Both the position numbers and the translations under genes were made by a program. A model generated the notes under the pieces. It ran no database searches and was not told the origin of the DNA. It saw nothing but the letters and a program-made list of their open reading frames with translations. This document shows positions 1 to 64,000 of a stretch of DNA of 64,000 bases, one piece after another; the stretch's first letter is position 1; every line of letters starts with the position of its first letter. This DNA comes from Gamsiella multidivaricata. Taxonomy: Eukaryota; Mortierellomycota; Mortierellomycetes; Mortierellales; Mortierellaceae. Location: NCBI RefSeq assembly GCF_025024155.1, contig NW_026251750.1, forward strand, positions 1-64,000. The letters are read 5' to 3'.

Positions 1-1083
1 CCTGACCTGCCGCGCCTGCACTTGCATTTTCATTTGTACTTGCCGTTATAGTCGTCCTCAAAGGACTCGGTCGTATCGCCGCAGACCCCGTTGCTCCCGT
101 CTTGATCTTCTTCGTCGCCGGTGCCAACGTTGTCACCGCACTGTCACTCGTCTCGGAACTATGATTCCCATTCCCGTTACTGCTATTGCTGCTAGAACTG
201 GTACTCCTCCCACTCTTCTGAATCTTCTCCGCCAATGCCCCATTCCTGTCCTCTGCCTCGATCTCCAGTTCTGGCTCTACAGATCTCTCGGTTTGTACTC
301 TCGAATGTTGCTGCTGCTGCTGGTCCCTCTTCGTCACCGCAACTATCTTCTCGATCTTCTCGGCCTCCGATACGGTTGTAACGGTCCTGGGAGAGGGTTC
401 ATCATTATCATAGACACACAGAACTTCGGATCCGGACTTGCGGCAACTCGAACACGCGGGCTTGATTCGATCGCATTTCGTCTTCTTGAGACGGCATCGG
501 GCACAGGGTCGGAACACCCCTTGTTTTGGACCGATCGGCCCTCGAGCCCCACCTCCACCGCCAATACGCGGTGTTGCTGTTGTTGTTGTTGTTATCGCTG
601 TCGTTACTGTGAAGGAGGTAGGGGGTTTCGTGGGTGAGGAGGGAGGTGATGATCGAGCCTCAGAGTCGGCTCTTGCGTAGTGAGAATCTCTATATTAATC
701 CCAGAGCAAACAAAAATAAAATAGATATTGTTAGATCGGACCTTGGAGGAGTTGGGTGGAATCTATGTGGTCCCCTGTCCCTAATACAGGTGATGACAGC
801 AAATCCTTGAGGGACTGATCCCAAAGAACAACGAAAGACAACGATTGCGTCGTATTGATCATTGGCTCGCTAAAGGACATGGTATAGAATATCCAAAAAC
901 AAGAAGGTAGCTGCATGATAGAAGGGAAGGGTTGCAGCAGCGGTTTATAACCTACCTTGAGAGTGAGCGAGGAGGATCGACTTGTGTGTCGCTGTTGTCC
1001 GCGGTAGTGGGGTGGCCCGCGGGAGGTGGGCTTTGTTGAACACTCAGGGGATTATCGGGTACGGCATCTGCATCGGGTGACAT
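1..1083 (-). CDS. Zn(2)-Cys(6) transcription factor, 5' part (runs off left edge)
   Basis: Fungal binuclear zinc-cluster DNA-binding protein, expected to act in the nucleus. Two exons fit: 956..1083 (ATG at 1083) and <1..689, joined by an intron with GTAGG donor and AG acceptor that keeps the frame. The zinc cluster sits near residues 105-134: cysteines at 105, 108, 115, 122, 125 and 134 (CX2CX6CX6CX2CX8C), with the basic stretch RLKKTK between the second and third cysteines, as the family requires. The N-terminal 100 residues are Ser/Pro/Thr-rich; after the finger come a charged, possibly coiled region and Ser/Asn-rich sequence. No fungal_trans domain is inside the window; it may lie past the edge. 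The exon was missed as an ORF because it has no ATG of its own. Target genes cannot be predicted. Confidence 0.8.
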
Positions 1084-2020
1084 GATGCAGTGTTGCTGTT
1101 GATGGAAGTGGGGGAACTGGCCTGATGAAGCTGAGGAAGGAGGACAGAGCGAAGAAGGGGAGGTGATCAGGAAGGAGGGAGAGTGGAGTGAAGAATGAGA
1201 TGATGGGAGGATGAAAGGCGGAGAGGAAGAAAGTGGGTCTGTTCCTGGGTGGGGAGCGAGGCGAAGGTGTGTGAAGGAAGATGTGTGTGATGTGCGATGT
1301 AGGAAACTGTGTTATTGGCTGCCTGAGGATTGTGTCACGAACGCGTCTCTGTTCCGACGCGTTTTTGCTATGCTTCAGTCTGTGGTCCTGCTAAAGCAAG
1401 CATCCAAAAGAGACAACGAAGCAGTGCTATGTGTAAGTGTGTATGTGCGTGTAATGATGAATGACTAGCAAGATGAGTGATGAAGAGAAAGATCTACTTG
1501 TTTTGTGTGTTCCGGGACGATGAAAAGAAGATTCGGCTCATCTGTTTTTTTTTATGGTTGTACCACCAGCCCTCGCTCCAGCCTTACCCCTCGCTCCAGC
1601 CTTACCCCTAGCCCCGACCCAAAGCAATTTTTATCGCGGATGGGGGAGGGGTGCGAGGGGTGCTGTGTTTGCTGAGATACTCCAAACATGAGCACGTAAT
1701 GCTAACAAGCCTAGTAGCATCGAACCATTCATACACACTTGTCCTGTATATAGCATAGGTGCTATATCTGGACATCTAGTTAGACAACAGATCGGTTGCG
1801 CTATAATATGCACCAAAATATATATGCTCAAAGGGCCATGGTAATGAATTGCCGCGACATGTATCGACACATATCAACCTGGATGCTGTGCGTCTCTGTA
1901 TCACTTACACATATTTGTCTGCAGTGCAGTAATAATTTTTGTAGATGAATGTGGAATATTTTTTTGGTCATATAGGCAGCTTCCGTTTCCTTTTGTCTAT
2001 GAATGTATGTGCAAGCTACT

Positions 2021-2051
<31 letters not shown>

Positions 2052-2090
2052 CAAAGATGTTCTAGCCGTAGTAAAAAAGGAAGAAGATGT
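1084..2090. other. Intergenic region between two minus-strand regulators
   Basis: No convincing gene. This is the upstream region of the partial regulator and the 3' flank of the next one. 1100-1300 is purine-rich on the plus strand. An 18-bp unit (CCTCGCTCCAGCCTTACC) is repeated twice in tandem near 1571-1607. A (GTT)n tract lies at 2021-2050. ORFs here are short and made of low-complexity sequence. Confidence 0.6.
2021..2050. repeat. (GTT)n microsatellite
   Basis: About ten uninterrupted GTT units, just downstream of the stop codon of the minus-strand regulator, so probably within or near its 3' UTR. Confidence 0.9.
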
Positions 2091-5000
2091 CTACCGACGC
2101 TGTCGTCGGACCAGGTCCCTCATCATGTCCGGCATCAACGCTGCACTATCTTCACCCTCTCCATCACTAGGAACTCCTGCGCTGTTCATCGTAGACCCTG
2201 TCTCCCCAAGCCGACCTGAGGGTAACACTGGTGGCGGCGGCATCATTTCTCGTTGCTGCTGTTGCTGGAGTTGACGCTCTCGTTGTTGCAGCTGCTGCTG
2301 GAACATACGATCCTGACGTATTTGTTGTTGAAGATGCGCCTGCTGCTGTTGTATCTGCAGTGCAGGCGGGGCACCATAATTGTCTCGAGGATATGGTCGT
2401 GTTATTGACGCTGCCGATGATGATGATGATGATGATGATGATGGCGGTGGTGCTGTTGCTGCTGCTGCTGCTGATGGATATGAGGATACGGGCGATGTCC
2501 GGGGCTCATGCTGCTGATGCTTTTGCTGAAGGACGTGATAAGACGGAGAGGACGGCTGGTAGGACTGATACGAGTAGTGCGCTTGCTCCTGCGCCTGCAT
2601 CTGTTGCTGTGGATGCGATGGCCTCGGCAGACGATTAGAGGTTGGGGATGGCATCTGTGAATGGCGCGATGTGCTCGGCTGCTGGTGTACCTGTATAGCA
2701 AACTCTTGATGGTGATGTTGCTGCAGTGGGGGCGCCTGATCCTGTTCCACATAACGAGGGTGCTGCGGCATAGTCTCATCTGGATGCATACCAGCTTGGA
2801 AAGCCGCGTAAGGGTACTGCATCTGTCGCGCCTGGCGACCATGTTTCTCAAGCTTCTGCTGCTTCTGCTTCCGTGGCTCCACAACTTCTACTCCATCACG
2901 ATACAACGGATTCGCATCGAATGCGGCCGACCCTGATTCTCCTGTCTCAGAAATGTCCATAGCATCTCCAATGCCCGATCCATGCCATCCACCATGGCTA
3001 CCTTCTCCAAGACCTTCATCTCGATCTTCTGTGCCGTACATCGACTCCGACGGCCTTTTACGACCTACCAGTGTCGCTGGTGCAGGCCCTCGAGGACCTG
3101 TCGACAGAGTTCCAGTCTTCCACTGTCCTGTCATTGGACGGCCGTCATAAGAACCTATGCTTCGTCCTCCTGCCCCTTCCGAACCCCCATTTTCTCCGCG
3201 AAGATCCTGACCTGGTGCTAACATCTTACTCCTGCTATCTACTATTGCTATCGACCGTATCGCTCCAGGTGATGGCGGAGATAAAGGTGTAGCAAACCTT
3301 TGTTGAAGCGGTGGCGTCGAAGATGGGCTCGTTAAATCAATCAATTCGGGTCTCAGGCCATCAAATTCGTAACCATGACGGGTTTCAAAGGCCCTGGACT
3401 GTTCATCATGGAGTACCTCCGGCTGAAGAACGCGCTCTTGAGGCAGTATTTTCTGGCGATGAGGTCGTTGTTGCTGTTGCTGTTGATGAGGATGCTGCGG
3501 ATGCAGATGACCGTAGCCGGCTTGTTCCTGGGGCGACATAATCTCAGCAGTGTCAGTCATTGCTGGCCTAACATTTATCCTTTGGTTGAAAGGCGAATGT
3601 TGCCCTGTGCGTGAAATCGGCGTTGAAGGTTGGGATGAAAGGTCCATTACTGCAGTTGCTCCTGACCGCACGGGCAAAGGTCGAGGCAGATATCCCTGGT
3701 CATAGGCTATCACTCCAGGGCTAACAGTGTTGATATCTGAGGGGTTTCTGCTTGACCGTGATCGGGGCCGGCCATAGGCATCGTGGGTCATGATAGTAGA
3801 TGGTGAATGCGTCGAATGATGGTATGCGGCACCATATCCGTTGCTTTCGTCAATATCTGATGCAGCAGAGACCGGCGTACGCGGATTCTGCTCGTGTGGG
3901 TGGTATGGACGATTTGGGAACGTCGTCGTGACGTGAAGCGACTGAGATACAGCCATGTACACGTTATCAACCTGTTGATGTCGTGATGAGCCAAAGTACT
4001 CGCGCGCTCGTGGTTTAGATCTTTCGCTCCTGACCGAATGCCTTTGTTGCGATGGACTGACAGCTGGACCCGAATCTTTAACCGGTCTTGATGACTGTGA
4101 CACTTGGCGAACATGATGGGGACAAGGTCGGCGGGCGACATTAAGGTCCTCCCAAGGCTGTGGCAGTGATGCTGATGCAGACCCATGAGAAGCCCCATAT
4201 CCCGGTGAACGGACAGGGGATATCGGTCTTAGTGGCATTCCAGCCTGACCAACGTGGATGCTGCGCTCTTCGACCGGGGACCGGCTAGTCTCCACTGGTG
4301 TCAACTCGCCTTGATCCACCCAATCCACTCGTCGCGGCTCTGCAGAATTATGTCTACGTCCATTATCATGCAAGTACTGCTCTCCCGATCGATCAAGTCG
4401 GCCGCGAATCAAAGCGGGCTCTGGATGTAGCGAGCCTGAAGGAGCTCGGATGTGCATCAAAGGGTCCGCTTCGTTCTTTCCTGAACCAGTAATAGAATGG
4501 AATTGATGCGCTTCATGCGGCAGCCTATCCTCTGGGCCCTGATGAAAATAAACCCCAGAGCGGTGATGGTTTGCATGTAGCGGCAAAGGCGGCGGCTGGA
4601 TATCCATCGCATGAAAGAAGCCAGCTATGTGGGTCTCCACGTTTGGTGAAATAAGCGATACTGACGAAGACCTTGATCGGTCCCCATCATAAACATCTTT
4701 AAATATCCTTTGGCCTGATCTCGAGTGCGACACTGGTGCCTGTGGTCCATGCTCCGAAGTCTCGAATTGCGTGTCCCAAGGGATCGTCGATGCTGTGCTG
4801 AGTTCGGTGGCGGTTCCTCTTAGTCCGACTATCTTTAATTGTGCCTGTTGAGACCCTAATGGAAAGCTCGCTAAAGATGTTGTTGCGCTGTCTTGCGAGG
4901 GACTGAATGGCAATTGGTTTGGCCGCTCTCTTTCTCTGTCCTGCTCGTCTGTCTCGCATGTCGTATGTGAGCCCTCGCGAGTAGAAGTTGTCGACGAGCT

Positions 5001-5189
5001 ATAGTCGGACGCCATGGATACCCCGCGTCGACCACGGGGCGGGCCAGCCATACTTGAAGATTCGGTCGAAAAGGAGGGTGTCCGTTGTCGTCCACCTTCT
5101 ATGTTTTTGGAAGGCATGAAAAAGAGAAAAGTTGGCGGCAAGTATAGAGAGTAGTTGTTAGATTTCAATTTTTACAACGCTTAACTCCA

Positions 5190-5280
<91 letters not shown>

Positions 5281-7247
5281 ATAGTGCTGTAGCCGTACCT
5301 CTATGGCCCGATTGCCTCTCTTGGCGTTGGACCGATGTAGCCTGTTTCCCGATATTATCATAAGGCGCTAAGATCGAGGCTAGGCGAGCGGCGGGAACGG
5401 CAAAATTGTAGTGCTTGATGCACCAAAGAGTCTTCATAAAGTTGACCTTGGCAGGTGTGGAGATAGCCGGGTCAGGCTCCTTGGAGTTGGCTAATTGAAT
5501 CCCTGCGGCTTCAGTCAAACATCGCATGGCGGAAATCATGCAAAAGTTTCGTAGATCCGCTTCCCTGATGAGGTCGCCCATGGTGGCTGTGATTCCATTA
5601 GCGCATGTCGCTAGGATTCTTAATGGAGATTCGCGTCTAGGACCCAAACCTGTGGGACTTGATCGCACTATCGCCGGAAGACTGTTCAAAAGAAAGATAT
5701 GACCGAGTCGGTAATAGGTATCGAGGGTCGACGCGAGGGGCGATATTGATCCTTGACCCCCAGCAGATGAGTTCCGTGCAGTATTGCATCGTAGATTCTT
5801 GGGCAGGCTGTTTTGCCATGTTCCGAAGCAATCCAGTATACTGGTGACAGGATGCAGGTCCCTTGAGGAAATGGGCAGCTTTATCTTGGTCATCGCTTGA
5901 TAAATCTTGAACAGATTACCATAATAATATATCGCTGCGTCTAGAGGAGGCGACCTCGCGATGGGGACCTCCTCAGGTCGAGTGTCAAGGGCTGGACTGG
6001 TGAGATCCTTCAGCGGCTATATTGATTAAATAATTAAAATAATAATAATAATAATAATAGTAGTAATAGTAATAGTAATAGTGATAGTAATAATAAAATG
6101 ATGAGATCGTCAACATTTAGTTCGCTACTTGTCATAATGAAAGTCGTGAAGACAAAAGATAACATAACTTACATCGATCTTGACGACGCTCTTCGATGAA
6201 ATGAGGTTTGCCATGGTCTCGGTCCAAATGATCACTCTCCAGGTGTTCCGAATAATGGCGTCCGCAGGCGACAGCTTATCTTGGGTGGCGATCTTTTTGA
6301 CTTGCTCTCCCAATCCAATCTTGTGGGCAATCTCCATCATATGAGTGTATGCCTTCGTGCTTGTCTCGATTTGGTTGGTCACGACAAAGAATTCTTGAAG
6401 GATCAAGATCGTCTGGATGGTGGTAATGTCCTCAGGACGCGAGTTCTTGATGGCAACCGCTCGACTGTAAAAGTCGTACACAGTCTCGTCTTCTTGGCCG
6501 GTGGTCGGGGTCTGGATCATGAACATGGCCCCGACTGTGCACATGGCATACACAATCGACGCCACCTCTGGTTCCATTGGACGATCAAGACGCGTCCAGA
6601 AATCGGGGTCGTGCTCATCCACGATACGATGAATTGGATGCACATAACGCAGATAGAGTCGAATGAGACGACGCATTAGCTCGGGATCTGGAGCGGGTGC
6701 ATCTGGACTGGGAGGACCTCGATACGCGTAGACGTTCTGGTCGACTGCCTCGGAGATCGTGTGGAGCAAGATATTGGGTGGTCCCGATAATGACTGAGCA
6801 TAGGCCAGCGTAATTGTGGAGAATGCTGGCAATGTCGGCAGAGGGGGAGAGGAGGACGGGGGTCTTGAGGGCGAAAGCTCAGGTGACAGGTCCGCATCAT
6901 CATCGTCAGTCCTCCTCAGCGAAGGGAAAGTTGATCGGTTCTTTTTCTCTGTAGTTCGAAAGAAGGGTTTGTATGAAAAGGTGTTCATAGGTTAGCAAAG
7001 CTCGATTAGCCATAACCTGCCAAATCAGCACAAAGTTGATATTGTCGTCCACTCAGGCAACACATAAAACGTCGTTGAGAATAACACAAGCAAGCATTCT
7101 GCGGCGTCGATGAAGAAGAGGGGAGAAAGACAATTTAGACGCGCTTTGGCTCTTTTGGAGCGATGAATGGACCCAACCGAGGACATGCACAAAAAGATTG
7201 GGGATGTGCAAATGCTGTTTAGGCATGCGACGCGTAATTGTACCATA

Positions 7248-7306
<59 letters not shown>

Positions 7307-9685
7307 GCAGTATAGAAAAATACTCATGATCACGACAGCAGAAGAACAGGAGGGGTCAAAACCACAACATTTGTCAACAAAAGCAAGAATAGGAATGAGA
7401 ATAAAAACAAGAACAAGAACAGAATACAACGCAACACAACGATACACGCTGTGTGAACCTTGTACCGGGTGTTTGGTGTGGGGGGAGGAGTGCCATTAAA
7501 AAAAAAAAAAAAAAAAAAAAAGACGTGCGACATTGTGATGCACGGCAGTGGTCTGGGCCATGAAAATGAGGTGAGTCAACACTCTCCAAGGTTACCAATG
7601 CTACCTGAAAACCGTTGCAGCTCCAAGTGACCCTTTCGGTATTCGCTTTGATTAGCAGGAATGCAAGTTTCTGACCGTTCGATATGGGGGTAGATATTTG
7701 AAATGAACGCGAGATGCGGTATAAAAAATGAAGCGGGGAACCAAAAAAAAGGGTCCATTGGGATGAAAGGCGCGGTAAGGGTGTGGGCTGAGCTAATGGT
7801 ATTAACAAACAAACCAATCCCGTTCAATTGAAGTCCCCAGTCTTTCTTTTCCTTCCTCCTGGGAGACCTTAGACATGTCCAGCCTAAACTACCCTCTTTT
7901 TTTTATAACCACAATAGCGCCCAGGAGAAGAAGTGTGCCATTGAGCCCCAAAACGAGTGGCCAGATTCGTCTAGCACCCTTTCCGCCTTCGCTTCGCCCT
8001 CGTGTGAGTCAGCCGGTAGATTAGGGCATCAAACAGGACGAGAGCACCAAACGCAGCGATTGCCCTCCTTGCGCCCTAAAGAAAAGTATGTGAGGATAAC
8101 AATAGCCCAGAAAAAAAACGAGTGGCTATCCAATCCTCCAAGGTAGACTAATCGAGTGTTTGTTTTGTTTGTTATTGTCGTTGCTGCACTTGTATTATTA
8201 ATCATTATTATTATTATTATTATTATTATTGATGTTGTTGTTGTTTGAAATTGTTCATCAACAGGTTCTTCTTCACCCCTGAATGAAAGCAAGCCTTTGC
8301 TTTGGAAGGTAAAAAAGATCATTATCTTATCCAACACAAACAATAAAGACAGGGCTGCAAATCAATAACTATTCCCGCTGGGGTGATCCTTACCAACACC
8401 ATCGATAGTCTACCCTTGGTAATCGATTACTCTCTCTCTCTCTCTCTTGTCTCTTGTTTTCTCTTTTGCTTCCTTCACCCAAGATATACTTTGTTTTGCA
8501 TATGCTCTCGCTTAGATGATAGGCAGCATGCACCCTCGCTGCTCAGTAAAACAAATCCCAGGGTACCCTCAGTCCACATTTGTGCACTCTTTGTTCGTTC
8601 CTGTACTGCCATACATCTCACACCATACATCCCACAGCTATTTTCTCTTTCTCCTTTTTCTCAGCTCTCACACTTGCTATACGTAAACCACGAAGAACTG
8701 CTCAGAAATGTAGATAAACGACCAAGAAAAAAAAACTCTAGGTGGTGGGTGCGCAAAAATCCAGCAAAGTGTGGGACAACAGTGCCGCATATAGTTTCTA
8801 CCAACAGACACACACAAACTCGTATGCACACCCACACACAATGAATAATTACAGAATTCACAAAGTCCGAGGAGGAATAAATGACCCACAGAAAAAAAAA
8901 AGGCAGACGAGGTGCGGCATGGGAATCTGGGGGCTCAGCGTTTGACTGCCATGCACGCCTGCACACCTTGCAGAACTCAGAGCGAGGGCAAGGGAGGAGA
9001 AATAGAAAAAAGGGTTCTGTTGTTGCCATCGTTGTAGCAGGAGAGTGTAGAGGAAGTAAAAACATGAGATGTCTTCTCAATTGCCACTTGATCACGCCCG
9101 TTGTATTGATCGACGATTGCTCATGATACCCGCCGTCCAAGGACATCGAGGCATCCAGAATTCGGATCCAGTATGTAATCGATGGGAGTGTTGATAAAGA
9201 AACTTACTTGTAGAGCGCGCCCGTGAAGATGCTGCTGATGATGTTGATGCTGAGGATGAACTTGGTGAGTTTGCGGCTGAGGGTGGTATAGAAAGATTAG
9301 ATGATGGTCCAGCGGGTATTGCTGAAGAGCTGGGGGCGGCGGCTAGTGCCGCGAGTCTATGAGCAGCCTGGTTGGGGAGGACGATGTACTGGCATTGCAG
9401 GCCGAATGCACGACATCTCGAGCAGGGTTCCTGGCCGTTGCACTTTATCTTTTGTGTGCGGCAATTGGAGCATCCCTTGTAGATCTTTAGTAGGTTGGAG
9501 GGGGGGATTGGTTCGAACATGCGCGATTCGGAAGCATGGCGAGATCTTGAGGATGGAATGGTGAAGACGGTGGCGGTGGTTGAGATTGTGGTTGTGCTTG
9601 CGGGGCTTGGGAAGGAATGGTCGATGCTGGATGAGGAAGTAAAGGATGTTGGCAGTGGCACAGGGAAGGGAAGAGGAGCGGTCAT
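2091..9685 (-). CDS. Large Zn(2)-Cys(6) transcription factor with fungal_trans domain
   Basis: Four exons join in frame: 9208..9685, 6173..6948, 5299..6016 and 2091..5098, giving 1,659 residues. The zinc cluster is at residues 72-98 (C72, C75, C82, C88, C91, C98; CX2CX6CX5CX2CX6C). Exons 2 and 3 encode the fungal-specific regulatory domain (PF04082 type), recognisable from the helix-rich segment around LYLRYVHPIHRIVDEHDPDF and the following Tyr/Leu-rich part. Exon 4 is about 1,000 residues of Ser/Pro/Gln/His-rich sequence with poly-Q runs, typical of an activation region. I chose the ATG at 9685 because it precedes the finger in frame and the sequence upstream is CG-poor repeat. Splice phases match at all three junctions. 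Odd points: a 2,259-bp first intron, and an 80-bp CT tract inside the last intron. The regulon is unknown. Confidence 0.75.
5195..5275. repeat. (CT)40 microsatellite inside the last intron of the regulator
   Basis: About 40 CT units ((GA)n on the coding strand). It lies within the 200-bp intron 5099..5298, immediately 3' of the donor side. If the intron were retained the message would encode an Arg-Glu repeat, which is an artefact rather than a domain. Confidence 0.95.
7253..7303. repeat. (GA)25 microsatellite
   Basis: Perfect GA dinucleotide run in the first intron of the large regulator, about 300 bp 5' (coding-strand upstream) of its acceptor. Confidence 0.95.
8205..8230. repeat. (ATT)n microsatellite
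   Basis: Eight to nine ATT units in the long intron of the regulator. Confidence 0.85.
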
Positions 9686-12600
9686 GGAGAGCAGGGTGGA
9701 GGACAGAGTCCAGTGTGCGGTGTGCAATGTGCAGTGTGCGCCAAGCGAGGGAAGCAAATTAGAGGAATATGTAGGGGCTGGGTTAGTCGGACGAATCTGA
9801 GGCGAGCGAGTGGGCGAAGGAGCGCCAAACTACAATGGACGCCGAAGGGAAGAACGAACGGACGAACGAACGAACGAACAGACAGCCGAGGGGCGGATGA
9901 AAGGGATGAGGTGAAGGAAGAGGAGGAGCTGAGGGAGGATCGAATTGAAAGTGAGCACAAAGAAAAGTATAATGACAAGGTGCTGTACACGCAGCCCAGA
10001 ACAAATGAAGACGGAAGTAGTCCACAATAGAAACTCTCGCGAGAGAGCAGGGGTAAGAATAGGGGGTGCCGGGTCGGGGCCAGGGAACACCGGTGCCAGA
10101 AAATAGAACTCAATTGAAGAAACTGAATAAAGCAGAACTATAGCAGGAATGTACATGTATAAGAAACAAGAGAGAGAAAGAGAGAGAGAAAGGAGAAAGA
10201 GAGAGAGAAGGAAGAAACCCCGTTTTTGGTATTATGTGAGCTGTGCGATAGAACAAACGATGGGAAACGGGGGATTCAGCACGAGGGAGGAAGGATGATT
10301 ATATGCTCGATTCGATAGGGCAAGGAATAATAATACACTCCTTCTATTTGCTCGCACGCGGAGGGGGGAGAGGATCTTGGGTGAAGGAAGACGAGGGAGG
10401 GAAATAGTCTGACCCACTACTTTTGTTTCTTCTAACCCTCTCTGCTGCATGTATTAACCATCATATCCACTGCTCCTCTCTCTGTCTGGAATGAAAAGGG
10501 ATTATCCACTGAAGTAAATAGAGATTGAATAAAGCGGAAAGAGCATATTGAATGGCTGGGCGAACTGAATATAAAAAGACCACCGCCACAACGCAGACTA
10601 GGGAGGGGGCAGTCAAGTCCACCCCCCATCTCATCCCAGAGCTGGGTCAGTGGAGCATGACTCTTTTTGACTTTCACAAGACTGAGTATGTTTAAAAGAA
10701 AAGAAGAAAAAAAAAGGTTTGTATACATAAACCTACAACAAACAACAAAAACGAGGGTCCATTCCAGCCAGCCAAACATGTATGGGACAGAATTGGGCAA
10801 GGGCAAAAGCGTGTAGACAAAGCAGGGGTACTTGGGCGGTACTCTCTGGGCAGACACCCCACAGACACAGTCGTGTCCTGACCCCATATGATAAACAACT
10901 GACACTCATTCAGTTGACAGCCCATTGGTGTACCTAAGCCTAATCAATTATAAACGACTGTAAAACAATGCCTCTTTCTTTTCTTCCATCTTCTCTCCCT
11001 CATTCAGTCATTCTCACGTAAACACATTAAATCATATTAAACACATACATCGTATCAGATATAAATCCGTATTAATTGTCAATATCTTTCCTTGTCCGCA
11101 TGAAATATAACTGATGGAAGGAATAGAAAATAATATATATGAAAATAGGCACGATGGCGCGTCTCAAGCTTCAATGTGAATTGATAAAAAGTTTCCAGAT
11201 CGATGTAGGAGCAGAATCATAAGAAGGAAACCATTTGATAGGTACAGGAGAAAATGCAAACGCAGAAAACGCGTGGCAAAAAATGTGGTGTGCAACTGTT
11301 GCTGTGCTTTGTTGATAATTGGACAATGCTTTATAGATTGGGCAAAATGCGCCGACTCCTTTTTAGGGAGCGACGGGACCCCTGGGCAAATACGTGAGGG
11401 AGAGGGAGCGCGAGTACTAAATGAGGGATCGAATAGTGTAATAAATAAAAATATGACATGGGATGGGCGATCGAGGGCGAGGAGGAGCGCCGTATGCAGT
11501 ACCAAAGTGAATATTGGGATGCCGATGATAGTTATGCTGCAGATGATACAAATGGAAAAGGAAGGAGTGCGTGGGTTTGTTATTGCATCTTTACCTGTTC
11601 TGTCTGTGCTCTGCACTCGAGTCTGCAGTCCTGTCCTCATTCGTGTCCGCCTTTGCATCCATCCCCATGGGTTTGCCTTCGTCCTTGCCTGAGTCCATGC
11701 TGCCACACCTTTTAGCTTTTTCTGTGTTGAAGAGGTGATCGGATGCGCTAGTGCTCGGATAAGAGGCCCCTTCGCTTTTTTAGATTTGTCGTCGCGCGTA
11801 GATTATATTTTTGCTGTGCAAATGTAGGCGGGTATGTCCGAGGAGAAAGGGTTATCGCTTGTAGTGTAGTTTTGAGGGGAAGGGTTTGCGTCTTGAAATG
11901 CTGGCTGAGAAGGGAAAAGGTGTTGCGTACAAAGAAGATCGTTGTCGTTTGCAGATACGTGATGAAGATAAGTCGGCTATTACTCCAATTGGTCGTTCTT
12001 TTGTGCCGTCGCGATCGTCGCTATTCGTCGTAGGATCGTATAATGTAATACCTGGCACTTGAAATAAGCTAGGACGATCCGGAGAATGGCGACAAAATGA
12101 CCCTGGATAGAGAAAGATGAACCTGATTTGATATTATATAGGACAGGTGTTATGAAATGTTGAATGGTATGTTGTGAGGTGTGAAAGAGTTGATTGCATG
12201 GGTGCAATGGCACAGAGCACAGAGCAACAAGGATCAGCTCAAGAATTTCCGCACGCTAGTCGGATCTGGCCATCATCACGCCCTCCATCCAACTCCATTT
12301 ACCGAGGTAGTCCACAAATGACTGACGAATTTGAAATCGTTATGGTCCAATGGCTCCGTTGCAAGTTAATCTGCTTATCCCGAAGGGTACATGTGATGAG
12401 TGAAGTGTCAGATGTGCAATTATCAAGAATGAGAGGAATGAGAGAGAGTTGGATACTGGAGTCCGAATATTAACAATGGAATGTGATATGGTAATCAACG
12501 AGTCAAGGATAGCCTTTGAAGGGGACGGAGAAGGATAGAAGGAAAAATAACAACAGAAGCATAGTATAGAACAGGACAGGGTACTGTCATTTTGTTTTTG

Positions 12601-12791
12601 GACCATTGGTTCCATTATTATTATTGCTTTATTTATTTATTTTGTGCCTTAGCGTGGTGTCGAACCGTCAAAAACACCATATTTTGCACAGACTATATCG
12701 CTGAACCCTAGCATGACCATGGCAACAGCAAAAGCAAGAAGTGAAACGAAGAAATTTTTCAAAAGCTCTCAATGCTTTTATACTTTGAAAG
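9686..12791. other. Intergenic region, upstream of regulator and left of the mobile island
   Basis: No supported gene over 3.1 kb. The regulator's promoter should lie in 9686-10200, which holds a short GTGCGGTGTGCAATGTGCAG-like imperfect repeat at 9712-9740, a GAAC/CGAA tandem stretch at 9849-9882, and GA-rich sequence at 10168-10215. ORFs of up to 180 codons at 11.1-11.7 kb overlap on both strands, lack family signals and are rejected. Confidence 0.55.
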
Positions 12792-12820
12792 CAGCACAGT
12801 CTAGGCGATAATTACGTCAT
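12792..12820 (+). repeat. Left terminal inverted repeat of composite element unit 1
   Basis: A 29-bp sequence that matches the reverse complement of 18211-18239 at 23 of 29 positions. The two shared cores are TCTAGGCG and TACGTCAT, at the same spacing. It lies about 80 bp beyond the stop codon of the MULE tail (12898), where a transposon end would be expected. A weaker match (TGAAA, one mismatch, CAG) continues outward, so the true end could be 10-20 bp further left. I found no clear target-site duplication. Confidence 0.6.
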
Positions 12821-12897
12821 CTATGACAAAGGGGGCTCCTGATTGGCAGACTTTTTGGACGGAAATAAGTTTTTTAAGGGTGGCAATAAGGACCATC

Positions 12898-13480
12898 CTA
12901 TTTTGGAACACAATCTTCTGACCGTCCATCAGACTCAATTCCTTGTGCCTGTTTGAGAACGGCCAACTGACATCTTTGTCCCGCCTGGACAGTATTGAGG
13001 CCCTTCACCTCAAGCAAGGTCTTCCTTACTCCTACAATTGTGGTCTGGGAGTACTCGAGCGTACATTTCCTCTTCTTTGTTGAGCTAGCGGCAATGACGA
13101 TCTCCGATATCATGTTTTTTAGATCGGCCTCAAGATCCTGAAGCTCCTGCTCTTGTTCTTTTTCTTTGGCTATTCTTTTCTGTTCCGCCTTCTCTGCCCT
13201 TTGCCTGTGAAGTAGAAGAAGGATTGCTGGTGGGAGGGTTTGCTCCAAAGACGACGGAAGTGTTGAATCAGGTGAAGGATCAAAATCATTCTGGTCGGCC
13301 TGTACTTGTAAGTAGTCAACTTCGTAAGGCTCTCCTTGATAAGAAATCTTCATGCCCTTATAGACCTTTGCGGTTAAATACATATGTTTGTACGGCGCCT
13401 GATGTTGAGCATAATAGTTGCAGCGACAGGCAGCAATGATGGCGAATTCTTCGTCTGTACGGACGTCATATGTAAGACTT
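12898..13480 (-). pseudogene. MULE transposase remnant (SWIM-finger tail)
   Basis: About 190 codons homologous to the C-terminal end of the MULE transposase at 24.6-25.0 kb. It begins in mid-protein with a degenerate SWIM zinc finger: CRCNYY, then APYKHMYL, where the third ligand cysteine of the CxC...CxH signature is Tyr (the other copy has PCKHMYL). After this come the shared KISY-type strand, a Glu/Lys/Gln-rich probable coiled coil around residues 65-100 of the 161-residue ORF that starts at 13383, and a KKRKCTL segment that aligns with KKKCTLL in the other copy. The DDE catalytic core is missing, so the gene is 5'-deleted. It stands divergent to the nuclease gene starting at 13987. Confidence 0.7.
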
Positions 13481-13986
13481 GTGAGTGAGCGAGGAACAAC
13501 GAGGTGAAAACGAGGGGAGACGAGTGAACAAGGTGAGTGAACAAAGACGAATGTGTGAAGACAATTGTTTATTGGCTAGACTGTTGTGATCATATGAACT
13601 GTGGTCCAACTACATAGTCTGTCCTTCCTTATATACATCAGATGAATAAAGGTCCTGATTAGTAATCCATGGTTCTAGACGTTTCGGTGCTGCCTTTGCT
13701 CATCTTTACATCATGGAGCTTTCTGTGATGAGGGCGACGTTGATCTAATCTAAGACGCGTCTAGCGTCACATGACAATACCAATCAGAGTTAAACTCTGA
13801 CATGAACCCACGCGTTACAGCACTGATCACTCGTTTTCCTTCCTTACTTTAAACCTCATAACCTCATCGTCTTTGCAGATTCCCGACATCCGACTTCTTT
13901 TCCATTGAATCGATCACATTACTTCAGCTAAACACTACACATTCGACAGCAGTTCTCTCATCGCACCACTCGACGTACAGGAAGTG
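13481..13986. promoter_or_regulatory. Divergent region between MULE remnant and nuclease gene
   Basis: 500 bp with no coding signal. 13490-13550 has repeated GTGAGTGA-like and ACGAGG-like motifs. A promoter for the plus-strand gene is expected here; TTATATA at 13630 and the A/C-rich leader before the ATG at 13987 are compatible with one. Also present may be the scar of the deleted 5' part of the MULE gene. Confidence 0.35.
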
Positions 13987-16900
13987 ATGGGTCTTAAAGG
14001 CTGGTACGCCTTTCTTCGTAAGAAGGGTTACCAACCCTCTGTACTTTACCCATCAGCCGCGTCAACAACCTCGAGCACCGCCACCAGAAGAGTCGACCTT
14101 CTCTCTCGCTTTTCAGTCATCAGGAATGCTTATACACGAAACTCCATCGAGGTGGCCCATACGATCCTAGAGCTGGATGCCATGCGGTTCGGGACCAAGG
14201 AAAACATCATTATCTACGTCGACGGAGTCCAGGCAGAGGAGAAGGAGTTCACTGCTCAGATCCGCCAAGAAGCTCGGGAGAAGACCACTAAGCGATGCAA
14301 AGAAAGTGTGGATGAACTACAAAGACGGATCGATAACAACCTCAAGGTCCGTAAGCGACACTTTGCCGATGCCTGGACCAGCCTTGCGTCCTCCTTCTAT
14401 TGGTCCCTGCCCATCCGTGATGCATTTGTCAAGTATATGCAGGACGAGGGGTGGAACATTCAGCGATGCGAGACGGAAGCTGATGTTGTGATCGCTCGAG
14501 ATTGCAGATCTGACGATATTGTCGTGTCTGCGGACAGCGATATGCTCGCGTACCCATCCGTGTCAACCCTGTGGCGCCCGATTTCAAAGAACTTGATTCT
14601 GATCTACAAGATACCGGATATCTGTGAGGTTCTCGGTGTGTCCAGGATCCAACTCACGACCCTCGCTGTTGCATCCAACAACGACTACGGGAAAAATATC
14701 TACTCTCTTGGACCGGCGACCAACTTTTCGATTATCAAGACGATCAAGAAACAAGGTAAATATCAATGATCAGAGTATTAAGGAGCGAGGCTGAACCATT
14801 TAACTAATATATATATTTTTCTACTTTTTTTTACCCTATTTTTGCAGATGTGCGACAGACGGTGAATGCATATTTGGAAGACTCCAAGGTCGTTTTAAAA
14901 AGCACAGGCAACAGAACACTTGAACTTGCACTCAGAGCCTTTGTTGATCTCCAACAGACGCCTGTCAGTGATCCTCGTCCTTTGTCCAACGTCTCGTCCT
15001 ACAGTGAGCTTTACAAACGACTCAAGGATCTTTGTGCCATGTACCAGGAGAACAAGGATTTTCGCGCACAACTGCAACCAAGATATGCTATATTTCTATT
15101 CAATACCGCACGGCATTTAGGACTTGGCATCGGTAATCGTCTCACAGCTCACCTTACTTATTGTTTTGATGTCAATAGTACTCGCAAGGATCAGATCATC
15201 CGCCTCCGCTCCTCGCATTCTTCCATTCGATATAGGACAGTTGAGTCTCCAGCTATGTTGAGCCTGGCCTTGGGTCGCGCTTACCACAGCCGCCATCACC
15301 GCAACCATCCTCAGCACAATCACAACAACCTGCACCGAATCTGCAGGATAACTCTCCGATCACATTACCATCTCAGGAGTCAAACGGTCACCCGCCGCTT
15401 CCAAGGACGCAATTCCCACGAAATCGCCATCGTTACTCATTCAAGACGAGGACAGGGGCAACAAACCTCCACCCCCAGTCGAGATGAAGCTCTACAAGTT
15501 CAAGCCTTACAGGGAGCCTGAAGCAAAAGATGAGCTTGAGCCCTCCAGCGACGAGCCCAAGCCCAAGCCCAAGCCCAAGCCCAAACTCAAAACGTTGTCC
15601 GATTCGAGTGCAGCCACCCGCAAGCTCGCTATTACACGGTTATTACAATACCAGCACCCAACGTCTACTTTGAACGTCGGTACTCTATCCGCTAACCTCA
15701 GACGAGCTCTGCCAAACGACGGTACCGTTCAACAGGAAGTTGCCCTCTGTATCCGAAACGCTGTGCGCGAGGCTGCCAGGATCAAACGACAAGGTCAACG
15801 AGTAATTGGGAAGTTTGTCGAGCATGTGAACAAGCATGGACCGGGTCCCAACGATCGTCGATTCATGGATTTCCTTTGTCCTCGAGTCTCCATGAAGGAC
15901 GCGAAAAAGCTGGATGATGATTGTGCTGCAGAGGACGACGATGAGGATGGTGGTGACATGAACCAGAAATCCAAGGATGGCAAAGGCTCTGAGCAGTTCT
16001 TGTTCCTCTAGAGCTTTCTGTCTACTCTGGGAACTACCCCCGAAAAAGTGGTACCGGTCAGAAGGTCAACGATTTCATTGATCGCCTCAAGGATCTCGGA
16101 CTGTACGCCCCACCACGTCCTCGGGCCGCTCTCAACGAGACACACTCCCTTCTCACCAACAGAGTTACTCCTATCGGTGGCGTTGCAGCTCAAGGTCGAA
16201 CTCAAAAAAATGTACCGTAATGGGACCTGTGAGCTGCATAATAAGGTATGAGTTGAGGGCACTACTGGTCATCTTAATGTACATCAAACCGATACCTATC
16301 ATGCCTCTCATTTATTATTTTTTATCTTCTCAATTATAGCTCCAGAAAAGAAAAAAGAAGGGGCTGCTGGTATCCGATGTTAATGTGGAGATCCAAGAGG
16401 AAGTATCTGCTATTGAAAACTACCTCGCGATCAACAAATTAAGTCCAAACCCTCGTAGGATCATCCCCATGTCGACGGCGAAGCAACCTTTTGTCAGTTT
16501 CACGGAGCGACAACTAGCCATGTTCTTTTTCAACCGCGGAGGCGCACTGAGGGCACGGGTTCAGGAACTGGTCGGTACCGTCTGCACATCCATGCAGGAT
16601 GTTGAGGAGTGGATAGGAGAAAAAGAACCAGGCTTTCTCATCAAGCACCTCACCGTCGATATCGATCCCGAAGACCTGACCAGTCGCCAGAGAGGCAAGG
16701 CTGGACACCGTGCTGCGATCAAGTTGTTATCCCTTGATGATTTCGAGACCCACTTGCAGATGCTGGACGATCCAGAGTTCAGACCGGAGACCTATGCCCG
16801 CAAAGGATATTTTCTCAGGGGTCTTTACGAACTGACGGATTCACTATGCAGCTCCTGTGTTCCAAGGTCAGGGAACTTCTGTCAGTCAAATACAAACGGT

Positions 16901-18045
16901 TGCCCGACGATCGCCTACCTCCTCGATTGACTTCAACACTTCACGGTACCAGTGATTTTTTGACGGAGATCCGAAACATTGTCCGAACCAAAGACGATGT
17001 GGCGAGACTTTGGCCTAGTGTCGATCCTAAAGATATCAAGATCCTCACCTTTGATGCAGGACAAGCTTTTGTCGTCGGAGCATACGCACATCTTCCACAA
17101 TCGGGCAAAGACAAGGATCCAGTGCAAGGAGCCCCTCCGTCCTTCAAAGACTCATTCCCTATTACCTCTTCCTCGACAACAACACCACAGGATGTTATGC
17201 AGAGACTCACTTTGGAACAACAAGCGACCACCACGCCACCAACAATGATAGGGCTCACGAAAGCCATAGAACTCACGAAAGCCCACCACCATAATCTTGC
17301 TGTCAACCAAAAAGCGGTGATGCAGCCTGTGTTCCGATACAGACGGTGGCTTGAGGACGAGAAGCAGTTGATTCCAGCGGGTCAATCAGACTCCATCGCG
17401 GACATCGAGTCCTGTCCTCCTCCTATTCGAGGTCCAGAGGCGAGCGTCACCAATTACATCGAGATGCTTGAACAAGTCGAGGACCGACTGTTGGACTTTT
17501 ATAATGGTAACAATAATCGGTTCAACAAACACACTTGGGATATGAAGCGAGCCAAGCACATCGAGTACCAGGCTATTGCCAACAGCCTACTCCGGATTGT
17601 TGGTGGCAGCATCGGTGAGCGCTGCAAGGATGACAATCCTGTGTTGATCGGTGTGGGCCTCGGTCAGTTCGGAAGCTCCAGTCGACTGTCATCTCTGCAC
17701 TCTTCATTTTTGTCGTATTTCGTCCCATTGGTAAGCAAATTCTTCACCATGTACCATCGAGAATGTCTTCAGAGGAGTGAGCGCCAATGAATAACATATT
17801 TTGTTATTTTATTTAGGCTCGGTCTCTCAGATACATTGTGGTGGGTCTCAACGAGTTTTATACGTCCGGATTGCCACCGGTTTGTGGCCCAAGTCACCCT
17901 TCGAGAACTCTTCTGCCCCCATTGTGAACGGTATCGCCACAGAGATGTGATGGCGGCCGAAAACATGTCCAACATTGCCCGAGAGTACCTATTGCACCAG
18001 GAACGACCACTCTATCTTCACCCCGTCACGGCAGATGGTAGATAA
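13987..18045 (+). pseudogene. XPG/FEN1-like plus Fanzor/TnpB-like nuclease fusion, copy 1 (decayed)
   Basis: Exons by comparison with copy 2: 13987..14755, 14848..15082, 15179..about 16250, 16340..17730 and 17817..18045. Exon 1 (256 residues, intact) is an XPG/FEN1-type nuclease: MGLKGW start, then acidic residues D37, D79 (YVDG), E162 and E164 (ETEAD), D183 and D185 (ADSD) and D233 (NNDYGKNIYSLGP), matching the seven metal ligands of FEN1. A basic/Pro-Lys repeat and acidic linker follow. The last two exons resemble TnpB/Fanzor: RuvC-I aspartate in TFDAGQ (codon at 17053), a GVGLGQF strand, the Glu of GLNE before the zinc ribbon, CPHC at 17914-17925 and the RuvC-III aspartate in HRDVMAAEN. 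Frame breaks occur near 15265, 15455, 16014, 16835 and 17865; the first ribbon CxxC has lost one Cys (RPDC). The in-frame TAA at 18043 is followed by 33 more codons to 18147, including SKKRRK. Confidence 0.75.
15083..15178 (+). other. Intron of copy 1 with mutated donor (AT...AG)
   Basis: Copy 2 splices the equivalent site with a normal donor (AG then GTAATA). In copy 1 the donor reads AG then ATATGC, and the acceptor is a normal ...CAATAG. The exons on both sides align with copy 2 (RSSTSKEQ versus PSTRKDQ), so this is an intron whose first G has become A. The intron happens to be open in frame, so retention would simply add 32 codons. Confidence 0.55.
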
Positions 18046-18210
18046 CCATGGATGGAGTCAAGAAGTCCAGGGCAAGAGATGGCCGAAGGGGCGATTGTTG
18101 GAACCAGCGCCACTAATAGCAAAAAAAGAAGAAAGATGGAACTTTAGCATTTTGTGTGTACGGCCACACACACGCGCGTGCTGATTACAGGGGGCGTTGA
18201 TGAATTTACA
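18046..18210 (+). other. 3' region of copy 1: tail with nuclear-localisation-like motif, then hairpin
   Basis: 18046-18147 continues the reading frame after the TAA and ends with SKKRRKMEL and a TAG; this looks like the original C-terminus, cut by a nonsense mutation. Right after it, 18153-18172 forms a hairpin with a 7-bp perfect stem (TGTGTGT / ACACACA) and loop ACGGCC. In Fanzor and TnpB elements the guide (omega) RNA is encoded at this place, between the end of the ORF and the transposon end. That function is only a suggestion here. Confidence 0.4.
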
Positions 18211-18239
18211 ATGACGTAGATAGCGCCTAGATAGTCCTG
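18211..18239 (-). repeat. Right terminal inverted repeat of composite element unit 1
   Basis: Reverse complement matches 12792-12820 at 23 of 29 positions, with the cores TCTAGGCG and TACGTCAT conserved. It ends within about 20 bp of the point where the C-terminal homology of copy 2 breaks off (18243-18258). Confidence 0.6.
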
Positions 18240-18242
18240 TTT

Positions 18243-21200
18243 TCATGACAAAATTACAGGGTACCCGCCGTCTGCCGTCCTGGGCTGTAGGTAAAGAGGT
18301 CTCTTCTGGTCCGGATATATTGTGCCTTTCACATAAAATTGTGCCCGATTAAAATTGTTAGGCGGGGTGGGTGTCAAGGGACAAAAGCTAACACTTGATA
18401 TTTTGGTGCAAAATAAAAGATCCAAAACATCGAGGATTAGTTTTGTCATGGCTTAAGAACTCAGGTGTTATTTCTTGTGGCCCATAACATGAACTTTTGG
18501 CCCGTTTTTTGACCCTAGGCTAAAAATTTTGTCCTGAGCTCAGTGAGCAATTTTATATGAAAGGCACAATATTCTCCGCGGCCATGACGTCCCTGTGGTG
18601 ACACCTCTTGCAGTGGATGCAGTAAAATTGGCGGATGTTCACCTGGGCCACAAAGTTTTCGCAATCGGGGCACTTTTTCGAAGTGTAGTATCCGTTTAGT
18701 CCAACTACGATATAGCCCAACGACCGCACCTTGATAAAAATAAAGGAATAAACGTGTTATCACCATGTGCAGATATCAAACGTTAGAACTCTTTGCGATG
18801 GTGGCAAACGGCATACGTACCAACGGGATAAGTATGCCAAAAATGAAGAATGGAGCGATGACAGGCGCCCGGTGCTCTTGAATCGTCCAAGACCCACTCC
18901 GATTAACACTGGATTTGCAGGGTTCCGATGTCGGCCGATGCTTCCGCCTAAGATACCGAGCAGACTCGCTGCAATAGCCTGGTATTCCGCTTGCTTGGCC
19001 CTCTCCATGTCCAAAGCATGCTTCTTGAATCGATTCTTTTTCCCGTTGTAAAACTCGGAGAGCCGCTCCTCGACCTTCTCCAGCTCCTTAACGTAATCAA
19101 AGAGATTGGCTCCTGGACCTCGGAGGGGTGGAAGTTGGGATTCGATATGGGCAATCAATTCTTTCTGCTTGTCGGGAGTCGCTTCCTTTTCTCCTTCTAG
19201 CCGTGGTTGGGATTCGGTTTGAGCAATCGACTCTATTTGCTTGTCGGGAGTCGCTTCCTTTTCTCCTTTTAACCACCTCCTGTACCGGAACACTGGTTGG
19301 AGTACCGCCTTTTGGTTGACGGTGAGGTTATAGTGAGCATCTGGATCTTCCGGTAGATATGCATATGCACCCACCACAAACGCTTGTCTAGCATTGAGCG
19401 TGAGGATCTTGATATCGTGAGGGTCGATCTCGGGCCACAACCATGCAACATCCTCCTTGGTCTGGATAACATGCCGAATTTCCTGCAAATAGTAGTCCAC
19501 CCCTCCGACCGTGGACGTGATCCGTGGTGGCAGGCGATCCGCCGGCAGTCTCCTGTACCGCACACATTGCAGTTCCCTCAACTTGAAGCCGAGCAGATAC
19601 AGTTCAAAACCATCCGTCAGCAACGAGCCCCTTGAAATATACCCTTTCTCGGCATATTCTCCTGGCTGGAATCCGGGCTCCTCCAACTTTTGCAAGTGGC
19701 TCCTGAGAGCATCGAGGGACCACAACTTGATCGCAGCTCGATGACCAGCCTTTCCTTTCTGGCGACTCGTCAAATTCTGTGGATCGATATCGGCGACAAA
19801 GTGTTTGAACAAGAAACCTGGCTCCTTTGCGCCTATCCACCATTGTATCCCTGGTATAGTAGCGAGGCCTCCATCTTTGGACACCAGCTCCACAAGCCTC
19901 TCCTTCAGCTTTCCTCCACTCTTGAAGTAAAATCCAGCCAACTCCCTCTCGGTAAATCCGATGTAGGGTTGCTTCGACGTAGTCATGGGCGCAATCCCTC
20001 GGGGGTTCTGGGTCAATTTGTTCAGCGCGACGTAGTTTTCAACTGCTGATATATCACCCCGAATCTGAATTTCCTCGTTAGACCTCTTCAGCAACCCCTT
20101 GCTCGCCCTCTTCTTCAGCTGCAATTAAAGAGAATGAAAAGAATTAGCGATACATTTATTAGGATTCCTGAACATCTGCGTTGATGACATGGCACCTCAA
20201 CTCTTACCGTCTTGTGTAGATCACAAGTTCCCTTCTTATACATCCTTTTTAGCTCGGCTTTCAACTGTCCGACTACAGATCGCACCAGGTCCTTGGGAGT
20301 AAATGGCAGAGTTTTGTTTATCTCTGACCAAGTCCGCGGTGGAGTGTACAGATCAAGACCTTCAAGACGAGAGATGAACGCATCGACCTTGATCCCGATA
20401 CCAGCAGATTTCGGGAAGTTGCCGGAGTACAGGTGTGTTAAAAAGTTCGAAAGGAACTGCCGCTGCTCCTTGTCATCCTTGCCTGATCCTTCCAGATCTG
20501 TGTCGTCCTCATCGCCATCATCCTCTTCGTCATCGTCCTCCCCCATAACGCTAACAATCTCGTCCCTGTCCTCGTCATCCTCCATAGCATCATCGGCATC
20601 ATCCTTGACATCCTTCATACTGACTCTCGGACAGAGAAGATCCAAAAACTTCCGCTCCTCGGCATCCAGGCTTTCAAGTCCTTTCTTGACCAAGTGTTCG
20701 ATGTACTCCCCGATCAACCTCTGGCACTGGCGCTTGATGCGTGCCGCTTCGCTCGGAGCCTTCTGATGGATAGCCATCACCTCTTGTTGCAGACCGTCTT
20801 GATTCGGAAGTGCGCGCTTGACATTGGCCAATAAAGTACCAAGATACAAAGAGGTCGTCGGGTGCTGATAGGTCATTAACCGAGTGATTGTTAGTTTCTC
20901 CTTCGTCACTGCCGATGTCGACAGTGATTTCGGCTTGGGCTTGGGTTTCGGCTTGGGTTTCGGCTTGGGTTTGGGATTCTCAGGCTTGTGTTCCGGTTCC
21001 TTGTAAGGCTTAGCGACAAATTGCTTCATCTTGGGTGGGGGTGGTCGCTTCTGAGCCTGAGTCCTCTCTCGTCGTTTAAACGAGTGCCGATGACGATGCT
21101 GGGGAATACGAGTCCGTGACAAGGGAGGATGACCAGCTTGCTCTTGAGGAGAAGAGGAACCTTGGGTGGTCAAGGCGAGCTGCTGCGATTGTGCTCCTGG

Positions 21201-22536
21201 AACTGGTTGGGCAAGGGGAGGGGGCTGAACGGCCTGCCGAGGAGTCTTGATATATGCATTAGAGTGTTTTGGTGCTGGCGACTCAACCGTTTCGAAACGA
21301 TTTGGGGCCTGAGATGATCTTAGACGCACAATCTGTTCCTTGGAGGTGCTACTTATATTGAACAAAAACAAAAATGGTTAGTTAAACTAGTCGTTAATGA
21401 TGCCTAGTAGAGAGCAACATGCACCCCCAATCAGAAAAAAATAAATATTACCTCCTCTCGGGCGGGCGGCTTTTCTTGAGTTGCTCGTGTCGGGAACGAA
21501 GGTCTCGGAACCTCTTACGGAGATCATTGAATGAGAGGCCAGGTGTAGAGGCGTTTTGGGGGTCGACAAGAGTCTGCTTCTTGTCCACAAAGACTCGCAG
21601 AGCGACATCGAATGTCTCGCCTGTTGTGTTCTTGGTCGAGACTGTAATGTGGCCCAAGTATGCAGTTACGATGGACTCTGTGTCTACGAGAAAAAAAAAT
21701 ATAAAAAATAAGAGCATATTCTATTGACGTATCCCAAGACCACAAATCATAATCATTTACGTTTCACTTGAGTGTTACCCTGCGCATTGAGACTCTTGAT
21801 GATGGACTAGTTTGTGGCCGGGCCGAGCGAATAGATGTTCTTGTTGTAGTCATTCGATGATACCACGGCGAGGGCAGTGAGATGATCTCGAGACAATCCA
21901 AGTTGCTGACAAACATCCGCGAGCTTGTATACCAGGACAAGGTATTTCGAAATGGGACGCCACAGAGTACAGACGGAAACATAGGCCAACATATCAGATG
22001 ACGATATCATCGGGTCCGCAATCAGTGGCAATCACAAGATCCGCTTCCGTATCGCAGATCCGTACTGTCCAGCCAGCTTGTTTCATGTATGTGAGGAATG
22101 CTTGGCGGTTAGGCGATGTCCAGTAGAATGTAGCGGCCAGACTGGTCCTGACATCGGTGAAATGGCGCTTCCGCGGTTTGAGGTTGTTGTTGATGTGCCG
22201 TTCGAGCTCGTCCAGGCTTTTCGTGCATTGGACAGTTGCCTTTTCCCGAGAAGCCCTGCGAATCTCGGCTGTGTGCTGCTTCTCGACAGCTTGTCCTCCA
22301 TCGACGTATAGAACCAGGTTCGACCTGGGGCCAAAGCGCATCAAATGTTGTCCAAGGATCGCATGAGCCCGTTCGGGAGTATTGTAGGAATAGGTGTTCC
22401 TGATCACGGAATAAAAGGACAAGACATCGATTCGACCTTTTCGAATGCCCATGGCCGTCTCCATCGTCGATACGTGGATGACCGAAGGATCATAACCATT
22501 CCGACGGATGAATGGGAACCAGTCTTTTAGACCCAT
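18243..22536 (-). pseudogene. XPG/FEN1-like plus Fanzor/TnpB-like nuclease fusion, copy 2 (decayed)
   Basis: Same domain order and intron positions as copy 1, on the opposite strand, ATG at 22536. Parts: XPG domain 22536-21775; second exon about 21695-21450; linker exon 21363-20207 (Pro/Gln-rich, a KPKPKP tract, a long Asp/Glu block); N-terminal lobe and RuvC exon 20119-18810; final exon with zinc ribbon from 18730. Here the ribbon is good (CPDC...CIHC) and HHRDVMAAEN is present. Lesions hit catalytic sites: an 11-bp deletion near 22005 removes the ADSD metal ligands, E162 is Asp, a TAG replaces Phe after GPATN near 21809, the RuvC-I aspartate is Asn (TLNARQ), the Glu of GLNE is Gly, and one base is missing near 18825. 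A MITE splits the C-terminus and the tail after TADGGYP is lost. The two large exon ORFs (418 and 454 residues) are otherwise open. Confidence 0.75.
18319..18570. mobile_element. Small MITE in the zinc-ribbon exon of copy 2
   Basis: About 250 bp, non-coding, with terminal inverted repeats of about 22 bp that differ at one position. Each end begins TTGTGCCTTTCA, and both continue with ATAAAATTG. If the repeat starts at TTGTG it is flanked by TA on both sides, as for Tc1/mariner-type MITEs. Left of it the coding sequence of copy 2 resumes (RPLYLQP); right of it ends HHRDVMAAEN. Eight to ten codons of the gene are missing across the site. Confidence 0.75.
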
Positions 22537-22624
22537 TGTTGTTTTACATCGGCAGTGCAGAGTAGGGAAGGGTGGAAGGACTGAATGAGAAGCAAGAGAG
22601 TATGCCCCAGCCAAGGGCATCATT

Positions 22625-25041
22625 TTGCACGCGTCATCCGCGACACCAGCCTCATGGTCCGTGCACTTGCTTACACAGGATGAAAATTCTTTCAGGGACG
22701 AACAAAATCAAGACTGGAAGTCGATTAAAGCTCGTCTTCGCTTAAGCAAGTGGCAGCTCAATAAGGTGATACTGTTGTCCTCTCTCTGTGTACTTCTGTA
22801 CTTTGTCCTTGTCGCGTCTCCTCATCACTTTGGTACCCATCACATTGCTATCCCCTCACTCGTCGTGACACTCATACCTCACTTCATACTGTCATACTGC
22901 GGCTAGCTCATACTGCAATTCTGATTAGCAACCATTAAACTGTCGTATCGTTCATTGCAATAGCTTGAAGACCAAGCTTATCCTGCTGCGGTGCCTCCAT
23001 GCCTGTATATGCTGTATGACAACGTTCGAGCAGTCTTATACCGTAGCCAGACGGATCAATCTCGGAAGGCGCTCAGTCCCATCAGGAGTGTGCAGCTTTG
23101 GCTAGAGCAAATCAAAGACGAAGGTGGCAAAAGCATGTTCAAGGAACCGTTCAAGGATGCAATTGAAGCACACCGCGAGCATTACTTGCTTGCATGGTGT
23201 TCCAAGTTCCGGCTGAAAGTATGTGTGTGTAGATCGCTTGCAAACAAACCGCTGCCTCTTGAACACTGCCTAAAAAACCTCAACACTTGCTATTTCAGGT
23301 TGATCTTTCCGTAGGTCATGAAGAACAACACCATTTTTGTGTGCATGGACTCGACACACAAAACAGTTAAACGCTAAAGACGAGCCCAAACAACGACACA
23401 ATATTCAATTCGGCGTACCTGTTTACCATCCTCGTCAAGGACCGAACAGTGCAAGCTGGCATTCCGATCGCGTTTATGGTTTGCAACTCAGAATCTAGGT
23501 AAGAATGTTACTCATTCCTGTTCAATTGGCCCATTTTGATGCTGCCTTGTTTTTTTATTCACTTTCTATGCCGTTCAACTGCAGCTACATTGTAACAGAG
23601 TGGCTGTTGTGGTTGAAAACCGAGTGTGGGCTTCGAGCTTCGAAGTTCATGGTTGACTGTTCTGTTGCTGAGTCGGAAGCACTAAAGAAGGCATTCCCGC
23701 TGCCACCAATGGACATCTACTTCTGCGCCCTCCATGTCGGCCAAGCATGGGAGCGAAATTTGCGAAGGCTGCACAACGTGAGTGAATCAAACGCACCATT
23801 TTTGATTGAATTTTTTTTTAATGCTCCACAACCCCTCGGAGGCATCACATATCATCTATCCAGGCTTGTACTTACTTACTCTTTTATCTGATCAAAGGTG
23901 GCCGATAGCGACATGATGCGCCCTGGTTTGAAAGCAATTCGAAATGCCGACTCAGAGGCCGCGCTCCAGGAAAAGTGGAATGACTTTCAAAGGAGATTTG
24001 CTCATGCGAAAGAACTTATCGCCTACATCAAAACTTGGATGGAACCCGAAAGGTTGGCCAAATGGGCCCTTTACCAGAGAGAGGTGATAAATCGTTTCTT
24101 TTCCTCTCTTCCCCATACGCCGCATCTGTCTCATTCACCCTTCAACTAACAAATTACACGTTTTTTTTATTACGTTATCAGAACAATCAGCATATTAACA
24201 CGAACAATTTAGTCGAAAGTTGGCACAAGACATGTAAGCGACAATACTTGGGATACAAGAGAGATTTGCGTCCTGATGATCTGATCTTTTTATTGCAAGG
24301 AACGGTGGACATTGATTATAGGACATCATACTACAGAATCAGTCGTGGACTACAACCCCTGACACTGTCTGAAGCTGCTTTGGCAAGAAGAGCAAAGGCA
24401 ATGGCGCTACCATTCGTTGATGCCAAGGACATGGTATCCGAACCATCTCAGGACGGAAAGGTAAATCCATTTGTGAACAATGTTTCCCCATGTGCATAGT
24501 TAGTTTGTGTTCTAATTTTCTTTACTTTCGCTGTGTTACATTGTAATTTTCAGTGCTGTCTTTCTCTGACTTCAGCAAGGTGTATTCGATCCATACAAAC
24601 AAAGATATGTAGACCATCGTTTCTTGCACCTGCAATGATTATGATCGGCACAAAGAGCCTTGCAAGCATATGTATCTTGTACCAAGGATCTACTGCGAAG
24701 TGGAGATCAGCTACCACGGTGACCCAGCAGATGAAAAATTTCAGGAAAAATCAAAGGGAGCGACCACTGGCAACGACAATGGTTACCTCCCTCTGGAGTC
24801 CATGCTTTCCGACAGACTCAAGCTCATGCTCCAGAAGCACAGGACTGAAAAAGAAGAGGCTGAGAAGTTGGCCAAAGCGAAAGTCAAAGAGGCCAGGCAG
24901 AAGCGAGAATGGGAAGAAACCCAGGCACAGTTTGATGCCGATCTGGAGACGCTTTTCGACCTTGCAAAAAAGCAAAAAAAGAAATGCACGCTTTTGTACT
25001 TTAAAGGAACGGCAGCCTTGCTGCACACCACTGCCCTTTAA
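22625..25041 (+). pseudogene. MULE-type (Mutator-like) DDE transposase, frameshifted
   Basis: Transposase of the Mutator-like superfamily, which cuts and pastes DNA with a DDE/RNase H-like core. Likely exons: 22625..22765, 22964..23218, about 23313..23498, 23585..23777, 23898..24083, 24182..24460 and about 24576..25041. The three catalytic residues are visible: D in VCMDSTHK (near 23350), D in FMVDCSVAE (near 23650) and E in NNLVESWH (near 24220). The family's CxxH motif is present as FCALH. A SWIM zinc finger (CTCNDYDRHKEPCKHMYL) and a Lys/Glu-rich coiled coil close the protein. It is broken: a one-base frame change near 23370 separates the first D from the rest, and a TAG at 24610 stands where the SWIM frame should be open. 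The N-terminus is not certain. It is divergent to nuclease copy 2. Confidence 0.75.
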
Positions 25042-25907
25042 GCCAAAGGACTTGGTAGCCGTACTCCGGCAGGGCGTAAGTGCCAGTGAATAAAGTTAGT
25101 CAAACTACAATAGTGTCAATTGTCAATTGTGAGCGTGCAATAGTAAAGGTCAAGGGGATGAATAGATAATTAAATGATGTTCATTGGTAAGGATTAATAG
25201 GGTATTTATACCAAGAGAGAGAGAGGGAAGTGGTGGCGGTGGCGGTGGCCAGGAGTGGTGGCGGTGGCCAGGAGTGGTGGCGGTGGCCAGGAGTGGTGGC
25301 GATCGTCAATTGTTTGTGGCAGTGACAGTGGCGGTGGCGAGGAGTGGGAGTGGGGATTTGATTTGATTGTGGTACAAGGCTCAAGTGCGGTACGGCTCTG
25401 TCTGTTTGCAGAGCGTCGTCAAAATTGACCAGCAATGAGTTTCGAGAATTATAGCCGGGAAAGGCGGTAAGTGCGACTCAACCTCTATTAAAATATATCC
25501 AGTGGGTGATCCATGATATAGGATTGTCCCATTGAGACAGCCCTCCAGCGGCTGGTGCCACATGAACACTTCCCAGCTGGAACCCCAGCAGACGAAAGCA
25601 CTTTCTGCTGTCGGCAACACACCAGAGAGGATTCCCGCAACGTGATTGGCCAGCCTGAGCGCGTTTTTCCCTGTTCTTGTTTGAAAATAGAAATTCGTAT
25701 TCAGACAGACCCTCTCGTTCCGTGCCTGATTCGGCCTGCTCCTTTCCTTCTCTTTACGCATTCCGCCCAGAAAACCTCCCTCTCTCCTCCTCCTCTCCCT
25801 TCCTGTTCTGGTTTACTCTCCACTCAATCTACATTTCCCCTTGTTCCCGCTAGATTCAGACAATCGCCAACGGACACATCAACCGACATCTCATCTCCCG
25901 AAGAGCC
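25042..25907. other. Intergenic region with 19-bp minisatellite; promoter of the carrier gene
   Basis: No gene. A G-rich minisatellite lies at 25232-25300. 25690-25860 is pyrimidine-rich on the plus strand, a common feature just upstream of fungal start codons, and leads to the carrier ATG at 25908. Confidence 0.5.
25232..25300. repeat. 19-bp G-rich minisatellite
   Basis: Tandem unit containing CCAGGAGTGGTGGCGGTGG; the CCAGG core recurs at 25249, 25268 and 25287, so the period is 19 bp with just over three copies, preceded by partial GGTGGC units. Confidence 0.85.
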
Positions 25908-27717
25908 ATGTCCTCGAATGGCTCTACCTCGCCAGCCAGCCTCGTCAGCACCGACACCACTACCAGCGGAAACAACATCGGGAATCGCAGTAGTCGGAAC
26001 AACACCAGCGACAGCAATCACCATACCCTCACCATCTTTTCAAAGTTGCCTTCAGATCCCATTAAAAGCTCGCTGGCCCCTCTTCTGATCGACAAGGAGG
26101 CGGAGGCGGATCCTCCTTACATCGATGTATGTGTACTTGGATACTTGGAGCGCAGCTGTGTCTTGGAACTCAGCCATCCGGTTCAACTTGAACTCACCTT
26201 GACCCCACTGTTTTTTATGAAATCGTTTTTTTCTTTCTCAATAGGTCCTGATCGCCGGAGGACTCGGAGGAACGACTGCCGACTTTCTCATGCACAGGTA
26301 TGTTTGCGATCGATTCCTAAACTGAAGCAAACCCTTGCTTGTGCATAGCATATGCATCCCCAATCGCACGTGCGTAAATCATCAACCTTGTTATCCTTCA
26401 ATTGATCCCCAATAGCGTGGACACGGTCAAGACGCGATTGCAGGGACAACCATCCGCCAGCCCGCCTAAATACCACAACATGTTCCATGCCTACGGCACC
26501 ATTCTCAGAGAAGAGGGAATCACCCGAGGATTGTACAGTGGTGTCGCCCCAGCCATGACCGGCTCACGTAGGTGTCCATTAATGTTTTCAATGTTATGGG
26601 ATCATATCTACCTAGACACTTGTATTCGCAATTCATCACCTCCGTTTACTGACTTCATGCTTTTATCATGTAGTGCCAGGGACGACACTTTACTTTGGAA
26701 CATACGAATATACCAAACGCACTTTGACCGCGGCCGGATGTCCAGATACAATCGCACATTTAGCAGGAGGTAACAGGCGATTTTGGTATCGTCTTGGGAG
26801 AACAGACAGATAAAAAAAAATGCGGTCGCGACTCATTTTCGACCACTGACCAGGATTCATAAAATGCTTTTTTAGGATCACTGGGCGATTTCATTGCGTC
26901 GTTCATCTATGTGCCCTCGGAAGTACTCAAGACGAGAATGCAATTGCAAGGACGGTACAACAACCCATCTTTTATAAGCGGATACAACTACAAGAACACA
27001 TGGCATGCGCTCCAGATGATCGTTAAATACGACGGTGTCGGTGCACTGTACCAAGGATATAGAGCAACGCTGATGAGAGACGTTCCTTTCTCTGCACTCC
27101 AGTTTGCGTTCTATGGTAAGGATAGCCATAAATGGCAGGGTCGAGGCTATGTCCGATCAGTTAATATGCTATTGACTGACTCCCTGGTCTTGGCAACTTC
27201 CAATAGAGAAATTCAAGGCCGAAGCAAAGAAGTGGGAGGCGCGTCCTGATGGTCAGATGTCACTACCGGTCGAAACTGCATGTGGAGCAATTGCAGGAGG
27301 CCTGGCAGGGTTCTTAACGACTCCCTTGGATGTCATGAAGACGCTGTTACAAACACAGGTCAAGAAGCCCTCGGTAAGCCCTACCAGGCTTTTTTTTTTT
27401 TTCTAATTTCCAAGTTTTACTCCGGGTCAATAGACCCATCTTCCTAATATTCTTACTTTTCTTTATAGGCCTCAATACCCTCTAATGTGTCTACAGCGAT
27501 GACACAAAAGTATTACGTCGGGATCTGGGATGGACTGAAATGGAACCTGAAGCATCAGGGCGTCATCTCTGGACTTTTCCGCGGTGTGGGACCAAGAGTG
27601 TTTTGGACGGCGTTGCAGAGCGCGATCATGTTTGTGTTTTATGAGCAGGCGCTTCATCTTCAGGAGAATATGAGGCATTTCGGGCAATGGCCATATGGGC
27701 CCTACGGATCGAGTTGA
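25908..27717 (+). CDS. MME1: Mitochondrial carrier (SLC25) family, Mme1/YMR166C-like
   Basis: Inner mitochondrial membrane carrier, 391 residues. Seven exons with GT-AG introns: 25908..26126, 26245..26297, 26416..26567, 26674..26769, 26876..27115, 27207..27373 and 27469..27717; all phases agree. The three carrier repeats show signature motifs SVDTVK (about residue 91; Pro of PxD replaced by Ser), PSEVLK and PLDVMK, each followed by a glycine-rich matrix-helix segment. Phrases such as [25 protein letters not shown] and [17 protein letters not shown] fit the yeast YMR166C (Mme1) subfamily, which is reported to export mitochondrial magnesium; I assign it from remembered family features, so substrate is an inference. 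The N-terminal 70 residues are Ser/Thr/Asn-rich. It is convergent with the RBM18-like gene, 313 bp apart. Confidence 0.8.
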
Positions 27718-28030
27718 ACATCATAGACGCACACACGCTTATACAGCTGGATTCGTGAAAAAGCAAAAAGGAAGGGTGGAACGTGGGATTCGCCATACAA
27801 AGCATTATAGATACTGTTATTTTCTCTCTTTCTCTTTTTTCTCTTTTTTTTTTTTTTTTTCTTTGCTCTCTAAAAGTTTGTTCACTTCCATACATCTCCC
27901 TCTCTTTCTTGTTTTCATTCCATTCTCCATAGATTTTACACGCTAATATAGACACCATTGCCATATTCCACAAAAGCATTCGTTGCTGTGTTGTTGTAGT
28001 TATATATGTTTATTACCCAAATCCCCCGTC

Positions 28031-28992
28031 TTAATACGGTCTATGTCTCTTATTGGTCAAAGACGCTGATGTCGTCCCTACTCCTGCGTCCCGATGTGGT
28101 CGACTAGAGGTCGACATGGTAACGGCCGGTTTGGGAGGCAAGGACGAATGTGCCGGTGGAGCCGACGCTTTGGGAGGTTCAGCCATCTGGGCGAGTTTCC
28201 GTTCCATGGCCTTGATCTTTTCGTTCGTGGACGCATTCTTCAGGGCTCCGCCTGCTTTCAGAAGCGAGAAGGCTGTAGGACGATTGGGATCAAGCATACG
28301 CTTGCGGCCTTTTTCGCTATCGGCGCTTGGAGGCGCCTAATTGGGGGTTGGTTAGTTGTTGTTTTTAATAAAGGAGACTGGTAGTTTGTTTTTGGCTGAA
28401 TATCAGTACCCTGTGAGACATGGTATGTGCGTGTGTGTATATGAGAGAAAGAGAGAGAGAGAGAGAGAAGGACGACACACCATGTTCGCAAGGGAGACGC
28501 TTAGAGGACGCAATTTGATAGCCTTGCGGTTCATCTCCTTGATGGCGGCGGCTGCTTGGGCTGCGGATTCGAACTCGAGGAAGCAGTATCCGCGCGGGGT
28601 GCCTTTCTTGGGTCCGTGCCAGTGGAACATAAAGTCGAGCTTGGTGATCTTGCCGAATGGCGAGAACAGCTTGAGGACGATGTACCTGCACGCATGGTTG
28701 ATGAGATTCCAATTGGGAAAAATAGGCTGGTTAGATGAGTGCTGCTCCTTCTGAGGGAAGAAGATTGAGGTGGGTTTAGAAAGCTGTTTGCCAAGGGAAA
28801 GGAGGGAGAAGAAGGTAGCGGTTACTCGTCAATGGCTGGGTCTAGGTTGCCAACATATATCCGCTTGTCGTCCAGAGGCTGTTTGTTGTTGTTGTTGTTA
28901 TTGCTGGTAGTAGTATCCTTGTCAGTGCTACCGGCAGGGCTTTCATGCTGAGGTTTACGGATACTCAGTGGATTGAAGGAGGCGAAGGACAT
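28031..28992 (-). CDS. RBM18: RNA-binding protein 18 (RBM18)-like
   Basis: Small single-RRM protein of 225 residues. Exons 28826..28992, 28481..28685 and 28031..28336; introns start GTAACC and GTGTGT and end CAG and TAG. The RRM covers about residues 44-122, with RNP2 IYVGNL (45-50) and RNP1 RGYCFLEF (87-94). The wording DEYIVLKLFSPFGKITKLDFMFH and, after the RRM, the KIKAMERKLAQMAE helix match human RBM18. The N-terminus has an Asn run from (AAC)n and the C-terminus is Pro/Ser/Ala-rich and basic. The second intron holds a GA tract next to its donor (28443-28470). Function of RBM18 is poorly known; nuclear RNA binding is likely. The gene is 198 bp downstream of the J-protein's stop codon, same strand. 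Confidence 0.85.
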
Positions 28993-29190
28993 GGTGTGCA
29001 AGAAAGAATGGGCGAAGGCGTAAGTAAACCCTTTGCCTCCACCCTTTGTCCACATGCCTTAAGACTCTTTTGGCCATCACCTGACGACTTGTGAAGAGTA
29101 AGCTCTTTCTTCCGCATAAATTACATGGCCTTTTTATTCGAGAGAGCTCCCTGGTATGTTGGTCAATCGCCTCAGAGGACCGTCCCGCCT

Positions 29191-30906
29191 TCAACGAACA
29201 TACTGTTTCCCATACTTCTCCTTGACGACATCACAACTCGGCGTCGTCATGCGCTGTGCCTCCTTCCACAGCTTTCGGTCCGGACCCCAGAACCCCATCG
29301 CCTTATTCAGCGCAGTATCCTTCCTCCGCTTCTCCTCCTTGCATCTATTCTGCATCTCCCTTAGATAGGCGACCTCCACATTATCTTCCATCCGCTTGAA
29401 CAATGGCCCGACTCTCCGACCCTGTAGTGTGACATGATCCGCCTTCACATTGATCTGCCGTGCGCCCGATGACTTGAACTCAAACTGCTGTCCTGGAAAA
29501 TATGTGTTCATGAACCGCACTTCATTGACGAAATAAGGCACGTTCCTGAAACCCGTGTGTCGAGCGGTCGTATAAGTATCCCTTGGACGCAACGAAAAGT
29601 CGTTTAGGATCGAGCTCGATTGCGATGATGAAGACGACGAGTCCGAAGAGAAGAAGCCCGAGCTCATAGTTACGAGGATGAGGATGATCAATGGTAACAG
29701 CTGGATCACGCTGCCAAAGCTGCTCCCCAAACCGGCATTAGCGGTTGCATTGGCACGCTGTTGGCGCTGTTGTTGATGTTGCTGGCGATAGTGCTGTTGG
29801 CGCTGTTGATGGTGATGTGTTTGTTGGGCCCTTGATCTACCCCCATGCCCAGGTCCTCCAAATGATGTCGAGTGGAATGCTGCATGCAAAAGGAAGGAGG
29901 TAGTCAAAGCATATTTAGAACAGCTGAAAGCAAAAGGCCGTGGAAAAAGATGCGCAATAATAACTAAAACTGAAGGCACTTACATCCTCCAAAGCTTCCG
30001 CCACCAAAGAACATGTTAAATAACTCCTCTGGCGAGATCTCCTCTCCTCGCCGTGAGTAGCTAAAGTGCTGTGCTGTCGGTGTTGCACGATCGTAGTTGA
30101 CACTTGAGTCCCTGCCATCTTCTGGTCCATGTTGATCAAAGATCGCTCGCTTCTGGGGGTCGCTGAGTACTGTGAATGCCTTGGATACAACTACACCAGA
30201 AACGTTCCCAGTGAGAACAAATTCATTAAGCATGAAGGAAAGGCAACCGATCCACAGTGGGCCAACCAAGTCAATTGAGTCTTTCGAATACATACTCTTG
30301 AAAGCTTCATCTGCACCTGGAGCGCCGTTCTTGTCGGGATGCATCTGCAATGCCACCTAAAATAGCACACCATTGTTAACAACCAGTTGATACAGGAAAA
30401 CCATGCACCTGTGCTAGATCAAATACCATGCAACATGCCTTGCGATACGCCTTCTTGATCTCCGCATCCGTCGCATTCTTATTGACCCCAAGAATCTTAT
30501 AGAAATCCCCTCCACAGGATCGAACCGCCTTGACAGCTGCTGCCTGTTCTGGTGTATAATCCCTTTCCACGGGCTTGTGATCCACAGGCGTCGACCGTGA
30601 CCTCAATGGCGTCGTATTCGATCGCGCAGACGAAGTCCCCTTAGCCGAAGGTCCTCCACCCCCTGCAGTCGACGAGCTTTTTGTCCTATGCGGTGTGGGT
30701 TCCTCTGATGCTGACGATGCCCCTGAAGCTGGCACCGCTGTGCTCTCTTCACTGACCACCCTCGATACGAAGGCTTCTGCCTCCGGAGTCGGGAAAAGTG
30801 TGGTCGACTTTAGGCCGAATTTACGAGCAGCTGCATAGTTCCCTGAGCTCAGGTGGCGCCGAGCAATCTCCAGACATCGTAAGGCTTCGTCCTTGTTCAC
30901 TTCCAT
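29191..30906 (-). CDS. DNAJB12: Membrane-anchored J-domain co-chaperone (DNAJB12/HLJ1-like)
   Basis: ER-type J-protein of 474 residues that would recruit Hsp70 to the membrane, as family members do in ER-associated degradation. Exons 30439..30906, 30296..30356, 29984..30190 and 29191..29879. The N-terminus (MEVNKDEALRCLEIAR) has the family's TPR-like helices, then a Ser/Pro linker. The J domain spans about residues 134-200 with HPD at 162-164. A Gly/Phe-rich segment follows, then a His/Gln-rich stretch, one membrane helix (about 302-319, QLLPLIILILV) and a DUF1977-type C-terminus with FRNVPYFV. Intron 1 (30357..30438) appears to use a GC donor: the junction YRK / VALQMHPDKN reproduces the J-domain consensus only with GC-AG. 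A GT alternative 12 bp downstream would insert four residues. Confidence 0.85.
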
Positions 30907-33900
30907 TGTTCAGATGAGGCTGTGTAAACTGATGATGATTCCTGGGCAGGTTCTTTTAGTCCTTAAAGTATTTTTGGTTGGGCTCCTGAACTGGTTTTTT
31001 TCCACCTGCGGAGGAAAGCAATGTCAAAGTGTCAAGGGGGGGGATGATGGCGGCCGTCAGAGTCGATTCAGATGGTAGCCCAGGCAACCTTAGCCTGCTT
31101 ATAAAATAAATTGTTCTTTGGTTCACCTCCAAATTGGGACGCTTTTTAACAGCACCTTTGTGATACTTCAGTTCCACGGCTGCTGCTTCATGGTAAAACT
31201 GGAATATGTGCTCCAACTCTGGTAGCCACAGCCCCTAATCCTGGCTCTCCAATTGCTCTTTAGAGTCTTGGATGTCGCTGCAGACACTCTTCGTCCGCCC
31301 TACCCCTGTGGAACGATATAATAAGCCCTATTAGGGCAAACCTCGTTTTTGAAGAGATAAAAAAAGTAATTCAATAAATAACTGCTATCCGCGCGTTCAC
31401 AGTCATCATCCACATTTCATTCATTCTTTCGAAGTATTCCAACAGAAAGAGATTAAATCTCATATTAAAAAAATGAAAAAAGCTGCCACAAGGCGTTGAG
31501 GAAAGGCGCTAGAGGTCTTGCTGTCCGCGAAATGACACATCCTTTTATGTACAGTCGGTGGACAGTCGTCGAGTTGTTAGGCGGATTAACTTTTTGCACG
31601 TCAGAGAGTTTAAAGCTTCCGAACGATATCAGACGCGCGCCGCACGCCCTTGACACCAGTAAAAACGATGTGTCAGCACATGCTGTTGCGCTGCTCCACT
31701 ACTACCATATACTGGAAGATAAGACTGCATCTTTTGGCTGGATACAGCTAGAAGACGATGCTGGAATACAGCGTTTGCCCAACACAACGTAAAGGTATTC
31801 TCCATGATTTAGAATAAGAAAGTACCTGCCAGGCGTCGCCGCTATAAGTAGTATACAGTGTCTTCGATGGCTTCCAGAACACGACAGAAAAACTGGAATG
31901 TCGCTCATTTGCTATCCAAATTATCCGAGACCTTTCTACTCAGAGATACATTGAACAAGACGTAGCGAGGATCAAGGCCGAACTCACTAGATCTGCACCA
32001 CCTAATGCAATCCAGACCTAGGAAGCCAATAGCGACAACACCATGTTCAATCGGTTGTCTCCGAAAACACTACATCCAACAAGTCGATGGTTTTAAAGAG
32101 AAAGGTGTGCTTAAAAACTCTTACTTCGCTGTACTCGCCTCACGACGAGGCCATTTTGAAGTTAACGGCCACTTCACACGTCGGATAGAATATTGTCAGT
32201 TTCTTGTTTTGTGTCCAGGATAATGTAGGTTTCTTTGGATGCAAATTAATTAACTTGCGTTATCGATATATAGATTACCAAGCGTCTGTCACTATACACA
32301 TTTCTTTCCTGACTTTAACGGCAAATTGAAATGCCTTTAGGACACCGGAGAAAACTGGTAATAGTTTTCATTAGCATAATGAGCTGTCCACAGGAGCTTT
32401 ATGGATCGTAGGACCAGGCCCACGGCGCATTTTATATTAAAGGACAAAGGGCGGTCATTGTGTATTCTCCAATTCATCCAGAGGACGTGTCTTCATACTT
32501 TATATCAGTTCGCTCTTATATTCAGGACGGCTACTTCAGGAGCAGCTCACAATCAAATAGCACACAGAGGGCCGGGCCCTTTGGATATGTCTCAAGTGTT
32601 GCTGGAGAGAAGGGGTAAACATTCATGATATTAAGAATTTGTCATCGACCAGCTTCTTGGACTTGGAGATGACTAAGCCATGACTAAACCATGACAACAG
32701 AGATCCAAGAGTTCCTCGATCGGGTCCATCATCGATCCTTTACTTAAGGGATTCCAGGTAGTATGCGGCCAATGGGCCTTCATTTACACAAAAAATAAGG
32801 TTATTCTTGTGCTGAGAAAAAAGAACGGAAACGCGTATTTTTAATTTCCTTTGTGATCAAAAGGTAAAATCATTAGCATCGTAAAGTATTACTTCAAAAA
32901 GCCATACAATTTTGTAGAAAACTGGGTTTCGTCAAAAACGCACTCCAAACAAAACTCGCACACTATAAGGTAGCCTTGGAAGCCCCGCTTAAAACCAGGT
33001 TGTCAGCAACATTACAAATCGGTTATGCGCGTAGCTACAATACACATAGGTCGGGATTGAAGCTCGTCGTGTCAAATCCAAACGCTAAACCGTCGCGCTT
33101 TATGCTGGATTGAGAATCTGGAAGCCATGTAGTAGACAATAGGAGGCAGATGTTAAATGGAACGGATATTCTCTCAGGGTTGGGCCACGCCGATTACCCG
33201 GCTTCATGGCGATCGTCGATAGATGCGGCATACAGCCTACTTGGCGAGTGGACTGGTACGAACGCGAGAGCCGGTCAAGGGGGAGCACCTGCAAGTCAGT
33301 ACAACCACGTTAAAGACGAATAGAGCAGGGAGATTGAGCGCTAGAGACTGAGAGGTCGAGGAGGACAGCATTAAGTTGGGAAACCTCGTGAGGCTAGCCC
33401 TGGCTGCAGTGAATTAAATGATAGATGGGTGTGTGTGTTACATAGCGGTGGAGCGTAAGGCCGTGATCGGACTCAGGAACATCGGGGAGCTCAAAGTCAT
33501 TGTAAGCAATAGCCAGCTTTCTAATCTTTTGACAATTTGACCCGTACTCCTCCAAGTGAAGGTACGCTAAAGAAACGTATTATATTCTTTTTGTTGTTTG
33601 CTCCTAGGTCTAGGATCGCTTGGACTAAGGATATTTTTTTTTTGAGCCATGGTTTTCAGGCGAGGACTCTAGGCTGCAGGTTTCTTACAAATCTTTTACG
33701 TCTGCTGCTCTAGGAGTCGAAAAAGGAGCTCCCTCTGTTTGCTTAGTGCTGCCAAATCGTTCGCTCCGAGATGGGGACGCAACAAAGGAGGTCGACAGTA
33801 GATAGAGCCTGGTCAGGGTCCTGAAGGACGCATGAGGATGTCAATAAGGACAAAGGGCGATAATGCGCGCACGCCATTTAGGAGGCGATCTGCGCCCAGA

Positions 33901-35173
33901 TAGAAAAGGACGTCTTGTAGAGACGAATGCTTCACCTAGAGAGATAAAGGACACAAAGAACACGAATCGTTGCGGAGGCTGAATAGGCTCCGGCTTCTGT
34001 TCGCCGACATTGATCGCAGACTTTGGCCTTAATCTATGTTTGAGGACCATTGGTATCACCGGGTGCTTGTGCTCTACTCATGGTCTGTGTCTGATGGTCA
34101 GCATCTATACCACAGAGATACATACATCTCGCTTATGCTCGACCACTCCCCGATTCCGCGTGGACCTTCAGTATACAAGGTGAACACAACGGAGGGATGA
34201 TAACTGGTCAAAGCCTCATAAACCCCATTTTCCTCGTCAAGTCCGTGCTCGCTCAACCTTTTTTTGGTATTTGCTCATTAGCCTTGTCCTATTTGACGGG
34301 TGTGGAGCGACTGAACAGACAAGTAAATGAGGGGCCACATGGATCCCTGTCATGAATAAGGATGGTATATCTCCCAAAAAAGGCAGGGACTGATGAGCAC
34401 TTTTTTTTATGTGCAAACCATGGACCACAGACGCTGTGGATGTGGATGGTCCAATGTAAACACGTACAAGTCCTATACGTTGAAAAGGGAATGTCTCTTT
34501 GTCAGCAGCAATGCGCGGAGTACCTACGAGTAACTGTTGTTGTATTTTTATCGGAACTGAACCCATTCTAAACCAAAATGTAATTTAGGTTTACTGCCTC
34601 ATCCCATCGTTCCTGTGTTTTTTCCTGCAGCAGAGGAACATAGTCTCACCAACAACGACGAGGACAATAAAACGAGAGATGGCCATCGTCATGGTTGACG
34701 ACAGAGGAGCTTTAGAGGATGGGCTATGGCCACATAGCACGAGGTTAATGACGATGGTTACTAAGGATGATCCGCTGGGCCAAAAGGAAGCGCTACTGTA
34801 AACAATTGCAAGCAAATCAAGCAGGTAGACATTTCCCTGAAGAGCGTAGCCCGGGCAACGTTCTCCTCTCCAAGCTCAGGCATTGGCCTGTACAGTTTTC
34901 GTGCAATATAGCGTGGTTTTTTAAATGTGGTTTATAGACACCTTGCAACGAACAAGGTGAAGTCAAGATAATGATGAGGTACACCTTTCTTTCTTTTTCT
35001 TCTTCCTTTCTTCCTTTATTCCGTTCAACTTCCTCCTGCCTCTTCTTTCATCCTTCTTCCGTTCTCCCTCTTCCCTCCTTCCCACTTTCACTATCCCCAC
35101 ACATTAGCTCAAACTAGAGTACATACCCTTTCTCAACGAGGACTTCACACCTACATACCCGCACATACGCACC
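30907..35173. other. Gene-poor region
   Basis: 4.3 kb without a supported gene. Short ORFs of up to about 98 codons exist on both strands (for example 30956-31216 minus, 31496-31792 plus) but have no start context, splice partners or recognisable family, and could be decayed transposon or gene sequence. 34985-35110 is strongly pyrimidine-rich (TTCTTCC-type) and is likely the promoter of the PAQR gene. Confidence 0.5.
34985..35110 (+). promoter_or_regulatory. CT-rich promoter block of the PAQR gene
   Basis: About 125 bp almost entirely of C and T on the coding strand, ending 65 bp before the ATG at 35174. Such pyrimidine blocks are common around fungal transcription starts. No TATA box is evident. 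Confidence 0.4.
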
Positions 35174-37385
35174 ATGGCGCCGACACTCCGCCAGAGGCCA
35201 GGCAGGGCTTCCTCTTCCTCCTCAACTACTACCACCACAGCCACCACAAGCACATCCTCTATCCCTCTCGTAGCAAATTCAACAGCGCAGTCCAGTTCCT
35301 CATCAGTTCGAGGCAGATCTCACACCTCCTCATCTCCATCTCACTCCACACTTGGCCCTGACGCCTTTATCGAGGTCGAATCCGATCTCTTGCACAACAT
35401 GCAAGACAGCCTCGGGGAATCCCTCTCAAAGACAAACGAGACCGTTGCGGCCACTTGGCGGTCGACCAAGGCCTCTGCTAATGAGACTATGCGAGTGGTA
35501 GAGAATCAAATGAGCGAGACCTGGGATGCCTCCAAGGCGGCTTTCGAGGGAGCTAAGCGATTGCTACGATTCGAAGAGTTGCCCAAGGAGTGGCAGAGCA
35601 ACCCCTATATCCACACAGGGTAAGCTGACAATCTATATTTCTATCTGTGTCAATGACCATGGTATTGTCGCCGCTCCTGTCCCTCTCTTCGTCGTACACC
35701 CTTTTTCTCCTGCACAAAATGATAGAATGATGCCATTTTCTATTCTATTCTATTTTTCAAGTCAATCAAGAGGAGCATGGAAATGAAACCTTATCGCCCC
35801 ACTCTTTTTTGTTTTTCCTCCTCTCCGACTTCCAGAGAGTGGAGAAGGATTAATTTTCGAATATGGAGGGGCCCAACAACATTGGGCATATTGATGGATG
35901 TCTTTTGTCCCTTTGCTTTTGCGTGAGAATATAAGCGGGTGTCAGAGTAATGTTTACAATTGCATTCCTCTCAAGCTTACTCATTGTCCCTCCCGCACTT
36001 TATGAGGTGATTTGTCGCTTTGTTGGTGCTCTCTTTGCTGCTTTGTTTTTTTTCCCCCTTGGTACAATCCGCACGTCAGGGTAGATTAAAGTTCCCAACT
36101 GTTTTAGTCTGCATGTTGAGATGCATTGCATATCTCTAAACGGACAGGTGTAGCCTGTCTTTCTTTTTTGCTGCTTGTTTTCTGTTTCGACAGATCTTTT
36201 GATAAACCTCTTGATTGTGCAACTCTTGTTCCTCTGCTGATCCCTGGAGGAAGGAAGAAAAGAGAGAACCGCAGCAACCACAATCAATCTAGGGGTTGGT
36301 GGTATTCATGAAGACGTGGGTAATAGGGCGTGTCCCCACTGGTCCCTTTTCATTCCTGTGGTTCCTGTTTCACTTCTTTGGGCACGTTTTTGAGGACAGA
36401 CGAATCATCTTTTTGCTGTGCTTCCGGTCTCTTTTTCCATTCCCGGAAAAAGGAAAAGAAAACTGCACTGACGCATCTCTTTTATCATTTCTTTATTTCC
36501 TTCGCATAAAACAGGTACCGGTTCCTGTCCTCGAAGCGTCAATGTCTGTGGAGCATTTTCCGGATCCATAACGAGACCTGCAATATTTGGACCCATATGC
36601 TCGGTTTTGCCGGCCTCATCGCCCTGGGCTTCTACATCCACACTACGTTCCTGGAGCACGGCTCCTTCTGGGACCACGCTGTCTTCCTCTTCTTCTTCCT
36701 CGCCGCCTCCAAGTGTCTGATCTGCTCGACTCTATACCACACCTTCCTCTGCCACTCGCGCCTGCCCGTCATGCGATGTGCCGCCACGTTCGATTACATT
36801 GGCATCGGCGTCCTCATCACAGCCTCGGTTATGGCCACCCTGCACTATGGATTCTTTTGCGATGCCGAGAAATGGATCTTTTTGGCCTTCTCTTTCGGCA
36901 TGGGCATCGTAGGATGCATCTTGCCGCTCTACCCATTCTTTGACCTGCCAAGTTTCCGCTATTTCCGTATCTTTATCTTCGTCGGCATGGCCTGCTCTGG
37001 AGTCGTCCCCCTCAGCTATGCGGCGTACGTGAAGGGCTTCTCAAACACCTTTAGCTTCATCTTCCCATTCTTTAAATCTGGCCTCGCCTATCTCACCGGC
37101 TTGTTGTTCTATGGACACCGCTTCCCAGAGAAGCGCTTCCCGGGCGTCTTTGACCGATGGGGCCACTCGCATCAGGTCTGGCATGTCGCTGTGGTGGCAG
37201 GCATCTACTATCACTACATGGCGATGGTACACTTCTATAATGCGAGATACACATTCGGGTGCCAAGCTGTTTATGGCGGGTACGAGCACGAGCACTTGTT
37301 TGCAGGACAGGGCATGCAGGATTCCGTCATGGGCGGTGCCTCGGCGTCGTGGTTCCCGACCGCAACGGCCGTTGCGACCGCATAA
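35174..37385 (+). CDS. PAQR / adiponectin-receptor-like membrane protein (Izh3-like)
   Basis: Seven-helix membrane protein of the progestin and adipoQ receptor/hemolysin III family, 438 residues; exons 35174..35619 and 36515..37385 with an 895-bp intron. The N-terminal 148 residues are Ser/Thr-rich, then carry an amphipathic, coiled-coil-like stretch (around MQDSLGESLSKTNETVAATW). The core begins at YRFLSSKRQCLWSIF; the zinc/hydrolase-like motif residues are visible as His in STLYHTF and the two His of GHSHQVWH near the last helices. Helix-rich segments between these fit seven TMs. The long N-terminal extension recalls yeast Izh3 more than Izh2; yeast Izh proteins affect zinc and sterol homeostasis, and fungal ligands are uncertain. 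Convergent with the CUS2-like gene. Confidence 0.85.
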
Positions 37386-37665
37386 AAGACGAGGAACAGA
37401 AAGGCTTATGCCTCGAGGAAGCTTCATGGAAGACAATGAAGGACGATGCGGGATATCCACATTCCATTTTTAAACCATCACATAGACATTTTTGCGCACG
37501 CAACACTGCACGAATACTAATAACTGTATTTTTACACACTTACCCCTGCTCATCTCCTCTCGCCTCCTCTCCTAGCCTCGCTATTTTCTATCTACACCTT
37601 CATCTACATCCTCTTCGCAATTTGTAGAGGATACTATTATACCGGATAGAATAAAAGTTTATTCA

Positions 37666-37687
37666 CGCACACACACACACACACACA
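37666..37687. repeat. (AC)n microsatellite
   Basis: Eleven AC units in the shared 3' region between two convergent genes, directly followed by an A run. Confidence 0.9.
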
Positions 37688-37783
37688 CAAAAAAAGGTTT
37701 TTGAGCAATGCCCTTTTATTTGTCGTTTCCATGATGACCATGAGTTTCCTCCGTAAGCAGTATAATCGACATCTACCGTTGTT

Positions 37784-39570
37784 TCATGGCGTGGGAGCAT
37801 CTGCCGCGATCGTCTGCTCTGTATCACCGTCTGCTTCATCGTCTGTCTTTTGTTTTCCTTTCTTCTCCTTCTCTTCCTCAGCCTCCAACCACCTGGCATA
37901 CCGATCCAACCGCTGTTTCTCTTCCTCTTCGAGTTCTTCCTTCGTCTTTTGAACCTCATATTTCGAATGTCCATCATAGATCTCAGCCACGACTTTTTGT
38001 CCTGCAAAATAACGGCCAGACATCATGCGGACGCAGAGGATTGCTGATTCCTTGTCCTTGAACCGCACAGATACCACTCCTTCTGGATGATGCTATAATT
38101 AACAACAAAAAGGAATATTAGCTCTGATTCCAGCATCGCCGAAGGATTGAATGAAATGAAGAGGGAGCAGGTATGAGGGAAATACGTACATCGTAGATGA
38201 TCACGTTGGTGACTTCGCCTAGCTTCTCGCACTCTTCCCGAATGTCCTCTTTTAGATCTAGAAGCAGCGACGGGTCGGCCTCAAGCTCCTGAAGCGTAAA
38301 CATGTGTTTGAGGATGCACACCTTGTTCCACTTGTCGGCCTTGACCAAGTTTTCGTCGTCCTCAAACCAATCCAGTTTCCTGTACGCTCAAATAACAGTA
38401 TGGTCAAAACCAAGGATCCCACATTGAGTTTACAATACAACGACAGCCATCTTGACAACTTACTTTTCCAACTTTTGATACTTCTTCTGGACCTTCTTTT
38501 TGCGGTCTTCTGAAAGTGAAGCCGGTGCTGCTGGCCGCTCCTTTTCCTTGAATTGCGCCTGCTGTACACGGATCCGTCCCTTCTCAACACCGGGCCGGTA
38601 TTCTGTATCGTCCAAAAGATCGACCGTCAGGGCGACGGACTCTGGTCTCAGATACGTGACTAATCCCTCGCCGTTCCTGCGACCTTCCTTATCCGTGTAC
38701 AGCTTGATCTTTGGATTTCCTATATCAAATCAAAATAAATGATCAGACGTCAGTACACCGCATTCGCCATTGGCAATGCAGACGGTCTGCGAGCAAAATT
38801 AAAACAAGATGCTATTACCTTTCTCGTCTTCCATGAAGACACCCCCTTTTTTGAACACATCCACAACTTCATCCACATCCGTATCTAGTGGCAATCCTGT
38901 AACAAAGACCGAAGAGATCGGCTTTGGTTTCCGCTCGCCTTTGTTGTTATTATTGTGCTTCTGTCTCTTATTCTGCTTGTCGGATCCCTCGCCTCGTCCA
39001 GGGATCGACTCTAATCCGGGCGGGAAATCCGATCCGTCAATATCTTCGCCAATGTGATCTACTGGCAATGAAGTCGCGTTGCTTCCAGTGTAGTCAATAT
39101 CGTTCTTCTTGCGCTTCTGTCGCCTTGCATTCTCGGCGTATACCGATTCCTGCAGTTGAAGGACGGAAGAAGCGATGTTAGGTGTAAGATGATACGTGGT
39201 GAGTAACGATCTCGAACGCAGTTGAGCTTACAAAGCTATCGGGGACTGTCTCGCCGTAGGCGGATTGCTGTGCCTGTATCAATTGCTCGTTAAACTAGTA
39301 TACCAAACACCAAGAGGGTGTTAGCATCCACTGCTATCTCAGCAACCAAACGTTCTAAAACCACCGCGTCGTATTAGCCAACTTTACCATAGGAAACCAG
39401 GCTTTCAAGTTCTCGTCGTACTCGAACGAAACACCCTCGTCGTCCGTGTATGTCCAACGGCCGGTTTCCTCGACGTACTGCATATTCTGCTGTGCCACTT
39501 GCGGCGCGCCAGAGCTGTTTGCAGCTGTTGCCGCAGCAGTGCTCTCCTGCTGGTACTCCTGGTCGCTCAT
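37784..39570 (-). CDS. CUS2: Tat-SF1/CUS2-like splicing factor
   Basis: Homologue of human HTATSF1 and yeast Cus2, which help U2 snRNP (SF3b, U2 snRNA) assemble on the branch site. 443 residues from six exons: 39388..39570, 39232..39294, 38819..39149, 38464..38719, 38190..38379 and 37784..38092, all GT-AG with consistent phase. The N-terminus has the family's TGRWTYTDDEGVSFEYDE, AWFPMF segment. RRM1 lies at about residues 160-245 (SVFVTGLPL; GEGLVTYL). A UHM-type RRM follows at about 305-390, with the diagnostic GRYF (R-x-F) loop that binds tryptophan ligands of SF3b1. Basic/Asn-rich linker between, and a Glu/Lys-rich C-terminal tail. No oddity apart from the number of short introns. Confidence 0.9.
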
Positions 39571-39897
39571 GCGGAATGCAGAAGATCCGATGTTAATGTT
39601 TATAGGACGTGATCAGAGTTAGGTCGAAAGCAGGAATGATCTCTGTACAAGCTAGGTTGAGGACTCTAGCAGGAAGGAGGTATGAGAGACCGTGTGTGAA
39701 GGATGGAGCAGAAAGCGATGGACGAGTCAAGCAAGATCTTTACCGCCCTCTTTGTCGAGCTCATCGTCCATGGCAGCCACCTCTTTCCAAGCAGGACGGA
39801 TAAGGTTCAAGTGTTACGCGCTGCCTATTTTTTATCGATATGATTTGTTGCTTTGACATTCCAAAACGATATTGTACACTCTACTACTTGGGCTTCC
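39571..39897. other. Short intergenic region upstream of the CUS2-like gene
   Basis: Promoter side of the CUS2-like gene; nothing recognisable. Confidence 0.4.
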
Positions 39898-41360
39898 TTA
39901 GAACCCCTCAACATCCTCTGGATCCATGTGGTCCTCTCGGGCGTAGGCGTCGAGCTGCTGGATTGGGGACTCTAATAAGCGAGATGTCATAGGGAAGCCG
40001 CAGGAATGCTGCATCTTGCGACCATACTGAAGACGTAGGCGGTCGCGGTGTCTCCATAGTGCTCCCGGCCGATAGCTAGCCAACCAAGAGGAGGGAAAGG
40101 ACTACTAACTGGTAGGTCTCAGTAGCCAATAAACTGTGTATAACTTGTTCCTTAACATGCCTTTACTTGCAGAAGCATCGGGTATATTGTCGGGAGACAA
40201 GAAAACTGACTGTTGCCGGTGATGATATCGAACTTATAGCTCCTGAGCTCGCACATAGACCCATGCTCTAGCATTATGTAGTACGCCTCGACGCGCCACC
40301 CTTGGACTACTAATCCAGCGACAGCACCATCACCGTATCCCTGCTCGATCTGTGTGTTGAGGGACAGCTTCATTATGCTTAGTAAAATAATGGCGTCTGT
40401 TTCAAGACGGCACTCTTCCTGGTACTTATCGCAGCAATCGACGGTGGTCGTGTAGTTTAGGGACTGGTACCCCTTGTTGATGCTGGAGCCGGTGTTGAAG
40501 CGATCGCCTCACCCACGCATCTTGTTATGCTCAAGCTCCCCAGAGGTGACCTGAATGAGAGGCTTCACAGCGTTTGCTATAAGCGAGACCTTTTTCCTAT
40601 CTGCAACCTCCTGTAACCCATAGGAGGCAGTCCAAGAGCGACTACATCAAACTCGTCTTTTCCTCAAACACTGGCCCGATACTCTATTGTGCTAGGTCTA
40701 CAGTTACATACTTTTGTGAGCGATAGTGTCGAGATCGTCCCCAAAACTAGGGGAGGGGGAATAACGAAGCGGGCGAGCGATAGTACGTGGAAAGAGTGAA
40801 TGAACATATTTCTTGGTCGCTGCTACCACTGTTTTCCTCGTGAAGATGAAACCCAGATGGCCCTTACACTATCTTATTTGGCGTCAGGAGGGTCTTCTGG
40901 TTTACGAGTGTCATTATTTGGGATACTTTCAACCCGTTGAAGATGTCCTTGCCCTTGCCCTTATCCTGGAAAAAACCAGTGCAGGAGAGGCAAATCTAAA
41001 GACTGTTAACGGAGACCAACGGCCCATACAGCACAAATAGATATGCCAAGCACCACCGAATGCATCGTCAAAGTTGCTGTCCTTTGTCTCGCAAAAGTTC
41101 ATAGAGTGCTTTCCCCTTGACAAAGACCCTCAAAGGCGTGCGATCGTGGGAGTACATCGAGCACCAGTTGTCTATTGAGAAGTAAATGTCTGTGGGCCGA
41201 TCTTGGGTCCTTCTGATTGAAATCCGACCTCTGAATTCCTTCCATGACCTCCCTTCGGCGCCTGGAAGTGAGGCTATGGTCCCGTTCTTTTCGAGACTCG
41301 ATCCAACACGAGGCACAACGGTCCGGCAATCGGGTTCGATAAGACGCGCCTCAAGTCCTG
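39898..41360 (-). pseudogene. Remnant of an unidentified multi-exon gene
   Basis: Protein-like pieces appear in order on the minus strand with broken frames. From 41316 down: SWKEFRGRISIRR, DIYFSIDNWCSMYSHDRTPL, ELLRDKGQQL; then, in another frame by 41065, DDAFGGAWHIYLCCMGRWSP and FASPALVFS; then from 40373 EQGYGDGAVAGLVVQGWRVE; ending at 39898 with ESPIQQLDAYAREDHMDPED. The composition is that of real coding sequence, but a frame change between the first two pieces and no joinable exons between 40.4 and 40.9 kb argue for decay. I cannot name the family. Confidence 0.4.
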
Positions 41361-41920
41361 ATTAGGAGTCTTGTAACGTCGCGTATTCTCAATCTGAGGC
41401 AATGGACAGTATGGTGTTATATAAGAGGCATTGTTACACGAGACATACGTTTATTAAAGACAGACGCGTTTCTATGGGATGCACTCTGTTGTCGAACAAG
41501 TAGCATGCTACTGTTTGCCGGCCATGACGCATCTTGTTCAAGTAAAACTTGATTAGCAAGATCGAGCCTTTTTTTGTGTTAGAGAATCTACGACGGCATA
41601 CGATCTGGAGCCCCTTGGATAAAGAGCTGGATCCGATACAAGCGATAGGGAAGAGTGACGACAGGGAATAAAAAGCAAACGCGCTCCGCGATCACCGTTG
41701 ACAGGGGAATAACAGCATTGACCACGAATCGCGCACCAAGTCGAAATATCCAAACTCCATTTGAAGTATGACTCTGAAATGCATGATGAAGTTCTTTTAC
41801 ATAGCCCAGTTCAATATCTTCTCTGTTTTTCAAGTTGTTATTTTATTGATAAAGCCGGCGATGGAGCTCAACGAAATACGTTTTCTTGTCTTGTCTTGCG
41901 AGAGAACGAAAAGAGCGTGT
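41361..41920. other. Intergenic region 3' of RPS25
   Basis: No gene seen; contains the 3' flank of the ribosomal protein gene. Confidence 0.45.
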
Positions 41921-43363
41921 TTATTCCTCATCAGCAGCCTCCTTCTTGGCAGCCTTCTTCTCCTCCTCAACGCCGGTGGCGCGGGTGTAGATCCACTGGG
42001 CACCGTGGGTCGAGACGGGGACGATGACGCCCAACTTGACCAACTCGCGGATGGCAGCGCGAGCGAGCGAGCCGTTGATGCGGAGACGGTCGACCAAGAC
42101 CGAGGGAGAGACCAACTTGTAGGTGGGCACCTCCTTCATCAGCTTGTCGTAGGTCGCCTTGTCGAGGATGACGGCGTTGTTAGCCTTGTCCTTAACCTTT
42201 CCCTTGGACCATTTCTGTGGAGCGATGGAGAGTGAAGGGTATAGAAAAAAGAGGGATTGGTGAAGAGCGTTAGAGAAACGTTGAATGCCTTCCAAACAAG
42301 CGCTTCTTGGCCGTTTAATGCAAGTTGGTTTTGCAAAGAACGAAGCTGAACAACGAAAAAGAGTTGTAATCGACCATGTCGTTTTTGGTGAAAGGACAGA
42401 GGTCGTAAAGAAGACCCAAAATAAAGCGCCGAGACTCCAGAATCCTGTTTCTGTTGCTCAATCAAAAAGAAAACATTGTCCCGCCCTGGCGCTGTATCCT
42501 TCACCACCTCCAATATCCCCTTCTGCCATCTCACTCGAGTTTTGTATCGTTCTAATTCCCGTCCCAGGCACCGTTCATGTACCTTCTTCTTGGCTTTGCC
42601 ACCCGAGGATGACGTAGGCTTGGCAGCGACGTCCTTTTTGGCCTATTAACAGCAGCGAGCAATTAAAGACAAAGGGAAGACGAGGGTTAATGTGACTGGA
42701 GCAAACAAGTCCGGGTCGGATCAGAGGACCTGAATTCGAGAAGTCGAGTGGAATGAATTAAAGCAAGCTCCAGACAACTGGTAAATCGGTATATTGTCCA
42801 TGAGAATAGACGGTTGGGTCGATTATCCTGCTTCAGATCGAATCCGTCCTGATCCAGCTTGGTTGATGTCTTAATACTTCCATGAATTCATGTACTGATC
42901 TGTGTTTCGCTGAGAAGTCCTGAGTGTCAATTGTTATCAGTAGACCAGACGACTCGCTAAAGCGTGCGATCGACCAAGAGGAATGAATATGTTCCCCTCT
43001 CAGGCTGTCTCAGGATCCAGAATTCAGTCGATTCTAACTTATCGAAATGCTCTAGTAACAATGGATATGGGTGTAGCTGCAAGTGGTATGCTGACTAGTC
43101 GAGGGGGGCAAGACGAGCAAGTTCTTGACTATAGATGAAGCCGTCGAATATTTGTATTTTTTTTTTTTTTTTGTTGTTCACCAGTGCTGATGATGGTTTT
43201 TTCAATTGGTACACCGGAAACAAAGTCGTCGTCCTGTCTCCATGTTGGTCGATGCTGCACTATGCCTTGATTAGCCCATATGAGTTCGATGGATCGATGG
43301 ATCGATGGATGGGTTGCAATGTATCCAATTTGGATCAGCCTCAGGGTCCTGCGGACTAACCAT
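41921..43363 (-). CDS. RPS25: 40S ribosomal protein S25 (eS25)
   Basis: Small-subunit ribosomal protein near the tRNA exit site, needed for some IRES-driven initiation in other eukaryotes. Exon 3 (41921..42214) encodes [19 protein letters not shown] and the winged-helix region with [30 protein letters not shown] and the ending IYTRATG. Exon 2 (42583..42642) encodes the Lys/Ala-rich N-terminus ([14 protein letters not shown]). No ATG lies next to exon 2; the best first exon is a bare ATG at 43361-43363 directly followed by GTTAGT, which would make a 718-bp intron after the start codon and a 118-residue protein, the usual size. Ribosomal protein genes often have such a 5' intron. Exons 2 and 3 are firm; the start is tentative. 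Confidence 0.85.
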
Positions 43364-43847
43364 TGTGATTGTAAGAGAGGGGTTTTCATCAAATTCGAGT
43401 CTGTCGATAGGTTATACGTATGCCCTTAAGGGTTAGGCCCAGCACTTTCAATATGGCGCCAATGTGGACAAAAAAACCGCGAAGATACTGCACCGTGGCA
43501 AGTAACTTTCCCAGGCCGCGAATTGCATCTATTTGTGGTCTAGTCGTAATAACGTCTCAAGAGGCCTTCATCGAAGCAGGAAGAAGAAAAAGGTTCATAT
43601 CATCAATCGCATCAAGTGAATAAAGCCAAGAGTGCCCAGTACGCAAATTCCTATGACATTCAACATCACCTTGAACGTTTGCATGCGTAGTGTTTTGATG
43701 TGTATTAAATGTGATTGTTGTGTGGATGATGATATAGATTATATGGGCGGTATAAGGGTCTCTGAAAAATAAAGCTGATATCCGTTCATTTGCTATATCT
43801 AAGATATCTAGTATTTTCACGAAAGAGACAGAGAGACGAATTCTTCT
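43364..43847. promoter_or_regulatory. Region between azgA stop and proposed RPS25 start
   Basis: Would hold the RPS25 promoter and the azgA 3' UTR. No ORF with protein-like composition; no clear core promoter element recognised. Confidence 0.35.
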
Positions 43848-45994
43848 TTAATACTTTGGCATCTCATGGGCGTCGCCGTGATGGCGCCCACTCATGTCAA
43901 TCTTGGCCTCGTGCTCCTCAGCGGCAGCGGCAGCCTCGCGCTCAAGACGCTCCTCCTCCTCAATAACATCCAAAGGATCGACATAGATCTCGCCACGAGC
44001 CTTGCAGATCAATTTCTGCATCCAGCCGGGCAAGACGTTCTGCCAGGTGAAGCTCTCGTTGACCCAGGGCTCCTTCAAGTCCTTATCCTCAGGTACGATG
44101 CGACCACCCGAGACCAACTCGAGGATATAAACAAATCCGTTGATGGCAGCATAGGAACCGATACCAGCAATGAGACCATAGGCGATCGAGTAGGAGAGGG
44201 GCATCAATGCGATGGTCAAGAAAGCGGGGATAGCGTCTCCCACATAGTCCCAGTTGATGGAGCGGACAGACTTGACCATCATCGAACCGACGACGATCAG
44301 GGCTGGACCAGTAGCCCATGGAGGGAAGGAGGCGAAGATGGGCGAGAAGAAGAGCGAGACGAAGAAGAGGAAGGCGGTAGTAATCGAGGTCAAACCAGTG
44401 CGACCACCTTCAGTGATACCAGCACCGGACTCGATGAAGGCGGTGACGGGAGGGACACCAAAGACGGCACCGACAGAGATGGAGGTGGCGTCGCAGAGGA
44501 ACGCAGCGGTCGAGCCATCAAAGTCACCGTTCTTGTACATGTAGCCACCGAACTTAGCCATCGAGTAGAGGGTACCGGTGGTGTCCATGATATCGACGTA
44601 CAAGAAGGTGACCAAAGCGATCCAGATCTCCGAGTTGTCGAGCTGAAAGTCCATCTTGCCAATGATATTCTTGATGGGATGGAAGGTCACGACCTTCTTG
44701 AAGTAGTCAAAGTTCGAGTCACCGGTACTAGTGTAGGGGAAGTAGGTGAAGGAGGTACCGCGGATCCAGGACAGGATCGAGACAAACAAGATACCGACAA
44801 GGACAGCACCCTTGACACGGAAGAGGAGACAGATGCCGATGATCACAAAGCCAAGGATGCCCATCCAGGTTTGGGGACCGCGCATGTGGGTTCCTTCGAT
44901 ACACGCACCAGCAGCGTCCTTGGCACATCCGGAAAGGGTCACCAGCGTAGCATCGTTACCGCCAATCAGACCGATACCAGCAGAGGATTGGAAACCTGTG
45001 GCGAGAGTTAAAAGTGTAGCCAATGAGTGCTGTGAACAGAATAATGGCATGTTTTATGTCCATTTAGATCGAGACATTCTCGACTTACCAATAAAAGCCA
45101 GGTACAATCCAATACCGGCACCAGTGGCGATTTTAATAGACTGAGGGATCAGACGAGCAAGCCATTGACGGATACCAAAGAGCGACAGCAAGATGAAGAG
45201 GATACCCTCGATGAAGACAGCGGCGAGGGCAGTCTCGTACTTGATACTGTTCGAGCCGTGAAATCCAACAACCGTGTAGGTGAAGTAGGCATTGAGACCC
45301 ATACCAGGGGCAAGACCGATGGGCAGGTTGGCAAAGAGACCCATGAGAAGAGTGGAAAAGCAGGCAATGGCGGCGGTGGCGGTGACCAGGTCGAGCTTCA
45401 GGACCTGGAGGCACTCCATGTATGCAGGGTCGGTGGAGCATCCGACTTCAGTGGCGTTATCGCTTTTGTTGCACTCACAAGTTCCACCAGAATCTGTAAC
45501 GATCAACGAGTTGACAGAGATAATGTAGGCCTACATTGCAGGGAGTATATTCCATATCCGAGGAGGAGGTGTAGTGCATGGTTAGTTAACGCCATTGTGC
45601 ATGTGTTGTATGGCTCATAGCTACGTCCAAAATAGGGTCAGATAGGCATATGGCCTGCACAATTCAAATTATCCGTCAGCATGGCATCGGGAGCCAAACG
45701 GCGAGGAGGGCGAGATAATTAATTTTAGGGCGCGGGGGATATTTCTGAACGTATCTGGATCAAGGAAAGAGTGTCGAGAGTCGAGCTGCATGGCGTAAAA
45801 AATGAAAGAGGTGGGTGCGGAAGAAATAATGATAGGCGGGTTACCATGGTGACAAAGGTCGTCAGACCAGCACGGAGCTCGGTGGTGAATTTGGAGCCAA
45901 TACGCTCACGACGAGCACCGGATCCCTCGAGGCGGAAGTGCTTTCCAATGCTGGACTCCGCGACACTGCGGTTCAGCCTGTCGAGAAACGACAT
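43848..45994 (-). CDS. azgA: AzgA-type purine permease (hypoxanthine/adenine/guanine)
   Basis: Plasma-membrane proton-coupled purine transporter of the AzgA branch of the NAT/NCS2-like superfamily. 579 residues, the normal length. Exons 45845..45994, 45089..45530 and 43848..44995. Family features seen: N-terminal RFRLEGSGA-like start (HFRLEGSGARRERIGSKF), LRAGLTTFVTM leading into TM1, the TM3 motif APGMGLNAYF, and the TM10 segment FIESGAGITEGGRTGLTS that contributes to substrate binding. About 12-14 hydrophobic helices. The loop between TM1 and TM2 has several cysteines (CECN, GCS). The C-terminal tail is Glu/Ala-rich and cytosolic. A long antisense ORF (381 codons) on the plus strand is a shadow of the strong codon bias here, which itself suggests high expression. 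Confidence 0.92.
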
Positions 45995-48900
45995 GTTGCT
46001 GCTGTGTTACGGGGTGTGGCGGATGTGAGGGGAAGTCGGAGAAATGGGGGTGTGCTAGAGGCGCAATTGGAGCTCCAGCGACAAGGAAGGGGAGGGGCGA
46101 AGGGAGAAGGAATAGGGACCTCGAAGGAAATTAAAACAGGTGCGGAGAAAAAGAGGAGAGAAAAGAAGAGAGGAGGCACTTCTTGGTCCTTTTTTAAAAG
46201 ATGTGAGCACACCGGTCAGTGAAGGGAGGGAGACGAGGGCAGCAAAGCGGAGACAGAAAAGAAAACCCTTTTTTGGGTCCCTTTTATCTTCTTTCAACAA
46301 TCCCAAGCACCGCCGACTAAACTCTCACTCTCGCTACAGCTCTGTATACACCTGAGAACTTCCCCGCAGTGCGATGTATGCATGGAGGATGAGTGAAGAG
46401 GGTACGTGTGAGCGATGCACCAACAGTAGAGCTGACCCGTATTTTTTCGTGCCCATGGGTTTGGCTTCTGTTGTTATGCTTTGTTTGTTCATCTCCCATG
46501 TTTTGTTTACTTTTCTTCCACTCCCTTGCTCCCTCTATCGCATGTCCGAGAATCAGCTGTAAACAAGAATGAAAAAAGTGGATTTGCCCATTGTATCCGG
46601 ACATTTTATTTAGGTCGGCTTTGCTGAAGCTACAGTGCTGTTTTCTACTTCTTTACCACAGCGGCATCCAAGCCGTTTCTGCCCCATCCGTGCGCGCACG
46701 CATCTCTTGTATTCTCCCTATCTTGTCCGCTTCCTAAACTAAATAGAGTCGAGGGATGGGGATGAATTTGGAAAATTGCGGGGAAACCTAGTTCTGAATC
46801 GAATTGAATTAAAGGAGAGCTCCGCTGCTCACTCTCATCTCAAGCGATAACATGAAAAGACACGTACAGCTCTGTAAGTACTGGACCAGCACCAAGGCTG
46901 TCTATCATCAGCGCGGCTCTAGTCTACAGTAAGAGGTGAAGCGCATAGATACTCAAAGTGCCAGTGCTCTTTAAAATGCTCTCTTTTACTACTCTTGCCT
47001 AAGCACGCGGCAACATGCAAGCCCTGGGGACAATTGCCGTAGCAGTGGCTGATTCCCTTTGGCCCCTGGTCATGGATAGATCAACGCTTGTGCAGTTGCG
47101 TTGCCGCTCCCACTTATTGTATTTGTCGTAAAGTTCGCTCTTGCAGAAGTTCCCAAGAGGTTCTCTCCATTCACATCCGCCTATCGTATCGGCGTGCGTG
47201 CTGCACTAGTCTATGGGCCCATCAATATTTCCACTCTCTGTTGTATCTTTTGGCTGTGTTTAAAACGACAACGGCCACGATTGCGTGCGCGAGGTGAACG
47301 AAAAGGGCTTTATGCGCCAAAAGGGCCATATGCAATAAGTCTGTGAGCACATTTTACATTATGTACTACTTTCTAGCTATAATCGGCAATGGCACCAATG
47401 TCACGAAACATACAACAGACGGCATTTTGACAAAGCAGGTTGCCGGGAATCATGAGCAGCCTTCACGCCTTAATCTTTCTTTTTTTTTTTGCAACTCTTA
47501 ATTTTTAAGTTAGGCGGATAGTGCTGAGTGCCAACATCGTGTGAGGGTACCTCCCTAATTTGGTAGCCAGAACCGGGCGGGGAAGCCGGCATTTTCCATC
47601 CTACATACACAAGGAAATCCATTGTTGGCTTTAATGATTGAGAGAACGGTCAGCACCAAGAACGCTCTGAGGAGTATTAATAGTCTACAAGAGTCATAAA
47701 CAGACCTAGTCGTCGTGCTGTGCAATAGGGTAAAACATTGCTCTCATCGTTTCCCCAGAAGGTCCTTCCCCGTCCTCCATTCCTTCACGGAACATGTGTA
47801 TGCGCTGTGTGGACACGGGCAGTACAAAAATGTAAGCAACCGCGACCAGACCGTTCATTTGGCAATCAAGGATACTTATCTATATCATTGACAGCTACAC
47901 CAGCTGATAGTGTGCCACCTTCCTTCGTTTTCTCGGAAGAAAAAAGTACATGGGTGAAGTAGCTCCATCTTTGCACGATTTGTGGAGAAAGAGTCCCCAT
48001 CAGTCACCGTTCAGGGGATTTACAACCACGAGAAACGCAGGTTAGCAGGTTAGTCTAGCATGTTAGCATGTCTTCAATGCAATACAACTGGCGGGCGGAA
48101 TGACTCGCTTCTCCTTATTCCTTTGTCTAACGTCGCACAACGGGCCATAGGCTGAACACAAGTAGTTATCGGGAGGATGTGGGAAACCTCAATCAGATGC
48201 CATTCGGGTACCCTCTGCGATCTAGGAGCTCGCAAATGAATGAGATTGAGAAAATGGAAATGGCAAGAGTAGAGTGTCCCCGAACATCTCACGTAGTTTC
48301 CACAAAGCCTACCCCTCATTCAACAACATTCGTTCGTTTGAGAGAGTGCGTATCTTTGAAAGAGGCTATCCAATAAGATAAGAAACGGTGGACTTTGAAA
48401 ACAATACCCCACACATTTGGATCAATCACATTCCGCGTTGAATACCAACTCTATAGTACGTTAAACCTTCTTGTTCTTCGTTGTGCCTCTGATCATCTAG
48501 AGTATTTCATAGTAAGAAACTGACGGTCGGATTGTGCAATCGTGGACAGTGGCAATCAGAAGTAAGGGATTGGAACACCACCCAGTGATCCAATGAGGAC
48601 TACGGTGCATCGACACGGTATATGGATGTGTACATATGCTAGGTACGCGTTCCTTCTCACGTTTTTGCATCGAATCCATGATAGATGCTACACACGTTCT
48701 TTAGAACATGATCGATAATGTAGTTCGCTGTTTCCATGTAGTCTTAGACTAAGGCTACCCCGCATTTTTTAGTCTTTATTCATGTGGTTTCTTTACCCCT
48801 GCACCCTTTTTACCCCGCACTTGCTCCATTTCCTTATGCAGATCAATAGCACGTCTATGCACGCGGTGGCACGAAACACAAGGAAACGTGAGATGAGAAA

Positions 48901-49042
48901 ACAAATCACCCACTTTTTTTCTTGTTGAATCGTTCCTTCAAAAATTCACGAGCGCATACACATGCATCTTTGATATCATGTCTGTGTACTGTGCGTGCGT
49001 TATCGTTGGTCAGTTCTTTCGTGGGGAAGAGTCCTTGCTCCC

Positions 49043-49097
<55 letters not shown>

Positions 49098-50461
49098 GGA
49101 AGAGAGAGAGAGAGAGGGGAAATGGCGGATGTGGTTTCTGTTACCATAAACAGCTGGACACCGTAGCGTACCCTTCTTCCGAGTAGGAGGGAAAAAAAAA
49201 CCTTGATAGCAGAAATAGTCTGAGGCAAGCAGTAAAGAAGAGAAATTCAAGGGTGACGGTGTACATCTCAGTGGGCTACGAGCCAAACATACGTTTGAAC
49301 AACCTTCCGGAAGTAGGGCAACATACATCGGTCCTGCTCTGATGTAACAAAAGATCTTCGCGGCTTCTTTTCCTGAGCTATCCCACAGTAGAGAACGAGA
49401 GAGACAAACAAAATACGGCACAGAATGATATGGTCATGGAATTAGAGCTCGCTCCCTCCTTTCGCTCGTCATTGCAATATGTGCTAGTCTAGCATGGAGG
49501 TAGCAAAATCACAAGGTTTTGTTTTTGTATGCATCAAATATGCACAATGGTTGGTTTGCCATTGTTTGTTTTGTCTGCTCAAAATGGGTACTCGGAAAAT
49601 GCGGGGAAAAAACACAGACGACTTCCAAAAACCGGTTTCTGTCTGCAAAAAAAGGACGCAGCATTACCATGTTCCCCATTCCTGGGATTATCTATCAAAA
49701 AGAACCCGGGCCCCTCGTTACGGTCATACGCGGGGACGCAGTGCGCCTTGCTTCTTTATTTATTTTTTTTCTACTGAACCACATGTGCCTTGGTTTAGCG
49801 GATACGCAAGGGCATATCGGATTTCGCGTTCTCTCCGAGTACGGTGCCATGAACATGCGAAAACAACATCGTAGTGTCCCTGGGCACGAAAACATTATCA
49901 GTTTCGCCCTCCATCTCCATCTCCATAGTGGGTTCAATTTTCTCCGCATTAATTTTCGCCGATGATAACAGAAGTACTATCAACTCATAATGTTTTCGTC
50001 CGCATAATATCCGCCTCGTTGTTCGCTGTAGTACCTTCCTACCACGGATATATCCGAGCTACAGAAAACCCAGTAGGAGGTGTCCGTTCTAAATTCTCCA
50101 CCGAACTCCACCCACTATCCTGGAACGTTTATATCTATTTTGCAGATAAACTGTAGATCCAATTGAAGTCGGGAAGTTATTTTCCTCCGCGCCTTAATAT
50201 GAATCTGGCTGCTTGGCAAACAAAAAAAAAAAAAAAGACAGCCGCAAAGTCGACTATCACAAAACGCGGGCAAAAACTTCTCTCTACCGTAGAATGACCT
50301 CTCTTCTGACGCGTCTTTCCTCCTACGCTCTCGCGCTTCGCTGTTCGCAGTTCGCCTATCCACATTCTCGCATTTTTACAATACAAACAATCGAGTAGGA
50401 GTATTCACATTGAATTTTATTTCAGAACACCATCTCTGCCGACCTACTTCTCTTCCACTCG
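45995..50461. other. Gene-poor region
   Basis: 46.0-46.3 kb is the azgA upstream region, purine-rich on the plus strand. From 46.3 to 50.4 kb I find only short ORFs without family signals. Notable content is the T/G homopolymer junction at 49045-49117. 49.5-50.1 kb has overlapping ORFs of 126-148 codons in two frames, which I do not accept as genes. Confidence 0.5.
49045..49117. repeat. T32-G23-(AG)n compound homopolymer tract
   Basis: Thirty-two T (49045-49076) directly followed by twenty-three G (49077-49099) and then about eight AG units. Such a G run could form a G-quadruplex and is very prone to length error in sequencing. Confidence 0.9.
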
Positions 50462-53400
50462 CTATATCCTCTCATCGCCATTCTTGACACTATATCTCAT
50501 ACCGAGCGATGGGATAAACCGGCTCTGAAAGATCCGCTCCAGCATCCGAGCCTTTGTAAAATACGCCGTGAGCGTCGACCGGTCGCCTGCCGCCTGCATT
50601 GTCGCCCGGATCTGTGCGATCGACATATTGCGACCCGTATCCAGAAACGTGCAGATCCGCTCAAAGACCTCATAAGGCATATTCACAAGGTTTGCCATCA
50701 CTTTGTGGGCATTATAGTCTTGCTGCAGTTGCAGTTGTGGGGAGTGCGATCGGGATGGATACTGTTGGAGGTGCGGGAGGGCGACTGTGCTCCCGTGTGT
50801 TGGTGATGATCCAGTCGGCGCAGTCGTATTCGAAGAGAGAGAGGAGGAGGAAATGCGCCGAACAATCGATGCGGGGCGCGTGTGGGTGTTTTTTCCACCA
50901 TCCTCCCCATCCTCACCATTCAAGATCACCGCCGCTTGAGACTTTCCGATTGACAACAACGACGCCGATGATTTTGCTGAGTTTGTCCGCAGGAGTCCGA
51001 CCCTCTTCAACAGATTCCACGCGCCACCACTGCTCTGTTGCTGTAGCAGTTGGAGCTGTTGCGACATCAACATCCGCTGTTGCACTGGTCGACCCAGGAG
51101 CACAACTCTCGAGAGCGTCAGGATATGACACGCGGCTGAATACAGAGCCTGTTGCCAGATAAAGTTCCTAGTCAACGAATGCTGGATCGATTCGTACAGC
51201 GTATGTCGATCCTCCGAATTATAATCGAGCTGGATTCCCTTCATGGACCTGTTTTTCGAGAGCCCCTGCGCCAGCGCCCAGTAGCCATCGACCAAGATAT
51301 CCGGATTCGCAGTTAGTCCCAGATTTTGGAGCCCCCTTGCAGAAGGGAGGACCTCGGCGATGGCCATGGCACCCTCGGTGGATATACAGCAGTTCGTGCA
51401 CACGATACTCTCGAGGGTCGAATTTGCCGCCACGCCCTTCATCAGCTCCTGAACAGCCTCGCTCGATAAGATGTTATACGACAGATTGATATCACGCAGA
51501 CTCGTGTTTGTCCTCAACACCTCCGCCAAGGCCTTCATCCCTTCGATGCTCTGACCGCTCCCGATATGGTTCAACTCCAGATCCAAGCCGACCAACGTCG
51601 TGTTCCTCTTCAGACTCGCGCAAATCTTGATCAGCCCTTCCTCGCCGATATTGTTGTGCGGGATATACAGATACGTCAAATTCCGGTTTGACACCAACGC
51701 TATGGCCATGGCCGTCGCGCCTAACGCGCCCATCTCATTCAAATCCAGACTCAACGAACTCAACGACCGGTTGAATCGGACGGCCTCCGCAATCATCACA
51801 CAACCCTCGGTTCCCAATCCATTCGACCCGACGTTCAGATGCCTCAGCACCCGATTCTTCCTCAACAGCATAGCCAATGGTGTTGCACCCGGCTTCTTGA
51901 AGTTATTCGATTGCAGACATAACCGTGTCAGTGAGCGGTTACAGACGAGGGCCTCACAAAGGATCTCACACCCAAGCGCCGTGATCCGATTAGATGACAG
52001 ATCCAGTTCCTTCAAAGTCGTGCTCTTCTCAACGGCCTTTGCGATCGCCTTGATCGCCTTGTCGTCCACACTCGCCCTCGTCATGCTCAGCGTCGTTATC
52101 GTTCTGTTGTACTTGAAGGCCTCGAAGAGAAGTTTGAACGCATCCTGACTGATCGTGTTACGGTCGAGTTTGAGTGTCCGGATATTGGCGGCTTCCGAAG
52201 ATCGGACCAACCGGGCGAGGAGCCGTGCGTCCGTTGCAGAGATCACCATAGTTTTAATATTGATAGTTTGTAAGGTCGTCGAGTCCTTTCCAGCGAGGAA
52301 CCGGATCAATGCATCGAGTTTTGTGTCCGAGAGCTGCAGAAAGTTGCCGCGATGAATATCCGAAATCACGGTCGCATACAAAACATCGACCATAGCATGA
52401 GAGGATGAGGACGCCGCCGCTGAGGTGGAGGAGGGCGAGGATGACGTGAAAGTGGGATGGGACCCTGGTGCAAGGCTGACATCACTCTTATCGGTTGCTG
52501 AGCGGCTAAAGTTAATACTTGGGATCGAGAACGAGTTTGTGTGTGGGCGCGGTATGCTGCTGCGCTTCTTCTTGCCCAGTGGTGCCGTTGTTGTGGTCGA
52601 CACTGACGAGACAGGCATACTGTGGTTTCGGGAGAGTTTGAGCATCTTGGTCAGAACACTGTCGCTGGAACCGTGACTGCGGACGCTGTTGCTGTTGCTT
52701 TGGTTGTTCGACCTCTTGTAAAGTGGGATTCGCGGGAGCGAAAGCGAGCTCACACGTCCTGCAAGACTGGTGTGTTTGTGGGTCTGGGCTGAGGGGAACG
52801 GCTCTGGTAAAGAGTATTGTTGTTGTTGTTGTTGTACTTGTTCTTGCTGTCGCCGATGTGTGCTGAAATCGCCACTACTGCTACCAGAGGAGCTTAGGTC
52901 TACTACAGAGACGGCAGTGGCTGCAATGGTGGTTGTACTCGCGACCTTGTTGCTACAGCGTCTATGTTTGTCGAAAAGCCGAGCCCACGAACTGGTCCTT
53001 GTCTGGGGCTGTGTGCTGGTAATAGATGGGAGCGTTGGAGATAAGTTGCAACTGTAGGAGGAAAAGGAGGACGATGCAAGGTAAGAGCAGCGGCTATTAA
53101 GTGTTGATGGGTCAACAGTCGGGTTCTTCGCACAAGAGGGCTTGGTCTGTGGGTGAAGACTTGTGTGATCGAGATTGGAGCGATTGCGCACAGATGTCGG
53201 TGCTGAGTCAGGGGTTGCTGGGACTACAATTGATGGTACTGACAATAGCGGTGGTACTGGTTCCGAGAGGGGCTCGACAGAAGTGGGATGTAAAGAAGAT
53301 AGTGTTGAGAGTGTGCAATCAAGCTCTTGACTATCCGCTGCAACAAACGATGATGCGGATGAGGATGGTAATACAAAGACTGGAGTGGCGGAGGGGGAAG

Positions 53401-54645
53401 AACAAGGGGTTGATGACAAAGAAGGAGGATTAGGACGAGTTGGACAGCAACGCGGCGGAGAATGAGGTAAGGAAGAAGCGGAAGTGGAGGTGTCAGGAAA
53501 CTGTTTATTCAAACGAGCGAGCAAGGGGTTGAAGCTGTTCTGAAGGGATCTGTCGACAGCGATGTTGCTGCTGCTGCTGCCACCACTGAGGGAATTAGCA
53601 GCAGTGCTGCAAGGTGGAGGAAGGAGAGGAGTCGTGTAAGAAAGAGCGGGATCAGTTCCTACTGGATGAAAAAGGAAATCTGAGGGTCAGCACGACAACA
53701 CCGTACTTTCGTACTTTCTAACACCACCACTGCCACCGCTGCATACTTCTCATTCATGCATTCACTCATTCCATTGCACTTGCAAGAAGACAAAGAAAAC
53801 GACTTATGAGCAAGGAGGGCGAGAAGGAGGGCGAGAAGAAGAGAAGGAGACTGAGGACAAAGGAGGCAGAGTATGCTTATCTGTTTCAAGTAGAAAAATG
53901 CACCAGTCCGTTGCACAGCAAGAACTACTTATAGTAGACAGAGCAGTGGGGAGCGTGAAGAAGAGGCAGAAGAAGAGCGGGAGGAAGCGAGAGGTGCTCC
54001 TTTACGTTTTGCTACAGCGGGTTTTATTATCCCCGGGTAGTCGACTCGATTGTACTCCCTTCTGTCCGTTGGCGCCTTCCCCCCTCGTCGGTCGACCATC
54101 ATTTAGGGTTCGATTTTCATCACGATCGCGTCTTTTCTTTCTTTGCCGATAAACACGACAATGGCAACGAAAAAATGCCTCATGGCCCATGGTCTACCAT
54201 AGCATCCTCCTATTCTCGGTGCATATCGCACCCTGTGCACAGGAGCCAGGTTGCATATTCCCATTGTTGATTGTATCTGTCTTTTCCCTCCGATCGAAAA
54301 GAGCGGATAGAACACATGATGTATCTCGAGAACCTTAGTCAAACGAAGCTGCAGTATCAAAATCACTCCAGTACCGGCCTCAGCGCATCTTTACCGGACG
54401 GACAACAGGCACCAAGGGCAAGACAGGAACAGATGAAAGGAGAATGGGCAGTTCGTATGACGTCTTGAAGAAAACATGATCTGCTGCGGGGATCTCAGAA
54501 GGTTCCTCGGCAAAAACAACACGGGGGTGACACAGGCCGAGGGCAAGCAACTGTATCTTCAAGAAGTAACCCCACACGATGTTTTACCTGTGAATCCCGC
54601 CATCATTGCCTTGTTGTCTCGCTGAGTATTGCTACTTTCCATCAT
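50462..54645 (-). CDS. Large leucine-rich repeat (RNI-like) protein
   Basis: The main exon 50462..53661 is open for about 1,066 codons. It has no early ATG; a 5' exon 54588..54645 (ATG at 54645, donor GTAAAA) joins in phase across a 926-bp intron, giving 1,085 residues. Residues 1-400 are Ser/Thr/Pro-rich with Gln runs. About residues 450-800 form some twelve ribonuclease-inhibitor-type LRRs of 28-29 residues (for example LKELDLSSNRIT, LRHLNVGSNGLG, LTYLYIPHNNIG, LRDINLSYNILS). Then a Gln-rich linker, a Ser-rich region and a C-terminal helical segment (MPYEVFERICTFLDTGRNMS, similar to an F-box-like helix). Resembles NLRC3/RanGAP-like LRR proteins but has no NACHT or GTPase domain in view; probably a scaffold. 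The 5' exon is tentative. Confidence 0.75.
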
Positions 54646-56469
54646 ACCGTCGTAAACGTCATGTGGCACACTGCTCAACAATGCGGTAGACGTGAATGTG
54701 GAGTGAGTAGAGGTGGAAGTGGCAGTAAGAAGAAGAAGTGTGCTGTAGGTAGTTGATCTCGATTGCGTTGTCTTTGTTGCTGTCTTTGTTGTTGTCTGCT
54801 ATTTTTGGTGGTGGTGTTTCATAGGGGTTTCAGGACACCGCCTAGCGCATTCCCAGAATCGCGTCGTGTAAAATGAGAGTCCTGATGCTGATAAAAATGT
54901 GCAGATGTGGTTGTCTCGGTGAAAATCGGCCATGAAGGATCCATGGCAACCCTTGGTAATGATGGCAATAACGTGGGGGAGCCTGCTCTCATTGTAATAT
55001 CATGTGCTATGGGGACAGACCAGCTGTCGCACGTAATTGAATTTGTTGAACCCGATTGGACGGAACGTACGCGTCGTCGTTTGAATCTACGGGGTCGCTA
55101 ATGGTCGTAAATGCGGTCATTAAAGGTCGTTCATTCACACAGCGTTGCTATTGTTCAAGAGTCTATTATTGTCCTTGACAAAGCGTGTCATGAAAAATGG
55201 ATGTTGAAAGATGAGAAGGCATTCAGACTATGGTCTGTTGATCATTATAACGAGCGAAGCTTCGTAGTGAAGCCAGGAGCGAGGGAGGAAGATAAAAAGA
55301 GAGAGTAGGAAAGTGAGAGAATGAGAAAAAAAGTATAGCAAGCACTCTGCTGCAATTTCTGATATCGCTCTTCATTTCTTCGCGCTACCCTCTCCACTGC
55401 TTTCCTTCGCGTCGTCCAAGTCGCACGCATTTTTATTCTTTTCTTTTTTTGCATCTCGTCCACCTGTTCTCCACCTTCCCCTTCTATGTCTTCTTCACTA
55501 CGAAAGAAGCGAAAAGGGGGCACAACGGATCGTATGTATGTTAGATGCGGAGCAGTGCATGCATCGTATGGTCCAAAGCTGAACTTACACTGCTCTGTGC
55601 ACCGCAGACCACAGTTCGACAGTAACTCAGAAGCTCAAGAATGAATGCCACGAAGACGAGAGGCACATTGTTTATCATCTCCTTTGCACTACCAATCACG
55701 CTGTTTTCTTTCCCACCATCGATTTTATTCAAAACCCTCTACCGCAGACGAGGCAGCTGTTTAAATAAGAGTGTACTAGTCAGTGGTCTGTGTGCGACAA
55801 TCTGCAATATACCTTCTTTCCCAGGGACATCTACAAGGAAGCAGATTCTCCTTTCCAATACTCGCCTAGGAAGGAAATGGGAAGGGGTGAAGCTTGGACG
55901 TCTGGAGAACACGACAACGGCGAAGGCAGCACTTGCATGTACATGACAACAAAATCATATCTTACTTTGGCCACCCCTTTGCTCCTGGACCTCAATGGTC
56001 CCTTTCTCACGCCTCATCTTGTGTCATATCTGCTGCTCTATCCGACGTAGAAGGTTGCCCTCGGAGGCTAATACATATTTCCGTTCGATAGCTAGCATTC
56101 ACAGACGCATCCCTTGGCGTATAAAATCACCGGATTCTTCCGGGCATCATTGCCGGTTTTTACGAGCACACTGTCCTTTCAGAGAAGGATGAGAGAACCT
56201 TGACCAGCCTTTGTTACCCACCAAAGATAACACTGAATCCCTCTGTGCCCCGACACGAATGGATGATCGTCAGCTGAAGAGTTACTTTTTTGTTCGCGCA
56301 TCGTATGGACATCCTCAAAATGCATGCAAAAGTCATCGTTGTTCATTCTAGTCTATAAAAACAACGCAAAACGATAGTACCATGGTATTTATAGGCACGG
56401 TCGGCGCGAAAGTCGAGAACATACACTTTTTTGAGGCCCTTGTTGCGAATGAAATGGATTGGATTACGT
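54646..56469. other. Intergenic region
   Basis: Upstream of the LRR gene and 3' of the next minus-strand gene. No supported gene; short ORFs at 55.2-56.1 kb overlap one another on both strands. Confidence 0.5.
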
Positions 56470-59400
56470 TTATTGTTCATGAAAAAGAGAAATGTCCGTT
56501 ATCAGAGCCCGGTTGTTCCTGTTGGTCTGTTGCTGCATATCCCATCTTCTAAAGCCCTCTATTGGCTCATCCAAAATATCAAAATAATTGACCTGAGGAT
56601 CATCATGTAACAGATCAGCTACGAAATCTTCGTTGATAACATCCGCATTCTGCGCTCCAGAATTTGTAACGACATCGGTCATTGTTGGGCCAGTGAGTTG
56701 TGCATACGCCGTCGTCATTTGATCTACCGCTGGCTCCGCTTGGCCCATCATCACATGGTTCTGGGCTGGACATGGTGATGGAAGGGTTGAACCTAGCATA
56801 GGAACCAAATTGAAGAGCTCAGTCCCGTTCTGATTCATGTTTTCAATGCCTTTGAGACTGATAGGGTTGAGCTGATAGGGCACATACGCGGCAGCAGTCG
56901 CTAACACATCTAAGAACTGATGACCTTGATCGTACATCGGACCGGCAGGTAAAGATCCTAGAGCATTGTTTCCAAATACCATTGGACGGCTTTGATCCGC
57001 TGACAAAGAGCCAGAGACACTGCTACCAAAGATTGTGGTCTGAGTCTGGGCTACTGCAAAGCTTCTGTCCATATCAGCGACGTCGGCCAACATCTGCAAC
57101 GGCTGAGTATACATATCGCCATGGCCGTACAACTGACTGGATACCAAAGGCGCTGGAGCGTTGTTTTCAAAAAGCATTTGTTGGAGCTGACCCGTTGTTG
57201 AAGCCCCCGTAGCGCCGTTGTTGGAGATGATTGATTGAAGAGGCAAGACGCCCACTTCCATGGCTGCGTCAAGCAAGTTCCGAAGTTGCTGGCTCTCATC
57301 TGGAAGCTCCCTCGCCCCCAAAGCCTGGGTTGTCGGTCTCGCAAAGCCCTGCACAGAACTCATAGCAATCAGTTGCTGTGCTGCATCATGCTCCGCCATT
57401 GTACCACCGCTCGTTGACTGTGAATTTAAAGCCCCATCCGCTGTCGACCCCGGATCCACCTCTATGGTCTCCAACTGCGCTGGTTCCTGCATAGTGCTAC
57501 CGCGTCGACTATTCCGCGTCGATATTACTTCCTGCCTCCTCCTCTCCTTAGCTCTCGCCCTCGACTCTGCCTGTCGCTCCTCTCTCGTCTTGTGCTGCGT
57601 CGTATACTCAGGTAAGACGAGCCCAAGCGCCATACGACGAACGTGTGCCCTCCTGAATAGGTCCTGGAGACGTCGACCAAGTGCCTCGAGTGCATTGGGC
57701 TCGTCTGGGCGCGTTAGATCCGTGTTTTGGAAGAGCGGGAGTGTATGCGAGTAGAGTACTTGACCCATTGGATGTGCTTGTGATGTTGCTGCTACTGCTG
57801 TCCGCGTTGGCGCACATCTGAGGGATTCACGACGTCGCCTTGCTTGTGGTTCACTGCACGAGCCACTCGAGCTGGGCCTTTGTCGCTTCGAACCTGCGTT
57901 TACCGATGGTGGAGCCGTTCGAAGCGGCAGTGGGCTTAGTGGGGGCGAGAACGAAGACGCTAGCTGGCCCTCATGTGGATTATACTCGGAGGTTGGGAAG
58001 GCGATATACTGACAGGTCTTCAGAATGTTCTTCATCCTTCGTGTGCCGCCTGACCCAGGTGAGGCTTCAGTATTGGCGTTGATATCGTGCTGTTGTTCTC
58101 CAGTACCGCTGTGGACGCCACCGTTGATGGCCCTTTGCATCAGGGCTGCGCCGCCAAGGACCCATCCATTACGGGCTTGGGAAGCAGCGCGGGTCCGTTC
58201 GCTGGCGTTTTGGTCGCGGGTTTCATAGATGACATTGTTGGCGAGGAGAGCCATGTTGAAGTGGGTAGTGAAGCGCTGTTCGAGAGAGCGTAGGCGTAAG
58301 AGCTCTGTGAGTGCAGGGTTGAAGGATACCGATGCTTTGCTCTGCTGTGTTTTCTGCTGTTGTCGCTCTTGCTGCTGTCGTAACTGCTCTTCAAGTGGCT
58401 GCTGTTTGCCATAACCCTGCTGATTTTGCTGAAGCGCATCCAATGATCGCTGCTGCTGTTGAGATGGTGATAGACGCTCCAGTTGCAATCTTCGCCTCCT
58501 CTCCCTTAGAGCCGCGGTTTCCTGCTGCCGGTATTTACTAATATCATCCTGGGTCGGCACATCGTCCTCATCCCTGATCAAGAACAAAGCCCAAAGCTCT
58601 CGATAGGCTGCTCTCAGCGTCAACGCCTGCAGGTCGCAGTCGAACCAAGGGTGTAGAAGGAAGTAGGCAAACAATTTACGGATCTGGTTCTGTGAAAAGG
58701 TCACACCCCGAGGGAGGAGATGTGTGAACGCAGCAAAGAGTGATCGTGCTGGGTAGTATCGCGTATAATGTTGGCGAAGTAGTTGCGGTGTAGCTGACGG
58801 AGGAGAAGGAGGAGGGCGCGGGAAGGTGGGAAGGGAGGAATGGTCGTGACCAATAACGACTTCCCAGCCGAAGTGAAGTTTGGTGTTTTTGCGGGTGCGA
58901 GTGCTGCTGATTGGAAGCTGGCTATGGACTTGACATTTATCAGAGTGGCCTTCTTCTTTAATGCCGATGTAGTCGAGATTACCGTCGTATTCAGGATCCC
59001 TGCGGTTGTTGTTTAGGATAGCGTCAAGCTCGACTTCAGTCAATGAAGAGATATTGGGCTGAATACTAGATGAGGAGGAGAATGACGATGATGAAGAGAC
59101 ACGTCGAAGTTGGCTTATCTCTATAGCGCTGATGGACCTTCTTTCTCTCCATGGTGCTCTTCTGTTAGATCTAGGAGCCGTAGTATTCTCCATATTCACA
59201 GCGTTTTCAGTGACCGCAGTGTTTACAACATCCCCAACATCCTCGGTGTCTTCGGAAAGTTCGGAGTGCTCAGTATCTTCAATATCCTCCACAATTTTAA
59301 AATTCTCAGTACTAGAGCTATTGGAGTTGTTTGGGTTATTGGCATTATTAGTGGCATCCGTGAGCTTCGCAACAACTGCTGCCGCCATAATCCTTCGCAC

Positions 59401-60015
59401 TTCATGCCGTTCCGAAGCAGGACAGCCGTACAGTGGCTGCTTATGGAACCTGAACCCACAATTGACGCAGGTCTCTAACATAGCCTGATGATGTGGACGC
59501 GGATTCTTCACCGCAAATGGCCTGTTCATCTCCGGATCACGTTCGCGGTACCTCCAAAACTGTGGAAGAAAGGCTCGGATAAGACGATCGACGAGTTCAC
59601 GGACGTTGATGACATCTACAGTCACAGTATTATACAGATCTGGGTGCTCGACCTGCGCTAGGTTAAGATAGACTTCATCGATTGCTGTGCGTACTCTGGG
59701 ATGCTCAGAATGGTACTCGGCGTCCGAGACAGCATTTGGAACTATGATCTCATGATCGAAGCCAGTGGGATCGAGCTCTGGATCTGGATTTATGTTGAAA
59801 TTTAAACCGCCTATCTCTTCGAGCTCGAGGCCGGGCATCGCGTTATCCGCGGGTGGGTACCAACCCTCAGGAATGAATTCCATGTCGACTTCGCTGTTCT
59901 GGCAGTCGCTGTCGCTGTCAGCATCATAGTCGATTTCGAAGCCATGGAGTATGTCTTCGAGTTCATCCTCGCCTCCGAAAATGTAACTGTCATCGGCCTC
60001 AGAATTGATTGACAT
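56470..60015 (-). CDS. Protein of unknown family, 1,181 residues, single exon
   Basis: An intronless ORF with ATG at 60015. I do not recognise the family. The N-terminal 90 residues are strongly acidic (Asp/Glu/Ser). Around residues 155-205 lies a segment with Cys/His pairs (CVNCGFRFHKQPLYGCP), which could be a small zinc-binding knuckle. A Glu/Asp/Asn-rich stretch follows at about 220-300. Residues about 410-500 are hydrophobic-helical (SLFAAFTHLLPRGVTF; FAYFLLHPWFDCDLQAL) and look folded; then a Gln/Arg-rich predicted coiled coil (about 510-600). The last 400 residues are Ser/Gln/Ala-rich, with an acidic C-terminus. Overall composition suggests a nuclear regulatory or scaffold protein, an inference only. 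Codon use and length make it a real gene. Confidence 0.75.
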   Translation of the reverse strand: MSINSEADDSYIFGGEDELEDILHGFEIDYDADSDSDCQNSEVDMEFIPEGWYPPADNAMPGLELEEIGGLNFNINPDPELDPTGFDHEIIVPNAVSDAEYHSEHPRVRTAIDEVYLNLAQVEHPDLYNTVTVDVINVRELVDRLIRAFLPQFWRYRERDPEMNRPFAVKNPRPHHQAMLETCVNCGFRFHKQPLYGCPASERHEVRRIMAAAVVAKLTDATNNANNPNNSNSSSTENFKIVEDIEDTEHSELSEDTEDVGDVVNTAVTENAVNMENTTAPRSNRRAPWRERRSISAIEISQLRRVSSSSSFSSSSSIQPNISSLTEVELDAILNNNRRDPEYDGNLDYIGIKEEGHSDKCQVHSQLPISSTRTRKNTKLHFGWEVVIGHDHSSLPTFPRPPPSPPSATPQLLRQHYTRYYPARSLFAAFTHLLPRGVTFSQNQIRKLFAYFLLHPWFDCDLQALTLRAAYRELWALFLIRDEDDVPTQDDISKYRQQETAALRERRRRLQLERLSPSQQQQRSLDALQQNQQGYGKQQPLEEQLRQQQERQQQKTQQSKASVSFNPALTELLRLRSLEQRFTTHFNMALLANNVIYETRDQNASERTRAASQARNGWVLGGAALMQRAINGGVHSGTGEQQHDINANTEASPGSGGTRRMKNILKTCQYIAFPTSEYNPHEGQLASSFSPPLSPLPLRTAPPSVNAGSKRQRPSSSGSCSEPQARRRRESLRCAPTRTAVAATSQAHPMGQVLYSHTLPLFQNTDLTRPDEPNALEALGRRLQDLFRRAHVRRMALGLVLPEYTTQHKTREERQAESRARAKERRRQEVISTRNSRRGSTMQEPAQLETIEVDPGSTADGALNSQSTSGGTMAEHDAAQQLIAMSSVQGFARPTTQALGARELPDESQQLRNLLDAAMEVGVLPLQSIISNNGATGASTTGQLQQMLFENNAPAPLVSSQLYGHGDMYTQPLQMLADVADMDRSFAVAQTQTTIFGSSVSGSLSADQSRPMVFGNNALGSLPAGPMYDQGHQFLDVLATAAAYVPYQLNPISLKGIENMNQNGTELFNLVPMLGSTLPSPCPAQNHVMMGQAEPAVDQMTTAYAQLTGPTMTDVVTNSGAQNADVINEDFVADLLHDDPQVNYFDILDEPIEGFRRWDMQQQTNRNNRALITDISLFHEQ

Positions 60016-61193
60016 TGCTCCGAAAGCTGAATGTTATGGAAATTGGCAGTTTAACGCGAACTTTGCAGGGAAAATGAGGATGTGGAATATGAACAAGGGA
60101 AAGTGCTCTATATTTTATTTGAGTTACGCGTTGGCGTCTTGTCACTAAAGGGTAGCCCGTTGTAGTTCCTGGGATATGATCCAGTCGCACCATTTTTATA
60201 CAGAAGCCTACTTTGCAATCTTTGGTGTGGTAGGTGCAATTTCTGGGAACATCCAAGGAGCTAGGGTGAAATACATTGTGCTCTACCATAACAACTTGAT
60301 AATCCACACACGTTATCAATTGGGCCTCGTTCATACATTTCGATATGCCCATAACAAAAAAGGAATTCAAAACTGTGGAGAAATAAGCGTGATAGCATTC
60401 ACCACCTTTCGGAGCTAAGGATGCAAATAAAAAGGAGTCTGCCTCGGAAACACCACCTGCAACTTTCTAGCTAAAAAAATAAAATAAAATGTAATAAATA
60501 GAAAGTAAGCAAAGGCAAGTGTATGTGTGAGTGAGATAGTGAGGTGGATACTGAAATGGAAGGCTCCGCCCTTTGTTCCCAATCGCTTCGAGACTGTGGG
60601 GAATTTTTTGCAAGGCGAACTCCACTATCACGCGAACGAGCGAGCTACATACCGAAAGAACCACTCTTCTCCTGCAATTGTCTTCTTCCAATAAGCGATA
60701 TAAGCCCCAGGAAGTAGGGAGAAACTCTCCAGGACCTGATGATCTGAATTTACCGCCTTCACTTAAACCTCACAAGCCTGGGACCTTTTATTCGAAGAAT
60801 GTCCGCAAACACTGCCCCGGAAGAATAGTCCGTAATAAAGTTCAAGCGCATCGTAACACAAGGCAACATTCCTGCAAAACCTAAAACACGTCAAGCATAC
60901 GCGTCAAGCTCAACTTAATTTTTTTTTTTTTCGTAGAGACAGAGACAGGGTGTAGCGCGAATGTGGACCGAGGTAGGAAGTAGAGGATAAAAGTGTTCCG
61001 GCCCAGGATCTAACGAATCATGTCCGGTCGCACCCACCCGGTCTGATAATTTGCATGACTTTAACACAGACCGACTCGCCTCTGGATATTACATGCGAGT
61101 AGCGGCGATGACAGACCCTGTAATCGAAGACCAGTCTTTTTAGCGTCAAGGCACTATTTATTCATTTATTCATCCGCATTTCCTTGCCTCCTA
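60016..61193. other. Intergenic region upstream of the 1,181-residue gene
   Basis: No supported gene. Poly-T at 60920-60930 and A/T-rich stretches only. Confidence 0.45.
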
Positions 61194-62990
61194 GGATTTA
61201 TCACTAAAAACGCGCTCTCCATTACCTTTCTTCTTGGGGGTGTCCATGGCAGTTAGATCAAGGCCCCTCGACGTCGATTGTGGCGGCGTGATTCTTTCCT
61301 GCTGTAGAAAGCTGTTGTCCACAGCCTGTATTTGTGCATCTTCGACTTTCTGTTGTATTATGTGAAGGTGCTGCTGTATTATAAATAGTATAAGAAAGGA
61401 TAAAAGGCGTGTGCTGAAATTAGAATTGATACCATTGAAAAAATGAAAACAGAGTGCCACAAAGACTTATCACGCAACTGAGCAGCCAAACGAGGGACTT
61501 TCCGCTCAAGAAGGCCCTCATTTCTTTTTCGTCAATCGGCAGCTTTATGGCCACGCGGGACAGCAGGCCGGAGACATGGATGCCTGCAAATTGTCAGAGG
61601 TAGATAATGGCGCCAGTGTATCCGGACACATCAAGGAAGACCATATAGTCCTTATCCTGAAGCTCGAACTTTGCATATCTCTGCAAGTAAACCATGATAG
61701 CTTTGTTGATACGAATGTTCTCCCGCGATTGTTTCTTGCCCTCCCCTATCTCAACACCAACGGCCTTAAGCTCACTGTTGTTCAATTCCAGGCCATCGAT
61801 TTGCAGCTGCAGGTCTAATTTCCGATCACAGACCCCTCTACTCAATCTACTGAATTCCTATTCTTGAAGGACCCTGATCTCCTTTGTCGCGTTGGGTGTT
61901 GGCTCGCTCCTGAGGAAAAGAAAAAAAGCAATAATATAGATACAAGTTGTAACTCCATGCGAACACTAACAGCGAGTAGCATGCAACGCACAACATATGT
62001 TTCAAACTTCAGCTCGCCATCGGATACATAATCGAGTACATGCCCCCAAGCCGACACCACTGCGTGCTCCGTGTCCCCAAACGTTGCAGCAATGATTTCG
62101 TCCGCTCTATCCAAACGCGAAGTTTATATTAGTTGTAGCACGGCAACATGCCCAAGAGTGAAGCAGTGAGAGCAAAATATGGGACTTACATATAGCGAGC
62201 CACAGCCTTCAGGGATGAGCTCACTTCTTCCCCTCGCCTTGTTATGCTACACATTTCGAATGAAGGATGCTGATTCCGTCTCGGAGCTTTAGTATCCCAT
62301 GTTTGGCAAGCATCCCCTCTAGCAAATGGAGCGCATTTTTTATGCTTTCGTCAGGTCGCGCTTTAGGTGCTGATTGCTTGATGCTGTCGATCAAACGTGC
62401 TCCAGATAAGTCCCAGGGGTCAGTTGCTCTGAGGTTAATAACCCTTGACAAAGCAACCAAAAGATCCTTCTCATGCTGTAGAAGATTCTTCGCATCTTCC
62501 AGATATGCCCGTAGATGTGTATACCGTCTTGCGTGTCACAGAGTGGATATCTCCAGAGGGGAGCGACGCATCTGATAGGTCATTTCTCAGTAGTTCATGC
62601 ATTCGCTTCATCGAGGGATCTTATGGCTCATGGAAGAATGAGGAGGCATCCAGAAGCTCAGTTCGGCTCCGATTCTGACTATGCTCCTTCTCCTGTTGGG
62701 ATGGTAGGTATTGCTGGCAGATAAAATCTTTCACAAGAACGTTTTCTGCGTCGACTGCTGCTGCACTCTCAAATGTGTTGTCCCGAACCCATAGTCTTCA
62801 AAGCAGAAAAGAGAAAAATGATTAATGAAAACAGGTTACGATTACATCAAAGCCCAATAGTCTTTTGATCATGTTTATAATAACACCCCACCTTTGCATG
62901 TTCCGTACCTCGAGCAGTTGCCTGCTGCTGCAGTGAAAGAGATTGAACCTGAAAGTCCAGCAGCTGCTTTGGTGCATAATAGTCCTAAGA
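61194..62990 (-). pseudogene. Decayed multi-exon gene of unidentified family
   Basis: Minus-strand pieces with protein-like composition: near 62750-62440 pieces with DENVLVKDFICQQYL-like sequence, then IKNALHLLEGMLAKHGILKL (62240-62460), ADEIIAATFGDTEHAVVSAW and HVLDYVSDGELKFET (about 62110-62000), QLQIDGLELNNSELKAV (61800), INKAIMVYLQRYAKFELQDK and FLDVSGYTGAIIYL with a stop at 61594, continuing in frame past the stop as LPIDEKEMRAFLSGKSLVWL. Stops at 61.59 kb and several frame changes upstream show decay. No catalytic motif that I can name. Confidence 0.4.
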
Positions 62991-64000
62991 CAGTAAAACT
63001 AAACTAATGAGCATACCCGTCAATCTGCATTATAGCCTAGCAAAACACCTTCGGCATCTACGCAATTCTTCTTTTCTTCCCTTCCTTTAGTGAGATCGAA
63101 AGGCGCGTGGCATTTGTCAGATTTCGCACAAGGAAAAAAAAAAAAAGATGAAATCGTTCCCTTTCTCCCGTACCCCCCGACCCCTGATACTTCTTGACGA
63201 TCCATCCTGGTCTCAACAAACATCCTCACGATTTATTTATTTTTTACGCAAGAAAAAAAGAATTCCAGGGTGCGTTTGACGTTTGGGCTACCGCTTCGGC
63301 GCTGCGCTATAAAGTCAAATAAAAAAAAAAAGATCCAGATAATCAGTCGAGCGACCGTGTTCGTGTACTTGGTTGTCGTGAGGCAGCGCTTTCGGGTTGT
63401 CGGCGCCCGCGTCCTATGGATGAAAATGCGGAAAATGCGTTTTTTTTTTTAAAAACAACATGATTTGGTTATTTTTTTTCTGCTTCCCTTTCTTCATTCA
63501 ATTTTTTTTTTATTCCGCCCACAGCATTCGATCCAAGCGCAAAGGGTTTCGTAAGAGAAACCTAAGAGGCGTGGAAGCAAAGACGTCGGTCGGGACGAGG
63601 TTGACAATGGCGTGATTACTTTCTTCGAGATGCGGAGCTAATTATAATTCGTCATTCGGTATCGATTGTAGAAAATATACAAAGCTTAGAACTTTGCATG
63701 GGGGGTCGAGGCTGGAGGGAAGAGAGTACAATGGAATCAAGAGTATGCGAGTAGACGATTTTACTTAATAGCAAGATATTAATTCTTTGTTTTTTTACTA
63801 GTGTAACTTGTTTTAGTCTAAAAACATAGAACGAAAAGGAACGAAAAGGGAGAAGGAGTAAAGATGCTAATGCCTACAGCAAAGATAATGGAATGGAGGG
63901 AAAATCCGTTCAAGAACATGCAACGGCGGCGGCGCTACGCCGGGGCGGGAGTCGAAACATCTTACTCCCCAAAAAGAAATGATCCAAACTCGGCATTGCC
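62991..64000. other. Right edge, no gene seen
   Basis: A/T-rich with several A and T runs (63131-63145, 63320-63332, 63440-63452). No ORF with recognisable product; a gene could begin beyond the edge. Confidence 0.4.

Follow-up and report, generated by a model that had tools for sequence, protein, structure and literature searches.

A FEN1/XPG-like nuclease joined to a Fanzor-like, TnpB-family nuclease in Mutator-like transposons of Mortierellaceae

Two related loci in a 64,000-nucleotide stretch of the genome of Gamsiella multidivaricata (contig NW_026251750.1; hereafter the window) raise the question of whether a flap nuclease of the FEN1/XPG type and a RuvC nuclease of the Fanzor/TnpB type are joined there in one gene, and what such a protein would do. 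Both copies were located where the initial annotation had put them: copy 1 at 13987–18045 on the forward strand and copy 2 from 22536 leftwards on the reverse strand. In copy 1, exon 1 (13987–14755) encodes the FEN1/XPG-like domain, with D37, D79, E164, D166, D183, D185 and D233 all present; the middle exons (14848–16245) form the linker, interrupted by frame breaks and by a stop near 16010; the next exon (16340–17730) comprises the pre-RuvC region and RuvC-I (FDAGQ), with a frame break near 16821; and the last exon (17817–18045) encodes GLNE, a broken zinc ribbon and HRDVMAAEN. In copy 2, all on the reverse strand, the corresponding parts are exon 1 (21779–22536, FEN1/XPG-like, broken near 21994), the middle exons of the linker (20208–21683), the exon of the pre-RuvC region and RuvC-I (18821–20118; LNARQ, Asp lost) and the last exon (18573–18729; GLNG with the Glu lost, CPxC..CxxC and HRDVMAAEN). 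An element of 256 bp, bounded by terminal inverted repeats of 25 bp (96%), lies within this last exon (18317–18572), and a C-terminal remnant of copy 2 (..DQKRPLYLQPRTADGGYPV, translated by eye; 18254–18316, reverse strand) is found between this small element and copy 1. The two copies had been described as sharing their intron positions; introns 1, 3 and the last agree (splice sites read by eye), whereas for the second the agreement is harder to judge in copy 1.

A TnpB-type end had also been reported for both copies, but neither has a whole RuvC/zinc end. Copy 1 is broken at about 15255, 15460, 16010 and 16821, based on our own reading of the ORFs, with the zinc ribbon out of frame. In copy 2, both RuvC residues are gone (LNARQ for LDAGQ and GLNG for GLNE). 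Both copies are pseudogenes, dead relics which cannot themselves be active.

The case for a single gene is made by their relatives. In the host genome, a TNB domain (zinc ribbon) is found downstream and on the same strand at 57 of 101 merged XPG-like loci, with a spacing of 2.7–3.4 kb at 43 of these; the other arrangements occur 4, 3 and 3 times. Homologue searches of predicted proteins gave 31 and 12 matches (41 distinct), and 15 of the 41, from seven genera of other Mortierellaceae, contain the FEN core followed, in that order, by the displaced-Glu/zinc-ribbon motif. P0015 clears three Pfam cut-offs, XPG and TNB among these, and the database's own precomputed Pfam annotation assigns XPG_I to 3 of the 31 homologues (P0015, P0019 and P0020), in each case together with TNB. 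It is highly improbable that two neighbouring genes were merged by an annotation error. Such an error would be in keeping with the broken state of both window copies and with the merely predicted gene models behind the database proteins; against it, the linker is conserved and open, with H447, P448 and W734 invariant in 18 proteins, the exon phases of one locus (L042) join cleanly save one frame break, and the predictions for seven genera include long fusions. Also, the linker and both halves co-diverge, and the distances of the two halves correlate (r = 0.70, p = 0.0001; 12 proteins). Those homologues that are full length are predicted as single proteins, and the second half does match TnpB/TNB profiles. 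The proposal that one gene encodes a FEN1/XPG-like and a Fanzor/TnpB-like part is thus upheld by the full-length homologues in the annotation, by the conservation of both active sites and by the profile matches, and the fusion architecture is very probably real.

Concerning the N-terminal half, Pfam searches with single window exons returned Pox_G5 (5.4e-4 and 1.3e-4) and XPG_I (0.005), all below the cut-off and too weak to decide; family profiles were therefore used instead. Against the PDB, the N-half profile of 18 homologues matches RAD2 (3.8e-11), FEN1 (8.3e-9) and XPG (1.6e-8). Among single proteins, the XPG cut-off of Pfam is passed by one of the eight scanned (P0015), the other matches being mostly below it, and 7 of the 18 homologues have an XPG_I match with E no higher than 0.01. 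As in FEN1/XPG/Rad2 5' nucleases, the half has an MG start, seven metal-binding acids and an NDY..LGP hairpin-like end. These seven catalytic acids are near-invariant in the 18 aligned homologues and all are present in copy 1; the conserved pair is E164 and D166 (motif EAD) and not, as first described, E162 and E164. Unlike those enzymes, the family carries Asp at what we take to be the place of FEN1 E160, is transposon-borne and has a C-terminal RuvC half. The N half also matches XRN_N weakly (E 0.01 to 0.03), which brings in the reading that this domain acts on RNA, trimming the 5' end of a guide RNA of the element in an XRN-like manner, with RuvC alone cutting DNA. FEN1-superfamily enzymes are able to cut RNA flaps, which is in keeping with such a role; the far stronger profile matches to the DNA nucleases RAD2, FEN1 and XPG make it improbable.

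The C-terminal half matches PF07282 at 46.7 bits in copy 2 (cut-off 26.3) and at 21.7 bits, below that cut-off, with the last exon of copy 1 alone. In the 18 aligned homologues, the RuvC D-E-D is near-invariant, and the displaced RuvC-II Glu (Ealt), six residues before the zinc finger, is E in 15, a gap in 2 and Gly in 1; the presumed canonical-Glu column (one column, picked by eye) holds G or A. The C4 zinc finger, with its Cys columns conserved in 16–17 of 18, is followed by Asp (RD) in 17. According to the excerpted text of PMC10711439, the displaced RuvC-II Glu is the criterion for Fanzors, and their RuvC-I is near-exclusively DPG. In our alignment, the residue after the RuvC-I Asp is P in just 1 of 18 (L in 11, G in 3, M in 1, A in 1 and a gap in 1), so the family is Fanzor-like, not strictly Fanzor; DPG is also found in the L044 subfamily. 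The description of the second half as Fanzor/TnpB-like therefore holds with regard to the TnpB/TNB profiles, the displaced Glu and the C4 zinc finger, but not in the strict Fanzor sense. Judged from its residues and profile matches, this half is a predicted TnpB-family, Fanzor-like RuvC nuclease.

A profile of the C half (A2) finds the mimivirus L79 TnpB-like protein (8.8e-5) and LaTranC (1.4e-4), with SpuFz1 at E 1.1 only; the TnpB matches cover the zinc-ribbon end but not all of RuvC. It performs better than a phmmer search of the PDB with one C half, in which Cas-phi3 at 0.6 was the sole match. Five loci were found in viral contigs; the four ORFs read are TnpBs of ordinary length (388–399 aa), which leaves no room for a FEN domain, and hhalign of the C half against these four gave 97.5% over 60 columns. 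A protein search with the C half yielded 265 matches; among the matches listed, the named ones carry Mortierellales names and no canonical Fanzor was found, in a search which reaches only relatives sharing short words. Scanning of prokaryote genomes gave 44 stretches fitting the pattern, none of them confirmed as a relative.

Compared with known systems, the family resembles Fanzor1 and Fanzor2 (SpuFz1; mimivirus L79, PDB 9b0l) in having Glu exactly six residues before the C4 zinc finger and then HRD, in being borne by eukaryotic DNA transposons and in the conserved motif beside the left end. It differs from them in its N-terminal FEN/XPG-like nuclease, in its length of about 1,140–1,360 aa (400–700 aa for Fanzors in the excerpt of PMC10432273) and in a RuvC-I that is mostly DLG, DGG or DAG instead of DPG. 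With the TnpBs of IS200/IS605 and IS607 it shares RuvC plus zinc ribbon, profile matches and an element lying beside a fixed motif; unlike these, its Glu is displaced and the gene is eukaryotic, spliced and joined to FEN.

The fusion gene sits in a Mutator-like DNA transposon found in Mortierellaceae, where a MULE/SWIM-type transposase gene is oriented divergently to it. The element of copy 1 spans 12832–18244 on the forward strand (about 5.4 kb), and pieces of it recur in L039, L040 and L041 at about 93–96% identity. Its left target duplication (ATGACAAAG, 12823–12831) is identical to the right one (ATGACAAAA, 18245–18253) at 8 of 9 positions; 9-bp duplications are also seen in C131 (exact over 9) and C126 (8 of 9), and C93 shares 12 bases, 9 of these outside the terminal motif. 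A C-terminal remnant of the transposase lies at 12901–13383 on the reverse strand and is 38–39% identical to the SWIM-end ORFs of C47 and C124. Upstream of copy 2, ORFs at 22964–25110 (forward strand) are remnants of a divergent MULE-type transposase, matched over 24670–25110 at 1.6e-11, and single pieces of them have no Pfam transposase-family match. In family K, a young family, L056 passes the cut-off for SWIM (PF04434; 25.3 bits, cut-off 19.6) and comes close to that for MULE (PF10551; 26.6 bits, cut-off 27.6, E 8.1e-6). The MULE match of L054 is much weaker than that of K (18.1 bits, E 0.0037), and the L054 pieces have no PF04434 match. No end-to-end inverted match of at least 20 nt was found in L056; long terminal inverted repeats are wanting in some MULEs. 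The left flank of copy 1 resembles its right end, but a reading of the two as terminal inverted repeats was rejected, the flank being the 3' end of copy 2. The copy 1 element appears to have inserted into the 3' end of the copy 2 element.

The excerpt of Bao and Jurka (2013, PMC3627910) describes ROr-4, PBl-3 and MCi-4 as MuDR-type Fanzor1 elements of Mucoromycota. The present family shares with those a host among the early-diverging fungi and a Mutator-type element that makes 9-bp target duplications and contains a Fanzor-type gene; the Mucoromycota elements encode no transposase and have terminal inverted repeats, whereas here a transposase is present, no long terminal inverted repeat was seen and a flap nuclease is fused. 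Our literature search found no paper pairing Fanzor with XPG, so no XPG domain is named for MuDR-type Fanzor1 elements. An XPG-like nuclease is found in Academ, another superfamily of DNA transposons, and we know of no TnpB-type half in these; a literature search on Academ gave no relevant title among the matches listed.

The non-coding 3' end of copy 1 (18145–18244, forward strand) has two predicted hairpins and is a candidate guide-RNA region, with a z-score of only -1.7. The folding signal is weak in three families: over the terminal 100 nt their z-scores are -1.6, -1.7 and -3.0, and over the terminal 150 nt -1.2, -0.2 and -2.0. Hairpins were glimpsed at the 3' ends of the families, with one compensatory pair between L001 and L042; a shared fold is not claimed.

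At the transposase end, in family K, TGACGT is located exactly 12 nt from 11 of 12 ends bearing the terminal motif, and at that spacing in none of the 13 opposite flanks. The spacing in copy 1 is identical: ACGTCAT plus 2 nt (12814–12822, forward strand) directly precede its left target duplication. The motif is missing in C124, in two of five left ends of copy 1's family and, within family K, in L082 and L083. Both the Mutator-type element around the gene and this insertion motif go beyond what the initial annotation saw. TGACGT, the core of the ATF/CREB site, could reflect a preference of the transposase or of a host factor. An unlikely, though not negligible, reading builds on this: the fusion would be a transposition accessory without RNA guidance, both nucleases processing MULE-made ends or gap-repair flaps, and TGACGT purely a target for transposase or host bZIP tethering. 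The ATF/CREB core, the position of the motif at the transposase end, the weak 3'-end structure and the transposase remnants or genes found divergent and upstream of the fusion in several families all suit it. It accounts less well for a RuvC D-E-D and zinc ribbon kept as in RNA-guided TnpBs, and for a motif that is one-sided, orientation-fixed and TAM-like. In the excerpt of PMC10432273, a CA is conserved upstream of the left inverted repeat of SpuFz1, whose TAM is CATA, so that its left-flanking motif matches its TAM; by analogy, 5'-ACGTCAY is predicted as the TAM or target motif of the present family.

Our preferred explanation as a whole, to which we give a probability of roughly 0.6, is that the window holds dead copies of a Mutator-like element whose fusion protein took part in guided cleavage. 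Insertion by the transposase would take place with distance and orientation fixed relative to TGACGT, and the 3' end of the fusion transcript would give a guide RNA reading into the flank. Once the element has been excised, or where an allele is empty, the ribonucleoprotein would recognise 5'-ACGTCAY and the matching flank, RuvC would cut the recognised site, and the FEN domain would trim the R-loop or break end, upon which repair would copy the element back. Guidance of the protein by RNA is probable, and its FEN domain may perhaps work on the target R-loop or ends. More tentatively still, the element could be a homing transposon with two nucleases, its ribonucleoprotein finding the empty site through the predicted TAM and the flank-read guide, RuvC cutting, the FEN1-type domain cutting the R-loop junction or resecting the break, and the element being copied back or spreading to empty alleles.

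Judged from search results, our literature search found no described fusion of a TnpB/Fanzor-type with a FEN1/XPG-type nuclease, and the role of Fanzors in their transposons is stated to be unknown in the excerpt of PMC10432273. If true, the division of labour between two nucleases would be unlike the single-nuclease TnpB, Fanzor and Cas12. With its transposase and nuclease, its sharply defined ends, its numerous recent copies and a predicted TAM, the element makes the homing idea directly testable. Nature's own combination of guided cutting with the processing of flaps or ends would serve directly as a template for editing tools which control end processing. The window copies are relics of a jumping-gene family in soil fungi, full-length relatives of the fusion protein are predicted in other fungi, and the combination of the two nucleases would point to ways in which eukaryotic elements direct repair once guided cleavage has occurred.

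A protein query made from the spliced, gap-marked sequence of one genomic copy (L042) matched at least 31 proteins among the 8000 candidates that shared most words with it, and 12 were matched in a profile search; together these are 41 distinct proteins, all named under genera that we take to belong to Mortierellaceae. By regular expression, the FEN core is found in 24 of them and the zinc-ribbon end with the displaced Glu in 23; 15 contain both in order. These 15 predicted proteins are from seven genera (Entomortierella, Mortierella, Dissophora, Linnemannia, Benniella, Podila and Haplosporangium) and bear out the initial annotation, which had one gene joining a FEN1/XPG-like flap nuclease to a Fanzor/TnpB-like RuvC nuclease. 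The remaining homologues are divergent, truncated or partial. The Benniella sp. protein P0015 (1276 aa) exceeds the Pfam cut-offs of the TNB zinc ribbon (45.5 bits vs 26.3), XPG_I_2 (28.2 vs 24.2) and XPG_I (26.2 vs 24.9); none of the other seven proteins in the same scan reaches an XPG cut-off. Precomputed Pfam annotation places XPG_I together with TNB in P0015 and two further database proteins (P0019 and P0020). Distances in one half correlate with those in the other (12 proteins: r 0.70, p 0.0001), as would be expected of a single old fusion passed on as a unit. Database names can mislead: between P0021 and P0048, one fusion is called "putative transposase" and one fragment "ribosomal protein S27AE".

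Residues were counted in 18 aligned proteins wherever sequence was present, in the numbering of P0006 (Mortierella sp. GBAus27b). The FEN acids are kept almost throughout (D35 12/12, D78 15/16, E163 16/17, D165 16/17, D182 17/17, D184 16/17, D232 17/18), as are the RuvC residues (D877 17/17, E1063 15/16, D1097 17/17), the RuvC-I assignment being based on the motif and not on a whole-domain alignment. The N half of the family profile matches RAD2 (3.8e-11), then FEN1 and XPG, and its C end matches LaTranC (0.001). For the C-half profile the best match is the mimivirus TnpB-like protein L79 (8.8e-5), which we take to be the mimivirus Fanzor2, followed by LaTranC, Cas-phi3 and, weakly, TnpB, whereas SpuFz1 comes up no better than E 1.1. 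The TnpB relationship claimed for the second half holds at the level of profiles: NCBIfam guided_TnpB is matched by all nine C halves (best 2.4e-10; 34.4 bits for one of them, far below the model cut-off of 100), and at E ≤ 0.01 TNB is matched by 16 of the 18 aligned proteins. At the same threshold seven of the 18 match XPG_I. With hhalign, four viral-contig TnpBs gave 97.5% over 60 columns, confined to the zinc-ribbon end. The TnpBs on IMG/VR contigs (L084-L088; based on the ORFs of four of these five loci) have a displaced, Fanzor-like Glu, DLG at RuvC-I and GDLD at the likely region of the canonical Glu.

Across the genome (37.5 Mb, 180 contigs), of which the window is the beginning of contig C118, there are at least 109 TNB matches and at least 133 XPG-like pieces, both lower bounds with scores limited to the best candidates. 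After merging there are 101 XPG loci; for 57 of them a same-strand TNB match follows downstream at no more than 6 kb (at 2.7-3.4 kb in 43), vs 4, 3 and 3 pairs in the remaining three arrangements. Identity to copy 1 among the paired loci falls as low as 25%. Unpaired are 44 XPG loci and 52 TNB matches; copy 1's own broken zinc ribbon is one cause, and broken contigs, decay and the scoring of best candidates only are likely reasons. One locus on contig C25 (L043) looks mosaic, with a FEN exon like that of the L044 subfamily next to the RuvC end of another subfamily. L044 itself belongs to a very divergent subfamily, with IDPG at RuvC-I, as in canonical Fanzors, and a FEN exon extending beyond the place of intron 1.

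From ORFs and splice sites, the two window copies lie where they had been placed: copy 1 at 13987-18045 (+) and copy 2 from 22536 leftwards (-). The positions of introns 1, 3 and the last agree between them (splice sites read by eye). The complete RuvC/zinc end ascribed to both is absent: the zinc ribbon of copy 1 is broken and copy 2 has lost both the RuvC Asp and Glu. Since copy 1 also has several frame breaks, and copy 2 a stop near 21994 and, within its last exon, a 256-bp inverted-repeat element (18317-18572; 25-bp terminal inverted repeats, 96%), both copies are dead. The RuvC exon of copy 2 also contains a 69-nt direct duplication (87%; 19134-19274) repeating a Glu/Lys-rich segment. Copy 1's element (12832-18244) is bordered by ATGACAAAG and ATGACAAAA, 8/9 identical. 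Its two flanks, once joined, carry copy 2's end further (..DQKRPLYLQPRTADGGYPV in a by-eye translation), and beyond this follows a terminal stretch resembling that of other families; the 3' end of copy 2's element is therefore most probably where copy 1's element inserted.

L056 (contig C93), a copy of the young family K, has its fusion divergent from a gene that carries a SWIM finger above cut-off and a MULE core (8.1e-6) one bit below it. The older copy L054 matches MULE at 0.0037 and gives no match to the SWIM profile. By similarity to the divergent gene, transposase-gene remnants lie upstream of copy 1 (12901-13383, -) and copy 2 (24670-25110, +). The fusion-side end of family K is sharp at 13 of the 14 places found. 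Its target duplications are 9 bp, exact on C131 (TGGTCGGTC); that on C126 reads ATCCCATGT/ATCCCGTGT, and on C93 12 bases are shared, ACAAGCGCT being the part outside the terminal motif. The C93 copy has a frame break within the FEN exon. Because copies are 92-100% identical across the fusion-side end and several lie at contig ends, family K appears to have been active recently.

All 14 transposase-side ends found for family K were read, and 12 bear the terminal motif (the C93 end with a small deletion just inside). At 11 of these 12, TGACGT begins exactly 12 nt outside (outward: 9-bp duplication, 2 nt, one base, TGACGT), always in the same orientation relative to the fusion gene; at the window frequency of TGACGT (1.4e-4 per position and strand), the chance of 11/12 at one fixed offset is about 5e-42. 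L083 has the terminal motif and no TGACGT at that place; L077 and L082 are without the terminal motif, TGACGT still being nearby in L077. On the fusion side, TGACGT occurs in none of the 13 readable flanks within 40 nt in either direction. The spacing in family K (L056, L057, L072-L083) is usable by itself as a target-site marker. Copy 1's family has five distinct readable left ends (the window and four from 12 further loci): the motif fits at three, namely the window, at exactly the K spacing, and L041 and L012, whose own target duplications match poorly, and does not fit at L039 and L040. In family B, the copy on C47 fits with a tolerance of one base and that on C124 does not fit. A TGACGTA-like or TGACCTA motif, resembling the target-site motif, is also seen at element 3' ends (window 18206-18225; L004, L042, L007, L001); in the window and L004 it lies within or next to a predicted hairpin.

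PMC3627910 describes Fanzor1 genes of Mucoromycota in Mutator-type elements with 9-bp duplications and without transposase; the elements studied here share the 9-bp duplications and, unlike those, contain a transposase and the XPG fusion. In the literature searched, no paper was found for Fanzor with Mortierella, Mutator-like with TnpB, or Fanzor with XPG; subscription papers and most preprints fell outside the search, and a published description of the fusion may therefore exist there. TnpB with XPG gave a single match, concerned with Cas12a R-loops, and among the matches listed for any two of flap endonuclease, Fanzor and TnpB, one cargo-integration review (PMC12719977) contains all three terms. 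Judged by title, the two domain names together led to no paper on TnpB, and the combination of TGACGT, transposon and target site duplication to none on Mutator-like elements. Three features seem to be new: the fusion with XPG, the transposase paired with it, and the TGACGT motif on one side only.

In the direction of the fusion gene, an unoccupied site has the order 5'-ACGTCAY-NN-[9-bp duplication]-flank. The flank would be carried by a guide RNA that has its end at the fusion side, which puts ACGTCAY in the position of a TAM. SpuFz1 offers a precedent, with a conserved CA upstream of the left inverted repeat and the TAM CATA (PMC10432273); in Fanzor1, the duplication may form part of the RNA scaffold (PMC10711439). 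At present the TGACGT motif is accounted for just as well by a preference of the transposase or by a tethering host bZIP factor. Beyond the anatomy, which is what the sequences establish, we propose guided cutting with end-processing by the FEN domain: the fusion would cut the empty insertion site, and the FEN domain would process the R-loop or the ends, leading to repair from the element-bearing copy.
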